A stretch of 64,000 nt of DNA from Opitutaceae bacterium TAV5 (GTDB lineage: Bacteria > Verrucomicrobiota > Verrucomicrobiia > Opitutales > Opitutaceae), in NCBI GenBank assembly GCA_000242935.3, contig CP007053.1, positions 2,217,001 through 2,281,000 on the forward strand, in the 5' to 3' direction. Below, piece by piece: positions 1 to 64,000 of the stretch. The notes beneath the pieces are model-generated. The model saw only the letters and a list, made by a program, of their open reading frames with translations. It did not search any database and was not told the origin of the DNA. Both the position numbers and the translations under genes were made by a program. Position 1 is the stretch's first letter, and every line of letters starts with the position of its first letter.

Positions 1-926
1 TGATCATGCGCGCTGATCGCCGGGCGGCCGATGGCGTCGAGATAATCGAAGGCGGCGTGGAGCGCGATGGCATCGGCGACATTGGGCGTGCCGGCCTCGA
101 ACCGCTCGGGCGAAGGTTTCCACTTCGCGCCGTCGAAATCGACCGATACCACCATGCCGCCGCCGGTCTGCCAGGGCGGCATCGTGTCGAGGAGTTCGCG
201 TCTGCCGTAGAGCACGCCGATGCCGGTGGGGCCGGCCATCTTGTGTCCGCTGAAGGCGAGAAAATCGCAGCCGAGCGCTTGCACATCGATGGGTTCGTGG
301 CCGACGGACTGGGCGGCATCGATCACGGTGATCGCGCCGACGGCCCGTGCTTTTGCGCAAAGGTCGGCGATCGGATTGAGTGTGCCGAGGGTGTTGGAGA
401 GGTGGGTGAAGGCGAAGAGCTTGACCTGCGGCGTAAGCAGGCGGTCGAGGGCGTCGAGGTCGAGTCCGTGTTCGGCGTCGTCGCCGGCGACGGGCACGTA
501 GCGGAGGGTGGCGCCGGTGCGCTGCGCGACGATCTGCCAGGGCACGAGGTTGGAGTGATGCTCCATCTCGGTGGTGAGGACCACGTCGCCGGGCTTCAGG
601 TTGGCGATGGCCCAGGTCTGCGCGACGAGGTTGAGGCCGGCCGTGGCGCCGGAGGTGAAGACAATCTCGGCCGGCTCGGCGGCGTTGATGAACTTCGCGG
701 CGCGGGCGCGGGCGGCCTCGTAGCCGTCGGTGGCGCGCATGGAGAGGGCGTGCAGGCCGCGGTGGACGTTGGAGTTGTCGCGTTCGTAGTAGCGGGCGAG
801 AGCGTCGATCACGGCGCGCGGCTTGTGCGTGGTGGCGGCGTTGTCGAGATAGACGAGCGGCTTGCCGCCGACGTGCTGGTCGAGCGCGGGAAAGTCGATG
901 CGAAGATTGGGCGAGAGGGCGGACAT
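1..926 (-). CDS. sufS: Cysteine desulfurase SufS, C-terminus cut by window edge
   Basis: PLP-dependent cysteine desulfurase that removes sulfur from cysteine for iron-sulfur cluster assembly. The reverse strand reads from an ATG at 926 and stays open to the window edge, giving 308 codons of a family that is usually about 405 residues long. Visible family signatures are YLDNAATTHKP near residue 26, TEMEHHSNLVPW, the PLP aspartate region TVIDAAQSVGHEP, and the Schiff-base lysine in AFSGHK at residue 229. The part holding the catalytic cysteine lies outside the window. It sits 40 bases downstream of sufU on the same strand, as expected for a SufU-SufS pair, where SufU takes sulfur from SufS. Confidence in family is high; SufS rather than the related CsdA rests on the neighbour. 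Confidence 0.95.
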   Translation of the reverse strand, partial: MSALSPNLRIDFPALDQHVGGKPLVYLDNAATTHKPRAVIDALARYYERDNSNVHRGLHALSMRATDGYEAARARAAKFINAAEPAEIVFTSGATAGLNLVAQTWAIANLKPGDVVLTTEMEHHSNLVPWQIVAQRTGATLRYVPVAGDDAEHGLDLDALDRLLTPQVKLFAFTHLSNTLGTLNPIADLCAKARAVGAITVIDAAQSVGHEPIDVQALGCDFLAFSGHKMAGPTGIGVLYGRRELLDTMPPWQTGGGMVVSVDFDGAKWKPSPERFEAGTPNVADAIALHAAFDYLDAIGRPAISAHD

Positions 927-966
927 GATTGGAAAAGCGGACAGAACGCGGGAGCTGGTTGCGACA

Positions 967-1404
967 TTACACGGCGGACGACGGCCGGCCGTTGCGGAGC
1001 GCCTCGAGCGCGGCGTGCCAGGAAAGCGTGGCGCACTTGATGCGGGCCGGGTAGGCGTGGACGCCGGCGAAGGCGGCGAGTTCGTCAAACTCCTCCGGCT
1101 GCTCGCCAGTCGTGACGATGTGGCGAAACTGCTCGTAATCGGCGGCGGCCTCGGCGGCGGTCTTGCCCTTGAGCCGGGTCGTCATGAGCGAGGCGCTGGC
1201 CTGCGAAATGGCGCAGCCGGAACCCTCGAAACCGATGTCCGCAATACGATCGCCATCCAGTTGCAGATAAACCGTACAACTGTCACCGCAAGTCGGGTTG
1301 TCGCCGGTGGCGACGCGATTGGCAGCAGGCGGCTTGCCGCGATTGCGGGGGCGCTTGTTGTGGTCGAGAATGACCGTCTGGTAAAGATCGGTGAGATCGG
1401 ACAT
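967..1404 (-). CDS. sufU: Iron-sulfur assembly protein SufU
   Basis: SufU/NifU-like protein of 145 residues that accepts sulfur from SufS in Fe-S cluster assembly. All ligand positions are present: Cys39 and Asp41 in NPTCGDSC, Cys64 in GSGCAISQAS and Cys124 in IKCATLSW. The insertion after the second cysteine region (KGKTAAEAAADYEQF) matches SufU rather than the shorter IscU. The frame is open upstream to 1563, but the start at 1404 (MSDLTDLYQTVILDHNKRP) is where homology to the family begins. It lies upstream of sufS and is divergent from the DUF748 gene. No clear ribosome site is seen. Confidence 0.93.
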   Translation of the reverse strand: MSDLTDLYQTVILDHNKRPRNRGKPPAANRVATGDNPTCGDSCTVYLQLDGDRIADIGFEGSGCAISQASASLMTTRLKGKTAAEAAADYEQFRHIVTTGEQPEEFDELAAFAGVHAYPARIKCATLSWHAALEALRNGRPSSAV

Positions 1405-1568
1405 GACGCGTGAACCGTCATCACTAACGCCGTTCGGGCGGCGATTGCAAATCCCGGGAACAGCACAGTACGGCATCTTTTTCCACATATCACTTCGGCT
1501 CCATCGCTTCCGGTTTTGCAAAAACGGGGATGCCGCATTCACTGGAAACAACTGCCACTTCACATATC

Positions 1569-4500
1569 ATGCCTGACCAACCTTCAGCCCGCGCCGGCTT
1601 TTTTCGCCGTCGCCGCCGCCTGCTGATCATCATCGCGACGATCCTCGTTGTGCTTGTCGCATTCGCCTTTCTGGGGTTGCCGCCCATCGTCAGGGCGCAG
1701 GCCGTCAAACGCCTGTCCGCCGAACTCGACCGGCCCGTTGCCATCGAACGCCTGCGGCTCAATCCGCTGACGTTTTCCGCCACCATCGACGGGCTCGCCA
1801 TCACCGACCATGACGGTCGCAATCTCGTCAGCTGGCGACGGCTCTACGTCGATTTCGATTTCTGGCGGCTCGTCACCGGCGAGATCGGTTTCAGCGAAGT
1901 GTTTCTCGACGGCTTCGCCGGCCGCGTCGTGTTGCAACGTGACGGCACGTTCAATTTTTCCGATCTGATCCCGCCGCCCTCCGCCCAGACCGCTCCGCCG
2001 GCCGAAGACAAAAAAAATGCCTGGCCGCTGCGCATCGGCAAACTCGCCGTCACCGACGCCCGCCTCGATTTCACGGACGAGACCCGCTCCCGGCCCTTCG
2101 CCACGACGGTCGGCCCGGTGAGTTTTGTCCTGGAAAACTTCCGCACCGTCGCCACCGAAGCCCATGCGCCCTACACCTTCCGGGCCGTCACCGAATCCGG
2201 CGAACATTTTTCCTGGAGCGGTACCGTCAACAGCCAGCCAGCGAGCTCCGCCGGGGAATTCCGTCTCGGCGGCATCGCGCTCAAAAAATACGCGCCCTAC
2301 TATGCGCCGTATTTCCGCGGCGACATCCTCGGCGGCACGCTCGACATCGCCGCCCGCTACGCGTTCAACCTCGGCGAGACCACCCGCCTGCTGACCGTAT
2401 CGGACGGATCCCTCCACATCACCGGCCTCCAGATCGCCCCGGCCGGCGACAACACACCCGTCATCGACCTGCCTGCGCTCGATGTGGAAGGCATTGATGC
2501 CGACGCCCTCAAACCCACCGCCACCATCCGGCGGATCTCCTCGACCCACGGCCACATCCACCTGCAACGCGAGGCCAACGGCTCCCTCAATCTCCTCGGT
2601 TTGCTCCCGGCCGCCGATGATGACGATGAGGATGAAAAAGCCGCCGCCGCCGCGCCGACGACCCCGCCGCCTGCGTCCCGGGCCAGCGCCTTTCCCGCCC
2701 TGCCCGATGTGAAAATTGCCGAGTTCGCGATCAACGATCTGGCGGTCGTTGTCGACGACCTCGCCACGCCGACGCCTGCGCGCAACATCGTCGAGGGCAT
2801 CGGATTCACTCTCAAAAATATCTCGCTTTCCGAACCCGCCACGCCCGTGGCGCTGACCCTGGAAGCGCAATTCCCGCCCGGCGGCCGGCTCCGCATCGAC
2901 GGTCCGGTCACGCCGGCGACCGCCGCCGCCACCCTCGCCATCGACGTGCAGGCGCTGCCGCTTGCGGGCATCACACCCTACCTCGAACCCTTTCTCAACC
3001 TGCGCATCGCCGGCGGAAACGTCGGGGTGAAGGGCGAGGCCCGTTACGGAAACGGCGAGGCCGGGTTCAAGGGGGACCTTGCCGTCAACCGCTTCAGCAC
3101 CGTCGATGGCGTGCTCGCCGAGGATTTTGTGAAATTTTCCTCGCTCGGGATCACCGGTATCGACGCAAGCACTACCTTACCCGAGCCCCGCGTCACCGCC
3201 CGCGTCGATGCGATCCGGCTCGTCGATCCTTCGGCGCGCTTTGCCGTCAACGCGGACGGCACCACCAATTTTTCCAACATCCTGCGCAGCGGCGAAGCGC
3301 CGGCTTCTTCCGCCGCTCCCGCCGCATCCGGCGCGGCGGGGGCTCCTGCTCCCGAATCCGCGGTCACCACCGGACCGGCGGCATCACCAGCGGTTGACTG
3401 GTCGGTCGGAAAAATCGAGCTCGCCAACGGCAGCTTCGCGTTTGCCGACCGTTCGCAGAAACCGGCAGTGCGCGCCGGGCTCGATGCGTTCTCCGGCACC
3501 GTCACCGGCCTGTCCTCCGACAACCCTGCGCGAGCCGACCTGCAGCTCTCCGGCAAGATCGGCGGCACCGGCATCCTCGAGATCGCCGGGAAGCTCGACC
3601 CGCGTGCGCTCACGCACGAACCGGGCGCTGCCACCGAGATAAAGATCGGCCTGCGTGGCGTGGATCTCACGCCCGCCTCGCCCTACGCGGGACGTTATGC
3701 GGGCTACGAACTGGCCCGCGCCAATCTCGCCCTCGACGTCGGCACCCGGCTGGAGAGCCGGAAGGTGCGTAGTGACAATGTTATTACGCTCAACCAGTTC
3801 ACCTTCGGCAACCCGACCAACCATCCCGACGCGACCAAACTCCCCGTGCGGCTCGCCGTCGCGTTGCTGAAGGACACGTCGGGCAACATCGTCATCGACG
3901 TGCCCGTGCAGGGCGATCTCGACGACCCCGAATTCCGCATCGGCCGCGTCGTCTGGCGCGTGATTCTCAACCTCGTGACCAAGGCCGCCACCTCGCCCTT
4001 CTCGCTCATCGGCTCGATGTTCGGCGGCGGCGGAGAGGAACTCGCCTGGCAGGAATTCGAGCCCGGCGCCGCCGACCCGCTCGAGAGCGAGATCAAAAAA
4101 ATCGAAACCCTCCGCAAGGCCCTGCAGGCCCGCCCCGCGCTCAACCTTGACATCACCGGAAGTTTCGATGCCGAAGCCGATACCGAGGCCCTGCGCCGCC
4201 TCCGGCTCGCCCGGGAAATCCGCGCCGCACGCTGGGAAGAGTTGCGCGCCCGGGATGCCGATACGCCGCCGCCGGAACAGATCACTGTCGCGCCCGAGGA
4301 TGAAGCCCGCATCGTGTCCACCCTCTTTGCCGCACGTTTTCCCGACGGCCTTCCGTCCCCGTCCGCATCGCCCGCAGCCGAAGGAAAAACCGGAGACGGC
4401 CCGGCCAATGCCGATATCGCTGCTACCTCCGGCGGCGCCTCTCCTCCCGCTTCCGTAGCCGCTCCGTCTTCCGCCGGCGTTATCCGGAAGGAACGCCAGT

Positions 4501-4880
4501 CTGATCCGTACCTGACCAACCGGGGCCAGTTTGCCCGCGACCCGTGGGCGCCGGTCGTTGCAGGCAAGGCGGATTCTTCCGTGTCCGGCCGGTCCGGGCC
4601 CAGCGGCTCCGCATCTCTCCCGCGACGTGCTGCCGCCGCGACCGCGACACCGGGTGGCGAGGAGGTGGCAGCCGGCGAACTGACTCCGGAACAGATGCGT
4701 GCCGCCCTCACCTCGACGATCGAAGTCACAGACGACGACCTGCGTGAACTCGCCACCCGCCGCGCCGAGCATGTGCGCGCCGCGCTCCTCGAAGGCGGAG
4801 CGGTGGGGGCGGACCGGCTCTTCGTCGTCACCTCGGCGACCGAAGGCCAGGGTTCGCGGGTGCTTCTGCAATTGAGGTAA
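1569..4880 (+). CDS. DUF748/AsmA-like envelope protein
   Basis: Large protein of about 1103 residues with one N-terminal membrane segment (LLIIIATILVVLVAFAFLGL) after an Arg-rich stretch, then a long repetitive periplasmic body of the DUF748/AsmA type. Short repeated blocks such as LDFTDETRSRPFATTVGP and FAFADRSQKPAVRAGLDAF are typical of DUF748. Two Ala/Pro-rich linkers occur, one with the acidic run DDDDEDE near residue 350 and one near 930-1040. The C-terminus (RAEHVRAALLEGGAVGADRLFVV) resembles the end of other DUF748 proteins. AsmA-like proteins are linked to lipid transport and outer-membrane homeostasis; that role here is inferred. An in-frame ATG at 1530 is an alternative start, but starting at 1569 leaves the usual short basic leader before the membrane segment. 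Confidence 0.8.
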   Translation: MPDQPSARAGFFRRRRRLLIIIATILVVLVAFAFLGLPPIVRAQAVKRLSAELDRPVAIERLRLNPLTFSATIDGLAITDHDGRNLVSWRRLYVDFDFWRLVTGEIGFSEVFLDGFAGRVVLQRDGTFNFSDLIPPPSAQTAPPAEDKKNAWPLRIGKLAVTDARLDFTDETRSRPFATTVGPVSFVLENFRTVATEAHAPYTFRAVTESGEHFSWSGTVNSQPASSAGEFRLGGIALKKYAPYYAPYFRGDILGGTLDIAARYAFNLGETTRLLTVSDGSLHITGLQIAPAGDNTPVIDLPALDVEGIDADALKPTATIRRISSTHGHIHLQREANGSLNLLGLLPAADDDDEDEKAAAAAPTTPPPASRASAFPALPDVKIAEFAINDLAVVVDDLATPTPARNIVEGIGFTLKNISLSEPATPVALTLEAQFPPGGRLRIDGPVTPATAAATLAIDVQALPLAGITPYLEPFLNLRIAGGNVGVKGEARYGNGEAGFKGDLAVNRFSTVDGVLAEDFVKFSSLGITGIDASTTLPEPRVTARVDAIRLVDPSARFAVNADGTTNFSNILRSGEAPASSAAPAASGAAGAPAPESAVTTGPAASPAVDWSVGKIELANGSFAFADRSQKPAVRAGLDAFSGTVTGLSSDNPARADLQLSGKIGGTGILEIAGKLDPRALTHEPGAATEIKIGLRGVDLTPASPYAGRYAGYELARANLALDVGTRLESRKVRSDNVITLNQFTFGNPTNHPDATKLPVRLAVALLKDTSGNIVIDVPVQGDLDDPEFRIGRVVWRVILNLVTKAATSPFSLIGSMFGGGGEELAWQEFEPGAADPLESEIKKIETLRKALQARPALNLDITGSFDAEADTEALRRLRLAREIRAARWEELRARDADTPPPEQITVAPEDEARIVSTLFAARFPDGLPSPSASPAAEGKTGDGPANADIAATSGGASPPASVAAPSSAGVIRKERQSDPYLTNRGQFARDPWAPVVAGKADSSVSGRSGPSGSASLPRRAAAATATPGGEEVAAGELTPEQMRAALTSTIEVTDDDLRELATRRAEHVRAALLEGGAVGADRLFVVTSATEGQGSRVLLQLR

Positions 4881-4946
4881 CGAGATAGCTGCGCGATCCG
4901 TTATGTCCGGAACGAACCCGAAGGCCGGAGGTAGTGGAATGCAAAG

Positions 4947-5348
4947 CTATACCGGTGGCTGGTCGGCGTTGAACCGCTCTGACCGATAACAGATTTCCAG
5001 GGCGTTTCCGGACGGGTCGTCGAAATAAACGGCATAATACGTTTCGGACTCATAGCCGGGCCCTTCAATATTGCGGGCTCCCATGTGCGCAAGGCCGGCG
5101 GCGAGGACATCCACCTGGTGTCTCGATTCCGCCCAAAAGGCGATGCGGGTCCGATTGGGTGTATGATCGCGATCTTCGGTGACGCCGAAAAATTCCGTCG
5201 CTCCGGAGCCGGCCGCCTCGAACTGGAGCCATCCGGGGATGTCTACCCGGATCGTGAATCCCAGGTGCGGCAGAAAGCTGCGATAGAACGGGCTGCTTGC
5301 CGCGAGGTCGCCAACCCGCAAATCAACGTGATCGAATATCCGTCCCAT
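4947..5348 (-). CDS. Glyoxalase/VOC-fold protein
   Basis: Single-domain vicinal-oxygen-chelate protein of 133 residues. The N-terminal FDHVDLRVGDLAASSPFYR carries the first metal histidine of this fold, and the C-terminal YYAVYFDDPSGNALEICYR carries the DPxGNxxE signature with the terminal glutamate. Such proteins include glyoxalases, dioxygenases and antibiotic-binding proteins; substrate cannot be read from sequence. It ends 66 bases from the DUF748 stop, with which it is convergent, and lies beside tRNA-Pro. Confidence 0.85.
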   Translation of the reverse strand: MGRIFDHVDLRVGDLAASSPFYRSFLPHLGFTIRVDIPGWLQFEAAGSGATEFFGVTEDRDHTPNRTRIAFWAESRHQVDVLAAGLAHMGARNIEGPGYESETYYAVYFDDPSGNALEICYRSERFNADQPPV

Positions 5349-5451
5349 CGTTTTTGTGTGCCGATAAACAGGAACCGCGATCCCTCACCAAGGCAACTCG
5401 CCACGCTCAGGCAAAAAAGGCGAGGCAGCGAATTTTCATCCGGATTTCGAA

Positions 5452-5528
<77 letters not shown>

Positions 5529-5752
5529 AAATTCCGAAAGGGGTGAGAGCAAGCCTGATGGCACGCGCAGAAGCAAGCGGTTTTTTACACCGTCCAAAAC
5601 CCGCCCGCACATCCGCCGCAACCGGCCGGAACCGAAGAACTTCACGCCCCATTTGACACCCCGGCCGGAGATCGACAGTAACAACCTTGCTCCCGCCAAC
5701 GTCCTCCGGTCATCCGGCACCCGCTCCTCCCGCACCCATCCCGCAACACCGC

Positions 5753-7231
5753 ATGAACTGGCAGGAACTCATCACCCGGCAGACCACTTCCCTCGCCACG
5801 GCTTACGTGGTCCTTTGCGTGTGGATGACGGGCGGCGTCATCAGCGCACGCTTCAGCCGGATGCGTCCGGAACTGATGCCCTGGATCAACCTCCTCAGCC
5901 TCGTTGCCGGCCCGGTCGGCTGGACGGCGCACCTGCTCTCGCATGCCGTGCCCTGGCTCTCCGGCGAAAGCTCCGGGCGGCGCTCCGGCCGCACCGGCGC
6001 CTCCGGCCATGGCGGCATCGCGTTCGCCATCCTCTCCGCCGCGCTCGACCAGGGCGCGAGCGATGTCCACATCGAGCCGCAGGAAGGCGGTTACGTGGTG
6101 CGCTTCCGGATGTTCGGCCTGTTGCGCGAAAACCGCCGCCTCAGCCAGGCCGCCGGCGAAGGCGTGGCCGCCGTTTACAAGGTGCTGGCCGAACTCAACA
6201 CCGCCGATCGCGCGCACATGCAGGACGGCCGTTTCCGCTGGACCGCCCCCGGCTCCGGCCACGTGCTCGACGTGCGCATCGCCACGTCCCCCGCGCTCAC
6301 CGGCGAAAAGATCGCCCTGCGCCTCCTCAACCGCCCCGCCTCGCTCCTGCGGCTCGACAAACTCGGCATGTCGCCCGCCCGGTGCGACGCCATCCGCCGT
6401 CACCTTCGCCAGCCCGAAGGGCTCGTCCTCGTCGCCGGCCCCACCGGCTCGGGCAAGACGTGCACCTCCTACGCCCTGCTCCAGGAAGTGTCCGGGCCGG
6501 CGGTCAACACCGTGACGATCGAGGATCCCGTGGAGTACGCGCTGCCGCACGCCACGCAGATCGGCATCAACCCGAAGATGGGAGTCACGTTCGAATCCGG
6601 CCTGCGCACCGTGCTCCGGCAGGATCCCAACGTGATTTTCGTCGGCGAAATGCGCGACCCCGAATCATTCCGCATCGGCCTGCGCGCCGCCATGAGCGGA
6701 CACCTCGTCATCAGCACCATGCACGCGCGGGACACGGTGAGCGCGCTCACGGCGCTGCGAAATCTCGAACTCGACCGTCAGGTGCTTTCCGCCGCCCTGC
6801 GGATGGTCGTCTCGCAGCGTCTCGTCCGGGAACTCTGTCCCGATTGCCGCGAATGGGCTCCGCCCGATGCCGACGCAGCAGGGTTTTTCGAAAACAACGC
6901 CGCCGGCGCCCGCACCGCTCCCGGCAGCGACGCCGCGGACACTGCGGACGCACTCCGCCACGCGCTGCCGGAGCAGATCGCCGGACCGTCCGCCCGGGGT
7001 TGCCCGAAATGCCACCAGGGTTTTGTCGGCCGCACCGGCATTTTCGAAATCCTGCGCGTGGACAACCGCGTCCGTGCCTGGCTGGTCTCGGGCGAACCCG
7101 AAGGGAAACTCCGCGCCGATCTCGCCGCCGGCGACTTCGTTTTCATGCGCGACGACGCCCGGCAAAAAATCATCGAGGGCCGTATCTGGATCGAGGATGC
7201 GATCCGCGCTCTCGGCATGAACGAAACCTGA
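5753..7231 (+). CDS. GspE/PilB-type secretion ATPase with N-terminal membrane anchor
   Basis: Hexameric secretion/pilus ATPase of the type II secretion and type IV pilus family, 492 residues from this start. Landmarks are Walker A GPTGSGKT at 229-236, the Asp box TIEDPVE at 256-262, Walker B VIFVGEMRD at 294-302, the His box STMHARD at 321-327, and a zinc knuckle made by C362, C365, C417 and C420. It lacks the usual N-terminal MshEN/T2SSE-N domain. Instead residues 12-31 and 42-63 look like membrane segments (TSLATAYVVLCVWMTGGVIS and WINLLSLVAGPVGW). The frame extends to an ATG at 5687; 5753 is chosen because the upstream part is Pro-rich and featureless. The next gene is a membrane protein 54 bases downstream, possibly in the same operon. 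Prepilin-like proteins occur elsewhere in the window, but no assembly platform is seen nearby. Confidence 0.85.
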   Translation: MNWQELITRQTTSLATAYVVLCVWMTGGVISARFSRMRPELMPWINLLSLVAGPVGWTAHLLSHAVPWLSGESSGRRSGRTGASGHGGIAFAILSAALDQGASDVHIEPQEGGYVVRFRMFGLLRENRRLSQAAGEGVAAVYKVLAELNTADRAHMQDGRFRWTAPGSGHVLDVRIATSPALTGEKIALRLLNRPASLLRLDKLGMSPARCDAIRRHLRQPEGLVLVAGPTGSGKTCTSYALLQEVSGPAVNTVTIEDPVEYALPHATQIGINPKMGVTFESGLRTVLRQDPNVIFVGEMRDPESFRIGLRAAMSGHLVISTMHARDTVSALTALRNLELDRQVLSAALRMVVSQRLVRELCPDCREWAPPDADAAGFFENNAAGARTAPGSDAADTADALRHALPEQIAGPSARGCPKCHQGFVGRTGIFEILRVDNRVRAWLVSGEPEGKLRADLAAGDFVFMRDDARQKIIEGRIWIEDAIRALGMNET

Positions 7232-7285
7232 ACCCGCCCGCGCCGGCTCTTCCGTCACCTCTGCCACACAACGGAGTCAAATCTC

Positions 7286-7780
7286 ATGAAATTTCTCAAC
7301 GACTGGGTAACGCTCGGCCTCGCTTTCGGGCTCGTCTTCGGCGGGGCGGTCGTCGGCCGCCGGCTCGGCTCGTTCGCCGCGATCTGGCTGGCCGGAGCCG
7401 TGTGCCTGACATTCCGGCTGGCCGATGCCATCTGGAAACCGGGCGTGGCCGAGCTGCACAGATTTGCTCCCGGTATTGAATCAGCGGATACGGTCTCGCT
7501 GACCTGGGTGCTGCTGTTTCTCGGGCCGCTCGTGCCGGTGGTGGCGCTCGTGCTCGTGCTGCAACCCGGCAAACATGCGCCGTTGCCGCGCGCGGCGGAG
7601 GCGGCGGCCGGCGTTATCGCCGGCCTGGTTGCCGGCATCGTGCTGCTGGCCGGGCTCGTGCAATCACAGGCCTTCAACCCCGAAGTACGCGCCAACATGC
7701 CGTACACCTGGCGGTGGGCGCAGCCCGCGCTGGAAGCGGCCGGGCAGACGCACACGAAACCGGCGGACCCAAAGAAATAA
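7286..7780 (+). CDS. Small multi-pass membrane protein, function unknown
   Basis: 164 residues with about four hydrophobic segments: GLAFGLVFGGAVVG, SFAAIWLAGAVCLTF, WVLLFLGPLVPVVALVLVLQ and GVIAGLVAGIVLLAGLV. The small-residue-rich helices and layout recall CvpA-like proteins, but I do not recognise a specific family. The C-terminus is polar and lysine-rich. It starts 54 bases after the membrane-anchored GspE-type ATPase in the same direction, so the two may be co-transcribed and could work together in the membrane. Confidence 0.6.
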   Translation: MKFLNDWVTLGLAFGLVFGGAVVGRRLGSFAAIWLAGAVCLTFRLADAIWKPGVAELHRFAPGIESADTVSLTWVLLFLGPLVPVVALVLVLQPGKHAPLPRAAEAAAGVIAGLVAGIVLLAGLVQSQAFNPEVRANMPYTWRWAQPALEAAGQTHTKPADPKK

Positions 7781-8221
7781 TACCGGTGCCCCGGATGTTT
7801 TTGATTTCACACAAAGATCGCGAAGAACCTGGAGCGGCTCTGCCGCAACCGAAGGGAAAGAAAGAATAGCCACGAAAAACACGAAAAAACATACCGCGCA
7901 TGAAATCCTCCATCGCGCTTATAAGCGCGCGGGAGATTCCCGTTTGGTGGACGGGAATTTTGTGCTTTTTGTGGCCATCCCGGTTTGAATCCGGAACGCA
8001 TCCGCATCGAGGGAAATCACGCGCTTCCGCGCACGATTTTTCAGGGTAGCTTTGCGAAGGACCTGACAAGTAATCCACTTTGCGCTCTTTGCGGCCTTCG
8101 TGTAAAAATTCGTACGCGGCCCTGCTATTTTCCTTCCTGCCCGGAGGCGGAGAGCATCGGCGCGGAAGAACCATAAGGGGTTTGGTTTGCGTCCACATAC
8201 GGACATTCCCAGGATCAAGGA
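7781..8221. repeat. Intergenic fold-back repeat region
   Basis: No gene is seen in these 441 bases. They hold nested inverted repeats. The outer arms are at 7805-7829 (TTTCACACAAAGATCGCGAA) and 8081-8110, whose reverse complement begins TTTTTACACGAAGGCCGCAA. The inner arms are at 7869-7890 (GCCACGAAAAACACGAAAAA) and 7957-7976 (reverse complement GGCCACAAAAAGCACAAAAT). A small hairpin ATTCCCGT/ACGGGAAT lies at the centre, about 7936-7959. The arms pair imperfectly. Confidence 0.7.
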
Positions 8222-8635
8222 ATGAAAGCTTTTGCCTCGACGTTCATCGCTACCCTTCTCGCTGTCCTCATTGGCGGAGGCGCACTCATGAGCTGGCAAC
8301 AATATGACGCCCGAAAACAGGCGGAGCATGATCTCGCCGTGGACAACCTGGCCAAGTATATAGAGACAACATCCTCAAGTATAGTGAGTTACTCAAGTTA
8401 TGTCTTTGATGATTCCCGCCAAGCCAAAGCGCAGGAACTCTCGGATAGTCTGCAAAAAAGCGAAGAGCGTGCCGAACAACTTCGCCAGAACCAGCGAACA
8501 ACTCCTGTCGATTCCCAACGACTCAGAAATGCACTTCGGAAACTGAAGTCTGCCAGGGAGGAATTGGCCGAGCGCAAGGTTCAGCATGCCAAGTGGAAAG
8601 CAGAGCGCGAAAAAACAGGAACCGGGCAGCCCTGA
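8222..8635 (+). CDS. Membrane-anchored coiled-coil protein, unknown
   Basis: 137 residues: one N-terminal hydrophobic segment (FIATLLAVLIGGGALMSW) that could be a signal anchor, followed by a polar helical region rich in Glu, Lys, Arg and Gln that looks like a coiled coil from about residue 75 on (QELSDSLQKSEERAEQLRQN). I do not recognise a family. An AAGGA ribosome site lies just before the ATG, one of the few in the window. It is convergent with hisI, and GCAGCCC...GGGCTGC at 8626-8649 can form a stem-loop between them. Base composition is lower in GC than the neighbours. Confidence 0.65.
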   Translation: MKAFASTFIATLLAVLIGGGALMSWQQYDARKQAEHDLAVDNLAKYIETTSSSIVSYSSYVFDDSRQAKAQELSDSLQKSEERAEQLRQNQRTTPVDSQRLRNALRKLKSAREELAERKVQHAKWKAEREKTGTGQP

Positions 8636-8649
8636 TCATGCGGGGCTGC
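8626..8649. terminator. Possible shared terminator hairpin
   Basis: Seven-base inverted repeat GCAGCCC / GGGCTGC with a ten-base loop, at the junction of two convergent genes. There is no flanking T-run, so this may only be a stem-loop that overlaps the stop codon of the coiled-coil gene. Confidence 0.3.
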
Positions 8650-8664
8650 GCATCGGTGTCCCGC

Positions 8665-9120
8665 CTACTTTTTCTTGTAGACGACCGCCGGGTCGAAGAG
8701 CGGCTTCGAGACGAAATCGAGTTGGAAGCTCTTGCCCTCCGCCGCGGCATCGAGGTCGGCGAGTTTGCGGTAGAAACAGGACTTGTATCCGTTGTGGCAT
8801 GACGCGTTGGCCGCGCCCCGCTGCTCGACCTTGAGCAGGATCACGTCCTGGTCGCAATCGGTGTAGAGCTCTTTCACCCATTGCACGTTGCCCGACTCCT
8901 CGCCCTTGCACCAGAGCTTGTTGCGCGAACGGCTCCAGTAGGTGGCCTTTTTGGTCTTCAGCGTGTGGGCGAGGGACTCGGCGTTCATGAACGCGAACAT
9001 CAGCACCTGGCCGGTCTCGATGTCCTGCGTGATGCAGGGGATGAGGCCGTCGGAGCCAAATTTTACCTGGAGCGTGGAGCCGTGCTCGATGTCGGCGGTG
9101 GTGGTGCGGGCAGGGAACAT
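8665..9120 (-). CDS. hisI: Phosphoribosyl-AMP cyclohydrolase
   Basis: Third step of histidine biosynthesis: hydrolytic ring opening of phosphoribosyl-AMP in the cytoplasm. The protein has 151 residues and is HisI alone, without a HisE fusion. Family signatures are complete: MNAESL, the block [16 protein letters not shown] near 63-78, the magnesium-binding aspartates of DCDQD at 88-92, and the zinc cysteines Cys89, Cys108 (ASCHNG) and Cys115 (KSCFY). No other his gene is next to it. The upstream side is a stretch of TTGGAAGTTGG-type repeats. Confidence 0.95.
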
Positions 9121-9125
9121 AATGG

Positions 9126-9180
9126 GTTGGAAGTTGGTAGTTAGTAGGTTGGAGTTGGAAGTTGGTAGTTTGGAGTTGGT
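9126..9180. repeat. TTGGAAGTTGGTAGTT direct repeats
   Basis: The 17-base word GTTGGAAGTTGGTAGTT occurs exactly at 9126-9142 and 9154-9170, with partial copies around it. It lies between hisI and the DUF971 gene. A related array lies at 21976-22102. Confidence 0.8.
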
Positions 9181-9193
9181 AATTCGAAACGGA

Positions 9194-9502
9194 TTACGCG
9201 CGGAGACGGGCGGCGAGCTGGCGGAGGTACTCGAAGGAGTAGATGCCGGTGCGGTGGCCGTCGCTGAAATCGAAACGGAGGGCGTAGCCGCCCACGCGTT
9301 CCCATCCGGTCACGGTGACGCCGGGGAAACGCGTGCGGTCGTCGCCGCCGTGGCGCTGCCCGAGGATGTCGCGCTCGCCGACGTTTTCGGCGCTGGGCGA
9401 AGCGGCGCGCAGGTCTTCGGAGCGGAAATACGTCTCCGCGCCGTCGTCCCACGCGATGGCGACCTCGTTTCCGATGATCTGGATGTTGACCGGCGTTTGC
9501 AT
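9194..9502 (-). CDS. DUF971 (GBBH-like N-terminal domain) protein
   Basis: 102 residues matching DUF971, the small domain also found at the N-terminus of gamma-butyrobetaine hydroxylase. Features are the start [20 protein letters not shown], the block [12 protein letters not shown] and the end [20 protein letters not shown]. In other proteins this domain binds zinc or serves in Fe-S protein maturation; that role is not shown here. It is on the same strand as hisI (74 bases downstream) and ruvB (upstream). Confidence 0.85.
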
Positions 9503-9591
9503 GCCTCGAAAACGCGCAGGTTACCCGCGGAAGGGGCGGGGCGAAAGCGCAAAAATCGGGGGAGCGGTAGAGGGAGGGCCGCGGTTCCAGA

Positions 9592-9615
9592 ACACGGGCT
9601 GGAAGCCCGTGCCAC
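9592..9615. repeat. REP-like hairpin
   Basis: ACACGGGCTGGAAGCCCGTG followed by CCAC. It is a GC-rich palindrome (CACGGGCT/AGCCCGTG) with a flanking GCCAC, which is GTGGC on the other strand. Related copies lie at 12996-13087 and 56756-56779. Confidence 0.65.
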
Positions 9616-9623
9616 GTTTTCCT

Positions 9624-10664
<1,041 letters not shown>

Positions 10665-10742
10665 GGAAAAGCTGCCCGCATCCTGGGCGAGCCGCGATGC
10701 GGTGCAAGCGTCAGGCGAACAGGCCGCGGTCACAGCCGGCTT

Positions 10743-11462
10743 CTACGCCGGTGTTTTCCAGGGGGCGGGGATGACCTTGTAGCCATCGGGCGTCTTGCGG
10801 AAGTAGATGCCGTCGCACTCGAAGTACTCCACGTCCTGATACCAGACGCTGGTGGCATCCTTTGGCAGGGTGCGGGTGACCGCGCCGAGCGGGGCTTCGG
10901 ACCACACGAGGCCGTCCGCCGTCCGGCGGAAGAACTGGCCGTCGCGGAACAGGTACTCCACGTCGCCCACCCATACGGACTGGGTGCCGTCGGTGGTCGT
11001 CACCACGGCTGGCGCGGGCGTCGCCGGCGTGACGACCCCCGGCGCCCTGGTGGTGGTCGTCGTTGTCGTCACGACCACGGGTGCATCGACGACCATGTAG
11101 CCGCTGTCCACCTGCCGGTAGTAAATGTTGTCGTAACGATAATAAAACACGCCGCCAACATAGACCCGCGCATAGCTGGGCGGGAGGACCGGCACGATGC
11201 AGCCGCGCGGCGGGCGAACGATCCGGTAGCCCTGCGGCCCGGGCTGGTAAAACGTGCCGCGGCGGTAGTAATAATTGTCCTTGCCATAAGACACCTGAAG
11301 GAAACCGCCGGGCGTGCCGACGCCCAGGCTGATACCCAGGCTGCTCCCCGAAGGCGAAGGCCTCGACGGACTCCTGCGCATGGCATCGTGCGGCTGGGCG
11401 CCCAGGGAAGCGGCGCCGACAGCAATCGACAAACATCCGGTCAACAGACGTAGCGTTTTCAT
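10743..11462 (-). CDS. Secreted DUF6515-like Tyr-rich protein
   Basis: 239 residues with a signal peptide (MKTLRLLTGCLSIAVGAASLGA). The mature part is rich in Tyr, Pro and Val and contains repeated short motifs: YYYRRGTFYQPGPQGYRIVRPP, split in related form as GVFYYRYDNIYYRQVDSGYM, VEYLFRDGQFFRRT and VEYFECDGIYFRKTPDGYKV. This pattern fits DUF6515 envelope proteins. A Thr/Ala/Pro linker (TTTTTTTRAPGVVTPATPAP) separates the halves. Role unknown. AGGAGG lies about 17 bases before the ATG, too far for a normal ribosome site. It follows ruvB's promoter side on the same strand. Confidence 0.65.
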   Translation of the reverse strand: MKTLRLLTGCLSIAVGAASLGAQPHDAMRRSPSRPSPSGSSLGISLGVGTPGGFLQVSYGKDNYYYRRGTFYQPGPQGYRIVRPPRGCIVPVLPPSYARVYVGGVFYYRYDNIYYRQVDSGYMVVDAPVVVTTTTTTTRAPGVVTPATPAPAVVTTTDGTQSVWVGDVEYLFRDGQFFRRTADGLVWSEAPLGAVTRTLPKDATSVWYQDVEYFECDGIYFRKTPDGYKVIPAPWKTPA

Positions 11463-11716
11463 GATGGATTCGGTGAATGTGCCTCCTGCCGGTTCAGGCA
11501 GAGACAATCTCCAGGGACGCATCCGGCAGGCGGCAGGTTTCGGCCGGTGCACCGCGAAAGACGGAAGTGACTTCGGCAACGGTTGTTGAGCGATAACGCG
11601 GAGCCCTGGACGACAAGGGAAGGCAAGGGAGAGGCCAGCGCCGCTCGTGCGGCCGACCGGGGCCATCGATGCCGGGCGGCTTTACCGTCGGCGATTTTCC
11701 GCCACGCTTCGGCCTC

Positions 11717-12556
11717 ATGAACATCACTCCGTCGGATCCCTCGCTCCGCTACCACGAGGCGCGGCCGCCGGCGTCGATCGCAGACTGGGTCGAGGCGATC
11801 TGGTGGACGGAGGGCGATGCCGGAGCAGGAGGGTTCCGGCATGACGTGCTGCCCGACGGATGCGCCGACTGGATCGTCAGCGCCAGAGACGGCAAGGTGG
11901 CGTCGATTTTTGTCGGCCCGATGTCGAAAGCGGCAACGGTGCTTTTGCAGCCGGGTGAACGGTGTTTCGGATTGCGCTTCCGGCCCGGCGCGCTCGGCCG
12001 GGTCGCCCGCCAGCCGCTGGATGAAATGCTCGACGCCACCGTCGATCCCGCGGTGTTGCCGCTGGCGGGCAGCACCCGGCTGACCTCCGCCTTCGCCGCC
12101 GGCGCCCCGGCCACAGCCCTGATCGTACAGGCGGAGCAGCTATTGCGCCCCTGGCATCGCCTCGCAGGGGTACAGGAGGAGCCGGACAAAACGCGTGTCG
12201 TCCGCGCCGCCGGCCTCCTTGCCGCCCGGCACGAGGACATGACGGTGGCGCAAATCGCGGCGCACACGGGAATGAGCGTGCGCACCCTGCGGCGGGTGTT
12301 TGCCTCCGACGTGGGCCTTGCGCCGAAAGCCTTCGCCAGAGTCATGCGCATGCAGGCGTTGCTGAAGACGCTGACGCGGCGACGGTTCGCCACTCCGGAC
12401 TGGGCCGGCCTCGCCGCCGCCCACGGTTTTGCCGATCAGGCGCATCTCGTCCGCGAATGCCGGGCGCTGACCGGATGGACGCCGGCCGCCTTCAGGGCCG
12501 GGCTGGAAAATGGCCGTTTTCTTCAATACCAGCCCCGCAGCCGCCCGCTAGAATGA
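11717..12556 (+). CDS. AraC-family transcriptional regulator
   Basis: About 279 residues. The N-terminal part (HEARPPASIADWVEAIWW, VLPDGCADWIVS, CFGLRFRPGAL) matches the DUF6597-type ligand domain common in AraC regulators. The C-terminal 100 residues hold two helix-turn-helix motifs (DMTVAQIAAHTGMSVRTLRR and WAGLAAAHGFADQAHLVREC). An ATG at 11669 in the same frame is an alternative start. The stop codon lies eight bases before the start of the next gene, a VOC-fold protein, so the two are probably co-transcribed and perhaps translationally coupled. Confidence 0.85.
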   Translation: MNITPSDPSLRYHEARPPASIADWVEAIWWTEGDAGAGGFRHDVLPDGCADWIVSARDGKVASIFVGPMSKAATVLLQPGERCFGLRFRPGALGRVARQPLDEMLDATVDPAVLPLAGSTRLTSAFAAGAPATALIVQAEQLLRPWHRLAGVQEEPDKTRVVRAAGLLAARHEDMTVAQIAAHTGMSVRTLRRVFASDVGLAPKAFARVMRMQALLKTLTRRRFATPDWAGLAAAHGFADQAHLVRECRALTGWTPAAFRAGLENGRFLQYQPRSRPLE

Positions 12557-12564
12557 GGCCCGAC

Positions 12565-12990
12565 ATGAAACTCAAAAAAATCACCTCCAATCTCATGGTT
12601 TCCGACGTGGGGCGCTCGGTCGTCTTTTATCGGGACACGCTCGGCTTCTCGCTCGTCATGGCCGTGGACGCCGCTCGCGCCACCGACTCCGCGCTGCGCG
12701 AGCATGCGCAGTATCTGTTCGCGATTGTCAGCCGCGACGGTGTCGACCTCATGCTTCAGCGGGCTGAAAGCCTGCGCGAGGATCTGCCTTTTCTCGGGAA
12801 GAGGCCGGCGGGGTTTTCGGGAAACCTTTATTTCGAGGTCGAGGGCCTCGCCGCGTTCTACGAGCAGGTAAAAACCCGCGCCGCCACGGCCCTCCGGACA
12901 GAGCCCGAAACCAGCTGGTACGGCATGCGCGAGTTCTGCGCGGAAGACCCCGACGGACACGTCATCGCGTTCGGCGAACGGCAGGGCTGA
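12565..12990 (+). CDS. Glyoxalase/VOC-fold protein
   Basis: 141 residues with one VOC domain: an N-terminal ITSNLMVSDVGRSVVFYRDT and a C-terminal WYGMREFCAEDPDGHVIAF with the DPDGHxIxF signature. The first metal histidine position of classical glyoxalases is not conserved (NLMV in place of a histidine), so it may bind rather than convert its ligand. GAGG six bases before the ATG at 12565 supports this start; another in-frame ATG at 12553 overlaps the upstream stop as ATGA. It follows the AraC gene, a common pairing for antibiotic- or aldehyde-responsive proteins. Confidence 0.8.
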   Translation: MKLKKITSNLMVSDVGRSVVFYRDTLGFSLVMAVDAARATDSALREHAQYLFAIVSRDGVDLMLQRAESLREDLPFLGKRPAGFSGNLYFEVEGLAAFYEQVKTRAATALRTEPETSWYGMREFCAEDPDGHVIAFGERQG

Positions 12991-12995
12991 TGGCG

Positions 12996-13087
12996 GAGCG
13001 GGCGGGACGCCCGCGACACATGGAGAGGCAACGCTCACGGGCAAGGATGCCCGTGCCACGTCGGAGGCGGGCGGGACGCCCGCGCCA
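12996..13087. repeat. Cluster of three REP-like hairpins
   Basis: Three GC-rich palindromes in a row: GAGCGGGCGGGACGCCCGCG at 12996, TCACGGGCAAGGATGCCCGT at 13035 and CGGGCGGGACGCCCGCGCCA at 13067. The second and third end in GCCAC, the first in GACAC. They lie between two convergent genes and resemble copies at 9592 and 56756. Confidence 0.75.
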
Positions 13088-13094
13088 CTTTTTT

Positions 13095-14192
13095 TCAGCA
13101 CTTCGCCGGCTTGCCGGTTTTCGCGCTGGCGTAGATCGCGTCGATGATCCGCATCAGCGACACGGCCTGGTCGGGCGTGTTGAGCGGCCTGGCGCGGCCG
13201 GAAATCGTCTCCACGAAATTCGCGGCGGAGGCCTCGCGGCCCATCGTCGGATCAGGCGGCACAAGGATGCTTTTGTTGACCGAGCGGCCGTGCTCCTGCG
13301 CGTAGAGTTCGCAGGTGTCGATCGCGGTGTCGTCGAGGCCGTCCACGCCGAAGAGGCGGCGGACGAGGCCGCCGGCCTTCGTGCCCTGGAACGTCACGGA
13401 CACCTCCTCGCGCGCGACGAGCTCGGCCCAGGAGATTTGCAGCGAGATCACCTGACCGGTCTTGAATTTCACAAAACCGTGGCAGGCGTTTTCCACATCG
13501 GTCACGCCCTTGGCCACATCGGGGATGCCCCACGGGCCCTTGAAGCCCTTGTCGGTGATGAAATCGGAAAACGTCTGCGCGAGCGCCCACTCGGGTTCCG
13601 GGTAACCCATGAAGTAAAGCGAGAGATCGAGCATGTGGAGCAGATCGATGAGCGGTCCGCCTCCGGAAAGGGCCTTGTTGGTGAACCAGCCGCCGAAGCC
13701 GGGGATGCCGGTGCGGCGAATCCATCTGGCCTGCGCGGAATTTATTCTGCCAACCTGGCCGGCCTGGCCGCCGGCGATGTAGTCCATCATGGCGACGGAT
13801 TCGGGGCGGGCGCGGTTGTTGAAGTTGAACATCAGCGTGCGCTTCGCCTTCGCGGCGGCGGCGGCCATGGCGCGGGCCTCGCGGGCGTTCATCGCGGGAG
13901 GCTTTTCGCAGAAAACGTGCTTGCCGGCCTTCAGCGCCTGGAGCGCGAGCGGGGCGTGAAACTTGTTGGGCACGATGACCGAGACGCCGTCGATTTCGGG
14001 AATCTCTTTCAGCATGCGCGCCACGTCGCCGTAGGAGCGGGCGATGCCCTCCCGGGCGGCGGTCTTTTCGGCGGCGGTGTGGTTGACGTCGGCGATGGCG
14101 ACGATCTCCGCGCCGGCGGCGCGGAATCCGGCGGCGTGGTAGCGGACCATGCCGCCCGCGCCGATGATGGCGATTCTGGTGGGTTTGCTCAT
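13095..14192 (-). CDS. Gfo/Idh/MocA-family oxidoreductase
   Basis: NAD(P)-dependent oxidoreductase of 365 residues. The N-terminal Rossmann fold opens with RIAIIGAGGMVRYHAAGFR. The family signature CEKPPAMNAREA follows near residue 95, where the lysine of EKP is the catalytic one. The C-terminal alpha/beta domain includes GGGPLIDLLHMLDL, the aspartate-histidine region typical of the family. Members act on sugars, inositols and related polyols. The downstream gene on the same strand organisation is a sugar-phosphate isomerase-like protein lying upstream at 14323-15366, so the two probably act on the same sugar. The gap between them carries GCTGAAA repeats. Confidence 0.9.
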   Translation of the reverse strand: MSKPTRIAIIGAGGMVRYHAAGFRAAGAEIVAIADVNHTAAEKTAAREGIARSYGDVARMLKEIPEIDGVSVIVPNKFHAPLALQALKAGKHVFCEKPPAMNAREARAMAAAAAKAKRTLMFNFNNRARPESVAMMDYIAGGQAGQVGRINSAQARWIRRTGIPGFGGWFTNKALSGGGPLIDLLHMLDLSLYFMGYPEPEWALAQTFSDFITDKGFKGPWGIPDVAKGVTDVENACHGFVKFKTGQVISLQISWAELVAREEVSVTFQGTKAGGLVRRLFGVDGLDDTAIDTCELYAQEHGRSVNKSILVPPDPTMGREASAANFVETISGRARPLNTPDQAVSLMRIIDAIYASAKTGKPAKC

Positions 14193-14199
14193 TTTTGGA

Positions 14200-14313
14200 A
14201 AAAGCTGAAAACTGAAAGCTGAAACGCTGAAATCAGAAAACGGCGGGAGGAACGAAGTCTGCCAGGGAGCAGGTCTTCATTTCAGCGGTTCGGTTTTCCG
14301 CGTTTCAGCTTTT
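14200..14313. repeat. GCTGAAA fold-back repeat
   Basis: The left arm at 14200-14234 contains AAAGCTGAAAACTGAAAGCT and the right arm at 14279-14313 contains the reverse complement pattern CGTTTCAGCTTTT. The pair lies between two sugar-metabolism genes. GCTGAAA words recur at 50740-50785. Confidence 0.65.
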
Positions 14314-14322
14314 CGGGTTCCT

Positions 14323-15366
14323 TTACTGGTTCTTTTTATCGAAGGCGGCGTCAAAGGCCACGGTGCTGGGCGGAAAGTCGAGCTTGCGCACAAAGGCCGC
14401 GGCTTCGGTGCCGCCGTGGACGCGGTCCATGCGGATGTCTTCCCACTCCACGGAGAGCGGGCCGGCGTAGCGGATGTCGTTGAGGGCGACGATGATTTCC
14501 TCGAAGTTGATGTCGCCGTGGCCGGGCGAGCGGAAATCCCAGTAGCGGCGGTGGTCGCCGAAATCGGTGTGGCCGCCGAAAACGCCGGCCTCGCCGGTGC
14601 CGTGTCCCCACCAGGCATCCTTGATGTGCGCATGGTAGATGCGGTCGGCGAATTCACGGATGAATTTCACGTAGTCCACCCCCTGGTAGCCGAGGTGCGA
14701 GGGGTCGTAGTTGAAGCCGAACCGTTTGTGATTTTTCACCGCAGCGAGAGCGCGGCGGGCGCTGGCGATGTCGAAGGCGATCTCGGTGGGATGGACCTCG
14801 AGAGCAAAGTTGACGTTGGCCTTGTCGAAGGCTTCGAGGATCGGGAGCCAGCGGCGGCCGAAGTCGTCGAAACCGCGCTGCCAGAACGCCTGCGTGGTCG
14901 GCGGGAAGGCGTAAAGGGAGTGCCAGACGGAGGAGCCGGTGAAGCCGTTGACGACCGCCGGGAAGGTCTCCTTCGACTTGAGGCCGGGGCGCGCGTCGAA
15001 AAAGGTGCGGGCGGCCTTGGCGGTGGTGATCATCTTGCGGGCGGCGCGGCGGCGGACGCTTTCGGGATCGCCGTCACCCCAGACATCGGGCGGGAGGATC
15101 GACTTGTGACGCTCGTCGATGAGATCGCACACCGCCTGGCCGACGAGGTGGTTGGAAATGGCGAGGCAGGTCAGCCCGTGGTCGCGCAGCAATTCCCATT
15201 TCTGGTGAACGTACTTCTTGCTGTTGATGGCGGCATCGACGTCGAAGTGGTCGCCCCAGCAGGCGAGTTCGAGGCCATCGTAGCCCATCTGTTTCGCGAG
15301 AGGCGCGAGTTTTTCGAGCGGGAGATCGGCCCACTGGCCGGTGAAGAGCGTGACGGTTCTGGGCAT
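14323..15366 (-). CDS. Sugar phosphate isomerase/epimerase (TIM-barrel)
   Basis: 347 residues with the xylose-isomerase-like TIM barrel: [19 protein letters not shown] near the start, [14 protein letters not shown] in the middle, [17 protein letters not shown] with the metal-ligand Asp and His, and the C-terminal HIKDAWWG. These Glu/Asp/His residues match the divalent metal site of the fold. [21 protein letters not shown] stretch is typical of inosose dehydratase and related enzymes. The substrate is unknown. It is upstream of the Gfo/Idh gene, and this pairing is common in inositol or rare-sugar catabolism. Confidence 0.88.
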
Positions 15367-15532
15367 GGAGGGAACAGGGAGTTAAGGTCGGGAGTGAATA
15401 ACAGACGGGAAAACTCCTCGTAAAAATGCCGTTATCGCAAGCCGGTTTTGCAGGCGAAGACGCACAGCATGCCCCGGCAGCGGCTGAAAGCGGGTCCGCC
15501 GCCGGCCATTCCCCCCCGGGAGCAGCCGCGCG

Positions 15533-16966
15533 TTACGGGCGCTGGCGCGCCGGTTCCGCCGCCGGGGACACAACCGGAGCCGCGACCTTGCGCCGCTGGA
15601 AAAAACGCCGCCAGCTCAAGGCAAAACCGGTGTAGACGAGAACCACGCCGCCGAGCGAGGCGAGGCCGGCGAGGAGCTGGCCCGGCCAGCCGAGCGCGGC
15701 CCCGGTGTGGAGCTGGCGCATCCAGCCGCGGAGTTTGCGGCCCGGAGTCTGGTCGGCGTAACCGCTGCGTGAAAGGGTTTCCCCTGTCCAGGGGTTGAGC
15801 ACGAGCTGGGTGGAGGCGAAGGGAGGCCAGACGGCATCCTGGCGCACGGTGGCGCTGTAAGGCTGCGGAGCGCGACCGCCGCCGCCGGCCCGCTGCTCGC
15901 CCTGGCCGGAACGCCGTTCGGCACCCTGGCCTCGCTCGCCGCGTTCGCCACGCGCAGCGCGTTCGCCGCCGCTGCGCTCGCCGCGCCCGGTTGCGTTGCC
16001 GGCGAGGGATTCGGCGGCGGGGCGTTGCCCGGCAGCCTCGGCCGGAGCGGAACTGTCGCCGGTGGCGGCGGCCGGAGGAGGCGCGCCGCGGCGGCCGCCG
16101 AGCCCTTCGCGCAGCGTGATCTGCGACCAGTCGGGGATCGCGGCGGCGATGTGTTCGAACGCGCCGGCGTAACCGATGCGGCGTGCGCCTTCGGGCCGGT
16201 CGATTTTCAGGTCGCTGCCGGAGGCCGCGGCGCCGCCGGGGCCGGCGCCTTGCGCGGGCGGCTCCTCGCCGGCCACGCGCCAGACGAGATTGCTGGCCCA
16301 GCGGTACGAGATGACCATGCCGGTCGCGGTGAGCACAATGAGCACGGGAAGCGACCAGAAACCGACCACGTTGTGCCAGTTCCAGTCGCGGGCGCGGCCG
16401 CGCAGTTTCATGAACCGGACGGACGGACGGAGCGCGCGCCACGTCCAGCGGCGCGGCCACCAGAGGTACAGGCCGGTGACAGCGAGCACAAAAAAGGCGG
16501 CGTTGCACGCGCCGGTGATGGCGCGGCCGGTGGCACGGTTGTCGCCCGCCATGGCGAGCCGGCGGTGCCAGTCCTCCATCAGGTGCATGAAATCGTGGAC
16601 GCGGGTCGAGGCGGGCTGGCGGGCCACGCCGGTATACGGGTTGGCGTACCAGGTGGCGTCGCGCCCGAAAGCGAGCGTGACGGCATCGGCCGGACCGGCG
16701 CTCACGGTGACGGCCGTGGGGCGGGCTTCGATCTCCTGGTCGGCCCGGACCCGGGCCACCAGATCATCCAGCGAAAGGCGGGCGGGCGCCGCGCCATCGG
16801 GAGCGGCGGGCGGCGGCCCGATGCGGCGGGCATCGCGCTCGGCCCAGGCCACGATTTCGTTTTCGAACGCGAGCGCCGCGCCGGTGAACGACATGATGGC
16901 GATAACCATGCCGGCCGTGAGGCCGGCGGCGAGGTGGAGCCAGAAAACGGTTTTGCGGAGATTCAT
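15533..16966 (-). CDS. PepSY-associated membrane protein (PiuB-like)
   Basis: 477 residues. Four membrane segments flank a PepSY periplasmic region: FWLHLAAGLTAGMVIAIMSF, ACNAAFFVLAVTGLYLWWPR, WSLPVLIVLTATGMVISYRW and LLAGLASLGGVVLVYTGFAL. HDFMHLMEDWHRRL before segment 2 is the usual histidine-rich motif. Members are thought to assist iron-siderophore uptake or reduction in the inner membrane. Residues about 325-362 form an unusual Gly-Glu-Arg-rich tract (GERAARGERGERGQGAERR). It lies downstream of piuC and the TonB receptor on the same strand, the classical iron-uptake grouping. Confidence 0.87.
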   Translation of the reverse strand: MNLRKTVFWLHLAAGLTAGMVIAIMSFTGAALAFENEIVAWAERDARRIGPPPAAPDGAAPARLSLDDLVARVRADQEIEARPTAVTVSAGPADAVTLAFGRDATWYANPYTGVARQPASTRVHDFMHLMEDWHRRLAMAGDNRATGRAITGACNAAFFVLAVTGLYLWWPRRWTWRALRPSVRFMKLRGRARDWNWHNVVGFWSLPVLIVLTATGMVISYRWASNLVWRVAGEEPPAQGAGPGGAAASGSDLKIDRPEGARRIGYAGAFEHIAAAIPDWSQITLREGLGGRRGAPPPAAATGDSSAPAEAAGQRPAAESLAGNATGRGERSGGERAARGERGERGQGAERRSGQGEQRAGGGGRAPQPYSATVRQDAVWPPFASTQLVLNPWTGETLSRSGYADQTPGRKLRGWMRQLHTGAALGWPGQLLAGLASLGGVVLVYTGFALSWRRFFQRRKVAAPVVSPAAEPARQRP

Positions 16967-17070
16967 GGCAAGGCCGCCACGAACGGGCGGAAAGCGGTGC
17001 TGATGGTCATCGGGTCAGGTCGTTGGTCGTGAGTCGTCGGAAACCGGATACCGGTGCAGGCGCGGGCCGC

Positions 17071-17751
17071 TCACACCTCGGCCCACTGGCGGAGGAGGTT
17101 GTGATAGACGCCGGTGAGCTGGACGGCGGATGCATGGCCGGGATGATCGGCAGAGAGACGCTGGATGGCGACGTCGGTTTCGAAGAGAAGACCGCGGCGG
17201 GCATCGTCGCGGACGAGACTCTGCACCCAGAAGAAGGAACAGAGGCGGGCGCCGCGCGTCACCGGGGTGACGCGGTGCAGGCTGGTGCCGGGATAGAGGA
17301 TCATGTGGCCGGCGGGGAGCTTGACGCTCTTCGCTCCGTAGGTGTCCTCGATGACGAGTTCGCCGCCGTCGTATTCCTCGGGCCCGGCGAAGAAGAGGGT
17401 GCAGGAGAGGTCGGTGCGCAGGCGCTGGCCGGTGCCGGGGATCTGGCGGATGGAGGCGTCGACGTGCGTGCCATAGGTCTGGCCGCCGGTGTAGCGGTTG
17501 AACATCGGCGGGAGAATGCGCAGCGGGAGCGCGGCCGACATGAAGAGCGGATTCTGGCCAAGGGCGCGCAGGATCATGTCACCGACTTCGCGGGCGGCGG
17601 GGTTGTCGGTGGCGAGCTGCTGGTTGTCTTTCACGCGCGCGGCCTGGTGGCCGGCGGTGGCCTTGCCGTCGATCCACTCGGCGGTTTCAAGGAGCTGGCG
17701 GGCGCGGGCGAGCTGGTCGGGCGGGAGGACGTCGGGAATGTCGAGAATCAT
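17071..17751 (-). CDS. piuC: PKHD-type Fe(II)/2-oxoglutarate hydroxylase PiuC
   Basis: 226 residues, the normal PiuC length. The Fe(II) facial triad is visible as His96 and Asp98 in YGTHVDAS and His159 in [10 protein letters not shown], with Arg169 (TRGARL) as the likely 2-oxoglutarate contact. Family blocks [23 protein letters not shown] and PAGHMILYP are intact. PiuC genes sit beside TonB siderophore receptors in many bacteria and are iron-regulated; the exact substrate is not established. Here it lies 114 bases after the receptor and 104 bases before the PepSY gene. Confidence 0.93.
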
Positions 17752-17865
17752 GGGCGGCGGGCGTGGTGGTGCGGGAGCGGTGGAAGCGGAAAGCCGCCCG
17801 GGGCTCGCGGGAGCCTGCCGGGCGGCACGGGAAGCGGCGGGACGTCCGGAAGCGGACGGACGCGT

Positions 17866-20187
17866 TCAGAACGACACATCGGCGCTGAGCACGAAGGTGC
17901 GGGAAGCGCCGGGATAATAACGGCCGCCGTTGTTGTTCAGGCGGTAGTAGTCTTCGTCGAAGATGTTGTTCACATTGAGACGGAGGGTGAGGTGGCGGTT
18001 GACCTCGTACGAGGCCAGGCCGTTGAAGAGCCAGTAATCCGGCACGTCGGCCAGCGAGGTGGCGGTGGGCGTGGTGGCGGTGTTGGTGGCGCGGCTCACC
18101 GTATCCACATACTGGACACCGCCGCCGATCGTGAGGCCGAAGGGGAAGCGGTAGGTCGTCCAGAGGTTGCCGGAGAGCTTGGGCGTGAAGCGGAGGTCGG
18201 CGCCGTCGGTGGTGGTGCCGGGTGCGGCGGAGGGCGTCTTGTTCTCGCTGTCCATCCAGGCGAAGCCGGCGAAAACGAGCCAGTTGTCGGTGATCTTGCC
18301 GGAGAGGCCGAGTTCGATGCCCTGGACAACCTGCGAGGAGTCGTACCGGAAGGGGACGAGCGGGTCGCCGGTGGAGACGGGGACGTTGGTGTTTTCCGAA
18401 TAGAAGTACGCCAGGGTGGCGAGGAGGCGGCTCTCGAAGAATTCCCACTTCACGCCGGTCTCGTAGTTGCGGGCTTCCTGCGGATCGGTGTTGGGGTTGT
18501 TGGCGTTGCCGGCGGCGGCGGAGAGGGTGAAGGTGCTGCCGGGCGGGATCATCGAGTTGCCGTAGGCGGCGTAGAGCGTGCCTTCCTTGACGGGCTTGTA
18601 GGCGACGCCGGCCTTCCAGCTGAAGAGGTCGTCGCTGGCCTTGATGCGGCTGAAGGTGTCGTCGGTCGCAAGGGCCTTGTAGTTGGTCCAGTATTTTTCC
18701 CAACGGCCGCTCAGGTTGACGAGGAGCTTGTCGGTGATGTGGATCGTGTCGAAGGCGTAGAGCGCGGCGGTGTCGATCGTGGACCGGGCGTAGGCCCCGT
18801 TGGCGGCGCGCGTCGGCTGCGGGCTGGGGCGGTGCGGGTCGGGATTGTGGACGTCCGTCGGCGTGCCGGTTGTGATGTTGCTCCAGGTGGGCACGTACTG
18901 GTTTTCGCGGGTGAGATCGAAGCCGGCGCTGAAGTCGTGCCGCAGGCTGCCGGTGTCGAAACGGGTGGTGAGGTTGGTCTGGTTGGAGAGGATGTCGTTG
19001 TCCTGCTCGCTGCGGACGGTGCGCGGCGTGACGAGGCCGGTGACGGGGTCGAAGGTGGCGGTGTTGGAGCTGCCCGGATAGGTGGTGACGGCGTCGCGTT
19101 CGGTCTTGGTGAAGACGGTCTGGTTGCGGATAGTGGTGTCGGGCGAGAGGTCGTGCTCGACACGGGCCATGATCGACCGGTGGACGACATCGTCGTAGTC
19201 GGTGGCGAGGCCGTAGAAATTGGTCTGGTCAACGGGCGCGAGGCCGGGCGTCTGGCCGGGGAGCGCGCCGACCGGAATGCCGGAGTCGGGGATGTTGTGC
19301 TGCTCGTCCCAGGAACCGGCGATGACGAGGCGGGTGGGGGTGCCGAGGCCAAAGGCGACCGAGGGCGAGATGCCCCAGCCGGTGTCTTCGGCGAAATCGC
19401 GTCCGGGGAGGCCGCTGTCCTGGCCCATGAGATTGAGGCGGAAGGCGGCGCCGGCCGCGCCGAGGTCCTGGTTGTAGTCGGCCGTGATCCGGCGCTGGTC
19501 CTCGCCGCCGTGTTCGGAGATGCCGTAGCTGGCGGTGCCGTTGACGAAGGTGCCGAGCTGCGGGGTCTTGGTGGAGAGGTTGACGTAGCCGGAGCTGCCG
19601 CCGCGGCCGTTGTCGGCGCCGGCGGGGCCCTTGGCGATCTCGACCTGCTCGATGTTGTAGATGTCGCGCTTGTAGGTGCCGGTGTCGCGGACGCCATCGA
19701 CGAAGATGCTGCCCGAGGTGTCGAAGCCGCGCATGGTGAAGGCGTCGCCGCCGCCGGGATTGCCGGTCTCGCCGGCAGTGAAGGTGATGCCCGGGGTGTT
19801 GCGGAGCACGTCGCTGAGGTTGGCCGCGCCCTGCTGGTTGAACACTTCCTGCGGGATGATCACGATCGTCTGCGGAGTATCGAGAACGGGCTCGGTGAAT
19901 TTGGGGGAACTGAGCTGCTTTTCGCGAGAACCGGCGATATCGAGGGCAGGCAACTCGACCTTGTCGGCGCCGTCGGCCGCCGGATCGGCGGGCGGCGTGC
20001 CGGCCGGGGCAGTGGCGGCGGGATCAGCCGCGACCTGCGCGCCGAGCGAACCGGCCATGACGAGCGGCGAGAGGAGCGCGAAAGCCCGGAACGCCTGGGA
20101 AGAGGCGGACAGCGGAGCGGCAGCGGTGGTGGTGGTAGCGCCGCATGTTGACGAGGACGAGTCGGGAGTCTGGTTAGCTGATGACAT
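17866..20187 (-). CDS. TonB-dependent siderophore receptor (Fiu/PiuA-like)
   Basis: Outer-membrane receptor of 773 residues for ferric siderophores. An unusually long leader precedes the hydrophobic stretch AFALLSPLVMAGSLGAQ. After it come a likely TonB box (VELPALDIAG), the plug domain with QTIVIIPQEVFNQQGA and GFDTSGSIFVDGVRDTG, and a 22-strand barrel ending in the C-terminal aromatic motif FVLSADVSF. The RDTGTYKRDIYNIEQVEIAK block is characteristic of Fiu/PiuA-type catecholate receptors. It is the first gene of a three-gene iron operon with piuC and the PepSY gene, and a possible Fur site lies 120-140 bases upstream. The ATG at 20187 may be too early, since the signal peptide begins only about residue 30. 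Confidence 0.92.
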   Translation of the reverse strand: MSSANQTPDSSSSTCGATTTTAAAPLSASSQAFRAFALLSPLVMAGSLGAQVAADPAATAPAGTPPADPAADGADKVELPALDIAGSREKQLSSPKFTEPVLDTPQTIVIIPQEVFNQQGAANLSDVLRNTPGITFTAGETGNPGGGDAFTMRGFDTSGSIFVDGVRDTGTYKRDIYNIEQVEIAKGPAGADNGRGGSSGYVNLSTKTPQLGTFVNGTASYGISEHGGEDQRRITADYNQDLGAAGAAFRLNLMGQDSGLPGRDFAEDTGWGISPSVAFGLGTPTRLVIAGSWDEQHNIPDSGIPVGALPGQTPGLAPVDQTNFYGLATDYDDVVHRSIMARVEHDLSPDTTIRNQTVFTKTERDAVTTYPGSSNTATFDPVTGLVTPRTVRSEQDNDILSNQTNLTTRFDTGSLRHDFSAGFDLTRENQYVPTWSNITTGTPTDVHNPDPHRPSPQPTRAANGAYARSTIDTAALYAFDTIHITDKLLVNLSGRWEKYWTNYKALATDDTFSRIKASDDLFSWKAGVAYKPVKEGTLYAAYGNSMIPPGSTFTLSAAAGNANNPNTDPQEARNYETGVKWEFFESRLLATLAYFYSENTNVPVSTGDPLVPFRYDSSQVVQGIELGLSGKITDNWLVFAGFAWMDSENKTPSAAPGTTTDGADLRFTPKLSGNLWTTYRFPFGLTIGGGVQYVDTVSRATNTATTPTATSLADVPDYWLFNGLASYEVNRHLTLRLNVNNIFDEDYYRLNNNGGRYYPGASRTFVLSADVSF

Positions 20188-20570
20188 GGGAATATGAAGA
20201 AAGGGTTAAAATTGAGATTGGGTCTCGGATGCAAGATGAATAACTGTTCATTTTTGATTTCATTAAAATCGATTCAACATTCAGGATAATCGTCAGTTAA
20301 CTCTGTTATTCGCATTTTATTTGCACCCGTTATCATTCTTTTCAACTCATGACCGAAGCCGGTTGACCGGATCGGCTCCGGGATAAACCGGAACCATCCG
20401 GCTTTTGCGATTGTTGCCCTTTTCTTGTGGCCTTGCGGCCATCCCGGTCTCGCTGGCGGGACAGCGCCTGTCGCGGCCGGCCGCCCTTCGCAAAAATGTC
20501 GCTCGGGCTCCGCGCCGGGCAAATCCGGTCTTCCCAATCGTCGGCGCGGCGGCTAATCCCGGCGGTTTCC
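20188..20570. other. Intergenic region with divergent promoters
   Basis: 383 bases between the TonB receptor (minus) and the repeat protein (plus). The first 170 bases are clearly AT-richer than the surroundings and carry the candidate Fur site; the rest is GC-rich. I see no gene in it. Confidence 0.6.
20306..20340. promoter_or_regulatory. Candidate Fur-type iron box
   Basis: On the receptor strand the sequence reads AAGAATGATAACG followed by TGCAAATAAAATGCGAATAA. The AATGATAA core and the repeated GCAAATA/GCGAATA hexamers in an AT-rich stretch resemble Fur boxes upstream of siderophore receptor genes. It lies about 120-150 bases before the receptor start. The match to a consensus was judged by eye only. 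Confidence 0.35.
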
Positions 20571-21977
20571 ATGCCGGATTCCGACACGCCGCCGCCTTTT
20601 TCGCCTGATCCGACCTCTTCGCCGGGACCGCTGCGCGCGGACATCGAGCGTTTTCTCGCTTTCGCCAACGAGGCCTGGCTCTCGGGCGATGCGGCGCGCC
20701 GCCAGTCCGCATTCGCCGCCAGTTCACAGATGCTGGAACGTCTGAAAACCGCCACCGCCGCCGACGGGCTCGATGCCGCCCTCGTTGCCGCCGTGTGGCT
20801 CGTGCGCGGGCACCTCCTCGAAACGCAACCCGACCCGCAGCAGGTGCTCGAAGCGCTGCGTTGTTATGAAAACGCCATCGCCACCCTCCGTCGCCAGCCC
20901 CCCGGCGGCCCGGGCGCAGCGACCGGCGCCGCTCCGCCCCGCCTCACCGCCCCGCTGGCCGGCGCATGGATGAACCGCGCCAACGCCCTCCTCCGTTTCG
21001 GCACGCCCGAAGCCTTCGAGGAAGCGATCCGCAACTACGACCAGGCCCTCGCCCTCTGGAAAAACGTGCCCGACGACGACCCCTCGATGCCGCGCAACGC
21101 CGCCGGCGCCGCGTGGATGAACCGCGGCAACGCCCTCCTCCAGCTCGGCGGCGAGGAACGCCTGCCGGAAGCGCTGCGCTCCTTCGACGACGCCCTCGCC
21201 CTGCTCGAACCGCTCGCCGCGCGCGGCGAACCCGCCGCCTGCCGCAACCTCGCCTCCGTCTGCGGTAACCGCGGCCTCGTCCTCATGGCCCGGGGCGACG
21301 CGGCGGGAATCGCCGACGCCATCGCCCTTCACGAGCGGGCCGTGGCCACGCTGCGTCCGCTCGCCACCGCCGACGCCCCCGGCATCCGCATCGAACTGGC
21401 CGGAGCCCTGCTCAATCTCGGCCAGGCGCGCTGGGCCTCCGCGCAGACACCGGCGGCGCTGGCGGAATTGCGTGAAGTCCTGCAACTCGTCGCCTCCCGC
21501 GAAGCCGATGACCTGCGCGCGGCCGACACCGGCCTGCGCGCCCGCCACGCCGCCTGCGTGATTTTCGCCGCGCAGATCGCGCAATCCCGCCCCGGCGGCG
21601 AGGAACGCGCCGCCCTCGTCGCGGAAGCCGGCGACTTCGCCGACGAGGGGCTCGCTCTCGCGCGCACCTGGGCCGCGCGCGGCGACTGGCTGCAACCCGC
21701 GGCCACCCGCCTCTACGAATTCGGCGCGTGGCTCTACCGCACGCAACAGCCGCGCTTTCTCGCCGAGTTTTTGCTGGAATTTCTCGGCGACAACGACGAA
21801 CCCCGCCGCCGGATCGCCGCCCATGCCGTGACCGCGGCGCGGCAAAAACTCGTCCAGAACGGTTTTGCCGGCATGTCCGGCGACGCCCTCCAGGATGCGC
21901 TCGACCTCCTCCAGTCGCTCCACGATGTGGAAGAACGGCTGGCGCCACCGGCGCCTTCCGGCGCCGGAGAAGTTTGA
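20571..21977 (+). CDS. TPR-like helical repeat protein
   Basis: 468 residues, all helical, with repeated units resembling tetratricopeptide repeats: AFEEAIRNYDQALALWKNVP, LPEALRSFDDALALLEPLAA, ADAIALHERAVATLRPLATA and TPAALAELREVLQLV. Repeats of AWMNRGNALL (twice as AWMNRANALL/AWMNRGNALL) mark equivalent positions. No signal peptide is seen. TPR proteins act as scaffolds; no partner is evident here. The frame runs to 20427, but the upstream part reads as low-complexity Arg-rich sequence, so the ATG at 20571 is chosen. Confidence 0.7.
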   Translation: MPDSDTPPPFSPDPTSSPGPLRADIERFLAFANEAWLSGDAARRQSAFAASSQMLERLKTATAADGLDAALVAAVWLVRGHLLETQPDPQQVLEALRCYENAIATLRRQPPGGPGAATGAAPPRLTAPLAGAWMNRANALLRFGTPEAFEEAIRNYDQALALWKNVPDDDPSMPRNAAGAAWMNRGNALLQLGGEERLPEALRSFDDALALLEPLAARGEPAACRNLASVCGNRGLVLMARGDAAGIADAIALHERAVATLRPLATADAPGIRIELAGALLNLGQARWASAQTPAALAELREVLQLVASREADDLRAADTGLRARHAACVIFAAQIAQSRPGGEERAALVAEAGDFADEGLALARTWAARGDWLQPAATRLYEFGAWLYRTQQPRFLAEFLLEFLGDNDEPRRRIAAHAVTAARQKLVQNGFAGMSGDALQDALDLLQSLHDVEERLAPPAPSGAGEV

Positions 21978-22102
21978 AATTTGTAGTTGGAAATTGGAAA
22001 TTTGTAGTTGGAAGTCAGTGACAATTCACCAGTCGACAACTCTGCCGAAGACCCATCCCCAACTTCAAATTCCCAACTTCAAAATTCAAAATTCAAACTT
22101 CC
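21976..22102. repeat. GAAATTTGTAGTTGGAA fold-back array
   Basis: The 17-base word GAAATTTGTAGTTGGAA occurs exactly at 21976-21992 and 21997-22013, a 21-base period. The stretch 22057-22102 is its approximate inverted counterpart (CAACTTCAAATTCCCAACTT). It overlaps the stop of the TPR gene and fills the gap to the next gene. Confidence 0.8.
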
Positions 22103-22110
22103 ATCCCCCC

Positions 22111-23337
22111 ATGCTTCCGCCGCTGACCCGCATTCCGCCCGACGTCGTCGCGCTCGCCGACTACGAACGACTCGCCCGCGAACGCATCGCGCCCGACGCA
22201 CGGGAATGGCTCGAAGGCGGCTCGGCCGACGGCATCACGCTCCGCGAAAACCGCGCCGCCTTCGATCGCCTGCAACTGCGCGGCCGCGTGCTCGCCGACT
22301 TCAATGCGCCGCCGCCCGCGTCCGCCGCGAATGCCGACGCGGCTGACGCCATCGCCCATCCCACGCGCGTGACGCTGCCCGGCGGCACCACGCTGGCGTT
22401 GCCCGTGCTGGTCGCCCCGATGGCGCTCCACCGCGTCGTCCACCCGGAAGGCGAACGCGCCACCGTGCTCGGCGCCCTCGCCGCCGGCGCCGGCATGGTC
22501 GTGAGCACGCAGGCCAGCGTCAGCCTCGAGGAAATCGCCGCCGTCGCCGCGCAGGCGCGTGCCCGGGCGCAGCCCGACACGCCGGCCGGGGCCGCATCTG
22601 TTGCGGACAGCCCGCTCTGGTTCCAGCTTTACCTGCACCCCGATCGCGGCGTCACCCGCGCTCTCGTGCAACGCGCCGAAGCCGCCGGGTACCGCGCGCT
22701 CGTCGTCACGGTCGACGCGCCCGTCGAGGGCGTGCGCAACCGCGAACGCCGCGCGCAGTTTCGCCCGCCGCCCGGCGTCGAGGCGGTCAACCTGCGCGGC
22801 GCTCCCGCGCCCTCCGCATCCCTCCCTCCCCTCCCCCGCAGCCCGCTCTGCGGCGGCCTCATGGGCGTCGCGCCGACATGGGCCGACATCGACCGCCTGC
22901 GCGGCGACACCCGCCTGCCGGTCATCCTGAAAGGCATCACCGATCCCGAGGACGCCGCCGAAGCCCTCGCGCGCGGCGCGGACGGCCTCATCGTTTCCAA
23001 CCACGGCGGCCGCACGCTGGATACCCTGCCGGCGACGATCGACGCCCTTCCCGCCGTCGCTGATGTCATTGGCGGACGGATACCGCTCCTGCTCGACGGC
23101 GGCGTGCGCCGCGGCACGGATATCGTCAAGGCGCTCGCTCTCGGCGCCCGAGCCGTGCTGGTGGGGCGCCCCGTCCTGCACGCCCTCGCCGCCGCCGGCG
23201 CGCCCGGCGTGGCCCACGCCCTGCGCATCCTGCAGGCCGAGCTGGAAATCGCCCTCGCCCTCACCGGCCGCCCGAGCGTGTCGCACGTCGACCGCAGCGT
23301 GCTGCGGCCACAGGCTCGCGGCAGAGCCGGCGGTTGA
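22111..23337 (+). CDS. FMN-dependent alpha-hydroxy-acid oxidase/dehydrogenase
   Basis: 408-residue member of the glycolate oxidase/L-lactate dehydrogenase family. Landmarks are REWLEGGSADGITLRENRAA near the start, the FMN site VAPMALHRVVHPEGE near 100, the strand LVVTVDAPVEGVRNRERR, the FMN-contacting lysine in VILKGITDPEDA near 271, the catalytic histidine and arginine of SNHGGRTLD near 296, and LLDGGVRRGTDIVKALALGA at the end. It oxidises an L-2-hydroxy acid to the keto acid; which one is not clear from sequence. It starts right after an inverted repeat array and ends six bases from the convergent LamG gene. Confidence 0.9.
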   Translation: MLPPLTRIPPDVVALADYERLARERIAPDAREWLEGGSADGITLRENRAAFDRLQLRGRVLADFNAPPPASAANADAADAIAHPTRVTLPGGTTLALPVLVAPMALHRVVHPEGERATVLGALAAGAGMVVSTQASVSLEEIAAVAAQARARAQPDTPAGAASVADSPLWFQLYLHPDRGVTRALVQRAEAAGYRALVVTVDAPVEGVRNRERRAQFRPPPGVEAVNLRGAPAPSASLPPLPRSPLCGGLMGVAPTWADIDRLRGDTRLPVILKGITDPEDAAEALARGADGLIVSNHGGRTLDTLPATIDALPAVADVIGGRIPLLLDGGVRRGTDIVKALALGARAVLVGRPVLHALAAAGAPGVAHALRILQAELEIALALTGRPSVSHVDRSVLRPQARGRAGG

Positions 23338-23343
23338 GAGGCT

Positions 23344-24243
23344 TCACCGGCCGCGACCGCGCAACCGGAAGGCACCGGCGGCGAGGGCTGCCGCGGCACA
23401 CAGGATGGCGACCGCCGCCGGCTCGGGCACCGCCGTCATGCCTTCGCGCCAGATCAGGGCCAACTCGGCCGATGTCAGCGCCGTGTCGTAGATGCGAATG
23501 TCGTCGAAAAGCGCGGACGGACTGCGGTCAAACGAACTGGCTTGCGTGCCGGCGATCCGGAATTCGGAGGACACCAGCGACGAGGAAATGCCGTTGCCCA
23601 GCGAACCGGCATCGGTACCGGCGCCGGAGGCGACCTTGGCCGTAAGGTCGTCGCTTTCTGTCGTGGCCACGTAATACGAAACGCGGTCCGCCTTCGCCTG
23701 CGCACCGTCGAACGTCACGGCGATGAAGAGCCATTGCCCGATTCCGCCTTCGGTGATGTTGACCGTGCCGGCGCTGCTTCCGGTCACGGAAAAGGCGAGG
23801 CCGAAATTGTCGGCCGTTCCGCCGGTGTTCGGAACATCGAGCGTGAAGCCGGAGCCGAGACCGCTGGCGGTGCTCTGCCAGCTCAGGAGCCGGTCGTATT
23901 GCAGGGGCGCGGCCTGGAGGTTCACCCAGAGCGTGATCGTGAGCTGCGTCCGGTCGGCGAGCAGCGCCACGCCGTCCGCGCCCGTGGTGGCGAGATAGTT
24001 GCCGCCCCCGTCGCCGGTGGAAAAAGCATAACCGGCGCCGGATGGCGTGTTGCCGGCCACGTAGCCGGCAGTGCCGTCCGCGTTGTGGAGCGCAGCGTCG
24101 CCGGCCGTGGCGCCAGCGGCGGCATTGGTTGCCGCCTGATCGTCAAACGTGTAGTGGAGAATCAGCGACGCACGGGCATCGGCGGAAAGCAAGGCGGCCA
24201 CAAGGACCGCGGCGGCGAGGGTGATATGACGGGTGGTTTTCAT
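23344..24243 (-). CDS. LamG-domain PEP-CTERM protein
   Basis: 299 residues: a signal peptide (MKTTRHITLAAAVLVAALLS), a LamG/concanavalin-like beta-sandwich (LILHYTFDDQAATNAAAG at its start, FDDIRIYDTALTSAELALIW at its end), then VPEPAAVAILCAAAALAAG and a basic tail, a typical PEP-CTERM sorting signal. PEP-CTERM proteins are processed by an exosortase and placed at the cell surface; the exosortase is not in this window. The domain suggests carbohydrate binding. It is the last gene of a minus-strand series that begins at 29960. Confidence 0.85.
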   Translation of the reverse strand: MKTTRHITLAAAVLVAALLSADARASLILHYTFDDQAATNAAAGATAGDAALHNADGTAGYVAGNTPSGAGYAFSTGDGGGNYLATTGADGVALLADRTQLTITLWVNLQAAPLQYDRLLSWQSTASGLGSGFTLDVPNTGGTADNFGLAFSVTGSSAGTVNITEGGIGQWLFIAVTFDGAQAKADRVSYYVATTESDDLTAKVASGAGTDAGSLGNGISSSLVSSEFRIAGTQASSFDRSPSALFDDIRIYDTALTSAELALIWREGMTAVPEPAAVAILCAAAALAAGAFRLRGRGR

Positions 24244-24304
24244 GATGGTTTTGCGAACGGGAAAGGTGGACGGGCAAACGCAAGGAAGAGTGATTTTTCC
24301 GGAT

Positions 24305-25147
24305 TTACTTGCCCGCGTGCCGGTGGAAAAGCGGGGTGTGGCCGCGAGCGAGGCGGAAGGCGCGGATGAAGGAGCTGGGCGAACGATAGCCGACGCGCGC
24401 GGCGATTTCCTCGACCGGGAGGCGCGTGGTGCGGAGCAGGCGGGCGGCTTCCTCGAGCCGTGCCTGGCGCAACGCCCGGCCGGGCGCGTTGCCCCAGAAC
24501 CGGTTGAGCCGCCGCGAGAGGTGCGAGGGCGAGTAGCCGAGCTCGCCGGCAAAACCCTTCACGGTCGTCGCCTGAAGGCCGATCAGGCGCGAATGTCCCG
24601 GAGGCTCGGTGACGATTTTGCCGAGCGGCACGCCGTGGCGCTCGGCGCACGACCACCAGGTCTGGAACCAGTCATAGGCGCGGGCCGACCAGGCATGTTC
24701 GTCGAGCGCGGCTCCGGCAGGCGAGGTCGCCAGGCGGACGAGCGCGCGGGTCTTGCGAACGATACCGGAGTCCGGCGGCAAGGTCTGCACCGTGCCAAAG
24801 CGATCGATCATGTAACGGAAGGCGGAAAGCGCGCACTCGCCCGTCATGTGGACATACAGGTGAACCCAGGGCCAGCCGGCCGGAGGCATGAGGAGACGGT
24901 TGCGGTTGGGCTTGAGCGCCACCAGCACGCGGCCGGGTTCGAGACGGATGCGCTGTTGCGCCGTTTCGTAAAAGGCGTGGCCGCGAAGCGTCATGATCCA
25001 GACGGCCTCGGGTTCGATGGCATCGAAGGCGAGCGGGTGCTGGCGCAGCGGGCCGGTGAATCGGGTGAGGCCGAAGAGCAGCGGGCGGAAATGAGGCCCG
25101 TCCCAGCGTTCGCCGGGCGGGCGGGCCTGGAGAATGTCGGGGGTCAT
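24305..25147 (-). CDS. AraC-family transcriptional regulator
   Basis: 280 residues. The N-terminal cupin-like sensing part (AVWIMTLRGHAFYETAQQRI) is followed by a C-terminal AraC DNA-binding domain with GFAGELGYSPSHLSRRLNRF and the second helix-turn-helix LPVEEIAARVGYRSPSSFIR. Its ATG overlaps the stop of the upstream DUF4380-like gene as ATGA, so the two are translationally coupled and probably in one operon. A regulator coupled to a secreted protein suggests that both respond to the same glycan. Confidence 0.88.
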   Translation of the reverse strand: MTPDILQARPPGERWDGPHFRPLLFGLTRFTGPLRQHPLAFDAIEPEAVWIMTLRGHAFYETAQQRIRLEPGRVLVALKPNRNRLLMPPAGWPWVHLYVHMTGECALSAFRYMIDRFGTVQTLPPDSGIVRKTRALVRLATSPAGAALDEHAWSARAYDWFQTWWSCAERHGVPLGKIVTEPPGHSRLIGLQATTVKGFAGELGYSPSHLSRRLNRFWGNAPGRALRQARLEEAARLLRTTRLPVEEIAARVGYRSPSSFIRAFRLARGHTPLFHRHAGK

Positions 25148-26142
25148 GGCGTGAGTGTTTCCGCGAGCCAGCCGGCGCGCTCGGCCGGGGTATGGAGGGA
25201 GGGAGGGAAATCGACCAGCCGCCAGCGGACAGTCCACTCGCGCGATTCGCCGGCGCGGAGAAACCAGGTGGGCCCGAGCGTCTCGATTTCGTAAATTGCG
25301 CGACCGGGTTCGAGCCAGGTCTGGAGGTTGCTTTCGTCGAGGTAGAGCGCGGCCGGGTCGTAGCGGACGGTTTGCACAAAGGCGGAACCGCCGGAGACGA
25401 GCGCGATCCAGCGTCCCCAGGTGCCGACCTTCAGAGGCGCGGCAGCGGAGGCCGCGGCGGGCCAGGGGACGTGAAGCGCCCGTGGGGCGGCGGCCCCGGG
25501 AAGCGGAAATGCGGCGGGGCGGACCGGCGAGAGCGCGGGCCACCATTTGAAGGATTCGCCTTCGGCCGCGGGACGCACACGCCGGTCGTGTTCCATGAGC
25601 ACGTAATCGCCCGCACGAACCGCCGTGACAGCCCAGACGTGGACGGGGTACGGAGAATCGGCCAGACACTCGAAACGAACGGTGTGGAGCACCTCCGCCC
25701 GCCCGGCTTCCAGCGTAATGGTGCGTATGATACGCAGGGCGAGATGCCGGCTGTCGCGGCTGCGCAGGGTGAGGCGGGCGGGAGAGGCGAGGGTGGCGGC
25801 CGGGTTATGTTCCATGACGGCCCAGGGCTGGTCGTCGAAGGCCGGGTCGAAGTTGTGCGCCCCGTAGATTTGCGGAGAGAGTTGCAGAAACATCGGCCAG
25901 ATGCGGTCGCCTCCCCAGGGTTTCCAGTCGGTGCCGGAAGGCACGGCGCGGTCGTCGAACGCGATCCGGTCGGGTTCGCCGTGTCGGGCAAACCGGGTGA
26001 CGCGACCGGCATCGGGAGCGACCTCGAGAGTGATGCAGCCGTTGTCGAGCGTGAGAACGGGGCCGGCACGGCGGAGCGGCTCACCGGCGACAGCGGATGC
26101 GAGCAGGAGGGTGAAGCAGGCAATGGCGGGGGATGCGCGCAT
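25144..26142 (-). CDS. Secreted DUF4380-like protein
   Basis: 332 residues with a signal peptide (ACFTLLLASAVAGEP). The body looks like a galactose-mutarotase-like beta-sandwich of the DUF4380 type: LTLDNGCITLEVAPDAGRVT, GGDRIWPM and VHVWAVTAVRAGDY. A role in carbohydrate binding or epimerisation is inferred only from the fold. The stop codon overlaps the start of the AraC gene. It follows the CBM-like gene by 14 bases on the same strand. Confidence 0.6.
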   Translation of the reverse strand: MRASPAIACFTLLLASAVAGEPLRRAGPVLTLDNGCITLEVAPDAGRVTRFARHGEPDRIAFDDRAVPSGTDWKPWGGDRIWPMFLQLSPQIYGAHNFDPAFDDQPWAVMEHNPAATLASPARLTLRSRDSRHLALRIIRTITLEAGRAEVLHTVRFECLADSPYPVHVWAVTAVRAGDYVLMEHDRRVRPAAEGESFKWWPALSPVRPAAFPLPGAAAPRALHVPWPAAASAAAPLKVGTWGRWIALVSGGSAFVQTVRYDPAALYLDESNLQTWLEPGRAIYEIETLGPTWFLRAGESREWTVRWRLVDFPPSLHTPAERAGWLAETLTP

Positions 26143-26156
26143 CGGCGGGGCGGTTT

Positions 26157-26771
26157 TCAGGGAGCGGCGGTTTCGACGATGCGGATGTCGTCGAGCCGGA
26201 TCTTGCCGGTGCCCTTGGCAACGACACCAAAGACGACGTGGACGGCGCCCGCGGGAATTTTGGCGACGCCGCCGAAGCCTTGCCAGTCGTCGGCGGGCTT
26301 CACGAAGTCGATGATTTTCCAGTCGAGCTGCTTCCAGTCGGCGTCGAACGCCTGGAGGACGATCTGGCCGAAAGAAAAATTCCCCTCGGCGCGAATCATG
26401 CCGCGGACATGGAGAGCGCCGGTGGCGGGAAGGGCGAGCAGGGGTTGTTGCGCGAAGCCTTCGGCTTCGGCGGCGGGCGCAACGGCTTCGAGCGAGAGAA
26501 GCAGGGACGCGGGGGCGGAGACAAAATCACCGGTGTCGCGGGCGAGGGTGACGTTACCGGCTCTGTGACTCCCGAGCGTCCACCCGGAAGGCGTGCCTGC
26601 CGCGGTGGCGAGGGTCATGTCGCCGTTGCGGATAAGGACAGCGGGCTGGCCGGCTGAAGATGGCTCCTCCTGCGCGGGGAGGCGGACGGCAGCGGCGACG
26701 GCGGCAAGAGAAACGAGCGCAACGACGGCAGCAGAATATCGGCTGAGGAGGATGGAGGATGACGGATTCAT
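26157..26771 (-). CDS. Secreted CBM-like protein, unknown
   Basis: 204 residues: a signal peptide (SAAVVALVSLAAVAAAVRLP) and one beta-sandwich similar to family 4/9/16-type carbohydrate-binding modules (VLIRNGDMTLATAAGTPSGW at the start, KIRLDDIRIVETAAP at the end). No catalytic domain is seen. The opening N-G-D-M phrase and the ending L-D-D-I are typical of this fold. The start at 26771 is chosen because upstream residues read as low complexity. An 11-base G run (C on the mRNA) lies ten bases before the start, at 26781-26791. Confidence 0.6.
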   Translation of the reverse strand: MNPSSSILLSRYSAAVVALVSLAAVAAAVRLPAQEEPSSAGQPAVLIRNGDMTLATAAGTPSGWTLGSHRAGNVTLARDTGDFVSAPASLLLSLEAVAPAAEAEGFAQQPLLALPATGALHVRGMIRAEGNFSFGQIVLQAFDADWKQLDWKIIDFVKPADDWQGFGGVAKIPAGAVHVVFGVVAKGTGKIRLDDIRIVETAAP

Positions 26772-26780
26772 GAAAAAAAT

Positions 26781-26791
26781 GGGGGGGGGGG
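26781..26791. repeat. G11 homopolymer in the leader of the CBM-like gene
   Basis: Eleven consecutive G on the plus strand, so C11 in the transcript, sit between the Asp-box gene's stop (26797-26799) and the next start (26771). Only nine bases separate the run from the ATG. Confidence 0.9.
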
Positions 26792-26796
26792 AGAGG

Positions 26797-29121
26797 TTAT
26801 TCCGGAGAAAGAAGATCGGTCCGGAAGATGCCGTTGCCGCCGGTGCCGACGACGAGCCGGGAACCGGCAAAGGCGAGGACGTTGCGGGGGTGGCGGTAAG
26901 GGAGGCCGGCATCGAGGCGCGTCCAGGTGACGCCGCCATCGGTGCTGAACCGGATGCCGTCCGCGCCGTTGAGCGCGAGGCGGGCGGGGTTGCCCGCATC
27001 GATGGCGAGGGTCCATGTATTCATGGACGAGATACGATTCCAGGCGAGGCCGGCGTCATCGGTGCGCCAGAGTCCGCCTTCCTTGCGGCAGAGATAAAAG
27101 CGGCCGGGGGTGGACGGATCGGCGAAAAGGGCGTTGACGCCGCCGGACGGGGCGCCGTCGGGCGAGGCAAAGGCGGCAGCGGGAACCTCGCGCCAGACCG
27201 CCGGCGACGGGGAAGAGGGCGCGGTTTCGAGGCGGAAGACACGGGCCCGGTCGTCGCTGGCGGCGAGCACGGAGCCGTCGGACGACACGGCGATTTCGGG
27301 ACCGGCGACCCAGATTTCGGAACGGAAGAGCGGAACGCCGGTGGGGAGACCTTCGCCGGCCTGCGTCCAGGTCTCTCCGGCGTCGGCGGTCCGGTAGATG
27401 CCGCCGGCAGAGGGGCCGACCGGACCGCTGACAGCGAGCCAGGCTTCGTCGGGATGGTGCGGGTGGAGGGCGATGCTGTGGCAGCGGTGTTGTCCGCCTT
27501 CCATGCGAGGAAGCCCGCGCATGGGAGAACGATGCCAGGTGGCCCCGGCGTCGTCGGTGACAAACACCTGGTTCGCAAACCAGTCGGCCTCGCGGGGGCC
27601 GACCGCGTAGATGCGGCCCGGGCGGGCGGGAGAAACGGCGAGCGATTTGATGTTGTTGCTGATGCCGGCGTTGTGGACAGGCACGAAGGTGTCGGCCGCG
27701 TCGGTGGAGCGGAGGTAGCCGATATCGGCGAGGCCGGCATGGATGCGGGCGGGATCGGCGGGGTCCTGGGCCAGCGTGTGGACGACGGTCATCTCGATGC
27801 CCTCGATATCCAGTTTCCAGCTACGGCCGGCATCGCGGGTCTGGTAGAAGGCATACCAGTCGGTGAGCGTCCAGTGACGGGGGTCGGCAGGATCGATGGC
27901 GAGATGGCCGAGAGCGCTGCCGAAATGGGGATAGCCGTGGCGGGAGAGCGCGCCCCACCAGTCGCCTTCGTGGATGTTTTCCTTCTGCCAGGGAATTTTT
28001 TCCCAGCGGGTGGCATCCGGGGAAAGGCGGTAGATGCTGGCGCCGTTGCCGCCGAGAAGCACGAGGCCGCCGGAGGGATCGGTGGCGAGGGCGCCGTAGG
28101 ATCCGTCGGTGCGATAGTGGGTGGAGTAAGGAGCGAGGCCGGCATCGAGAGGCTGCCAGGTCCGGCCGAGATCGGTGGAGCGGACGACGCGATCGGTGGC
28201 GGGCGTGAGCGCGATGAGCAGCCCGGAAGCTCCGGAAGACGCGGGCGGAGCGGGATGCCGGATGATCTCCTTCATGCCGATGGAGGAGAGTTTTTGCCAA
28301 GTGGCTCCGGCGTCGTCGGTGCGCCAGAGGCCGCCGTCGAAAGTGTGTTCGCGGGGACTGATCCAGATGCGGGAGCGGCGGGCGCTGAGCCAGAAACGCT
28401 GCGGATCGGCCGGATCCACGAGGAGATCGACCGGAGCGAGAACGGGCAGGGGCGAGGCAGCCGGGGATGCCGCGACGGGCGCGGTGGCGGCCCAGGTGGC
28501 GCCGCCGTCGGTGGAGATGTGCACGACGGTGCCGATGGCGGCGGCACCGAGCGGGGCGGCCAGAATGCGGTCGGGGTTGGCCGGGTCCGCAACGAGAATG
28601 CGTCCGTCGGCGCGGTGGGGACCGTTGCCGGCAAAGCGTGCGTCGAGGCGCTTTTGCCAGGTGCGGCCGGCGTCGGCGGAGCACCAGATGCCGTTGTCGG
28701 TGGCGATAAGGACGCGGTCGGGATCGCGCGGGTCCACGATGAGGCCGCGCACGGAATAGTTGTCGCCGTCGGCGGGGAGAGCGTCGTGGAGCATCCGCCA
28801 GGTGGCGCCGCCGTCGTCGCTGCGAAAGAGGCCGCCGACGTCGGACGACAGGTAGAGGCGTTGCGGCACGCGGGCGGAAGCGGGAGCGAACACGACCTGT
28901 TGCAGGTAACCGCCGCCGCCGATGCGGCTGGAATACCAGCGACCGTAAAGGCGATGCGAACCGGCCGGCGCAGGTTTGCGGGCTGCTCCGGCAACCGGAC
29001 CGGAAACGGAGCCGGAAACCGCGGGAGGCGACATGGCGGACCCGCTACCGGCGACGGCGAGCGGAACGCCGGGGAGCAACAGGCCGGGGACGAGGAGAAG
29101 AAGAAGGCGGTGACCGGGCAT
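26797..29121 (-). CDS. Secreted Asp-box (BNR) beta-propeller protein
   Basis: 774 residues with a signal peptide (RLLLLLVPGLLLPGVPLAVA). At least eleven Asp-box motifs of the S-x-D-x-G-x-T-W type are visible, including FRSDDGGATW, CSADAGRTW, ISTDGGATW, RTDDAGATW, RSTDLGRTW, VTDDAGATW and FSTDGGVTW, plus repeated VDPxDPxR stretches. This matches two tandem seven-bladed propellers as in GH74 xyloglucanases and sortilin/VPS10-type proteins. The fold is clear, but whether it cleaves glycan is not; GH74 catalytic aspartates cannot be assigned by eye. It is in the minus-strand series after the prepilin-like gene. Confidence 0.8.
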   Translation of the reverse strand: MPGHRLLLLLVPGLLLPGVPLAVAGSGSAMSPPAVSGSVSGPVAGAARKPAPAGSHRLYGRWYSSRIGGGGYLQQVVFAPASARVPQRLYLSSDVGGLFRSDDGGATWRMLHDALPADGDNYSVRGLIVDPRDPDRVLIATDNGIWCSADAGRTWQKRLDARFAGNGPHRADGRILVADPANPDRILAAPLGAAAIGTVVHISTDGGATWAATAPVAASPAASPLPVLAPVDLLVDPADPQRFWLSARRSRIWISPREHTFDGGLWRTDDAGATWQKLSSIGMKEIIRHPAPPASSGASGLLIALTPATDRVVRSTDLGRTWQPLDAGLAPYSTHYRTDGSYGALATDPSGGLVLLGGNGASIYRLSPDATRWEKIPWQKENIHEGDWWGALSRHGYPHFGSALGHLAIDPADPRHWTLTDWYAFYQTRDAGRSWKLDIEGIEMTVVHTLAQDPADPARIHAGLADIGYLRSTDAADTFVPVHNAGISNNIKSLAVSPARPGRIYAVGPREADWFANQVFVTDDAGATWHRSPMRGLPRMEGGQHRCHSIALHPHHPDEAWLAVSGPVGPSAGGIYRTADAGETWTQAGEGLPTGVPLFRSEIWVAGPEIAVSSDGSVLAASDDRARVFRLETAPSSPSPAVWREVPAAAFASPDGAPSGGVNALFADPSTPGRFYLCRKEGGLWRTDDAGLAWNRISSMNTWTLAIDAGNPARLALNGADGIRFSTDGGVTWTRLDAGLPYRHPRNVLAFAGSRLVVGTGGNGIFRTDLLSPE

Positions 29122-29189
29122 CGGGAGGAAGTGACGGAGGTGGCGGAAAGGGGATTGCAGGAGCGGGAGGGGAACGGGGGGTTAGGGGG

Positions 29190-29960
29190 TTATTCCCACC
29201 AGCGGTAACGGCTGCCGCCGCCGGGAGGATCGAGCCGGAGGGCTTCGGCCGTGAGGGATTCGATGTGGCCGTCGCAAAACGCCATGTGCGCCTTGCTGCC
29301 GCCGGCGTGGCGGTATTCGAGGCGCGACCAGCTCGGGCCCGGTGCGGCGGTCCCGTTGTTGGGATCCTGCTGGAGATTGTCGCTGGTGCCGATGTGATCG
29401 ACGTCGTTGGCCTCGATTTTGGGGAGTTTGTCGCCGACGAGAATGATGCGGGAGGGCGTCGGCACGGCGGAGAGACGACGCCCCCAGTTGATGTTGGCGT
29501 AGAAGGAATTGATGCCGTAGCTGTAACCGTTTTTCCAGTTGTCGGTCTGCGAGGGGAAATCCTTCCACGGACGGCCCGGAGCCTGAAAGACGGAGTCGCG
29601 CGTGAAGACGCGGTCCCACGGAGCGGAGTTTTCCGCCGTATAGATGCGGGCGGCCACCTCGACATGCCAGCCGTCGGCCTCGGGAGATTTCTGGACGCGG
29701 GGGTATCGGCCGTCGCGCGCTTCGTTGGCGAGCTGGTTGAGGGCGAGCGCCAGTTGCCGGAGGTTGGACAGGTCGCGGGCGCTGCGGGCGTTCTGGCGGA
29801 CCTTGCCGGTGACAGGAATGATGATGGCGGCGAGGACGCCGATGATCGCGATGACGGCCAGCAGCTCGACCAGCGTAAATCCGCCCCGGCCGGGAGCGGA
29901 AAAGGAACCGGGACCAGGGGCGCCGGCAAAGGACCGGCAAGGATGGTTTTTTGGTGACAT
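29190..29960 (-). CDS. Prepilin-like protein with DGH C-terminal motif (DUF1559-like)
   Basis: 256 residues. The type IV prepilin signature GGFTLVELLAVIAIIGVLAA begins at about residue 26, with cleavage expected after the glycine and Glu at +5. A polar body with aromatic residues follows and ends in RHAGGSKAHMAFCDGHIESL, similar to the H-x-DG motif of DUF1559 prepilin-like proteins. Such proteins are numerous in Planctomycetes and Verrucomicrobia; their function is not established. It is the first gene of the minus-strand series and divergent from the GntR/LacI regulator, with 207 bases of shared control region. Confidence 0.85.
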   Translation of the reverse strand: MSPKNHPCRSFAGAPGPGSFSAPGRGGFTLVELLAVIAIIGVLAAIIIPVTGKVRQNARSARDLSNLRQLALALNQLANEARDGRYPRVQKSPEADGWHVEVAARIYTAENSAPWDRVFTRDSVFQAPGRPWKDFPSQTDNWKNGYSYGINSFYANINWGRRLSAVPTPSRIILVGDKLPKIEANDVDHIGTSDNLQQDPNNGTAAPGPSWSRLEYRHAGGSKAHMAFCDGHIESLTAEALRLDPPGGGSRYRWWE

Positions 29961-30107
29961 GAGGAAAACGGGGAGAGGATCGGGTGCGGAACTCGTGTCG
30001 GACCCGCAAGTTATACCGCCGGAAAAGCCGATGCTCAATATGCAGTGCATGCGTTAATGTGCATCCCGTGCCTTCCGGGAATTTTGAGAAAAAAGAACTT
30101 GCCAGAA

Positions 30108-30137
30108 TGCTTAGCAGCAATTTGCTTAGAAGCAATC
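30108..30137. promoter_or_regulatory. Candidate operator, 15-base tandem repeat
   Basis: TGCTTAGCAGCAATT is followed directly by TGCTTAGAAGCAATC (13 of 15 bases equal). The second unit contains the near-palindrome TTGCTTAGAAGCAA at 30122-30135. It lies 31 bases before the regulator start and 150 bases before the divergent prepilin-like gene, so it could be the regulator's binding site. A further element, TATGCAGTGCATGC, lies about 60 bases to the left. Confidence 0.5.
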
Positions 30138-30167
30138 AAGAAGCCCGTTTCCCGTCCTTTCACCGCC

Positions 30168-31304
30168 ATGTCCACCCCCTTTACCCGTTCTCCCGAATCC
30201 GTCGCTCCGCTGTACGAGCAGGTCATGCAGTGGCTGGAGCAGCGCATCGAAAACGACTTCGGGCACGACGAGCGTTTTTTCACGGAGCGCGAGCTGGTGG
30301 CGCGGCTCGGCGTGTCGCAACCGACGGTGCGGCGGGCGTTGCAGGAGCTGGTCGACCGTCGCCTGCTCCACCGGCACGTCGGCCGGGGGACATTTGTGCA
30401 GAAGCACAAACGCACGCGTCTGCTCGGGGTCATCATGCCGCACTCGCATTCGCCGGTGCTGATGCAGCAGCTCAACTGCTTCGCGGAGCTGTGCGACGAA
30501 TTCGACTGCAACCTGCGCGTGCATCACATCCGGCCCGGCAGCGACCCCGCCGATCCGGCCGGCCGGCTGCGCGATGTGGCCCGCGCCCTCCCGGCCAACC
30601 CGCATGAGGAGCGCATGGTGTTTCTCGGGCATTCGCAGGAGGCGGCGTGGACGCTCTTCGACGAACTCGACCATCGCGGCTTCCGCACGGTGAGCGCGCT
30701 GCCGTTCGCCGGGGGCTATCCGGGCGACTGTGTGAGCATCGACGTGGGCCACGGCGTCACCCTGGCGCTCGACCACCTGCGCGCGCTCGGCCACCGGCGC
30801 ATCGCCATCCTCGTCAACGAACCCGTGGCCCTGGCCAACGTGAAGATGCGCCTCGGTTACCTGCGCGACTACGTGGCCGCCCACGGCATGCAGGAGGAAA
30901 CCGTGTTCGTCGATTGCTCCCCGCCGATGGGCGGCAATTCCTTCGAGCCGGTTCTCGCGGCCTTGCCTGCCCTTCTCGGCGGCGACCCGCAGGCCCGGCC
31001 CACGGCCATCGTGCCGATTTCCGGCATCGGCGCCTGGGCGGCGCTCCGGCATGCCGGCAGGGCGGGCCTGAGCGTGCCGCGGGATTTTTCGGTGCTCGCC
31101 TTCGACGACCTCCCCGGGTCCGACCTGCTTTTCCCGGCTCTCACCGCCATCCACACCGACGGGCACGCCTACGCGCGCCGCATCCTCGAAATCCTCTGGT
31201 CCGATGAGCCCGGCGCCGGTGGCGACCGGGCTTCCTCTCCCCGTCAGGAAACCTTCGCCCCGTCTCTCGTTCTCCGCGAAAGCACCGCCCCCCTCCACGC
31301 CTGA
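30168..31304 (+). CDS. GntR/LacI chimeric transcriptional regulator
   Basis: 378 residues with an AraR-like architecture: an N-terminal GntR winged helix (FFTERELVARLGVSQPTVRR near 38-57) and a C-terminal LacI-type periplasmic-binding-fold sensor (LLGVIMPHSHSPVLMQQL, ALDHLRALGHRRIAILVNEP, LSVPRDFSVLAFDDLPGSDL). The effector is probably a sugar. The frame extends to 30045, but the ATG at 30168 sits right before the conserved start of the GntR domain. It lies between two arms of glycan-related genes and probably controls both; the tandem repeat at 30108 is a likely site. Confidence 0.88.
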   Translation: MSTPFTRSPESVAPLYEQVMQWLEQRIENDFGHDERFFTERELVARLGVSQPTVRRALQELVDRRLLHRHVGRGTFVQKHKRTRLLGVIMPHSHSPVLMQQLNCFAELCDEFDCNLRVHHIRPGSDPADPAGRLRDVARALPANPHEERMVFLGHSQEAAWTLFDELDHRGFRTVSALPFAGGYPGDCVSIDVGHGVTLALDHLRALGHRRIAILVNEPVALANVKMRLGYLRDYVAAHGMQEETVFVDCSPPMGGNSFEPVLAALPALLGGDPQARPTAIVPISGIGAWAALRHAGRAGLSVPRDFSVLAFDDLPGSDLLFPALTAIHTDGHAYARRILEILWSDEPGAGGDRASSPRQETFAPSLVLRESTAPLHA

Positions 31305-31495
31305 TCCACACCCGACTGCCGCAACAACCCGCACCCGAACACTCTCCGTATCCCGTCGCCGCTACCCGGTCCGCTCCCGCCCTTCCTTCCGCCATCCGGC
31401 AACGCCCCCCCTTCCGGTCGATGCCGCCAGCTGCTGCTTTGCCCGTCCCTCTCCCGTCACCTCTTGCCAACCCGCTCCATCCCGTCCCGCCTCCC

Positions 31496-33700
31496 ATGAA
31501 AACCACCACCACCCGCCAATCCGTCCGCTCGCCCCGGTCCGCCACCACCGGCCTCGCTCTCGTGCTTGCCGTCCTCGCCCTGCCTGCCTCCGCCCCGCTG
31601 GCCCGCGCCAAATGGACGGGCACCGTCGACAACGACTACACCAACCCCGCCAACTGGCGCGACGGTGTCATCGACGGCATCTTCTCCTCCAGCCTCGGGG
31701 CCAATACCGAAGTCCTGTTCCCTTCCGGCAGCTACGCCATCGACCGGCTCTCGATCAGCCATGCCGACAACTACTATCTGAGGATCCTCCCGCCCGCCGG
31801 CTCCTCGACCGCCGGCACCACGCTTTCCCTCGGCGACGTCTCCGTGGACATTGCCGGCGACAGCGCCTCGCAGGAAGTCGCCATCGGCGTCTCCTCGCGT
31901 CCTCTCACCATCGATTTCGGGTCAACCGGCACGCGCACGATCACCGTCAACCCGTCGCTCGTCACTTCCAGCAACGGACGCGACACCCTCAGCCTCTACG
32001 GCGCGGTCACCGGCCACAACCTCCTCAAGACCGGCGGCGGCAGCCTCAACCTTTACGCCGCCACGACGCTCTCCGGCAGCTACGTCCAGACCGGCGGCAC
32101 CACTTTTCTCCGCGGCTACACTCACCCCTCCGCCGGCTACCAGGAAGCCTCTTTCAGCGCGGAGCGGCTCGTCATCGCCGGCACCCTCGGCCGCTTCGTC
32201 GTGATGAACAACGCCGGCCTCGACGCCGCCCTCCCCGTCTCGCTCAACGGCGGCACCCTCGGCTTCCAGTCCTCCTCCGCCATCGATCGCACCCTCGACA
32301 CGCTCTCCCTCGACGGCTCCCGCTCCGCCCTCGCCGTGACCCCCACAGGCGGCGCGAGCGGCACGCTCACCATCAACCACCTCGAACGCTCCGGCTACGC
32401 CACCCTCTCGCTCCTTGCCACCGCCGCCAACCCCGCCGGACGGGGCAACATCGCCATCAAGGTCGCCAACGACGCCTCCCTTCTGGCCGATCTCCGTGGC
32501 GGCGGCGGCGCGGCCGGCACGAAAAACATCAGCATTCTCCCCTGGGCCACCGCCTCCACCGCCAACTCGAGCATCCTCGATAACCAGCCCAACGGCGACT
32601 ACTACACCCCGCTCCAGGGTTTTGTCACCTACACGCACGACGGCGGCTTCCGCGCCCTCGACAAAGCCACGGAGTACCACGCCTCCCTCGCCGAAGCCGC
32701 CTCCGACGGCAATGTCCGCCTCACCGCCTCCGAAACACTCTCCGGCAACAAGACCGTCAACTCCCTCTACCTCGACTACGACGCCGCGTCCGATCTCGCG
32801 GTCGATCTCGGCGGAGCCACGCTCGATGTGACCAGCGGCGCGCTCGCCGCCAACAACAACAGCGGCGGCAAGAGCTTCATTATCCGCAACGGCACCCTCA
32901 ACTTCGGTGACGCCACCGGCTACATCACGTCCGGCCGCAGCGACAGATCCTCCGCCATCTCCGCCAACATCACCGGCAACGCCGGCGTCGTCTATGCCCC
33001 TGCCGAGCGGCTCACGCTTTCCGGCGTCAACAGCTACGCCGGCCCCACGGTCATCAACACCGGTCTCGTCATCATCGACGCCGCCACCGCCCTGCCCTCC
33101 ACCTCCGACGTCCGCGTGGACAAAAACGCCACCCTCCAGATCAACAACAACATCGCCGCCAGCGCCGCCACCCTGGCCGGCAACGGCCTCGTGAAACTCA
33201 ACAACGCCACCGCTCGCCTCGACATCGGCAATGTCTCAGGAAGCGCCGCCGGCTGGACCACCATCGGCGCCGGCGGCACGGTTTCTCCCGGCGATGCCTC
33301 CGGCTATTTCCGGGCCGACACCCTCGGCTTCACCGGCTCGGTGCGTTTCGAGGCAGGCTCCAGCCTCCTCATCGACATCGGCGCTGCCGGTGGTGCCTTC
33401 GATAGCATCACCGTCACCGGCGACCTTGCCGTCGAAGCCGGCGCCACTCTCGTCCTCAACTTTCTCGACGGCTACACGCTGAGGGACGGCGATTCCTTCG
33501 CCCTCGCCAGCGTCAGCGGCACCGGCCTCGACACCCTGCAAAACTTCACCGTCACCGGCGCCGGCATCGACGGTTTCTCCTTCACGTGGACCGACGGCCT
33601 GCTCACCGCCACCGCCGTCCCCGAACCCGCCACCTGGGCCCTGGTCACCGGAGCCAGCCTTCTGATGCTTGCATTCGTCCGCCGGCGTCACACGCGTTGA
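31496..33700 (+). CDS. PEP-CTERM protein with autotransporter-associated beta-strand repeats
   Basis: 734 residues. A long signal peptide (TGLALVLAVLALPASAPLAR) precedes a beta-helix-like body. Repeats of the autotransporter-associated strand type include LLKTGGGSLNLYAATTLSGS, LTLSGVNSYAGPTVINTGLV and LAGNGLVKLNNATARLDIGN, the last leading into the region normally ending each passenger (VSPGDASGYFRADTLGF). It ends in the PEP-CTERM signal VPEPATWALVTGASLLML with a basic tail. The family is an adhesin or surface scaffold in Verrucomicrobia. It is the first gene of the plus-strand arm behind the GntR/LacI regulator. The ATG at 31496 follows a C-rich leader. Confidence 0.88.
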   Translation: MKTTTTRQSVRSPRSATTGLALVLAVLALPASAPLARAKWTGTVDNDYTNPANWRDGVIDGIFSSSLGANTEVLFPSGSYAIDRLSISHADNYYLRILPPAGSSTAGTTLSLGDVSVDIAGDSASQEVAIGVSSRPLTIDFGSTGTRTITVNPSLVTSSNGRDTLSLYGAVTGHNLLKTGGGSLNLYAATTLSGSYVQTGGTTFLRGYTHPSAGYQEASFSAERLVIAGTLGRFVVMNNAGLDAALPVSLNGGTLGFQSSSAIDRTLDTLSLDGSRSALAVTPTGGASGTLTINHLERSGYATLSLLATAANPAGRGNIAIKVANDASLLADLRGGGGAAGTKNISILPWATASTANSSILDNQPNGDYYTPLQGFVTYTHDGGFRALDKATEYHASLAEAASDGNVRLTASETLSGNKTVNSLYLDYDAASDLAVDLGGATLDVTSGALAANNNSGGKSFIIRNGTLNFGDATGYITSGRSDRSSAISANITGNAGVVYAPAERLTLSGVNSYAGPTVINTGLVIIDAATALPSTSDVRVDKNATLQINNNIAASAATLAGNGLVKLNNATARLDIGNVSGSAAGWTTIGAGGTVSPGDASGYFRADTLGFTGSVRFEAGSSLLIDIGAAGGAFDSITVTGDLAVEAGATLVLNFLDGYTLRDGDSFALASVSGTGLDTLQNFTVTGAGIDGFSFTWTDGLLTATAVPEPATWALVTGASLLMLAFVRRRHTR

Positions 33701-33744
33701 TCGCCGATCCCGCTCCAACCCGCTCCCGCCAAATCATCATCCCC

Positions 33745-34515
33745 ATGAAGTCAAAAACCAACTACGCCTGCGCGGTACGAGGAGGGTTCACGCTCATCGA
33801 ACTCCTCACCGTGATTGCCATCATCGGCATCCTCGCCGCCATCATCATCCCCACCGTCGGCAAGGTCCGCAAAACCGCCCAGTCCACCCGCTGCTCCGCC
33901 GGCCTGCGTTCGGCAGGCGCAGCCATCCAGCTCTTCACCAATGACAATCGAGGACGCCTTCCCATCGCCGATAACGGAGTCTCCAAAAACGGACACTGGT
34001 TTGTCCAGGTTGCGCCCTACCTCGGCGCGCAATATGCCGCAGATGCCACCGTGGCCCAGATGGAAGGCACCAGAATCAACAAACCCGTCGGCTGCCCGCT
34101 CGCCCCTCAATTCGAAAAAAGCTACGATGTAAAAGGCATTGGCGTAAGCTACGGATGGAATGGCGTGAAAGTAACCCTGCGCGTTCCCAAACTCGCCGAA
34201 GGAATTGACGTCACCCAAATCACCACCCCCTCGCGCACCATCATGCTTGGCGAACGCTGGGGGCAAACCGGCAGTGGCGGCCGCGACTGGGGCTGGCGCT
34301 GCGCCCCGCCGTGGGACGGCACAGACCCGATGGTGGATGCCGACAAGGACACATCTGCCGGAAAACCCGACTCTCTCCGCCTCAGCCACGGAGGCCGCGC
34401 CAACTTTCTCTTCTTTGATGGCCATGTCGCTTCCATGAAACCTGAGGACACCTATACCGCCGGCGGAGATCCCGATGGAGATTCCGCCAATCCCAACCTC
34501 TGGAAAGGTTTCTAG
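33745..34515 (+). CDS. Prepilin-like protein with H-x9-DG motif (DUF1559-like)
   Basis: 256 residues, the same length as the prepilin-like protein at 29190-29960. A short basic leader ends in RGG, then FTLIELLTVIAIIGILAAII with the prepilin cleavage site. The C-terminal part has LSHGGRANFLFFDGHVASMK, an exact H-x9-DG match, followed by an acidic tail. The N-terminal third is nearly the same as in the first prepilin-like protein; the middle differs. It lies 44 bases after the PEP-CTERM gene and 63 bases before the heparinase-like gene on the same strand. Confidence 0.86.
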   Translation: MKSKTNYACAVRGGFTLIELLTVIAIIGILAAIIIPTVGKVRKTAQSTRCSAGLRSAGAAIQLFTNDNRGRLPIADNGVSKNGHWFVQVAPYLGAQYAADATVAQMEGTRINKPVGCPLAPQFEKSYDVKGIGVSYGWNGVKVTLRVPKLAEGIDVTQITTPSRTIMLGERWGQTGSGGRDWGWRCAPPWDGTDPMVDADKDTSAGKPDSLRLSHGGRANFLFFDGHVASMKPEDTYTAGGDPDGDSANPNLWKGF

Positions 34516-34578
34516 CTCACGCACCGGCTCGTTCACGTATCCGCACCGTCCTCTCACTTGCCAATCACCGTCGTCCGC

Positions 34579-36348
34579 ATGATCCCTCCCGCCACTGCCG
34601 GACTCCCGTCCACGTCGTCAGAAGCCACCGCCACGCCCGCCGCCACCTGCGTGCCGCCCGTCATTGCCTCCGAGCGCGTCCGCATTGCCGCGCTCTGGGC
34701 CCGCTGGCTTCCCGGCATCCTTGCCCGCCAGTGCTGCGACGGCTCCGAAAACGACGGCGCTTTCGCCGAAGACGACACCGGCTGGTACTGCGGGCGCCAC
34801 ACCGCCTACACCCTCGCCCGCCTCATGGCCGCCCGCCTCTGGCTCGACGAACTGTATCCCTCCCCGACCCTTTCCGACATCCCCTGTGTCTCCGCAGCCG
34901 CGCTCGACTCCGCATGTGTCCGGGCGCTGGCCTTTCTTCGCCGCCGGCAGTCGCCGGATGGCCGGCTCGATCTCAACGGCATGTATGCAGCCAACGAGAT
35001 CGGTTTTCCGGTCACCGGCCTCGCCCTCGCCTGGGCCCGCTTTCGCGACCTCGGCCTCTCTCCCGCGCCCGGCTTCATCGCCGATCTGGCGACGTTCCTC
35101 CGCCGCGGCGCCGAAGCGATCCTCGCCGGCTCGCCCATGACCGCCAACCACCGCTGGTCCGCCGTCGCCGCCCCCCTCGCCGCCCTTCATCACCTCTGGC
35201 CCGATCCCCGCTACCTCGCCCGCATCGAGTCGCTGCTCGCCGAAGGCATCGACATCGACGCCGACGGCTGCTGGCACGAAGAACGCAGCCCCAACTACAA
35301 CAACGTCGCCAGCCAGGGACTCCTCGCCCTGGCCGATGCGCTCGGACGTCCCGAACTCCTGACGCCGCTGACACGTCACGGAGAATTTCTCCTGCACGGC
35401 ATTCAGCCCGGCGGCGAATTCGACTCCACCCTCAGCCATCGCCAGGACCGCGCCCTCCCCGACCGCATTGCCGTCACCTGCGGCATCGCCCGCCGTCTCG
35501 CGCTTCTCACCGGCGACGGCCGCTACACCTCCCTTTGCGATGCCGGCCGGCCCTCCGCCTCCGCGCCCGAAGCCGAGCTCGTGCCCCTCCTGCTCCAGCT
35601 CGACGCGCATCCCGGCCCGCTCCCCGCGCCTCGTCCGCTGCCCGACCGTTACGAAGTCTTTTACGCCTCCGTCCCCCAGGCGCGCCTCCGCACGCCGCGC
35701 ACGCTGGTCAGCCTGTCCGCCGATCCCGGCGGACACTACTACGATACCGTCCGCGACCAGTGGGGCGGCGCCCGCCGCAGCGACGACTGGCTCCACATCC
35801 ATCACGGCGGCGTAGTCATTGAAACACTACACCTCGCCGGCGCCGGCATGCAAAACCTCCAGCCGGAAACGCTCCGGCGCCTTGCCGCCGGTCATTATGA
35901 ACTCTCCGCCCGCCAGCCCGGCTGGGAGCACACCCTGCATTTCAGCCCCGGTTCCCCGCGCGTCCACGTCCGGTGGGACTGGGAAACGTCCGTCGCGTTC
36001 CGGCGCTCCGGCGACACGGCGCACCTCACCCTGGCCAGCGCCAGTCCCCATTCGCTCATGGCCTCGCTCGTGTGGTGGGTCCGCCCCGGCGCCCTTCTGC
36101 TCCAGTCCGGCGACCCCGGCCGCACGCTCTGCGCCGGCGATGTCGTCGCTCTCGCCGGCGGCTCACCCCTTCGCCTCGAAAGTGCCGACGGCGCCGCTAT
36201 CGGGATCACCGGCCTGCCCGCCGCCGCACACACACAGCCGGTTCTCTTCCCTCCCGCAATTCCCTCGTCCATCCCGCAGACCTGCGCCGCTCTCCACCTC
36301 GGGCTGCTCTTCCCCGTCGACCTCGACCTTGCCCTCACCTTTCTCTGA
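34579..36348 (+). CDS. Heparinase II/III-like helical-barrel protein, putative lyase
   Basis: 589 residues. The N-terminal two-thirds are helical with repeated Ala/Leu-rich segments as in an (alpha/alpha) toroid, followed by a beta-rich C-terminal domain (HYYDTVRDQWGGARRSDDWL and onward). CWHEERSPNYNNVASQGLLA near residue 231 resembles the E-x-S-P-x-Y motif of heparinase II/III and related polysaccharide lyases. HIHHGG near 413 could hold a further active-site histidine. No signal peptide is seen, so it may act inside the cell. The family call is tentative. A TTG codon at 34558 gives an alternative start. It lies between a prepilin-like gene and two secreted proteins in the plus-strand arm. 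Confidence 0.5.
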   Translation: MIPPATAGLPSTSSEATATPAATCVPPVIASERVRIAALWARWLPGILARQCCDGSENDGAFAEDDTGWYCGRHTAYTLARLMAARLWLDELYPSPTLSDIPCVSAAALDSACVRALAFLRRRQSPDGRLDLNGMYAANEIGFPVTGLALAWARFRDLGLSPAPGFIADLATFLRRGAEAILAGSPMTANHRWSAVAAPLAALHHLWPDPRYLARIESLLAEGIDIDADGCWHEERSPNYNNVASQGLLALADALGRPELLTPLTRHGEFLLHGIQPGGEFDSTLSHRQDRALPDRIAVTCGIARRLALLTGDGRYTSLCDAGRPSASAPEAELVPLLLQLDAHPGPLPAPRPLPDRYEVFYASVPQARLRTPRTLVSLSADPGGHYYDTVRDQWGGARRSDDWLHIHHGGVVIETLHLAGAGMQNLQPETLRRLAAGHYELSARQPGWEHTLHFSPGSPRVHVRWDWETSVAFRRSGDTAHLTLASASPHSLMASLVWWVRPGALLLQSGDPGRTLCAGDVVALAGGSPLRLESADGAAIGITGLPAAAHTQPVLFPPAIPSSIPQTCAALHLGLLFPVDLDLALTFL

Positions 36349-36375
36349 CCGCCCGTCTCCTTCCGTTCCCGAACC

Positions 36376-37512
36376 ATGATCACCCGCCGCCTCCTGCTCG
36401 TTTCCGTATCCGGTTTCCAACTTCTCTGCGCATCGTTGCCCGCCGCCACCTTCGGCACCGGCCAGGCCGGTCTCACCGCGGCCGGCAACGACATCATCCG
36501 GCTCGACACCCCCGAAACCCGACTCGCCATCCGTTTCACCGCCGCAACCGACGGCGAACTCACCGAAGTCGCCTTTGCCTCCGGTCACGGCTCCGGCTAC
36601 GCCGCCAACCAGCCCGACGCCTTCACCGTCACCCTTCACGCCGACACCGGAGGCCGGCCCGGAGAACGGCTCGCCACCGCCGACCGGACCACCTTCAACG
36701 CCACCGGCGCCCGCCTTCGCGCCGCCGCCTTCAGCGGAGTCGCCATCAAGGCCGGCACGGTTCTCCATGCCGTCATCGCCGCACCCGCCGCCGACGCCGC
36801 CCGCTATCTCAGCATCGAAAGCTCCCGGCTCCCCCAGGGCGTCGTCCCCGTGCAGTCTCTCGACATGACCACACGTGACCCGGCGGCCGGCGTGCTGGTG
36901 TCCACGGATGCCGGCGCCACCTGGAGCGCCCGTCCGCAGACGATCGCCGCGCATCGCGTCACGATCAGCGATCGCACGCAGGGCTGGGCCTACACCGGCA
37001 CCCTCGACCTCCGGCTCCGGAACGGTCCCGCCGGCAAGGAATACCCCATGCAAAATTTCCGGTTCCTCACCGGCGAGGCCGGCGGGAAAGCCTCGGTCAC
37101 GGCCATCCGTATTTCCCTTCGCCCCCAGGGCGGTCTTGTGAACAAACCGGTAAAGGTCTTCGCCCGCATTCTCGAAGATCCCTCGCTCCGCCCTCTCGTT
37201 TCCGCCGGGCAGACCGTGACGCTGGCCGATGCCGCCCGCTTCGAACCCGTCACTCTCCCCGTCACCGGCGACGCCACGCTTCAGGACGGCACCGACTACG
37301 TGCTCGTCCTTGGCCTTTCCGACGAGGTTTCTGCCGGCGAAAAGGACTTCCTCTTCATGCGCGCCCCCAACTGGGGCATCGGCTCTCCCAACCTCAACGA
37401 CCTCAACTGGCAGACCGGAGCCAACGCCGTCACGGTCTCCCGCGCGCCCGACCGGATCGACGGCTCCCGTTTTCCCACCGCCGACATGCCCTTCCTGATC
37501 GAATACAACTGA
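36376..37512 (+). CDS. Secreted protein of unknown function
   Basis: 378 residues with a signal peptide (LLLVSVSGFQLLCASLPAAT). The rest is predicted beta-rich and I recognise no family. Two similar halves are suggested by LTEVAFASGHGSGYAANQPD (followed by FTVTLHADTGGRPG) and by KVFARILEDPSLRPLVSAGQ (followed by TVTLADAARFEPV), which resemble jelly-roll accessory domains. It starts 27 bases after the heparinase-like gene and ends 44 bases before the GH-A-like gene, so it is part of the same transcription unit. Confidence 0.6.
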   Translation: MITRRLLLVSVSGFQLLCASLPAATFGTGQAGLTAAGNDIIRLDTPETRLAIRFTAATDGELTEVAFASGHGSGYAANQPDAFTVTLHADTGGRPGERLATADRTTFNATGARLRAAAFSGVAIKAGTVLHAVIAAPAADAARYLSIESSRLPQGVVPVQSLDMTTRDPAAGVLVSTDAGATWSARPQTIAAHRVTISDRTQGWAYTGTLDLRLRNGPAGKEYPMQNFRFLTGEAGGKASVTAIRISLRPQGGLVNKPVKVFARILEDPSLRPLVSAGQTVTLADAARFEPVTLPVTGDATLQDGTDYVLVLGLSDEVSAGEKDFLFMRAPNWGIGSPNLNDLNWQTGANAVTVSRAPDRIDGSRFPTADMPFLIEYN

Positions 37513-37556
37513 TCCGCCCTTCCGTTTCCCCTCCCGTCATCCGTCCCGTTTTCCCC

Positions 37557-40500
37557 ATGCGCCATCTCCTGCTCCTTTCGGCCCTCGGCCTCCAGTCTCT
37601 CGGCACTGCCCTTGCCGCTCCCTTTGGCCCCGAAGGCAGCGCCACGGCGCAACCCGCCGCGCTCCCCCCCGGCGTCGATGTCATCGAGACGGTTTTCGAC
37701 CGGACTCCGGTCGAACGCGGCCTCGCCTTCGACCGCACCGGCGTCAAGCCGGCCTCCCTCACGCTGAAAGACGGTCGTCCCGTCGATGCCTGGGTTTGTG
37801 AGGAAAGCATCGAGCCCGCCATGCGCTGGACGCGCTCCTTCCGCTTCACCGTCACCGATCCGCGCTTCCGCCAGGGTGGTCGCCCCGCCGTCGACCTCGA
37901 AATCACCTTTCACAGCCCCGGCTTCGGCAGCGTCCGCGTCAAGGCCGACACCGCCGCCGGCGCCCGCCTGATCGGCTCCGTCTGGGGCAACACCAAAGAG
38001 TGGAAAACGCTCCGCATCCCCCTCGACGACGCTTTCTTCGGTGCCCGCACCGACCCCGCCGACACAGCCCCGAGCGTCAACGGATTCGACCTCCGTATCG
38101 ACGGCGTCAACGGCCCTCTCTACCTGCGCCGCGTCCGCCTCGTCGGCTACGACCCCGACAAGGATGTCCACTGGCCCCGCATGATCAAGACATCCGATCT
38201 CGCCTCTCCTTCCACTCCCGGAGGCGTATTCGCATTCACACGACAATCCGGCGCGCAGATCACCGCCCGTCTGCAAAACCTCGCCCGCGTCCCCCGCCCT
38301 CTCCGCTATCGCTTCCAGGTCTCCGGCCACGACGACAAAATCCTCCACCGCGCCGAATCCTCGCTCCTCCTCGCGCCGTCTTCCACCGCCGACGTTTCCC
38401 TCGCCTTCGACCCCGCCGGCTGGCCACTCGGCCCCTGCGACGGCCGGCTCGAACTCTTCCTCGACGACGATCCCGCTCATCCCGTTTACACCCGCACCTT
38501 CCGCATCGGTATCATCAGCTCCACGACACTTGCCAAGGCCCGACCCGGCGAATTTCTCTACGGGCTCGACGCCGCCAATAACACCATCTTCCCCATCCTC
38601 ACCCCCGCCGCCTTTGCCTGGTACCGTATCATGGGAGTGGATATTCTCCGCAACCCCTGGAACAAGGGCATGCAGGAGAACGCCGCCGATCTGAAAACCG
38701 CCCTCGATGCCCTCGCCGCAGAGGACGTGCAGACTTCCATCATGGTCGATCCGCCCAAAGACCCCGATGCCGGCAAACGCGCCGGCCAGCTCGAAAGCAA
38801 GATCGCCTTTCTCGAGGAAACCGCCCGCCTTTTCACCCCGGCGCCCGGTGATCCCGCAGCCGGCAAACTCCGCTACTACGAAATGGGCAACGAACCGGAC
38901 CTCCCCCATTTCTACCCCGCGCCCATCGACACCTACGTGGAAAGTTATCACGCCATGTACGACGCCGTGAAACGCGGCGCCCGCGGCGCCGGCCGCGGCG
39001 ACGCCGATACCGTCGTCATGAACGGCGGCCTTGCCTTTGCCGGTCAGGAAAGCTCGCGGCGCGCCGCCGAATTTGTCGCCCGGGTCGACGCCTCCCGGCT
39101 CGATGCCATCGCCTATCACGGACACGGTCCCGGCATCGCCGCCGAGCGCACCGCCTGGGAACGCCTTCACACGGTCGCCGCCGCCAGCAGTCCGGAAAAG
39201 GCCCGTCTCCCCTTCATCGAAACCGAATCCGGATTTTCCGGCGTGGACCCTATAGGCATCGCGGAGCAGGCCCGCACCGTCGTCGAAAAGATGACCTACG
39301 CGCAGTCGAAAGGCATGCCCTTCTTCCTCTACTTCCGTCTCTTCATGGAGGGCGCCGGAGCCGGTATCGAAGGCGGCTACACCATGGCCGAAAATTTCGT
39401 CGAACCCCGTCCCTCGATTCTCGCCTACCGCCACATGGTCGAGCGTCTCCGCCATCATCGTTACGTTCGCCAACCCGATTTTGCCGGGGAAGCCGGCGCG
39501 GACGGGATCACGGCATTCCTGTTCGAGGAGATCGACGCCGCTGCCCGTCCTGCCGGTCGCAAGACACTCGTCGCCTTCTGCGAAAAACCGGTCCGTCACG
39601 AATTGCGCCTCGCCCTCGGCGACGCGACGCAGTCCTCCTCTCCGCAATTCTTCGATCTTTACGGCAACACCCTGCCGCTTTCCGCCGCCGTCGCTTCCGG
39701 TGTGGTCACCTTCGGCGTGGGCATCGATCCCGTTTACCTCACCTGGATTTCTCCCGCTGCCGCGGCCGACACGGCAGCCGTGCGCGTCATGCCTTCGCTC
39801 CTCTCGGTCGATACCACCGCGCCGCTTCTCGCCGGCGCCGACAATCCGCTGACCGTCACCGTGCGCAATCCCCATCCCGACAAACCGCTCTCCGTCACAC
39901 TCTCCGCCGAAGCCCGCGCGCGCGTCGCCGCCCGCATCGAACCCGCCCGGCACTCCGTCACCCTCCCCGTCGGCGAGGCCGTCACGCTTCCTCTTTCGCT
40001 CGGCCTGGAGCCCGCCCGCCAGCCTCTCGCGCTCCCGCGCTGGTGGACGGTTTTCACCGACATCGATCCGGCCAGGATCACCCCCGCGCTCCGCGCCCGC
40101 ATCCCGGCCACGCTTCCCGCCAGAACCGGCGGCGCGCCTGTCGTCGGCCGGCCCGCGCTGGCTGACGGAGGCCGCCTCAACTTCGGTCGCCTGGCCGGCG
40201 GTTTCGGCGAAAACCGCACCGGCCTCGCCTACGCCATCATCGACACCCCGAGCGCCGTCACCCTCGACTGCGGCGCCAGCGGCGACTGGTGGATGGCCTG
40301 GTATCTCAACGGCCAGCCCGTCATGGACACCCTCGAAACCGGCAACGGCCAGCATGGCCCCATCTCGCTGCACCCCTTCCGCCTCGCGCTCCGGCCGGGC
40401 CGCAATGTGCTCGCCGTTCTCGTCACCAGCGGACGCGGCGGCTGGGAAGTCCTGTACGGCGGCCCGAAGGAGTTGCAGATCGCCCGCGCCACGGATGACG

Positions 40501-41177
40501 ATCCCGACAGCCTTGCCCTCACCCTCACCGATTCCTCCAGCGGGCAACTCCTCGCCAGCCACAAGGCGCCTCTTCGTTTGCAGCCTCCCGTCCCTCCGCT
40601 CGGCGACGCCACTCCCGACCTCGCACACGCCGACACCTGGCTTCCGCTCGAGCCCTTCGCCGTCGCCGGCCGCGAGTCCATCACCAACGAATGGGAAAAG
40701 GACCCCGACGCCTCGCGCTGGTACAAAGGCGAGGCCGACCTCTCCGCCGCCGTCTGGCTGCGGGACGATCCGGCCGGCAACCGCCTCCATCTTTTCCTCG
40801 TCGCGACGGACGACCGCCACGTTGCCCCCTCCGGCTCCGCCGCCGGGGCGCTGGCTGCCGGCGACAGTTTCCGCGTCCGGCTCTCCGCCGAGGCCGGACG
40901 CACCCTGCTCGATGTGACCGGAGCCCTCACCGGTTCCGGCCCCGTCCTCGCAGGCGCGCCGGACGGAGTCGCCTTCCATGCCCTCCGCCAGGAGAAAACC
41001 GCGGCCGCCGACGCCGCCACGCTCTACCACCTCGCGATTCCGAAACCGCTCGTCGGAGGAATGCCCTTCCGGGTCAACCTCCTCCTGATCGACAATGACG
41101 CCGGTTATCCGAAACAGACCCTCGCCATCGGCGATGTGGAGGCCCCGCAAACCGGCCTCCGTGCCATCACGCAGTGA
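37557..41177 (+). CDS. Large secreted clan GH-A-like glycoside hydrolase
   Basis: 1206 residues with a signal peptide (RHLLLLSALGLQSLGTALAA). An N-terminal beta-sandwich is followed by a TIM barrel from about 330 to 640. YYEMGNEPDLPHFY carries the N-E-P motif of clan GH-A with the proposed acid/base Glu446. PFIETESGF carries Glu555 and Glu557, either of which could be the nucleophile at the end of strand 7. Later beta-domains include a galactose-binding-like region (DWWMAWYLNGQPVMDTL near 910), and the last 170 residues look like a CBM9-type module (GEADLSAAVWLRDD, VATDDRH). The substrate is unknown. It ends the plus-strand arm. Confidence 0.7.
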   Translation: MRHLLLLSALGLQSLGTALAAPFGPEGSATAQPAALPPGVDVIETVFDRTPVERGLAFDRTGVKPASLTLKDGRPVDAWVCEESIEPAMRWTRSFRFTVTDPRFRQGGRPAVDLEITFHSPGFGSVRVKADTAAGARLIGSVWGNTKEWKTLRIPLDDAFFGARTDPADTAPSVNGFDLRIDGVNGPLYLRRVRLVGYDPDKDVHWPRMIKTSDLASPSTPGGVFAFTRQSGAQITARLQNLARVPRPLRYRFQVSGHDDKILHRAESSLLLAPSSTADVSLAFDPAGWPLGPCDGRLELFLDDDPAHPVYTRTFRIGIISSTTLAKARPGEFLYGLDAANNTIFPILTPAAFAWYRIMGVDILRNPWNKGMQENAADLKTALDALAAEDVQTSIMVDPPKDPDAGKRAGQLESKIAFLEETARLFTPAPGDPAAGKLRYYEMGNEPDLPHFYPAPIDTYVESYHAMYDAVKRGARGAGRGDADTVVMNGGLAFAGQESSRRAAEFVARVDASRLDAIAYHGHGPGIAAERTAWERLHTVAAASSPEKARLPFIETESGFSGVDPIGIAEQARTVVEKMTYAQSKGMPFFLYFRLFMEGAGAGIEGGYTMAENFVEPRPSILAYRHMVERLRHHRYVRQPDFAGEAGADGITAFLFEEIDAAARPAGRKTLVAFCEKPVRHELRLALGDATQSSSPQFFDLYGNTLPLSAAVASGVVTFGVGIDPVYLTWISPAAAADTAAVRVMPSLLSVDTTAPLLAGADNPLTVTVRNPHPDKPLSVTLSAEARARVAARIEPARHSVTLPVGEAVTLPLSLGLEPARQPLALPRWWTVFTDIDPARITPALRARIPATLPARTGGAPVVGRPALADGGRLNFGRLAGGFGENRTGLAYAIIDTPSAVTLDCGASGDWWMAWYLNGQPVMDTLETGNGQHGPISLHPFRLALRPGRNVLAVLVTSGRGGWEVLYGGPKELQIARATDDDPDSLALTLTDSSSGQLLASHKAPLRLQPPVPPLGDATPDLAHADTWLPLEPFAVAGRESITNEWEKDPDASRWYKGEADLSAAVWLRDDPAGNRLHLFLVATDDRHVAPSGSAAGALAAGDSFRVRLSAEAGRTLLDVTGALTGSGPVLAGAPDGVAFHALRQEKTAAADAATLYHLAIPKPLVGGMPFRVNLLLIDNDAGYPKQTLAIGDVEAPQTGLRAITQ

Positions 41178-41257
41178 CGATGCCCCTCCCGGGCCAGTTT
41201 TGAAAGAACCGGAGCCGGCCTGCCAATGGCGTCAACCGGCCCGCGCCGGCATGGGCC

Positions 41258-43276
41258 TCACCACGCCAGCTCCACCATCTGGTGGCTGAGCACGCGCGGC
41301 ACCGTGAATGTCACCACGCCGTCGCGCTGCGTGAACTCCAGCGCCGCGCCGTCCGGCACGAGACGCGCCGACTTCACCTTGCGCGGCAGGCGCACCGCGC
41401 AGCGCACATCGCTCACCGGAGTCACATCCTCGATCACCTCGACCGGCTGGGCATGCGGCCCTTCATGCTTCGCCCCGCCGCGCAATGTCGGCACGGCGTG
41501 CAGCACGTGCACCACAAAACGCCTGTGCGCACGCTGCTCCGTCACATTGACGCGGCCCGTGGACGGCAGGTTTTCCGTCACCACCGGCAGCGCGTCGCCA
41601 CCACCGGACAGCGCCTTGATCGCCGCCCGCACGAAGTCGCGATAGAGCGGCTGGCCGTAGAGGCGATAACGGGTAAAAATCCGGTGCGCGAAGTACGCCA
41701 CGTTGCCCTCCGCCGACAACGTCGCCGCCGGGCCGGTTTTTTCTTCCGATCCGGGTTCGTCCGGCGCGTGCTGGTGCGAACAGAAATGTTCCCAGGTGCG
41801 GTTGAAATACGGCACGGCCCGCTCCGCCAGCACCCGCGTTTTCGCCAGCGGCTTCACCTCCAGCGCACCGCCGTGAATCACCACCGGCGACTTCACCGGC
41901 ACGTCGGCCGCAGAGAGCGCCGTCGCCACCAGATAATCCGGATCGGACGCGCTCTGGCCGACGTAGCGGATGCCCGCCTCCGGCAGCGCGATCGCCTTGC
42001 CCGCCTCGTCGAGCAGGCTCGTGCCGCTGGCGAGAATCCTGCCGCCCTGCGCGAGGTAACGGCGCGCCTTTTTCTGTAATTCACTCGTGAATACGATCGA
42101 ATCGGGCAGGATAACCAGGTCAAACGGCGTCCATGCCGCCTTCGCGTCGAGCACGAGAAACGGCTGGTGGAGTTCCAGCAGCATGCGCGACGCGCCTTCG
42201 TCGGCCAGCGTCTGGCGCACTCCCGGTTTTGCCGCGCTCACCAGGCCGATGCGCGCCACCGGTTTCACACCGGCGCACCACGCCTCCTTCGCCTCGACGG
42301 CGCGGTAGGCCTCGCCGATCAGCGCCCAGGTGTCGCGGTTGATCTCGCCACTCGGGTGGAGCTGGTCGCCGATGCTGCACTTCGCTCCGTAGGCGATCAT
42401 CGCCTCGCACTCGTAGCGCAGCGCCTCGGGTCGCTTGAACCCGCCAAACTCGCCCCACGTCGTGTGGAACTTGCCCGTCATGCCGAGAAAATCGTGCCCC
42501 GTCGTGATCGCGTAGCGCGCCGACAGCGGGAAGTGGTCGTAACCCCAGCCGCCCGTCGGCAGCGATTCCAGTTCCAGATGCGAATTGTACCGCAGCTCCT
42601 CCGTCGCCCCGATGTGGACGTGGCCGCCGTTGTGAAACACCGGCATATCCGCATTGTGAATACGCGCGGCGGCGGTCGTCTTTTTGTAGTAGTCGAGCAG
42701 GACCTCGTGCGCCCAGGCGGCCACCTCGGCCTCGTTCTCCGGGTTGTAGCCGAGCGCCTTCATCGCGGCCAGGCTCTCGTCGGAGTAATCGAGACGCGGC
42801 CCGATGATATCCAGAAAAATGCCGTCGGCATCGCGCCAGCGCGTGACGACTTCCTCGATCTGGCGGCACAGGTAGTCGAGGTAGGGCGAGTTCCAGCGCA
42901 GCACGCCGCGCCAGCCCGCGTGAAACGGCTCCACGCCCACGCCCTTTTTGTTGATCGTGCGCCATTCGGGATGCTCCGAAAGCGCGAGTTCGTCGAGCCC
43001 CGCGCTCAGGTAGATCGGCACGCGCACGCCGATCTCGCGGCACGCCTCGATCTGCTTCGCGAGCAACTCTCCTTTCATGTGCGGATGGCGCCGGCCGACC
43101 TTCGTGTCGTGATAGCTCCAGCCGTGGTGGCATTTCGAAAAACAGGTGATCGAGTTGACCCGCGCTTCCTGCAGCACGGCCTGAAACGCCTTCTTGTCGA
43201 ACTTCGCCCCGACGCCGGGGATCGAGCCGTTGGTGTGAAAATCAAGATGAACCTGGCGAAACGGGAGAGGATGCAT
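41258..43276 (-). CDS. GHL6-like glycoside hydrolase with beta-galactosidase trimerisation-like domain
   Basis: 672 residues. The N-terminal TIM-barrel part (RQVHLDFHTNGSIPGVGAKF, ARVNSITCFSKCHHGWSYHD, GIFLDIIGPRLDYSD) matches hypothetical glycosyl hydrolase family 6 (GHL6) proteins. A Rossmann-like domain of the beta-galactosidase trimerisation type follows (PFDLVILPDSIVFTSELQKK, RYLAQGGRILASG), then a beta-domain. No signal peptide is seen from the start at 43276; the longer frame adds only low-complexity sequence. Activity is unknown. It is divergent from an AraC regulator 196 bases away, which probably controls it, and convergent with the GH-A-like gene. Confidence 0.78.
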   Translation of the reverse strand: MHPLPFRQVHLDFHTNGSIPGVGAKFDKKAFQAVLQEARVNSITCFSKCHHGWSYHDTKVGRRHPHMKGELLAKQIEACREIGVRVPIYLSAGLDELALSEHPEWRTINKKGVGVEPFHAGWRGVLRWNSPYLDYLCRQIEEVVTRWRDADGIFLDIIGPRLDYSDESLAAMKALGYNPENEAEVAAWAHEVLLDYYKKTTAAARIHNADMPVFHNGGHVHIGATEELRYNSHLELESLPTGGWGYDHFPLSARYAITTGHDFLGMTGKFHTTWGEFGGFKRPEALRYECEAMIAYGAKCSIGDQLHPSGEINRDTWALIGEAYRAVEAKEAWCAGVKPVARIGLVSAAKPGVRQTLADEGASRMLLELHQPFLVLDAKAAWTPFDLVILPDSIVFTSELQKKARRYLAQGGRILASGTSLLDEAGKAIALPEAGIRYVGQSASDPDYLVATALSAADVPVKSPVVIHGGALEVKPLAKTRVLAERAVPYFNRTWEHFCSHQHAPDEPGSEEKTGPAATLSAEGNVAYFAHRIFTRYRLYGQPLYRDFVRAAIKALSGGGDALPVVTENLPSTGRVNVTEQRAHRRFVVHVLHAVPTLRGGAKHEGPHAQPVEVIEDVTPVSDVRCAVRLPRKVKSARLVPDGAALEFTQRDGVVTFTVPRVLSHQMVELAW

Positions 43277-43472
43277 GGTGGTTTGGAGGAAAAAAAGAAA
43301 AAGACAGGGAGAAACGATGGAGAGACAACGATGGTTTTGCGCTTGAGCAGGATGCCCGGGCGAATGTCCATAATAACCCGTGCCGCCCTCTCCTGCCAAT
43401 GCGCCGAAATCGCCCGAATGTGTGCAAAAGTCACCGGCGCCTCCCGCGCCCGCCGCCGCCGCGACGGCGCCC

Positions 43473-44270
43473 ATGCACCTGCATCACCACAATCCGGGCG
43501 ACCTGCAACTGCGGTTGTTGCAGTGTGTGACGGCGCGGCTCAACCGGTGGGAGCATGACAACCTCTCCGCACCCTACTGGCGGCTTTACCTGCTTTCCGG
43601 CAAGGGCGCGGCCGTGCGCTGGCGGGGCCGCACCACGCCGCTCGATCCGCGCCACGCCTGGCTGATCGGCCCCGATACGGATTTCGGCGCCACCCTGGAA
43701 AAACCGCTCACGCAGTGCTACGTCCACTTCACGCTCACGCCGGCCTTCGCCTCCGGCCCGGGCGTGTATCCGGTCAGGCTCACGCCCGTCATGCGGATGC
43801 TGCACGCGCGCGCGGCGCCCGGCTCCGGTGCCGCGTCCGCGACTGCGGTTCCCCCTTCTCCGGAGGAGTCGGTCATCGCCTGGAATGCGCTCGTGCTCCT
43901 CGCGCTCGGTGGCCTGCCGCCGGGCACACTGCGCGAGCGCCGGCTGGATGCGCGGGTGCTGCGCGTGCTGGAGCACATCGAACGCGACATCGCCGGCCCG
44001 CACACGCTGGAAGAACTCGCCCACGTCGCCGGCATGCACGCCCGCGCGCTGATCCGGCTTTTTCGCCACGAAACCGGCGTCACCCCGATGGCCAGCCTGC
44101 GCGCCCGCCGCGTCGCCCTTGCCTGCGACCTGCTCCACCACTCGGACCGGCCGATCGACGATATCGCCGCGCTGACAGGCTTCTGCGACCGCTATCACTT
44201 CACCAAAACCTTCCGCCGCCTCCGCGAAGTGTCTCCCGGCGCCTTCCGGCAACTGCAACGGCAGGCATAA
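43473..44270 (+). CDS. AraC-family transcriptional regulator
   Basis: 265 residues. The N-terminal sensing domain has RLYLLSGKGAAVRWRGRTTP and the DxRHAWLIGP motif. The C-terminal AraC domain has HTLEELAHVAGMHARALIRL and the second helix-turn-helix RPIDDIAALTGFCDRYHFTK. The PSPEE linker contains a 16-residue Ala/Ser/Pro stretch. It is divergently transcribed from the GHL6-like glycosidase, the usual arrangement for a local activator. In the shared gap, ACGATGGAGAGACAACGATGG near 43312-43332 contains the word ACGATGG twice. Confidence 0.87.
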   Translation: MHLHHHNPGDLQLRLLQCVTARLNRWEHDNLSAPYWRLYLLSGKGAAVRWRGRTTPLDPRHAWLIGPDTDFGATLEKPLTQCYVHFTLTPAFASGPGVYPVRLTPVMRMLHARAAPGSGAASATAVPPSPEESVIAWNALVLLALGGLPPGTLRERRLDARVLRVLEHIERDIAGPHTLEELAHVAGMHARALIRLFRHETGVTPMASLRARRVALACDLLHHSDRPIDDIAALTGFCDRYHFTKTFRRLREVSPGAFRQLQRQA

Positions 44271-44475
44271 AACAGGCCCCCGGCGCCTCGCGGAGGCGGT
44301 ATCTGTTTAGCGACCCCGCGCCCTGTAGCTGCGAACGGATACCGGAGGCGCCCCACGGATTCCGCCCCCCCTCGCCGGGCAAGTGCATTCCCGGATCCGG
44401 AAACATGTCCGGAAGCAGCCAATGCGAGCGTACGAATGGCAAAAGATGCACAGTTCCGATACTGGACACTTTTTC

Positions 44476-45672
44476 ATGAGTATGGCTGATTTGTGTGCGG
44501 CCATGTCAAACCCGCCGACACCCTCTCTCCTGCCCACGTTTTTCGCTCCGGCAGAGCGTGTCGACGCCGGGCAGATCCGGAGGCAGGCCGCCGCGGTCGC
44601 CGCCAGTCCGCTGGTCTCCACGCTGCTCAATTCGATGCTCGATGTGGCGCTGATCCTCAACGCCCGGCGCCAGATCGTCTTTGCCAGCGAGAACACCCTT
44701 TCCCTGCTGCCTTCCGGCGACCTTTCGGCCGCGCTGGGCAAACGTCCCGGCGAGGCCCTCGCCTGCATCCAGGCCTCAACCGGACCGGGCGGTTGCGGCA
44801 CGGCCGCCGCCTGCTGCGAGTGCGGCGCCGTCCATGCGATCCTGTCCGGCCTGAGCGGAAAAGGCGCCACGCAGGAGTGCCGCATCACCCGCATCGTCGG
44901 CGGGCGGCGGGAATCCCTCGACCTGCGCGTCAGGAGCACGCCGTTCATGCACGAGGGCGAGCAGTATACAATCCTGTCGGTTGCCGACATCAGCCACGAA
45001 AAACGCCGCCGGGCTCTCGAGGACACCTTCCTCCGCGACCTCTCCGACCAGACGGGCTGCATCGAAGGCCAGGCGATGCTGGTGCGCAGCCAGTTGCCCG
45101 ACGGCCAACTGCGGGACGAAGTGGACGATATGATGCAGATGATCGGGGAACTCTCGGAGAAAGTCCTCGCCCGCTGCGATCTGGCCGCCGCGGAAAACGA
45201 CCGGCTGATCCCGGTTTTTGCAACCCTGCGCGCCCGCGATTTTATCAAAACCCTGGCGAGGCACTTCGCCCTCCACGTCCTCGGAGCCGGATGCTGGCTG
45301 CGGATCGATCCGGCTTCGGCCAACCCCGCCTTTTTGTCCGATCGCGGGCTGCTCCAGCGCGTGCTGGGGAACCTGCTTCGCAATGCACTCGAAGCCGCGC
45401 AACCCGGGGAAGCCATCACGCTCGGCTGCGACAGCGAGGATGATGTCGTCAATTTCCGGATACAAAACGCTTCCATCATGCCGCGCAAGGTCTGCCTGCA
45501 AATCTTCAACCGGTCGTTCTCCACCAAGTCGCCCGGCCGCGGGCTGGGCACCTACAGCGCGAGGCTGCTGGTCGAACGCTACCTGCACGGCCGCATCCGC
45601 TTCACCTCCGGCGGGACCACCGGCACCACCTTCATCGTCACCCTCCCGCTGAATCCGCTCGCGCCGCAGTGA
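44476..45672 (+). CDS. Sensor-kinase-like protein with degenerate H-box
   Basis: 398 residues. A PAS-like sensor part with a Cys-rich loop (GGCGTAAACCECGAVHAIL) is followed by a kinase core. The N-box is VLGNLLRNALEAAQ and the G2 region is FNRSFSTKSPGRGLGTYSAR, ending in GTTFIVTLPL. In related kinases I remember, the dimerisation helix begins F-H-D; here it reads TFLRDLSDQTGCIEGQ with Arg at residue 187 where the phospho-acceptor His is expected. The protein may bind ATP without autophosphorylating, or act by contact. No response regulator is adjacent. In-frame ATGs at 44383 and 44503 are other possible starts. Confidence 0.75.
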   Translation: MSMADLCAAMSNPPTPSLLPTFFAPAERVDAGQIRRQAAAVAASPLVSTLLNSMLDVALILNARRQIVFASENTLSLLPSGDLSAALGKRPGEALACIQASTGPGGCGTAAACCECGAVHAILSGLSGKGATQECRITRIVGGRRESLDLRVRSTPFMHEGEQYTILSVADISHEKRRRALEDTFLRDLSDQTGCIEGQAMLVRSQLPDGQLRDEVDDMMQMIGELSEKVLARCDLAAAENDRLIPVFATLRARDFIKTLARHFALHVLGAGCWLRIDPASANPAFLSDRGLLQRVLGNLLRNALEAAQPGEAITLGCDSEDDVVNFRIQNASIMPRKVCLQIFNRSFSTKSPGRGLGTYSARLLVERYLHGRIRFTSGGTTGTTFIVTLPLNPLAPQ

Positions 45673-45724
45673 TGCGACGCTCCGGCCGCTTTTGCGGACT
45701 GCCCGGAAAATCCCGCCGCCGCCC

Positions 45725-47359
45725 TCACTTCGCCAGCTCGGCCGCCGCCCGGTTGTTTTTCGGCACCTGGTCGAGCGTGCCCGGCGGCATCGCCAGCTCG
45801 GCCCGGAAAACGATCTTGCCGTTGACCTCCAGCCGCTCCGACACCACCGGCACCTTCACCGACGTGCTCGCGCCCGGCTCCAGCGGCAGCAGCGGATACA
45901 GCAGCGGCGCGCCGTCCACCGTGACAGCGAGCGAGGCGCCCGAAAGCGGCTGCGCGCCGCGATTCTGCACCACCACTTCCACCGTGCCCGCCTTCGCATC
46001 AAAAACCCAAGCCGAGACCGCGCCATCCACCCGCGAGGCGTTGTCGCGATCCATCGCCCACGCGAGGTTGACCACGCCGTTGCCGTAGCTGGCGTCGGGT
46101 CCCGCCGTGCCGCCGTCGTTCGCATGCGTCTGCAACACCTGCGCGGCTTCGGCCGCGGTCAGCGACGGGTTCGTCGAAAGCAGCGCCGCGATCGCGCCCG
46201 ACACCACCGGCGCACTCGCCGACGTGCCGCTGAAATAAATGCGGTCGCCCCCGCCCGCCGCCGTCGTGATCGCGTAGCCCGGAGCTGTCAGCCGGAGCTG
46301 TTCGCCCGAATTGGAAAATGCCATCTGCCAGCCCGCCGCATCCGTCGCCCCCACCGAAATCACCTGCGAGTACGCCGCAGGCCAGGCCAGTTGCCCGGCC
46401 TGGTCGTTGCCCGCCGACGCCACCACCACCGCGCCGGCCGCCTGCGCCTGGTCGATCGCCTGCTCCAGCAGCCGCGCCGTCGCGTAGCCGCCCAGGCTGA
46501 CGTTGATCACCTCGGCCCCGGCCTCGGCCGCCGCCATGATCGCCTGCGCCACCGTAAAGAGATCGGACTGCCCGTTCGTATCTGTCACCCGGATACTCAG
46601 GATGTCCGCCGCCGGCGCCACCCCGCGCGCGCTCGCGTCGCCTCCGGCGGCGATGGCCGCGACGGCGGTGCCGTGCGCGGAATCCGCTTCCGTAAAACCC
46701 TGGCCCACGTCGAGCGTCTTCACCCGGTTGTCACCGAACGTCGCGTCGCCGAGCACGCCGCTGTCGAGAATCGCGATCAGCACGCCTTGGCCCCAGGCGG
46801 AGTTGTCCGCCGCCTCGAAGCCGAGCGCGGACAGCAGCCCGCCGAGGACCGGCGTCTGGCCCGACGAAGAGCGCTCCTCCGCCGGCGGCGGCGCGGGCGG
46901 TTGCATGACGGGGTTGGCTCCGATCGCCTCGAAATCGCCTCCGCGCCCGCGCAACGCTCCGGCAAACGCGTCGTAGTCGTCCACGCGCACGCGCACGGCG
47001 CGCAGCCCTTCGATCCGGGCCAGCACGGCCACGCCGGCATCGCCCGCCCGGGCAAGAAATTCGCGGTATGCGGCCTCGGTCGCAAACGTCAGCACGCCTT
47101 CGTCCGGCCGCACGCCGGACCGCCGGAAAAGCTGCGCCAGCCGCGCGGCGAGTCTGGCCTGGTCCGCCTCCGCCGCCAGGTCCGCGCCGGAATCGGAGCC
47201 GGCCCGTGACGCGACCGGCGCGTCGGCATCCGCCCGCACGCCGCCGAGGCTTCGCGGCAGCCGCGCCTCCCGCCCGTCCGCCGCCCGCTGCCACCACCAC
47301 GCGCCGACGAGCAGCCCGAGGACGGCGATGGCGGACAAGAGAATGGGACGGATGCGCAT
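45725..47359 (-). CDS. Subtilisin-family serine protease (S8)
   Basis: 544 residues with an N-terminal hydrophobic segment (ILLSAIAVLGLLVGAWWW) that may anchor or export it. A pro-region follows, and then the S8 domain. The catalytic triad is visible as Asp in LIAILDSGV, His in SAHGTAVAAIA and Ser in FSGTSASAPVVSG, and the oxyanion Asn is in VVASAGND. The C-terminal 100 residues form a CARDB-like beta domain (VEVVVQNRGAQPLSGASLAV). It is probably an envelope or secreted protease. It is convergent with the kinase-like gene and divergent from cinA. Confidence 0.9.
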   Translation of the reverse strand: MRIRPILLSAIAVLGLLVGAWWWQRAADGREARLPRSLGGVRADADAPVASRAGSDSGADLAAEADQARLAARLAQLFRRSGVRPDEGVLTFATEAAYREFLARAGDAGVAVLARIEGLRAVRVRVDDYDAFAGALRGRGGDFEAIGANPVMQPPAPPPAEERSSSGQTPVLGGLLSALGFEAADNSAWGQGVLIAILDSGVLGDATFGDNRVKTLDVGQGFTEADSAHGTAVAAIAAGGDASARGVAPAADILSIRVTDTNGQSDLFTVAQAIMAAAEAGAEVINVSLGGYATARLLEQAIDQAQAAGAVVVASAGNDQAGQLAWPAAYSQVISVGATDAAGWQMAFSNSGEQLRLTAPGYAITTAAGGGDRIYFSGTSASAPVVSGAIAALLSTNPSLTAAEAAQVLQTHANDGGTAGPDASYGNGVVNLAWAMDRDNASRVDGAVSAWVFDAKAGTVEVVVQNRGAQPLSGASLAVTVDGAPLLYPLLPLEPGASTSVKVPVVSERLEVNGKIVFRAELAMPPGTLDQVPKNNRAAAELAK

Positions 47360-47723
47360 GGGACGGAGCAGACGGACGGGCGGCAATGTATCCGCAACAG
47401 GACGCCGCGCGAACGGAAAAGGTTTCCGCCCTTCCCTTTCGCGGGGACGGCCCCGCCCGGCCATCCCTTCCCGTCCGCCTCCGCACCAAACCGGCCCGCC
47501 CGCTGGCATTTTTCACGAGGTTGGACAGAGTTGGCCTTGGTCCATCCTGTATTTCCACCACCGCCGCACCTCCCGCACCGAATCCGCCAATCCTACACGC
47601 CCGCCAGACCGGTTTTTAACCCCCCTCGCCCCGCCGGATGCGCACCCGCCCACGAATGTCAGTCTTGATGCCGCCGGATTTTTTTCCGAAGTCGTTCTCC
47701 TTGCATCGTCGCCTGCCGACAGA
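47360..47723. other. Divergent intergenic region
   Basis: 364 bases between the subtilase gene (minus) and cinA (plus). They presumably hold both promoters. I see no gene, RNA or repeat in them, and the only ORFs are shadows of the neighbours. Confidence 0.5.
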
Positions 47724-49106
47724 ATGAATCCACCCAGCCATCCGCACCCGTCCTCCACTTCCGAAGCCAGCCAGCCCGGCGCCTCCCCGGCGCGCCCCGT
47801 GACCGCACTCCGTTACGAACTGCTCACGCTCGGCGACGAACTCCTCCTCGGCCTCACGGCCAACAGCCACCTCACCTTTATCGGTGAACAACTTGGCCGG
47901 CGCGGCGTGCTTCTGCAACGCAATGTCACCATCACCGACGAAGCCGACGTGATCGCCGCCCAGTTCCGCGAAAGCTGGGGGCGTGCCGACGTCGTCATCA
48001 CCACCGGCGGGCTCGGCCCCACCTGCGACGACCGCACGCGCGAGGCCGTGGCCGCCGTGCTCGGGCAGAAACTCGTTTTCGAACCAAAAATCGTCAGTGC
48101 GATCGAGGAGCGTTTTTCCCGCCTCGGCCGCAGGATGACGGAGAACAACCTCAAGCAGGCGTACCGGTTCGCGGACGGCGAGGTGCTGCCCAATCCCAAC
48201 GGCACGGCGCCCGGCCTCTGGATCGAGCAGGCCGGCCGCGTGCTCGTCATGCTGCCCGGCCCGCCCAACGAGCTGCAACCGATGTTCACCGACCAGGTGG
48301 TGCCGCGTCTGGCGGCGCGCGGGCTGCTCGCGGAGCGCGAATCGTACATCCAGCTCCGCACCGCCGGCATCGGCGAATCGGCGCTGGAGGTGTTGCTGCA
48401 GCCGGTTTTCGACCGCTATGGCGATGCGCTCGGCGTGGCGTTCTGCGCGCATCTGGGCCGCGTCGATTGCCGGCTGAGTTCGCCCTCCGGCGCGCTCCGG
48501 CCGGCCGAGCTCGACGCCATCGCCGCCGACTGCGCGCGGCTGCTCGGCGAGGATTTTGTGTGCTACGGGCAGGACCCGCTGGCGAAAGTCGTGGCCGAGC
48601 TGCTGCGCTCGCAGGAACAGTTGCTGGCGGTGGCCGAGACGGCGACCGGCGGCGCGCTCGTTTCGGCGTTTGCCGATTTCTGCGGGCGGTCGAAATTTCT
48701 GGCCGGCGGCTGCGTGTGCTGCTCGCACGAATCGAAAATGCAGCTCGCCGACGTGCCCGAGGACATCCTCATGCAGCACGGCGCGGCCAGCGACGAAGGC
48801 GCGGTGGCGATGGCGGTCGGCGTGGCCGAGCGGCTCGGCGCCGACTACGGCCTCGCGCTCACCGGCTACGGCGGCCCCTGCGCCGGGCAAAACGGCAGCA
48901 ACGAATATCCGGTCGGCACGATCCACCTCGCGCTCTGCACGCCGCACGGCGTGTGGTCGAAAAAGCTGAGCTATCCCGGCGAGCGTTCCGTGGTGCGCAC
49001 GCGCGCCGTGACGATGGCGCTCGACTGGCTGCGCCGCGAACTCCTCCGCGCCCGCCGCGGCGCCGTCGCCGGCTGCCCGCCGCGCACAGACGGCGTGATC
49101 CAGTAA
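47724..49106 (+). CDS. cinA: CinA-family protein (nicotinamide-nucleotide amidase)
   Basis: 460 residues with the usual two domains. The N-terminal MoCF/COG1058 domain has LLTLGDELLLGLTANSHLTF, TTGGLGPTCDDRTRE and MLPGPPNELQPMF. The C-terminal PncC domain has AETATGGALVSAFADF and the ALTGYGGPCAGQNG / PVGTIHLAL blocks. PncC hydrolyses nicotinamide mononucleotide to nicotinic acid mononucleotide; the N-terminal domain acts on ADP-ribose in characterised members. VCCSHESKMQ is an unusual Cys pair within the PncC domain. The frame is open to 47328, but the ATG at 47724 lies before the family region. Confidence 0.92.
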   Translation: MNPPSHPHPSSTSEASQPGASPARPVTALRYELLTLGDELLLGLTANSHLTFIGEQLGRRGVLLQRNVTITDEADVIAAQFRESWGRADVVITTGGLGPTCDDRTREAVAAVLGQKLVFEPKIVSAIEERFSRLGRRMTENNLKQAYRFADGEVLPNPNGTAPGLWIEQAGRVLVMLPGPPNELQPMFTDQVVPRLAARGLLAERESYIQLRTAGIGESALEVLLQPVFDRYGDALGVAFCAHLGRVDCRLSSPSGALRPAELDAIAADCARLLGEDFVCYGQDPLAKVVAELLRSQEQLLAVAETATGGALVSAFADFCGRSKFLAGGCVCCSHESKMQLADVPEDILMQHGAASDEGAVAMAVGVAERLGADYGLALTGYGGPCAGQNGSNEYPVGTIHLALCTPHGVWSKKLSYPGERSVVRTRAVTMALDWLRRELLRARRGAVAGCPPRTDGVIQ

Positions 49107-49426
49107 TACCTGCATTCCCGTAGTTTCCGGATTTTTACACAAAGCTCGCGAAGAGCGCAAAGGCTTGCTGATGTGAACGTCGCATTCCAGGCAATCCTGG
49201 TGGTCCGATGCCGGGAGATCGTTTTTTACATACGATTCCTCCCGGTAACGCGGTAAACGGTCCTGCTTCCATTTTAACCACGGATTGCACGGATCTTCAG
49301 CGATTCCACGGATGGGAAGGTACCTTCTGACATCCCTGCCTTTATCCGGTTTTTTATCCGTGAAATCCGTGGTAAAAAATCCGGGACCTCGGCACGAGGA
49401 TAACGGAAAACCCCGGAGGCGGCGGC
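49107..49426. repeat. Intergenic fold-back repeat region
   Basis: 320 bases without a gene, between cinA and murA, which are convergent. Arms of CCACGGATTGCACGGAT at 49272-49294 and the reverse complement of ATCCGTGAAATCCGTGGTAA at 49356-49377 pair almost perfectly. TTTTACACAAAGCTCGCGAA at 49133 repeats the motif of 7805. Confidence 0.7.
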
Positions 49427-50734
49427 CTACCGCCATTCGAGGTCGGCGCCGAGGCTGCGGAGGTTTTCGACAAAACGCGGGTGGGCGCGCTTGATGATCT
49501 CGGCGTTGCGCACCACCGAACGGCCGGGAATCGACGCCGCCACCATGGTCAGTGCCACGGCGGCGCGGATGATGTAGGGCGAATCCACCACCGCCGGGTG
49601 CAGCGGCCGGTTGCCGAAAACCACGATGCGGTGCGGATCGCTCACGAGCGCGTGCGCGCCGAATTTCGCCAGCTCCGGGATCCAGGAAAAACCGTTTTCG
49701 TAGACCTTGTTCCAGAAATGGATGACGCCTTCGGCCCGCGTGCTCAGCGCGATCATCAGCGGCAGCAGGTCCACCGAAAAGTACGGCCAGGGCGCGGCCT
49801 CGATCTTCGGCAGCAGGTTGGTCGTGTAAGGCGTTTCAATGACAAGCCGCTGGCCGCGGCGCACGAGCGCGGCGGCCGCGCCGTCGGGAGCCGTCTCATG
49901 CGCGATTTCCACGCCGAGCTTGTGAAACGCGCGGGTGATGAGGTCGAAGTGTTGCGGCAACGCCCGCTCCACGCGGACTTCGCCGCCGGTGATCGCGCCG
50001 AGCGCGAGGAACGTGACGATCTCGTGATAATCGCTGCTCACGGCAAAGGTGGCGCCGCGGAGTTTTTTCACGCCGGTGATCCGGAGCATCGAGGTGCCCG
50101 TGCCGTCGATCTGCGCCCCCATGGCGACGAGCGCGGCGCAGAGGTCCTGCACGTGCGGCTCGCTGGCGGCATTGACGAGCGTGGACTGGCCGTCGGCGAG
50201 AACCGCGGCCATGACGAAATTTTCCGTGACGGTCACCGACATGTAGTCGCACCAGTGGCGGGCGCCGCGGAAACCGCCGGCGGGCAGCGTGATGACGAGC
50301 GGGTCGCCGCTGTCCACGTCGGCGCCGAGGGCGGAAAGAATGTCGAGATGCGGGTCGATCTCGCGCACGCCGAGCGAACAGCCCTTGGTGTTGGAGTGGA
50401 TGGTGATCGTGCGCAGGCGGTGCAGGAGCGCGGGGTAAAGCAGGACGGTGGAGCGCATGTCCTGCGGGAGTTCGTCGCCGGCCAGGACTGGGCGAAACCC
50501 GACGTGATCGACCTGCATTTCACCCCGTGCGCGGTCCCAGGCGACGCGCGAGCCCTGGGCCTCGAAAAAGGCAACCAGCTTGTTGAGGTCGGTGATGTCG
50601 GGCACGTTTTTCAGCGTCACGGGCTCGTCGGTGAGCAGCGTGGCGCAAAAAATCGGGAGGATGGAGTTCTTGTTGCCCGACGGAGTGATGACGCCGGAGA
50701 GAGGCTTGCCGCCGTTGACGATGAGATCGGCCAT
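49427..50734 (-). CDS. murA: MurA-like enolpyruvyl transferase (divergent)
   Basis: 435 residues of the EPSP synthase fold. UDP-GlcNAc 1-carboxyvinyltransferase catalyses the first committed step of peptidoglycan synthesis. Lys22 in SGNKNSILPI and the reactive cysteine Cys119 in SNTKGCSLGVREIDPH are kept, as are VTENFVMAAVLADG and the C-terminal RNAEIIKRAHPRFVENLRSL. The loop around the cysteine differs from the usual GGC-x-I-G-x-R-P-V-D. The gene is therefore either a diverged housekeeping MurA or a second copy. No other cell-wall gene is adjacent. Confidence 0.82.
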   Translation of the reverse strand: MADLIVNGGKPLSGVITPSGNKNSILPIFCATLLTDEPVTLKNVPDITDLNKLVAFFEAQGSRVAWDRARGEMQVDHVGFRPVLAGDELPQDMRSTVLLYPALLHRLRTITIHSNTKGCSLGVREIDPHLDILSALGADVDSGDPLVITLPAGGFRGARHWCDYMSVTVTENFVMAAVLADGQSTLVNAASEPHVQDLCAALVAMGAQIDGTGTSMLRITGVKKLRGATFAVSSDYHEIVTFLALGAITGGEVRVERALPQHFDLITRAFHKLGVEIAHETAPDGAAAALVRRGQRLVIETPYTTNLLPKIEAAPWPYFSVDLLPLMIALSTRAEGVIHFWNKVYENGFSWIPELAKFGAHALVSDPHRIVVFGNRPLHPAVVDSPYIIRAAVALTMVAASIPGRSVVRNAEIIKRAHPRFVENLRSLGADLEWR

Positions 50735-50987
50735 GGAGGCGAAAGGCTGAAGGCGGAAGGCCGAAGGCTGAAAGCTGAAAATGGGGAAACGGCGGCAGGG
50801 AGGTTCTGAAAATTGACCGCGAAGGACGCCAGGGATGCAAAGATCAGAAAAACAGAATCCGGATCCTGATTGCGTGGCGACCTTCGCACCCTTCGCGGTA
50901 AAAAAGGATTTTCAGGAGTTCCCTTTACAAAAAACGGCCGCCCGGAGAGGGCGACCGTTGATGGAACTGCGCAAGGCAGGAGGCGGA
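50735..50987. repeat. GCTGAAA words and a CCGCGAAGG fold-back
   Basis: Positions 50740-50785 repeat AAGGCTGAAGGCGGAAGGCC-type words and end in GGCTGAAAGCTGAAA. Next, TTCTGAAAATTGACCGCGAA at 50804-50825 pairs imperfectly with the reverse complement of 50886-50917 (TCCTGAAAATCC...ACCGCGAAGG). It lies between murA and the RGG-rich gene. Confidence 0.65.
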
Positions 50988-52079
50988 TCAGGCGGCCGGG
51001 CCGCCGTTGTTGCGGTAGCCTTCGCCACCACCACCGCCGCCGCCATTGCGGCCGCGGCCTCCGCGGCGACGGCGACGTCCGCCATCGTTACGGAATTCGC
51101 CGCGCTCGCCGCCTTCGCGGCGCGAACCGCCGCGCTCTTCTTGCGGGCGCTGGTCATAACCGCCGCGGCCACCCTGGCCGCCACGACCGCGACCGCCGCG
51201 ACGGCGGCGTTGTCCGTCGCGCTGCTCGCCGGAATCCGGTTCGGACCGGGGAGCGGCGGCGGGAGCCTCGGCAGGACCGCCAAATAGGCTTTTGACCCAG
51301 TCGAGGAATCCGCCGGATTTCTTTTCCTCCTTTTTCGCCGCAGTCTCCGGAAATGCCGGGCGGGCGGCGGTTTCCTGCGGACGGGCGGCAGGCCGGTCGG
51401 GGCGCGCGGGACGATCCGGACGGTCGGGAGAACGCTCGGCACGGCTGCGGCGCTGGTCATAAGGACGGCCCTCGCGACCCTCGCGGCCTTCGCGCGGCTC
51501 GCGGTTATCCCCCCGGCGGTCGGGCCGGAAGACGGGACGGTCACCGCGGCGGGTTTCACCCGCGGCGGCTGCGGAAGGCCCGCTGCTGGCTTCCCAGTTC
51601 ACGGCTGGCTGGCGCGCGGCCGGAGGCAGGATGTTGAGCTCGACGGGAGCGGCGCCTTCTGCCTGCGCCGGGGCCGCGTCCGCAAGGGCGACGGCGGCAG
51701 GAGCAGGAGAGGCGCTTTCGGTGGCGGCGGCAGAAACGGAGTCTGCCGCGGGTGCCGGGACGCTGGCGACCGGGGTCGGAGCGGGGGCGGGGGTGTTTTT
51801 CACAAAAACCTCCGGAGCAGCCGCAGGGGCGGGCTCGAAGGGGTTCTGGTACTCGGTTTCGGCCACCACGATTTGCACGGCGGTGGGTGTGTAGTCGGCG
51901 GAGGCCGACGTGGCAGGTCCGGCAGCGGGCCTGGTGGCGCGTTTGCCGCGGGCGAGACCGGCGCCCCGACCGGTGCCAAACGTAGCGGGCACTTCGGCGG
52001 GCGCTGCGGCGGCAGGCGCGCTGGCAGTCGCGGCGGGCACCTCGGAAGGCGTGAGGCCGGACGTGTTATCTTCTGACAT
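50988..52079 (-). CDS. Low-complexity RGG-rich protein, possibly RNA-binding
   Basis: 363 residues, almost all low complexity: an Ala/Pro/Ser N-terminal part, an Arg/Asp/Glu middle (DRRGDNREPREGREGREGRP) and a C-terminal RGG-rich tail (GGRGRGGQGGRGG, RRRRRGGRGRNGGGGGGG). One compact segment, EKKSGGFLDWVKSLFGG near 270-286, could form an amphipathic helix. RGG tails occur in RNA-binding proteins and at the ends of bacterial RNases and helicases, but no folded RNA-binding domain is seen here. The start at 52079 (MSEDNTSGL) was chosen because upstream residues read as repeat sequence. Confidence 0.6.
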   Translation of the reverse strand: MSEDNTSGLTPSEVPAATASAPAAAAPAEVPATFGTGRGAGLARGKRATRPAAGPATSASADYTPTAVQIVVAETEYQNPFEPAPAAAPEVFVKNTPAPAPTPVASVPAPAADSVSAAATESASPAPAAVALADAAPAQAEGAAPVELNILPPAARQPAVNWEASSGPSAAAAGETRRGDRPVFRPDRRGDNREPREGREGREGRPYDQRRSRAERSPDRPDRPARPDRPAARPQETAARPAFPETAAKKEEKKSGGFLDWVKSLFGGPAEAPAAAPRSEPDSGEQRDGQRRRRGGRGRGGQGGRGGYDQRPQEERGGSRREGGERGEFRNDGGRRRRRGGRGRNGGGGGGGEGYRNNGGPAA

Positions 52080-52292
52080 GTTACTTGTTGTTTCGGTGTT
52101 GGATGCGCGCTCACCACAGGGTGCGGGAGCGGCGCGAACGGATTGCCCGGCGGGAGGGCGCGAAGCGCCAAGGCACGGGCAACAGAAGTGCAACAGTCGT
52201 GCATGACGACGGATAGAGCAACTTCCAATTTTTCCCGTGGCACGGCCATCCTGGCCGGTAACTGTTGAGCGCCCGGTCGATGGCGTGTGACG

Positions 52293-52405
52293 GAGCGGCG
52301 GCATTCCTGCCGCTGCGACGAGGCGCGTCCGCGCCTCGCCCGGTGCCTCACCATGCGAACCGGCGACGCGTTGCGTCGTCTGCAGCGGCAGGAATGCCGC
52401 CGCTC
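52293..52405. repeat. 24-base perfect inverted repeat
   Basis: GAGCGGCGGCATTCCTGCCG plus CTGC at 52293-52316 is exactly inverted at 52382-52405. The interval holds further palindromes such as GAGGCGCGTCCGCGCCTC near 52319-52337. It is in the 339-base gap (52080-52418) between the RGG-rich gene and the Gfo/Idh gene, which carries no gene. Confidence 0.85.
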
Positions 52406-52418
52406 CCACGGCCCGGGG

Positions 52419-53465
52419 TTACGGATAGACGGCGGGCAAGGCGCGGCCCTGTTTCGCGCTCTGCACGGCGAGGTCGAGGATGTGGATCGGGCGGCGGGCC
52501 CATTCGCCGGTGATGACGAGCGGTTCCCCGGCCGTCAGGTGCGCGGCGATGTTCTGGTAAAATTTTTCACCCTGCGAAGGCGGACACTTGCCCTTCGTCA
52601 CCTGGAATTCGCCGGTCGCCAGCGCGACGGTCGTCTCGTAATCGGGCCAGTCGATGAGATGGGTGCCGCGCGTGCCCACGATCTTGATCTTGCCGCGCTC
52701 GGGAGCGGCATCGAGTTGCGTGATCGTCAGGTTGATGCGCCGGCCGGTCGAGAAACGTGCGACGAGCTGCGCCTCGTCCTCGTTCATCGCGGCGGCGGCA
52801 TAGGCCGCGCCGGGCTCCTCCGCCCAGAAGTTTTCCCAGGCGTAGCCACTGACCTCGGTGAGGTCGCCTTTCACGATCTGGAGCGCGTATTCGAGCAGGT
52901 GGACGCCCCAGTCATAGAGGATGCCGCCGGAGATCGCGCGGCTGCTGCGCCACCAGTCGCGCGGGCGGCCGTGCGCGCCCATGCGCAGGTCCACGCGCAC
53001 GATGTCGCCGAGCACGCCGGAATCGACGACCTCGAGCGCCTTCAGGATCCAGCCGTCCCAGTGGCGATTGTGGTAGGTGCTCACGATGACCCCCTGCTTT
53101 TTCGCAGCGGCGATCATGGCGTCGCACTCGGCCGTGGTGATCGCCATCGGCTTCTCGAGGACGCAGTGGCGACCGGCGCTGACAATCTGCAGGCCGAGGT
53201 CGGCGTGGGTGTTGTGCGGCGTGATCACCGTCACGAGGCCGACATCGGACTCCGCCAGCATGTCGGCGACCGACCCGTACACGCCGATGCCGGGAAAATC
53301 CTGGCGGGCGACTTCGAGCCGCGCCGGATCGACCTCGGCGACGGCGACGGGCGTCATGCCGGCGGCCTGCATCTCTTTCAGGTGCTGGCGACCCATGTTG
53401 AACGCGCCGCCGTAACCGACGACGCCGACCTTGATGCCTGCGGGACTGGAGGGGGACTTTTTCAT
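52419..53465 (-). CDS. Gfo/Idh/MocA-family oxidoreductase
   Basis: 348 residues with an N-terminal NAD(P) fold (IKVGVVGYGGAFNMGRQHLK), the VLEKPMAITTAECDAM signature with the catalytic lysine, and a C-terminal half with ISGGILYDWGVHLLEYALQI in the position of the family's Asp-His pair. Unlike the copy at 13095 it has a GYGGAFNMG nucleotide-binding turn. The substrate is unknown. It is downstream of a ThuA-like gene on the same strand, a pairing often seen in sugar or polyol catabolism. Confidence 0.9.
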   Translation of the reverse strand: MKKSPSSPAGIKVGVVGYGGAFNMGRQHLKEMQAAGMTPVAVAEVDPARLEVARQDFPGIGVYGSVADMLAESDVGLVTVITPHNTHADLGLQIVSAGRHCVLEKPMAITTAECDAMIAAAKKQGVIVSTYHNRHWDGWILKALEVVDSGVLGDIVRVDLRMGAHGRPRDWWRSSRAISGGILYDWGVHLLEYALQIVKGDLTEVSGYAWENFWAEEPGAAYAAAAMNEDEAQLVARFSTGRRINLTITQLDAAPERGKIKIVGTRGTHLIDWPDYETTVALATGEFQVTKGKCPPSQGEKFYQNIAAHLTAGEPLVITGEWARRPIHILDLAVQSAKQGRALPAVYP

Positions 53466-53480
53466 AGGAGGAAAGATTTA

Positions 53481-53660
53481 CGGGAACTTCTAAAAATTGA
53501 ACAGAAGGCAACGAAGAGAACGAAGAACAACCAGGAATGCTTGTCATTCACTTATACTTAAATACCTTGAATTAAACAACTTCTTGTTCAAAGTCTTCTT
53601 TGTTTTACCTTCGTTCCCTTTGTTTCCTTCTGTTCGGAAATGAATTTTCAGAACTTCCCG
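53481..53660. repeat. Large fold-back between Gfo/Idh and ThuA genes
   Basis: The left arm at 53481-53525 contains GGGAACTTCTAAAAATTGAA and CAGAAGGCAACGAAGAGAAC. The right arm at 53606-53660 reads, when reversed and complemented, GGGAAGTTCTGAAAATTCAT followed by CAGAAGGAAACAAAGGGAAC. The arms match with few mismatches and an 80-base centre. Confidence 0.8.
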
Positions 53661-53666
53661 GAAATT

Positions 53667-54308
53667 TCACAGCGCTCCGCCGGCCCAGAGCAGGCCGCGG
53701 ACGGTGAGGGCGAGAGCGTCGGGAAATTCCGAAAACTCCTCCGGCGCGTGGCCGAGCGCGCAGTAGAAAACGCGGCCGCGGCCCCAGCGTTTCACCCACG
53801 CCACCGGCATCGTGCACATGCGGCCGTCGTGGACGTAATCGGTGTCCGCCAGCACCTGCACGGCCGGATCAATGAGCATGTAATACTGCTCGGACCGGTA
53901 ACGGAACGACGCCGGCAGCCCCGCCGTGATCGGACTCGCGATGTCGCGCACGCGCACCGTGTAGTCGCCCACGTGCGGGTGGCCGACAAAAAGGCCGCCG
54001 ACCATCCACTCGTAATCGAGATTGCCGCGAAACGCGTCGCCCATGCCGCCGTGGATGCCCGCCAGGCCGACACCGGCCCGCACCGCCGCCTGCAACCCGC
54101 CGGCCTGCTCCTTCGTGAGCTGCCCCATCGTCCAGCACGGCGAGATGAGGTCGTAGCGCCGCAGCGTCGCCTCGTCGGCCAGCACGTCGAGCGAGCTCTC
54201 GATGTCGCTGGAGATTTCGTGGCGGTTGAGTTCACCGGCCAGAAGCTGGACGATTTTTTCAGGCTGGTGACCCGGCCAGCCGCCGGCGAGGAAGAGCGCT
54301 TTTTTCAT
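53667..54308 (-). CDS. ThuA-like glutamine-amidotransferase-fold protein
   Basis: 213 residues of the ThuA/trehalose-utilisation family. FLAGGWPGHQPEKIVQLLAG, ISPCWTMGQLTKEQ, AGIHGGMGDAFRG and FYCALGHAPEEF are its motifs; the AGIHGG turn replaces the nucleophile elbow of class I amidotransferases. Activity is not established. It is transcribed toward the Gfo/Idh gene and is divergent from an AraC regulator 51 bases away, which may control both. The much longer open frame upstream is antisense to the AraC gene. Confidence 0.88.
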   Translation of the reverse strand: MKKALFLAGGWPGHQPEKIVQLLAGELNRHEISSDIESSLDVLADEATLRRYDLISPCWTMGQLTKEQAGGLQAAVRAGVGLAGIHGGMGDAFRGNLDYEWMVGGLFVGHPHVGDYTVRVRDIASPITAGLPASFRYRSEQYYMLIDPAVQVLADTDYVHDGRMCTMPVAWVKRWGRGRVFYCALGHAPEEFSEFPDALALTVRGLLWAGGAL

Positions 54309-54359
54309 GGGCAACGGAAACAAGGCCGGGCATCGTGCCATATTTTCCGCTCCGGCACA

Positions 54360-55208
54360 ATGGAAGCGTCCGCCAAAAAACTGGATTTTCTGACCAAACA
54401 CTGGGCACCCTACCGCCGGCGTTTCCCGTCGGCGTTTCCGGTGGCCACCGCCGCGCACGCCTGGCGCAAGAATGCGTGGGTGCACACGGCCTTCGATACC
54501 TGCAACTTTTCGCTGATCCTGCGCGGGCGCGGCGAGTTTCGCCGGTTCGGCCAGGTGTGGCCGGTGCAGGCGCCGTGCGTCATCACCCAATGGCCGGGCG
54601 AACGCCTCGACTACGGCCCCGACCTGCCGCACTTCACGTGGGACGAGCTTTACATCGTCTACGACCGCTCCTTTTTCCGCCCGCTCCAGGAAGCGCAGCT
54701 GATCGACCTGAAGCGGCCCGTCTGGCCCATCGCCGATCCGGCCGCCGTCGAGGCCCAGGTGGAGGAGCTGACCCGGCTCGCGCGGCACCCGGAACCCGAA
54801 TCCGTCGTCGATCGCGTGGACCGCGTGTGCGAGCGCCTCGTGCTGGAAACCTGGCTCGCGCCCAACCCCGACAGCACCGCCGACAACGCCATCCGCGCGA
54901 TCGCCGCGGAGCTGCGCCGGCGCCCGGGCGAACCGGTGGATTTCGATGCGCTGGCCGGCGAGCACGGGTTTTCCCCCACGACCTTTCGCCGGCGCTGGCA
55001 GGCCACGATGGGGATGCCGCCCGCGCGTTACCTGCAGGGCCTGCGCATGCGCGAAGCCTGCCGCCTGCTCGTCGAGACGGCGCTCCCTGTCCACGAGGTG
55101 GCGTCGGCCGTGGGCTTCGAGGACGAATTCTATTTCTCGCGCCGTTTTCACCATGAACAGGGCCAGGCCCCGCGCGATTACCGGAACACGTTCCGCCTTC
55201 GCCGGTGA
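54360..55208 (+). CDS. AraC-family transcriptional regulator
   Basis: 282 residues with an N-terminal cupin-like sensor (TCNFSLILRGRGEFRRFGQV, PHFTWDELYIVYDRSFFRPL) and a C-terminal AraC domain (VDFDALAGEHGFSPTTFRRR, LPVHEVASAVGFEDEFYFSR). The ATG at 54360 lies 51 bases from the divergent ThuA start, so this protein probably regulates the ThuA-Gfo/Idh pair. A small CCCCGG/CCGGGA hairpin follows the stop at 55212-55227. Confidence 0.87.
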   Translation: MEASAKKLDFLTKHWAPYRRRFPSAFPVATAAHAWRKNAWVHTAFDTCNFSLILRGRGEFRRFGQVWPVQAPCVITQWPGERLDYGPDLPHFTWDELYIVYDRSFFRPLQEAQLIDLKRPVWPIADPAAVEAQVEELTRLARHPEPESVVDRVDRVCERLVLETWLAPNPDSTADNAIRAIAAELRRRPGEPVDFDALAGEHGFSPTTFRRRWQATMGMPPARYLQGLRMREACRLLVETALPVHEVASAVGFEDEFYFSRRFHHEQGQAPRDYRNTFRLRR

Positions 55209-55541
55209 ATTCCCCGGAAAAACCGGGATTTGCCGCGCCGGCCGCGCAACTGGCATCAACCCGGTTTCTTTCAAGGGATAAGGGTATTTTCCCGACATGA
55301 AGTTGCATTTCACGCGCTAACCCTTCGCGGCCCGAACGATCATGTTTGCTGGAACCTGCGGCCGGGAACGAAGCGAAGATTGCCGGACGGCCCGGAATCT
55401 GCTTTCTGAACGGCTGACTCATCTACCACATGCGTTCGGCCATCGCTTATCCTGTCACTCCTCCCGGTACCGCTTGCGGCGGCACCGCGCTGCCTGGCCG
55501 ACGGCTTTCTTGGACTCCGCTACCACACAGGAGACAAGACA
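55209..55541. other. Intergenic region, no gene seen
   Basis: 333 bases between the AraC gene and a membrane-protein gene on the same strand. Apart from the CCCCGG-AAAAA-CCGGG hairpin at its start I see no gene, RNA or repeat in it. Confidence 0.5.
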
Positions 55542-56204
55542 ATGGAAATCGCTATGTATCTTGCCGGGGTGCTGCTGCTGGCAGTTCCCGCGGCCTTTAT
55601 CGTCCGGGGCAAGTATAGACTAGCCGCGTTCTCGCACATCCTCGACACCGAAAAACTCAGGCTCCGCGTCGTCAATCCCGTCGCCTTCGCCGATCTGGCC
55701 CGGGGCTGGCTGGGCACGATGCTGATCATTCAGTCCTTCCAGCTGACGGGAGGAGGCGGAAGCAAGCTGCCCTTCCTCATGACCGGGCTTGTCACGACGG
55801 TCGGGCTGTTGCTGCAACATTTCTTCACCCGCGAAGACGACGACGTGATGCCCGCTCCGGTGGCCTACACGATCGGCGTGACGCTGGCGCTGTTGCCGAC
55901 GTTCAACGCGGGAGTATCCGTCATCGTCGCGCTGGCCACGGCGATCGCGATGCGCAACATCTACGCGTTCCACATCACCGGGGCGGCCTCCATTCTTGGC
56001 CTCGGGCTGCTCATGAAAATCTCGCGGCTCGATGTCGCGCTGGCCGCCATGCTTTTTGCCGCGCCCGTGGCGCTGGCCGGCATGATGCAACGCCAGCTCG
56101 GGGTGCGTGTCGCCATGCGCGTCATGACCGAAGCCGGTAACCTCCGTTCCCGCATCCGCGACGTGCGCATCGCTCCGGCCAACGCAGACCGGCGAGGGAA
56201 CTGA
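55542..56204 (+). CDS. Multi-pass membrane protein, function unknown
   Basis: 220 residues with about six hydrophobic segments, among them YLAGVLLLAVPAAFIV, LPFLMTGLVTTVGLLL, AYTIGVTLALLPTF, VSVIVALATAIAM, TGAASILGLGLLM and VALAAMLFAAPVALAGM. I recognise no family. The C-terminus is basic and cytoplasmic. An AGGAG ribosome site lies ten bases before the ATG, one of few good sites in the window. It stands alone before the DUF167 gene. Confidence 0.7.
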   Translation: MEIAMYLAGVLLLAVPAAFIVRGKYRLAAFSHILDTEKLRLRVVNPVAFADLARGWLGTMLIIQSFQLTGGGGSKLPFLMTGLVTTVGLLLQHFFTREDDDVMPAPVAYTIGVTLALLPTFNAGVSVIVALATAIAMRNIYAFHITGAASILGLGLLMKISRLDVALAAMLFAAPVALAGMMQRQLGVRVAMRVMTEAGNLRSRIRDVRIAPANADRRGN

Positions 56205-56343
56205 CCACCCGCTCCCCCGGCGTTCATTGTTGGCAAACCGGGCAGGCCGGCAAAGCACCAGGAGCGTGCCGCCGGCCTTTTTCCTGTCGTCTTGCGGAGC
56301 GGACCTGTCCCTGCATAGCCTCGGCGGCTCCCGCATATCCGCC

Positions 56344-56649
56344 ATGAGCCAGCCCGCGCCCTCACTCCCCTCCTGCAGCCTCGCCATCAAGGCGATTCCC
56401 AACGCATCGCGCACGCTGGTCGCCGGCTGGCTCGGCGATGCCCTCAAGGTCAAGGTGCGCGCCCCCGCGCTCGAAGGTCGCGCCAACGGGGAACTCTGCG
56501 AATTTCTTGCCGGCACGCTCGGCCTGCCCCACCGCGCCGTCACCGTGGCCAGCGGTGAAAAATCCCGCCAGAAACGCGTGCAGATCACCGGCCTCACCCT
56601 CGCCGGCGTGCGCGAGCGGATCGACGCTCTCGCAAAACAACCCCGGTAA
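56344..56649 (+). CDS. DUF167 (YggU) family protein
   Basis: 101 residues with the DUF167 core: LAIKAIPNASRTLVAGWLGD at the start, LKVKVRAPALEGRANGELCE and LPHRAVTVASGEKSRQKRVQ in the middle. The function of this conserved family is unknown. The frame continues upstream to 56227, but the ATG at 56344 matches the usual family length. Confidence 0.88.
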   Translation: MSQPAPSLPSCSLAIKAIPNASRTLVAGWLGDALKVKVRAPALEGRANGELCEFLAGTLGLPHRAVTVASGEKSRQKRVQITGLTLAGVRERIDALAKQPR

Positions 56650-57246
56650 CCCCGACCGCCGCCGGCCCCCCCCCTCGTGCGGCGTCCGTGTAATGCCCCA
56701 CGCGGCAAAGCCTTCGGATTTTTCCCCAAACTGATGTTACGCAGACGGCCTTGAAGTGGCACGGGCGTCTCGCCCGCATCTGCTGGAGGCGCCTCTCCGC
56801 CTTGTCTCAGGGCGGCGCTCCCGCTCCGTCAGGCTAAAATGACCTTCGAGGTACCCTGCCGGCAGCGAGCGCTGCCGGACGACGTTTCGCCTGTTCCCGT
56901 CGGTGCCTTCATTTGCTCCGCGCTCCTGACATTAGGTCATTAAGTAGGTGAAATGCTTTCGCATTCGAGTCCCATAGAGCAAATGCCCCTCAATTGCTCT
57001 TTTGTTCTATTTTCATTATTTTATTATAATAAACATCTTAAATTATATTTTTTTAATTTAAATGAATTACCGGATCTATTTTCCAGATATTTTATCTTGC
57101 ATTTGTCAGTTGACGCTTTCTATTGTCATAACACTTAGCCGCCTGTCACCCTCTCCTGCCGACCCGGACCTGACCTTTTCCCACCGTTTACCGTTTCCCG
57201 ATCCGTTCACCCTGCTTTTACAGCCTCGTTCCCGCCCCCCCCCGCC
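56650..57246. promoter_or_regulatory. Regulatory gap with AT-rich island before the ABC operon
   Basis: 597 bases without a gene. Positions 56950-57130 are strongly AT-rich (TTTATTATAATAAACATCTT and nearby) in an otherwise GC-rich region. GAGCAAATGCCCCTCAATTG plus CTC at 56977-56999 holds the inverted repeat GAGCAA/TTGCTC. The 3' end is pyrimidine-rich, with nine C just before the operon start. This probably holds the promoter and an operator of the operon. Confidence 0.55.
56756..56779. repeat. REP-like hairpin, opposite orientation
   Basis: GTGGCACGGGCGTCTCGCCC then GC. It is the reverse orientation of the CGGGC...GCCCGTGCCAC units at 9592, 13035 and 13067, with GTGG at its left end and a CGGGCG/CGCCCG stem. 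Confidence 0.65.
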
Positions 57247-58881
57247 ATGATCGCCCCGGACGAACTCTCCTTCACTCCCGACTCCGCAGACCCGTCTCCC
57301 TCCCTGGAAATCTGTTTGCAGGCGCGCGGCGTGACGAAGGCGTTTTCCGGCGTTCCCGCCCTGCGTGACGGCCGCCTCAACCTGCGTACCGGCACCGTCC
57401 ACGCCCTCTGCGGCGGCAACGGCGCGGGCAAGTCCACCTTGCTCGGCATTCTCATGGGATTGCTCCGGCGCGACTCCGGCTCCGTGCGGATCGGCGGCGA
57501 GGAGGTCGATTTCGAAAAACCCGGCGACGCGCTCGAAGCCGGCATCGCCATCGTCACCCAGGAGCTCAGCCCCGTGCCCGGCATGACCGTGGCGGAAAAC
57601 ATCTACCTCGGCCGCGAGCCCCACCGCCTCGGCTGCCTCGTCGATTACCGCACGCTCAACCGCCAGGCCGCCGCCCTTCTCGACCGCCTCGGCTTCAGGA
57701 TCGGCGCCACCCGCCGCATGACCGGGCTCAGTCTCGCCGAAACCCAGCTCGTCGAGATCGCCAAGGCCCTCTCGCGCGACTCGCGCATCGTCATCATGGA
57801 CGAGCCCACCTCCGCCATCGGCCAGCACGAGACCGACCTGCTCTTTGCCGCCATCCGCCACCTCACCCGGATCGGCAAGTCGATCATCTACGTGACCCAC
57901 CGCATGACGGAGATCTTCGAACTCGCCGACGACTACACCGTGCTGCGCGACGGCGCATTCATCGAGGAAGGCCGCATCCGGGACATCGACCGCCGCCACC
58001 TTATCCGGCAGATCATCGGGCGCGACCTGAGTTCGCAATTTCGCTCACGAACCGCTTCCGCCCCGGGGTCTGCCGGTTCCCCTTCCTCCGCCAGCCCCTT
58101 CCGCGCCTCGCGCTCGCCCTTCCCGGCCTCTGCCAACGGCGACACCGCCACCGATACCCCGCTCCTCGAAGTCCGCCACTTCGAATGTCCCGGCCGCTTC
58201 GGTGCGATCGACCTGCAACTCCGCGCCGGCGAGATCGTCGGCCTTTACGGGCTGCTCGGCTCCGGCCGCAGCGAGTTCCTGCAAGCCCTCTTCGGCCTGG
58301 AAAAAGGCGTGCGCGGCGAACTGCGCGCCGCCGGCCGGCCCCTCCTGATCCGCCACCCGAAAGACGCCATGCGCCACCGCATGGCTCTCGTCACCGAAGA
58401 TCGCAAGGCCTCCGGCCTCGTCCTTCCGCTCTCCGTGCGCGACAACCTCTCGCTCTCCTCGCTCGGTCGCGTTTCCTCCGGCGGATTCGTCAATAAACGC
58501 GAGGAACTGCGCGGCGCCCGCGAGATGGTGGAGCGCTTCCGCATCAAGGCCGCCTCGATCAACATGACCGTGCGCAGCATGAGCGGCGGCAACCAGCAAA
58601 AAGTCGTCCTCGGACGCTGGTTCCGCACGCAGCCGCAAATTCTCCTCCTCGACGAACCCACGCGCGGCATCGACGAAGGCGCCAAGCACGAAATCTACCA
58701 GTTCATGACCGAGTTCACCCAGGCCGGCGGCGCCATCATCATGGTCTCCTCCGAGGTGGACGAAGTCCTCGGCATGGCCGACCGCATCTTCGTTTTCCGC
58801 CGCGGCCTGCCCGCCGCGGCCTGCGAATCCGGCTTCGGCGAATCCGCCAAGGAAGACCTCATGCACATGGCCTCGCCCTGA
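57247..58881 (+). CDS. Sugar ABC transporter ATP-binding protein (RbsA-type, first copy)
   Basis: 544 residues, a fused double ATPase of the RbsA/XylG/MglA type that powers uptake. First domain: Walker A GGNGAGKST near 56-64, signature LSLAETQLVEIAKAL, Walker B RIVIMDEPTSA, H-loop YVTHRM. Second domain: degenerate P-loop GLLGSGRSE, signature MSGGNQQKVVLGRW, Walker B LLLDEPTRGID. The linker between them, about residues 263-302, is an unusual Ser/Ala/Pro-rich stretch. The ATG follows a nine-C run without a ribosome site. It is the first gene of the operon, 78 bases before the binding-protein gene. Confidence 0.9.
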   Translation: MIAPDELSFTPDSADPSPSLEICLQARGVTKAFSGVPALRDGRLNLRTGTVHALCGGNGAGKSTLLGILMGLLRRDSGSVRIGGEEVDFEKPGDALEAGIAIVTQELSPVPGMTVAENIYLGREPHRLGCLVDYRTLNRQAAALLDRLGFRIGATRRMTGLSLAETQLVEIAKALSRDSRIVIMDEPTSAIGQHETDLLFAAIRHLTRIGKSIIYVTHRMTEIFELADDYTVLRDGAFIEEGRIRDIDRRHLIRQIIGRDLSSQFRSRTASAPGSAGSPSSASPFRASRSPFPASANGDTATDTPLLEVRHFECPGRFGAIDLQLRAGEIVGLYGLLGSGRSEFLQALFGLEKGVRGELRAAGRPLLIRHPKDAMRHRMALVTEDRKASGLVLPLSVRDNLSLSSLGRVSSGGFVNKREELRGAREMVERFRIKAASINMTVRSMSGGNQQKVVLGRWFRTQPQILLLDEPTRGIDEGAKHEIYQFMTEFTQAGGAIIMVSSEVDEVLGMADRIFVFRRGLPAAACESGFGESAKEDLMHMASP

Positions 58882-58959
58882 TTTTTTCCACGCCCGTTCC
58901 GCCGCCGCCCCGGCTCCCCTCCCCTGCACCGACCAACAACCCGCACCCGCAAAAACCCG

Positions 58960-59934
58960 ATGAAAACCCGCACCCTCCGCTCCTGTCTCCTCCGCCTCGT
59001 CGCTCCGCTTGCCGCCGGCGCCCTTCTCCTCGTCGGCGCCGCCGGCTGCAACCCGCAGCAAGGCGCGTCCACCGGCTCCTCCGGCCCCGCCCCCGCGAAG
59101 CCGCTCAAGATCGGCATCTCGTTCCAGGAAATGGAAAATCCCTACTTCGTCGTCATGAAGCAGGCGATCGACGAAGCCGCCGCCACCCTCGGCGCGCAGG
59201 TCTTTGCCACCGACGCCCGCCACGACGTCACCAAGCAGATCAACGACGTGCAGGACCTTATCCAGAGAAACGTCGACATCCTCATCCTCAACCCGACGGA
59301 TTCCGTCGGCGTCGAAGGCGCGGTCGTCGAGGCGAAGAAAGCCGGCATCATCGTTGTCGCCGTCGACGCCCAGGCCAAGGGCCCGCTCGATTCCTTCGTC
59401 GGCTCCAAAAACTACGACGCCGGTTTCCAGGCCGGCGAACACCTCGCCAAGGTCCTCGGCGACAAGGGCGACGTCGCCATCCTCGACGGCATCCCCGTCG
59501 TGCCGATTCTCGAAAGGGTCCGCGGCTTCAAGGACGCGATCGCCAAGCACCCCGGTATCAAGATTGTCACGACACAGAACGGAAAACAGGAACGCGACAC
59601 CGCGCTCACCGTGACCGAAAACATCATCCAGGCGCATCCCGGCCTCGCCGGCCTGTTCAGTGTCAACGACACCGGTTCGCTCGGCGCGCTCTCCGCCATC
59701 GAGGCCTCCCGCAAGAACATCGCCCTCGTCAGCGTCGACGGTTTCTCCGAAGCCGTGGACCACATCAAGAAAGGCGGAGCCTTCAAGTCCACCTCCGCCC
59801 AGTTCCCGCGCGACCAGATCCGCATCGCGCTCGGCATCGCCCTTGCGAAATACTGGGGCGCCAACGTTCCCGCCGAAATCCCCGTGGACATCAAACTCAT
59901 CACCCGGGAAAACGCCGAAGGTTTCTCCTGGTAA
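58960..59934 (+). CDS. Sugar ABC transporter substrate-binding lipoprotein (RbsB-type)
   Basis: 324 residues of the periplasmic-binding-protein-like I family. The signal peptide ends in a lipobox (LLVGAAGC, with Cys30), so it is probably a lipoprotein. The mature protein opens with KPLKIGISFQEMENPYFVVM and has the family blocks LIQRNVDILILNPTDSVGVE, VVAVDAQAKGPLDSFVGSKN and LAGLFSVNDTGSLGALSAIE. Ligands of the RbsB/MglB group are pentoses, hexoses or polyols; which one cannot be read directly. It lies between two ATPase genes. Confidence 0.92.
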   Translation: MKTRTLRSCLLRLVAPLAAGALLLVGAAGCNPQQGASTGSSGPAPAKPLKIGISFQEMENPYFVVMKQAIDEAAATLGAQVFATDARHDVTKQINDVQDLIQRNVDILILNPTDSVGVEGAVVEAKKAGIIVVAVDAQAKGPLDSFVGSKNYDAGFQAGEHLAKVLGDKGDVAILDGIPVVPILERVRGFKDAIAKHPGIKIVTTQNGKQERDTALTVTENIIQAHPGLAGLFSVNDTGSLGALSAIEASRKNIALVSVDGFSEAVDHIKKGGAFKSTSAQFPRDQIRIALGIALAKYWGANVPAEIPVDIKLITRENAEGFSW

Positions 59935-60009
59935 TCTCCGGTCGCGCCGGACTCCTGTCCGGCCTCCGCGCCGCCCCCGTCACCGCTCCGCCAACCGACC
60001 TGCACCGCC

Positions 60010-61527
60010 ATGAGCACAAGCACCTGCTTTCTCCGCCTCGAGGGCATCACCAAACGCTTTTCCGGCGTTACGGCCCTCGACCGCGTGGACCTCACCCTCC
60101 ACCAGGGCGAGATCCTCGCGCTGCTCGGCGAGAACGGCGCGGGCAAGTCCACGCTCATGAAGATCCTCTCGGGCGTTTATCCCAAGGACGCCGGCACGAT
60201 CACCTTCGACGGCCAGCCCGTCGAATTCTCCGGGCCTCGGGATGCGCAGAGCCGCGGCATCAGCATCATCTACCAGGAATTCAGCCTCGTCCCCTGGCTC
60301 AACGTCGTCGAAAACCTCTTCCTCGGCCGCGAGGAAAAGACCCGTATCGGACGTTGCGATACGGCCTCCATGCAGGCGAAGGCGCGCGCCATCCTCGACC
60401 GCCTCGGCGTGGACATCGACCTGAAGACGCCCGTCGCCCGCCTCAGCGTGGCCGAGCAACAGTTCGTCGAAATCGCCAAGGCGCTCCTCCGCGAGACGCG
60501 CATCCTCATCCTCGACGAGCCCACCGCCACGCTCACCCCGCAGGAAGCGAAAAAACTCTTCGCCGTCATGCGCGACCTCAAGGCCGCCGGCGTCGCCATG
60601 ATCTTCATCTCGCACCACCTCGACGAGATCTTCGAGATCGCCGACCGCATCGCCTGCCTGCGCGACGGCAAATCCGTCGGCGAACGCACCGCCGACGGCG
60701 CGACGGTGAAGGACCTCGTCAACCTCATCGTCGGCCGCGATGTCACCCATGCCTTTCCCGTCCGTCCCGCCGACCACCGGCCCGGCGACGTCATCCTCGA
60801 CGTGCGCAAGCTCCAGCTCAAGGCCGGCGCTCCGGAACTCCGCTTCACGCTCCGCAGGGGAGAGATTCTCGGCGTGGCCGGCCTGGTCGGCTCCGGCCGC
60901 ACCGAGATGGCCCGCGCCCTCATCGGCGCCGACCTCGCCCACGCGCACGACGTCGTTTTCGAAGGCCGCCCGCTCCGCACCCGCCGGCCCTACGACGCGC
61001 GCCGCGCCGGCATCAGCCTCCTGCCCGAGGATCGCAAGCACCAGGGCCTCATTCTTTCCAATTCGCTCATCTACAACATCACGCTCGCCAACCTTCGCAA
61101 CGCCGCCATCGGCATGTTCCGCTGGCTCAGCGCCACGAAGTGCCGCGACATCGCCCTGTCCTTCATCGAAACCGTCAGGATAAAGACCAGCTCGCCCCAT
61201 CAGCTCGCCCGCGAGCTCAGCGGCGGCAACCAGCAAAAAGTCGTCATCGCCAAGTGGCTCAACGCCGGTTGCAACGTCATGATCTTCGACGAGCCCACGC
61301 GCGGCATCGACGTCGGCGGCAAGTCGGAAATCTACAAGCTCATGCGCCAGCTCTCCGACCGCGGGGTGTCGATCATCATGATCTCCTCCGAGCTGCCCGA
61401 AGTCGTCGGCATGAGCGACCGCGTCATCGTCATGCGCAACCAGCGCATCGAGCACATCTTCGAGTCGCCCGCCGACATCAGTGAACAGTCCATCATGCTC
61501 TACGCCACAGGAGGCCACCATGTCTGA
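60010..61527 (+). CDS. Sugar ABC transporter ATP-binding protein (RbsA-type, second copy)
   Basis: 505 residues, the usual RbsA length. First domain: Walker A GENGAGKST near 40-48, signature LSVAEQQFVEIAKALL, Walker B ILILDEPTATL, H-loop FISHHLDEIFE. Second domain: GLVGSGRTEMARA, signature LSGGNQQKVVIAKW, Walker B VMIFDEPTRGIDVGGKSEIY. It lacks the long linker of the first copy. The stop codon overlaps the start of the permease gene by eight bases, indicating tight coupling. Confidence 0.93.
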   Translation: MSTSTCFLRLEGITKRFSGVTALDRVDLTLHQGEILALLGENGAGKSTLMKILSGVYPKDAGTITFDGQPVEFSGPRDAQSRGISIIYQEFSLVPWLNVVENLFLGREEKTRIGRCDTASMQAKARAILDRLGVDIDLKTPVARLSVAEQQFVEIAKALLRETRILILDEPTATLTPQEAKKLFAVMRDLKAAGVAMIFISHHLDEIFEIADRIACLRDGKSVGERTADGATVKDLVNLIVGRDVTHAFPVRPADHRPGDVILDVRKLQLKAGAPELRFTLRRGEILGVAGLVGSGRTEMARALIGADLAHAHDVVFEGRPLRTRRPYDARRAGISLLPEDRKHQGLILSNSLIYNITLANLRNAAIGMFRWLSATKCRDIALSFIETVRIKTSSPHQLARELSGGNQQKVVIAKWLNAGCNVMIFDEPTRGIDVGGKSEIYKLMRQLSDRGVSIIMISSELPEVVGMSDRVIVMRNQRIEHIFESPADISEQSIMLYATGGHHV

Positions 61528-62554
61528 TACCCTGACCAGCGCCGCTTCCACGTCCGGCAACGCCAGTCTCCCGACAGGCGCTTCCGGGACAAACACCGCC
61601 CCGCCCGTCCGCTCCCGCCACTTCCGCGGCTGGATCGCGCGCAACCAGATCATCTTCCCGCTGCTCGGCCTCGTGCTGCTGTGCATCATCATGATCTGCG
61701 TCTCGCGACAGTTCCTCACGCCGCAGAATCTGAGCAACGTCGCGCTCCAGGTATCCACCAACGCGGTACTCGCCGTCGGCATGACGTTCGTCATCCTCAC
61801 CGGCGGCATCGATCTCTCCGTCGGCGCGGTCATGGCGCTCTCCATGACGGTCATCGCCGGCTCCATGCTCGCGGGCGTGCCGCCGCCGGTCGGCATCGGG
61901 CTCGGCGTTCTCACCGGCTTCGCGTTCGGCTGCTTCAACGGCTTTGTCGTCTCCTACGGCCGCCTCCCGTCGATCATCGTCACGCTCGGCGCGATGGAGA
62001 TCTCGCGCGGTATCGGTCTTCTCTATACGAAGGGGTATCCGTTCTCCGGCCTGCCCGAGTCGTTCGCCTTCTGGGGCCGCGGCTCCATCGCCGGCATTCC
62101 CGTGCCCGTCCTCATCATGCTCGGCGTCTTCGCCGTCGCCTGGATCATCCTCACGTATTTCCCGATCGGCCGCTACATCTACGGCATCGGCGGCAACGAG
62201 GATGCCGTGCGCCTCTCCGGGGTGCCCGTGCGGCGTTACAAGTTCCTCGTCTACGCCTTCAGCGGACTCACCGCCGGCATCGCCGCCGTCGTGCTCTCCT
62301 CGCGCCTCATGTCCGGCCAGCCCAATGCCGGCATCGGTTTCGAGCTCGACGCCATCGCCGCCGTCGTCCTCGGCGGCACCAGCATCGCCGGCGGCCGCGG
62401 CCACATCGTGGGCACGCTCATCGGCGCGCTCACCCTCGGCGTCCTCAACAACGGCCTCAACCTCATGGGCGTGTCGCCCTACACGCAAAAAGTCCTCAAG
62501 GGCGCCATCATCCTCCTGGCCGTCTACGCCAGCAACATGAAGAAGGAAAAGTAA
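61520..62554 (+). CDS. Sugar ABC transporter permease (RbsC-type)
   Basis: 344 residues of the BPD_transp_2 family, about ten membrane segments including FPLLGLVLLCIIMICVS, GMTFVILTGGIDLSVGAVMA and GVLTGFAFGCFNGFVVSYGR, and the permease motif YGIGGNEDAVRLSGVPVRRY. The N-terminal 40 residues are an unusual Ser/Thr/Ala-rich extension. The ATG at 61520 sits after a strong AGGAGG site inside the end of the ATPase gene, which decides this start over 61481. Confidence 0.93.
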   Translation: MSDTLTSAASTSGNASLPTGASGTNTAPPVRSRHFRGWIARNQIIFPLLGLVLLCIIMICVSRQFLTPQNLSNVALQVSTNAVLAVGMTFVILTGGIDLSVGAVMALSMTVIAGSMLAGVPPPVGIGLGVLTGFAFGCFNGFVVSYGRLPSIIVTLGAMEISRGIGLLYTKGYPFSGLPESFAFWGRGSIAGIPVPVLIMLGVFAVAWIILTYFPIGRYIYGIGGNEDAVRLSGVPVRRYKFLVYAFSGLTAGIAAVVLSSRLMSGQPNAGIGFELDAIAAVVLGGTSIAGGRGHIVGTLIGALTLGVLNNGLNLMGVSPYTQKVLKGAIILLAVYASNMKKEK

Positions 62555-62630
62555 CCCCGTCACCTGCCGCCGCCCCCCCCTTTTCCCTGTCCGTTCCAAA
62601 ATCTCAAACACTCAACACCACCTCATCATC

Positions 62631-63731
62631 ATGAGCCAAACATACGAAGGACCCGCCCTCCCGAAAACGATGAAGGCCGTCGTCGCCTATGCGCCCGGCG
62701 ACTACCGTCTCGAAGAACGCCCCGTGCCGGTTCCCGGCCCCGGAGAAGTTGTCATCCGCGTGAAAAGCACCGGCATCTGCGCCAGCGACATCAAGTGCTA
62801 CGGCGGCGCCGCGCACTTCTGGGGCGACGAGACCCGCCCCGCCTGGGTGCAGGCGCCGGTCATCCCCGGCCACGAATTCGTCGGTGAAGTCGTCGCCCTC
62901 GGCGAGGGCGCCGGCGAGCAGTACAAGCTCGCCATCGGCGACCACGCCACCAGCGAGCAGATCGTCCCCTCCGGCGGCTGCAAGTACAGCCGCGAAGGCC
63001 ACTACTGGATGGACGTCGAGCACAACATCTACGGCTTCCGGAAAAAGACGCAGGGCTCCTGGGCTGAGTACTGTCTCTTCCCGAAAGGCGCGCTCAACTT
63101 CAAGGTGCCGCCGCAGATTCCGTGGCACCACGCCGTCTTCGCCGAGCCGCTCGCCTGCTCGCTGCATGCCGTCGAACGCGGCGATATCAAGTTCCGCGAC
63201 ACCGTCGTCGTCGCCGGCTGCGGTCCGCTCGGCCTCGGCATGGTCATCGGCGCGAAACAGAAGGGCGCCGGCTGTGTCGTCGCCCTCGACCTGAAGGACG
63301 ACCGCCTCGCCGTCGCCAAAAAAACCGGCGCCGATGTGGTCATCAACATCAGCAAGGAAGACGCCGTACAAAAAGTCCGCGACCTCACCGACGGCTACGG
63401 TTGCGACGTCTACATCGAGGCCACCGGCCATCCTTCCGCTGTCGAGCAGGGTCTCCAGATGATCCGCAAGCTCGGCACGTTTGTCGAATTCAGCGTGATG
63501 CGCGAAAAAGTCACCGTGGACTGGACCATCATCGGCGATGGCAAGGAGCTCAACATCCACGGCGCGCACCTCAGTCCCTACACCTACCCGAAGGCGATCG
63601 AGATCATCGGCGCGGGTCTGCTGCCCATGGACGAGATCGTCACGCACCGGCTTCCCCTGGCTGATTACCAAAAGGGGATAGACATGGTCATCAACGGGCT
63701 CACCTCGGTCAAAGTGACTCTGGAACCCTGA
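62631..63731 (+). CDS. Zinc-type alcohol dehydrogenase, erythritol/L-threitol dehydrogenase-like
   Basis: 366-residue medium-chain dehydrogenase. Catalytic zinc ligands are present: Cys50 in GICASD, His81-Glu82 in PGHEF and Glu172 in FAEPLACS. The NAD-binding turn is VVVAGCGPLGLGMV, and the acidic residue after it (ALDLKDDRL) suggests NAD. SDIKCYGGAAHFWGDETRPA, GCDVYIEATGHPSAV and DGKELNIHGAHLSPYTYP match, from memory, erythritol/L-threitol dehydrogenases. The structural-zinc cysteines are mostly lost (Ser114, Cys117, Ser120, Asp128). It closes the ABC operon 76 bases after the permease gene, so the imported substrate may be a polyol. Confidence 0.85.
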   Translation: MSQTYEGPALPKTMKAVVAYAPGDYRLEERPVPVPGPGEVVIRVKSTGICASDIKCYGGAAHFWGDETRPAWVQAPVIPGHEFVGEVVALGEGAGEQYKLAIGDHATSEQIVPSGGCKYSREGHYWMDVEHNIYGFRKKTQGSWAEYCLFPKGALNFKVPPQIPWHHAVFAEPLACSLHAVERGDIKFRDTVVVAGCGPLGLGMVIGAKQKGAGCVVALDLKDDRLAVAKKTGADVVINISKEDAVQKVRDLTDGYGCDVYIEATGHPSAVEQGLQMIRKLGTFVEFSVMREKVTVDWTIIGDGKELNIHGAHLSPYTYPKAIEIIGAGLLPMDEIVTHRLPLADYQKGIDMVINGLTSVKVTLEP

Positions 63732-63888
63732 AGATGTCCATGTGACTGGCGGCGGGGGGGACGTTAAGGGGAGCCTCTCCGCCGCTCCGGTCACACCACA
63801 AATCCCGCACCTGATCCGCTCTTCCGTCTCCCCCTTCGTCTGCGCCCTCTCCGCGCTCTCCGCCCGTCCACCGATATCCGTTCTCCCC

Positions 63889-64000
63889 ATGAATTCCACC
63901 ACCACTGCCTCGACCGCCGCCTCCCCCTCGTCCGCCTCCGCCAGCGCCAGCCCGGGGTCGAAGCGCCGCATGCTCGCGTCCTTCCTCCAGCAATACGGCA
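63889..64000 (+). CDS. Gene start cut by right edge; possibly a second permease
   Basis: An ATG at 63889 opens a frame with no stop to the window end, 37 codons. It reads as a Ser/Thr/Ala-rich N-terminus then KRRMLASFLQQYG, much like the start of the RbsC-type permease at 61520, whose N-terminus is also Ser/Thr-rich. It follows a pyrimidine-rich leader, as other genes here do. The identity is a guess from context; a second permease would match the two ATPases. Confidence 0.4.
   Translation, partial: MNSTTTASTAASPSSASASASPGSKRRMLASFLQQYG

Follow-up and report, generated by a model that had tools for sequence, protein, structure and literature searches.

A GspE/PilB-like ATPase with a predicted membrane anchor and its conserved CvpA-like neighbour in Opitutaceae bacterium TAV5 and other Verrucomicrobiota

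The locus and the ATPase core

The stretch of DNA analysed here (the window) is 64,000 nucleotides long and covers positions 2,217,001-2,281,000 of the chromosome of the termite-gut verrucomicrobium Opitutaceae bacterium TAV5 (PMC4358385). The chromosome is represented by a contig of 7,317,842 bases and a second contig is 99,831 bases long. The locus consists of an ATPase gene followed, after a spacing of 54 bases, by the gene of a small membrane protein. Their features are given below in window coordinates.

5753-7231, + strand: GspE/PilB-like ATPase, predicted to be membrane-anchored, 492 aa, ATG start (N-terminus common to orthologs)
5792-5848, + strand: hydrophobic stretch 1, aa 14-32, predicted N-out/C-in transmembrane helix with an invariant W24 (hydropathy and alignment; AF2 helix 3-34 at low confidence)
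5849-5884, + strand: Arg-rich loop, aa 33-44, predicted cytoplasmic
5885-5941, + strand: hydrophobic stretch 2, aa 45-63, INLLSLVAGPVGWTAHLLS, predicted re-entrant or monotopic, with an invariant Gly-Pro (hydropathy, alignment and topology parity of kinase fusions)
6026-7204, + strand: N2D and C-terminal ATPase domain (T2SSE, aa 92-484)
6437-6460, + strand: Walker A, GPTGSGKT (aa 229), by motif reading, as for the next five
6515-6538, + strand: Asp box, TIEDPVEY (aa 255)
6632-6658, + strand: Walker B, VIFVGEMRD (aa 294)
6698-6724, + strand: His box, GHLVISTMH (aa 316)
6836-6847, + strand: tetracysteine zinc site, first CxxC (Cys 362/365)
7001-7012, + strand: tetracysteine zinc site, second CxxC (Cys 417/420)
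7286-7780, + strand: CvpA-like four-helix membrane protein, 164 aa, constant neighbour conserved behind the ATPase (AF2 pLDDT 80.6)

The Pfam T2SSE model (PF00437, cut-off 24.9 bits) matches residues 92-484 of the ATPase with an E-value of 1.9e-95 and 320 bits. Alignment to the solved structures of GspE, PilF and PilB also starts at residue 92, which indicates a complete N2D and a complete C-terminal ATPase domain. Walker A, Asp box, Walker B, His box and the four cysteines are all intact, in agreement with an earlier sequence-only reading of this DNA, which had called the core complete. Together with the domain match, these motifs make the protein a member of the T2SSE (PilT/VirB11) superfamily. 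It scores about half the equivalog cut-offs of GspE (TIGR02533, 341 bits against 630) and PilB (TIGR02538, 301 bits against 675), and lies below those of ComGA (NF041000, 209 bits against 300) and PilT. Because these scores are far below the curated cut-offs, it is not a recognised member of any of these four groups.

As the same reading had noted, the usual MshEN (N1) domain is missing: PF05157 gives no match in the window ATPase and matches five other ATPases of the genome. The TAV5 genome contains 13 T2SSE matches and about six T2SSF proteins, with one set on the 99.8-kb plasmid (C2:43326-54267).

GspE and PilB have in common with the window ATPase the N2D and C-terminal ATPase domains, the Walker A and B motifs, the Asp and His boxes and the tetracysteine zinc site. 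They are understood to be soluble rings which dock on GspL or PilM and push on GspF or PilC. ComGA and PilT, the short members of the family, lack the N1 domain as the window ATPase does and are soluble; to our knowledge, neither has an anchor or a CvpA partner. The docking of PilB in a socket of PilM, from where it pushes on PilC, has been described (PMC11656802). In contrast to GspE and PilB, the window ATPase has no N1/MshEN domain, carries what appears to be an integral membrane anchor instead and is paired with a CvpA-like protein rather than with GspF.

The N-terminal segment and its topology

The position of the N1/MshEN domain is taken by about 90 residues with two hydrophobic stretches, whose mean Kyte-Doolittle values are 1.76 (stretch 1, about aa 14-32) and 1.22 (stretch 2, aa 45-63). 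Among the five of nine assembly-type ATPases of TAV5 that were measured (all except L004, L006, L007 and L009), the value of 1.76 in the window protein compares with 0.8-1.3 in the four others. Conventional ATPases of the order have no comparable conserved segment at this place; a 19-residue span reaches 1.9 in one case.

The N-terminus starts at the same Met and is collinear in six Opitutaceae-group homologs with 62-72% identity, namely Geminisphaera colitermitum TAV2, Opitutaceae MAGs and two MAGs labelled Akkermansia. The same two stretches are present in homologs from family f24 (about 50% identical), and the segments are likewise conserved in families f41 and f46. The pN/pS for aa 1-63 is 0.17-0.56, which points to purifying selection. 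The DNA upstream of 5753 is not alignable as protein among the relatives, and the TAV2 gene has an in-frame stop upstream of its ATG. The reading frame could formally start at a TTG at 5687; homology starts at 5753. The predicted start codon at 5753 holds, since this N-terminus is common to all close homologs and evolves under purifying selection.

The alternative that the anchor is an artefact, because the real start lies downstream of the hydrophobic segments or because close homologs have an ordinary N-terminus, has some points in its favour. Initiation at the Met codons that follow in frame, at aa 25 and 37, would cut into the anchor, there is no strong Shine-Dalgarno sequence at 5753, and one relative (L070, G096:C220, upstream of 3390) has the conserved anchor in an open frame with no ATG, GTG or TTG before stretch 1, owing to either a non-standard start or an assembly error. 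However, the relatives equally lack a strong Shine-Dalgarno sequence, the constrained N-terminus from the same Met is found in six of them, it is homologous in other families, and all close homologs share the anchor. We therefore regard an artefact as highly improbable. A promoter scan of the region found nothing.

Over 16 aligned N-termini only W24 of stretch 1 and G53-P54 of stretch 2 are invariant. Comparison of the N-terminal modules of Opitutales and f41 with hhalign gives 94.9%, an E-value of 4e-8 and a score of 43.5, against scores of 7-14 for 30 column shuffles; judged by these profiles, the two anchor modules are homologous. Weak matches to the anchor profile (E about 1e-4 to 1e-3) were also seen at G301:C1:191555, G066:C9:51515 and G649:C55:128081 in frames of 383-554 aa, and these are possibly further relatives of the module in other contexts.

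Arg and Lys are abundant in the loop that joins the stretches and again in the segment behind stretch 2. The loop is net positive in nearly all members in which both segments were correctly located, the automatic segment picks being wrong for L033, L034 and L127. At least four f41 proteins (L116, L117, L127 and L120) give further evidence on topology. Each starts with a Hanks-type kinase, which a hydrophobic segment and a long linker rich in Pro and Ala separate from the two stretches and the ATPase; three of them had the kinase domain scored, and L120 was assigned from its sequence. If the kinase and the ATPase both lie in the cytoplasm, the chain can cross the membrane at just one of the two stretches. 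Two full transmembrane spans are therefore disfavoured, because the ATPase of the kinase fusions would end up outside and stretch 2 is positive on both flanks. The simplest and most likely reading is that of one transmembrane helix (stretch 1, N-out/C-in) and a re-entrant stretch 2 containing the Gly-Pro. AlphaFold (AF2) makes both stretches helical at low confidence, reaching at most about 65 in the N-terminus. The earlier proposal of two hydrophobic membrane segments is upheld as to their presence; both are conserved, and the second of them probably does not span the membrane. Direct anchoring of the ATPase, as had been proposed, is what the sequence predicts.

The CvpA-like partner and the distribution of the pair

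The window partner gives no match to the CvpA Pfam model (PF02674, cut-off 29.3 bits). The model matches six of the 11 partner orthologs of the window protein (best 8.6e-8) and 10 of the 18 members of a set built from f41 (best 5e-10), and counterparts behind related anchored ATPases exceed its cut-off with up to 41 bits. The partner alignment also recovers plain CvpA proteins from other members of the phylum, whose retrieved gene flanks contain no ATPase, and profile-profile comparison of the partner with these proteins gives E-values of 1e-8 and 2e-9 against a reference alignment of three sequences. The AF2 model of the window partner has the four helices expected of CvpA (residues 2-27, 29-60, 67-92 and 102-129). 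We therefore place it in the CvpA (colicin V production) superfamily and name it CvpA-like. It resembles CvpA in the four transmembrane helices and in profile similarity, and differs in falling under the Pfam cut-off and in having as neighbour a motor ATPase, for which no description as a CvpA neighbour was found. A GspF-like or GspL-like identity received no support from Pfam. A fold search found no significant PDB match (Foldseek) and a low VIA-align Z, an absence which is uninformative, and a sequence search retrieved no solved structure of the partner.

The CvpA-like gene directly adjoins the ATPase gene at 42 loci (11 in Opitutales, 24 in f41 and 7 in f46), and the pairing spans four families of Verrucomicrobiota. 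In all 11 Opitutales loci a partner ortholog lies directly downstream of the ATPase; in one of them (L069) the contig ends before the anchor. The two genes overlap by four bases in f24. Family f41, which lies outside the class of the window organism, was reached from one profile match, and its protein in L088 is 27% identical to the window protein. A search of all 78 f41 genomes with the partner profile gives 24 sites, spread over 23 of them, each site directly behind a gene of the anchored ATPase family, which in G758 is a truncated remnant. The corresponding Fisher value of 3e-20 is only a guide, as it ignores shared ancestry and takes the other 55 genomes to be free of overlooked anchored ATPases. 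In family f46, found with a combined N-terminal profile, the pair is present in 7 of 7. PF02674 has 10 matches over 26 carrier genomes, all of them in cassettes; nine are the cassette partner and the tenth lies behind a second anchored ATPase.

A phylogenetic tree, with long branches, puts the anchored ATPases on one side of a branch from the conventional ones (support 93/88), and a single origin is likely on this evidence. By these comparisons the pair is a conserved unit and the protein predicted at 7286, singled out earlier as a small membrane protein accompanying the ATPase, is a true partner. A decayed ATPase copy that lacks both the anchor and the CvpA gene was seen at L118/L148 (G536:C8), next to an FAD-oxidoreductase-like gene; such a gene also comes after the pair in L088.

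Gene neighbourhoods and a proposed mechanism

GspF adjoins the cassette at none of the loci examined, and none of the T2SSF matches of TAV5 lies in or near the window. A check for a GspF gene elsewhere, as had been advised, found T2SSF proteins in 26 of the 26 carrier genomes tested. The partner therefore need not be the platform, and the module may depend on GspF. It is conceivable that the anchored ATPase is an accessory motor acting in trans on an ordinary type IV pilus or type II secretion machine of the genome, which it would drive or tune by way of a GspF/PilC from another locus; the anchor would then just hold it at the membrane, and the CvpA-like protein would serve as an adaptor. Besides the presence of GspF in all tested carriers, it would suit this idea that one of the T2SSF proteins of TAV5 (5540450-5541325) has no PF00437 match nearby, and that genes of pilus-type motors flank the pair in f41 (see below). 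However, the cassette is sporadic, being found in 8 of 252 Opitutaceae, whereas nearly all members of the order have some T2SSE ATPase; the CvpA partner is always retained with the anchor, and GspF is never beside them. An accessory role of this kind is, in our estimate, unlikely.

The flanks of the pair contain no conserved gene for a pilin, prepilin peptidase or secretin. The gene order in three f41 genomes is LysM lipoprotein-like, anchored ATPase, CvpA-like, tandem PilT-like, RcpC/CpaB-like and FHA-TadA-like ATPase, the steps being scored in part of the genomes. Four further f41 genomes have a kinase-ATPase or an ATPase, then CvpA-like and tandem PilT, and the order in G536 is PilT, ankyrin-ATPase fusion and CvpA-like. 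The tandem PilT-like proteins, about 730 aa long with two T2SSE domains, lie directly behind the CvpA-like gene. Their positions, and those of ATPase copies with damaged active sites, are as follows.

L137:4586-6775, L138:9906-12095, L144:4843-7068 and in L139, L140 and L141: tandem PilT-like proteins (two domains scored in L137 and L144)
L088/L110, L128, L153:5066-6652, L164:3840-5264 and L167:4317-5066: pseudo-ATPases (altered Walker A/B, His box missing, or truncated) with anchor and CvpA neighbour kept

The similarity to Tad/Flp motor genes (TadA/CpaF, RcpC/CpaB) concerns the three f41 genomes; TadB/TadC and a flp pilin were not recognised at those loci and Tad-like genes are absent from the cassette of the window. 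In L116, L117, L127 and L137 of f41, the GspE-like ATPase is fused to the rear of a Hanks-type Ser/Thr kinase and a stretch resembling a zinc ribbon, and in the G536 fusion (L168:1136-4342) ankyrin repeats take the place of the kinase. As predicted from gene content, the f41 context places the module among pilus-type motors with phospho-signalling. A part in anti-phage defence was considered and dropped, as PADLOC gives no match for either window protein and the fused kinase matches kinase-domain models only.

Degenerate Walker A, Walker B or His box, with anchor and CvpA kept, occur in the f41 copies of G421, G470 and G414 and in the second copy of G422, a genome with one intact and one degenerate pair. 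The loss of these residues in several f41 copies fits poorly with an obligatory motor. It is worth considering that the pair is a signalling or envelope-homeostasis device and not a filament motor, in which a nucleotide-dependent ATPase-like scaffold would control a CvpA channel or transporter on inputs from kinase, FHA or ankyrin domains. The kinase and ankyrin fusions, the FHA protein nearby and the pseudo-ATPase copies with anchor and CvpA kept would fit such a device, as would the role of enteric CvpA, which concerns bile-salt resistance and the export of colicin V and not pili (PMC6705877). Most copies, including that of the window, nevertheless keep every catalytic motif and the zinc site, and the f41 neighbours are pilus-type motors; we consider a signalling device quite unlikely.

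We lean slightly towards the reading that the two genes form one membrane module, in which an anchored ring motor and a dedicated CvpA-like partner pass force to a substrate. The ATPase, as a member of the PilT/VirB11 superfamily, would form a hexamer, and its own N-terminal anchor, the putative N-out/C-in helix and re-entrant Gly-Pro segment, would attach the cytoplasmic ring to the inner membrane. The anchor would thereby replace the N1 domain, which tethers GspE/PilB to GspL/PilM. The four-helix CvpA-like protein would be its dedicated membrane partner in physical contact with the ring and would serve as platform or gate: it would most likely take up the ATP-driven movements of the ring and transmit them to a substrate, which could plausibly be a type IV pilin-like protein or a secreted envelope protein. 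An attached or nearby kinase or FHA protein may put the motor under phosphorylation control.

The sequence-only reading had gone further and suggested a minimal assembly machine. A machine of this kind working without GspF is a possible reading, though the pair in Opitutaceae has no linked filament subunit or secretin, GspF is encoded in every tested carrier, and several relatives of the ATPase have degenerate active sites. The stronger form, a GspF-independent, ATP-driven membrane machine with CvpA as its platform, representing a separate motor class of the PilT/VirB11 superfamily and the first energy-coupling partner of CvpA, appears doubtful to us.

CvpA is linked to colicin V export and deoxycholate (bile-salt) resistance in enteric bacteria by an unknown mechanism (PMC6705877). 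Among open-licence papers we found none linking CvpA to a secretion ATPase and none on an anchored PilB/GspE; as far as found, the pairing of an anchored motor with CvpA has not been described before. A lineage of membrane-protein motors inseparable from a CvpA-like partner suggests that the docking function is replaceable, and perhaps that of the platform too. CvpA, which enteric pathogens need for deoxycholate resistance (PMC6705877), gains a concrete candidate partner, and we offer the hypothesis that an ATPase may move CvpA-type proteins, gate them or use them as a base.

There is no wider conserved operon in Opitutaceae, where only the pair is shared, apart from a tRNA-Pro common to TAV5 and TAV2. 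This tRNA-Pro(ggg) gene lies just upstream of the cassette (window 5452-5528, - strand; L031:7624-7700 in TAV2). Two Opitutaceae-group MAGs have a gene for a PilT-like ATPase upstream of the cassette, at a distance of a few kb (L033 3732-4826 and L034 1933-3102). Positions 1530-4880 of the window encode an AsmA-superfamily DUF748 protein of 1116 aa (4e-236).
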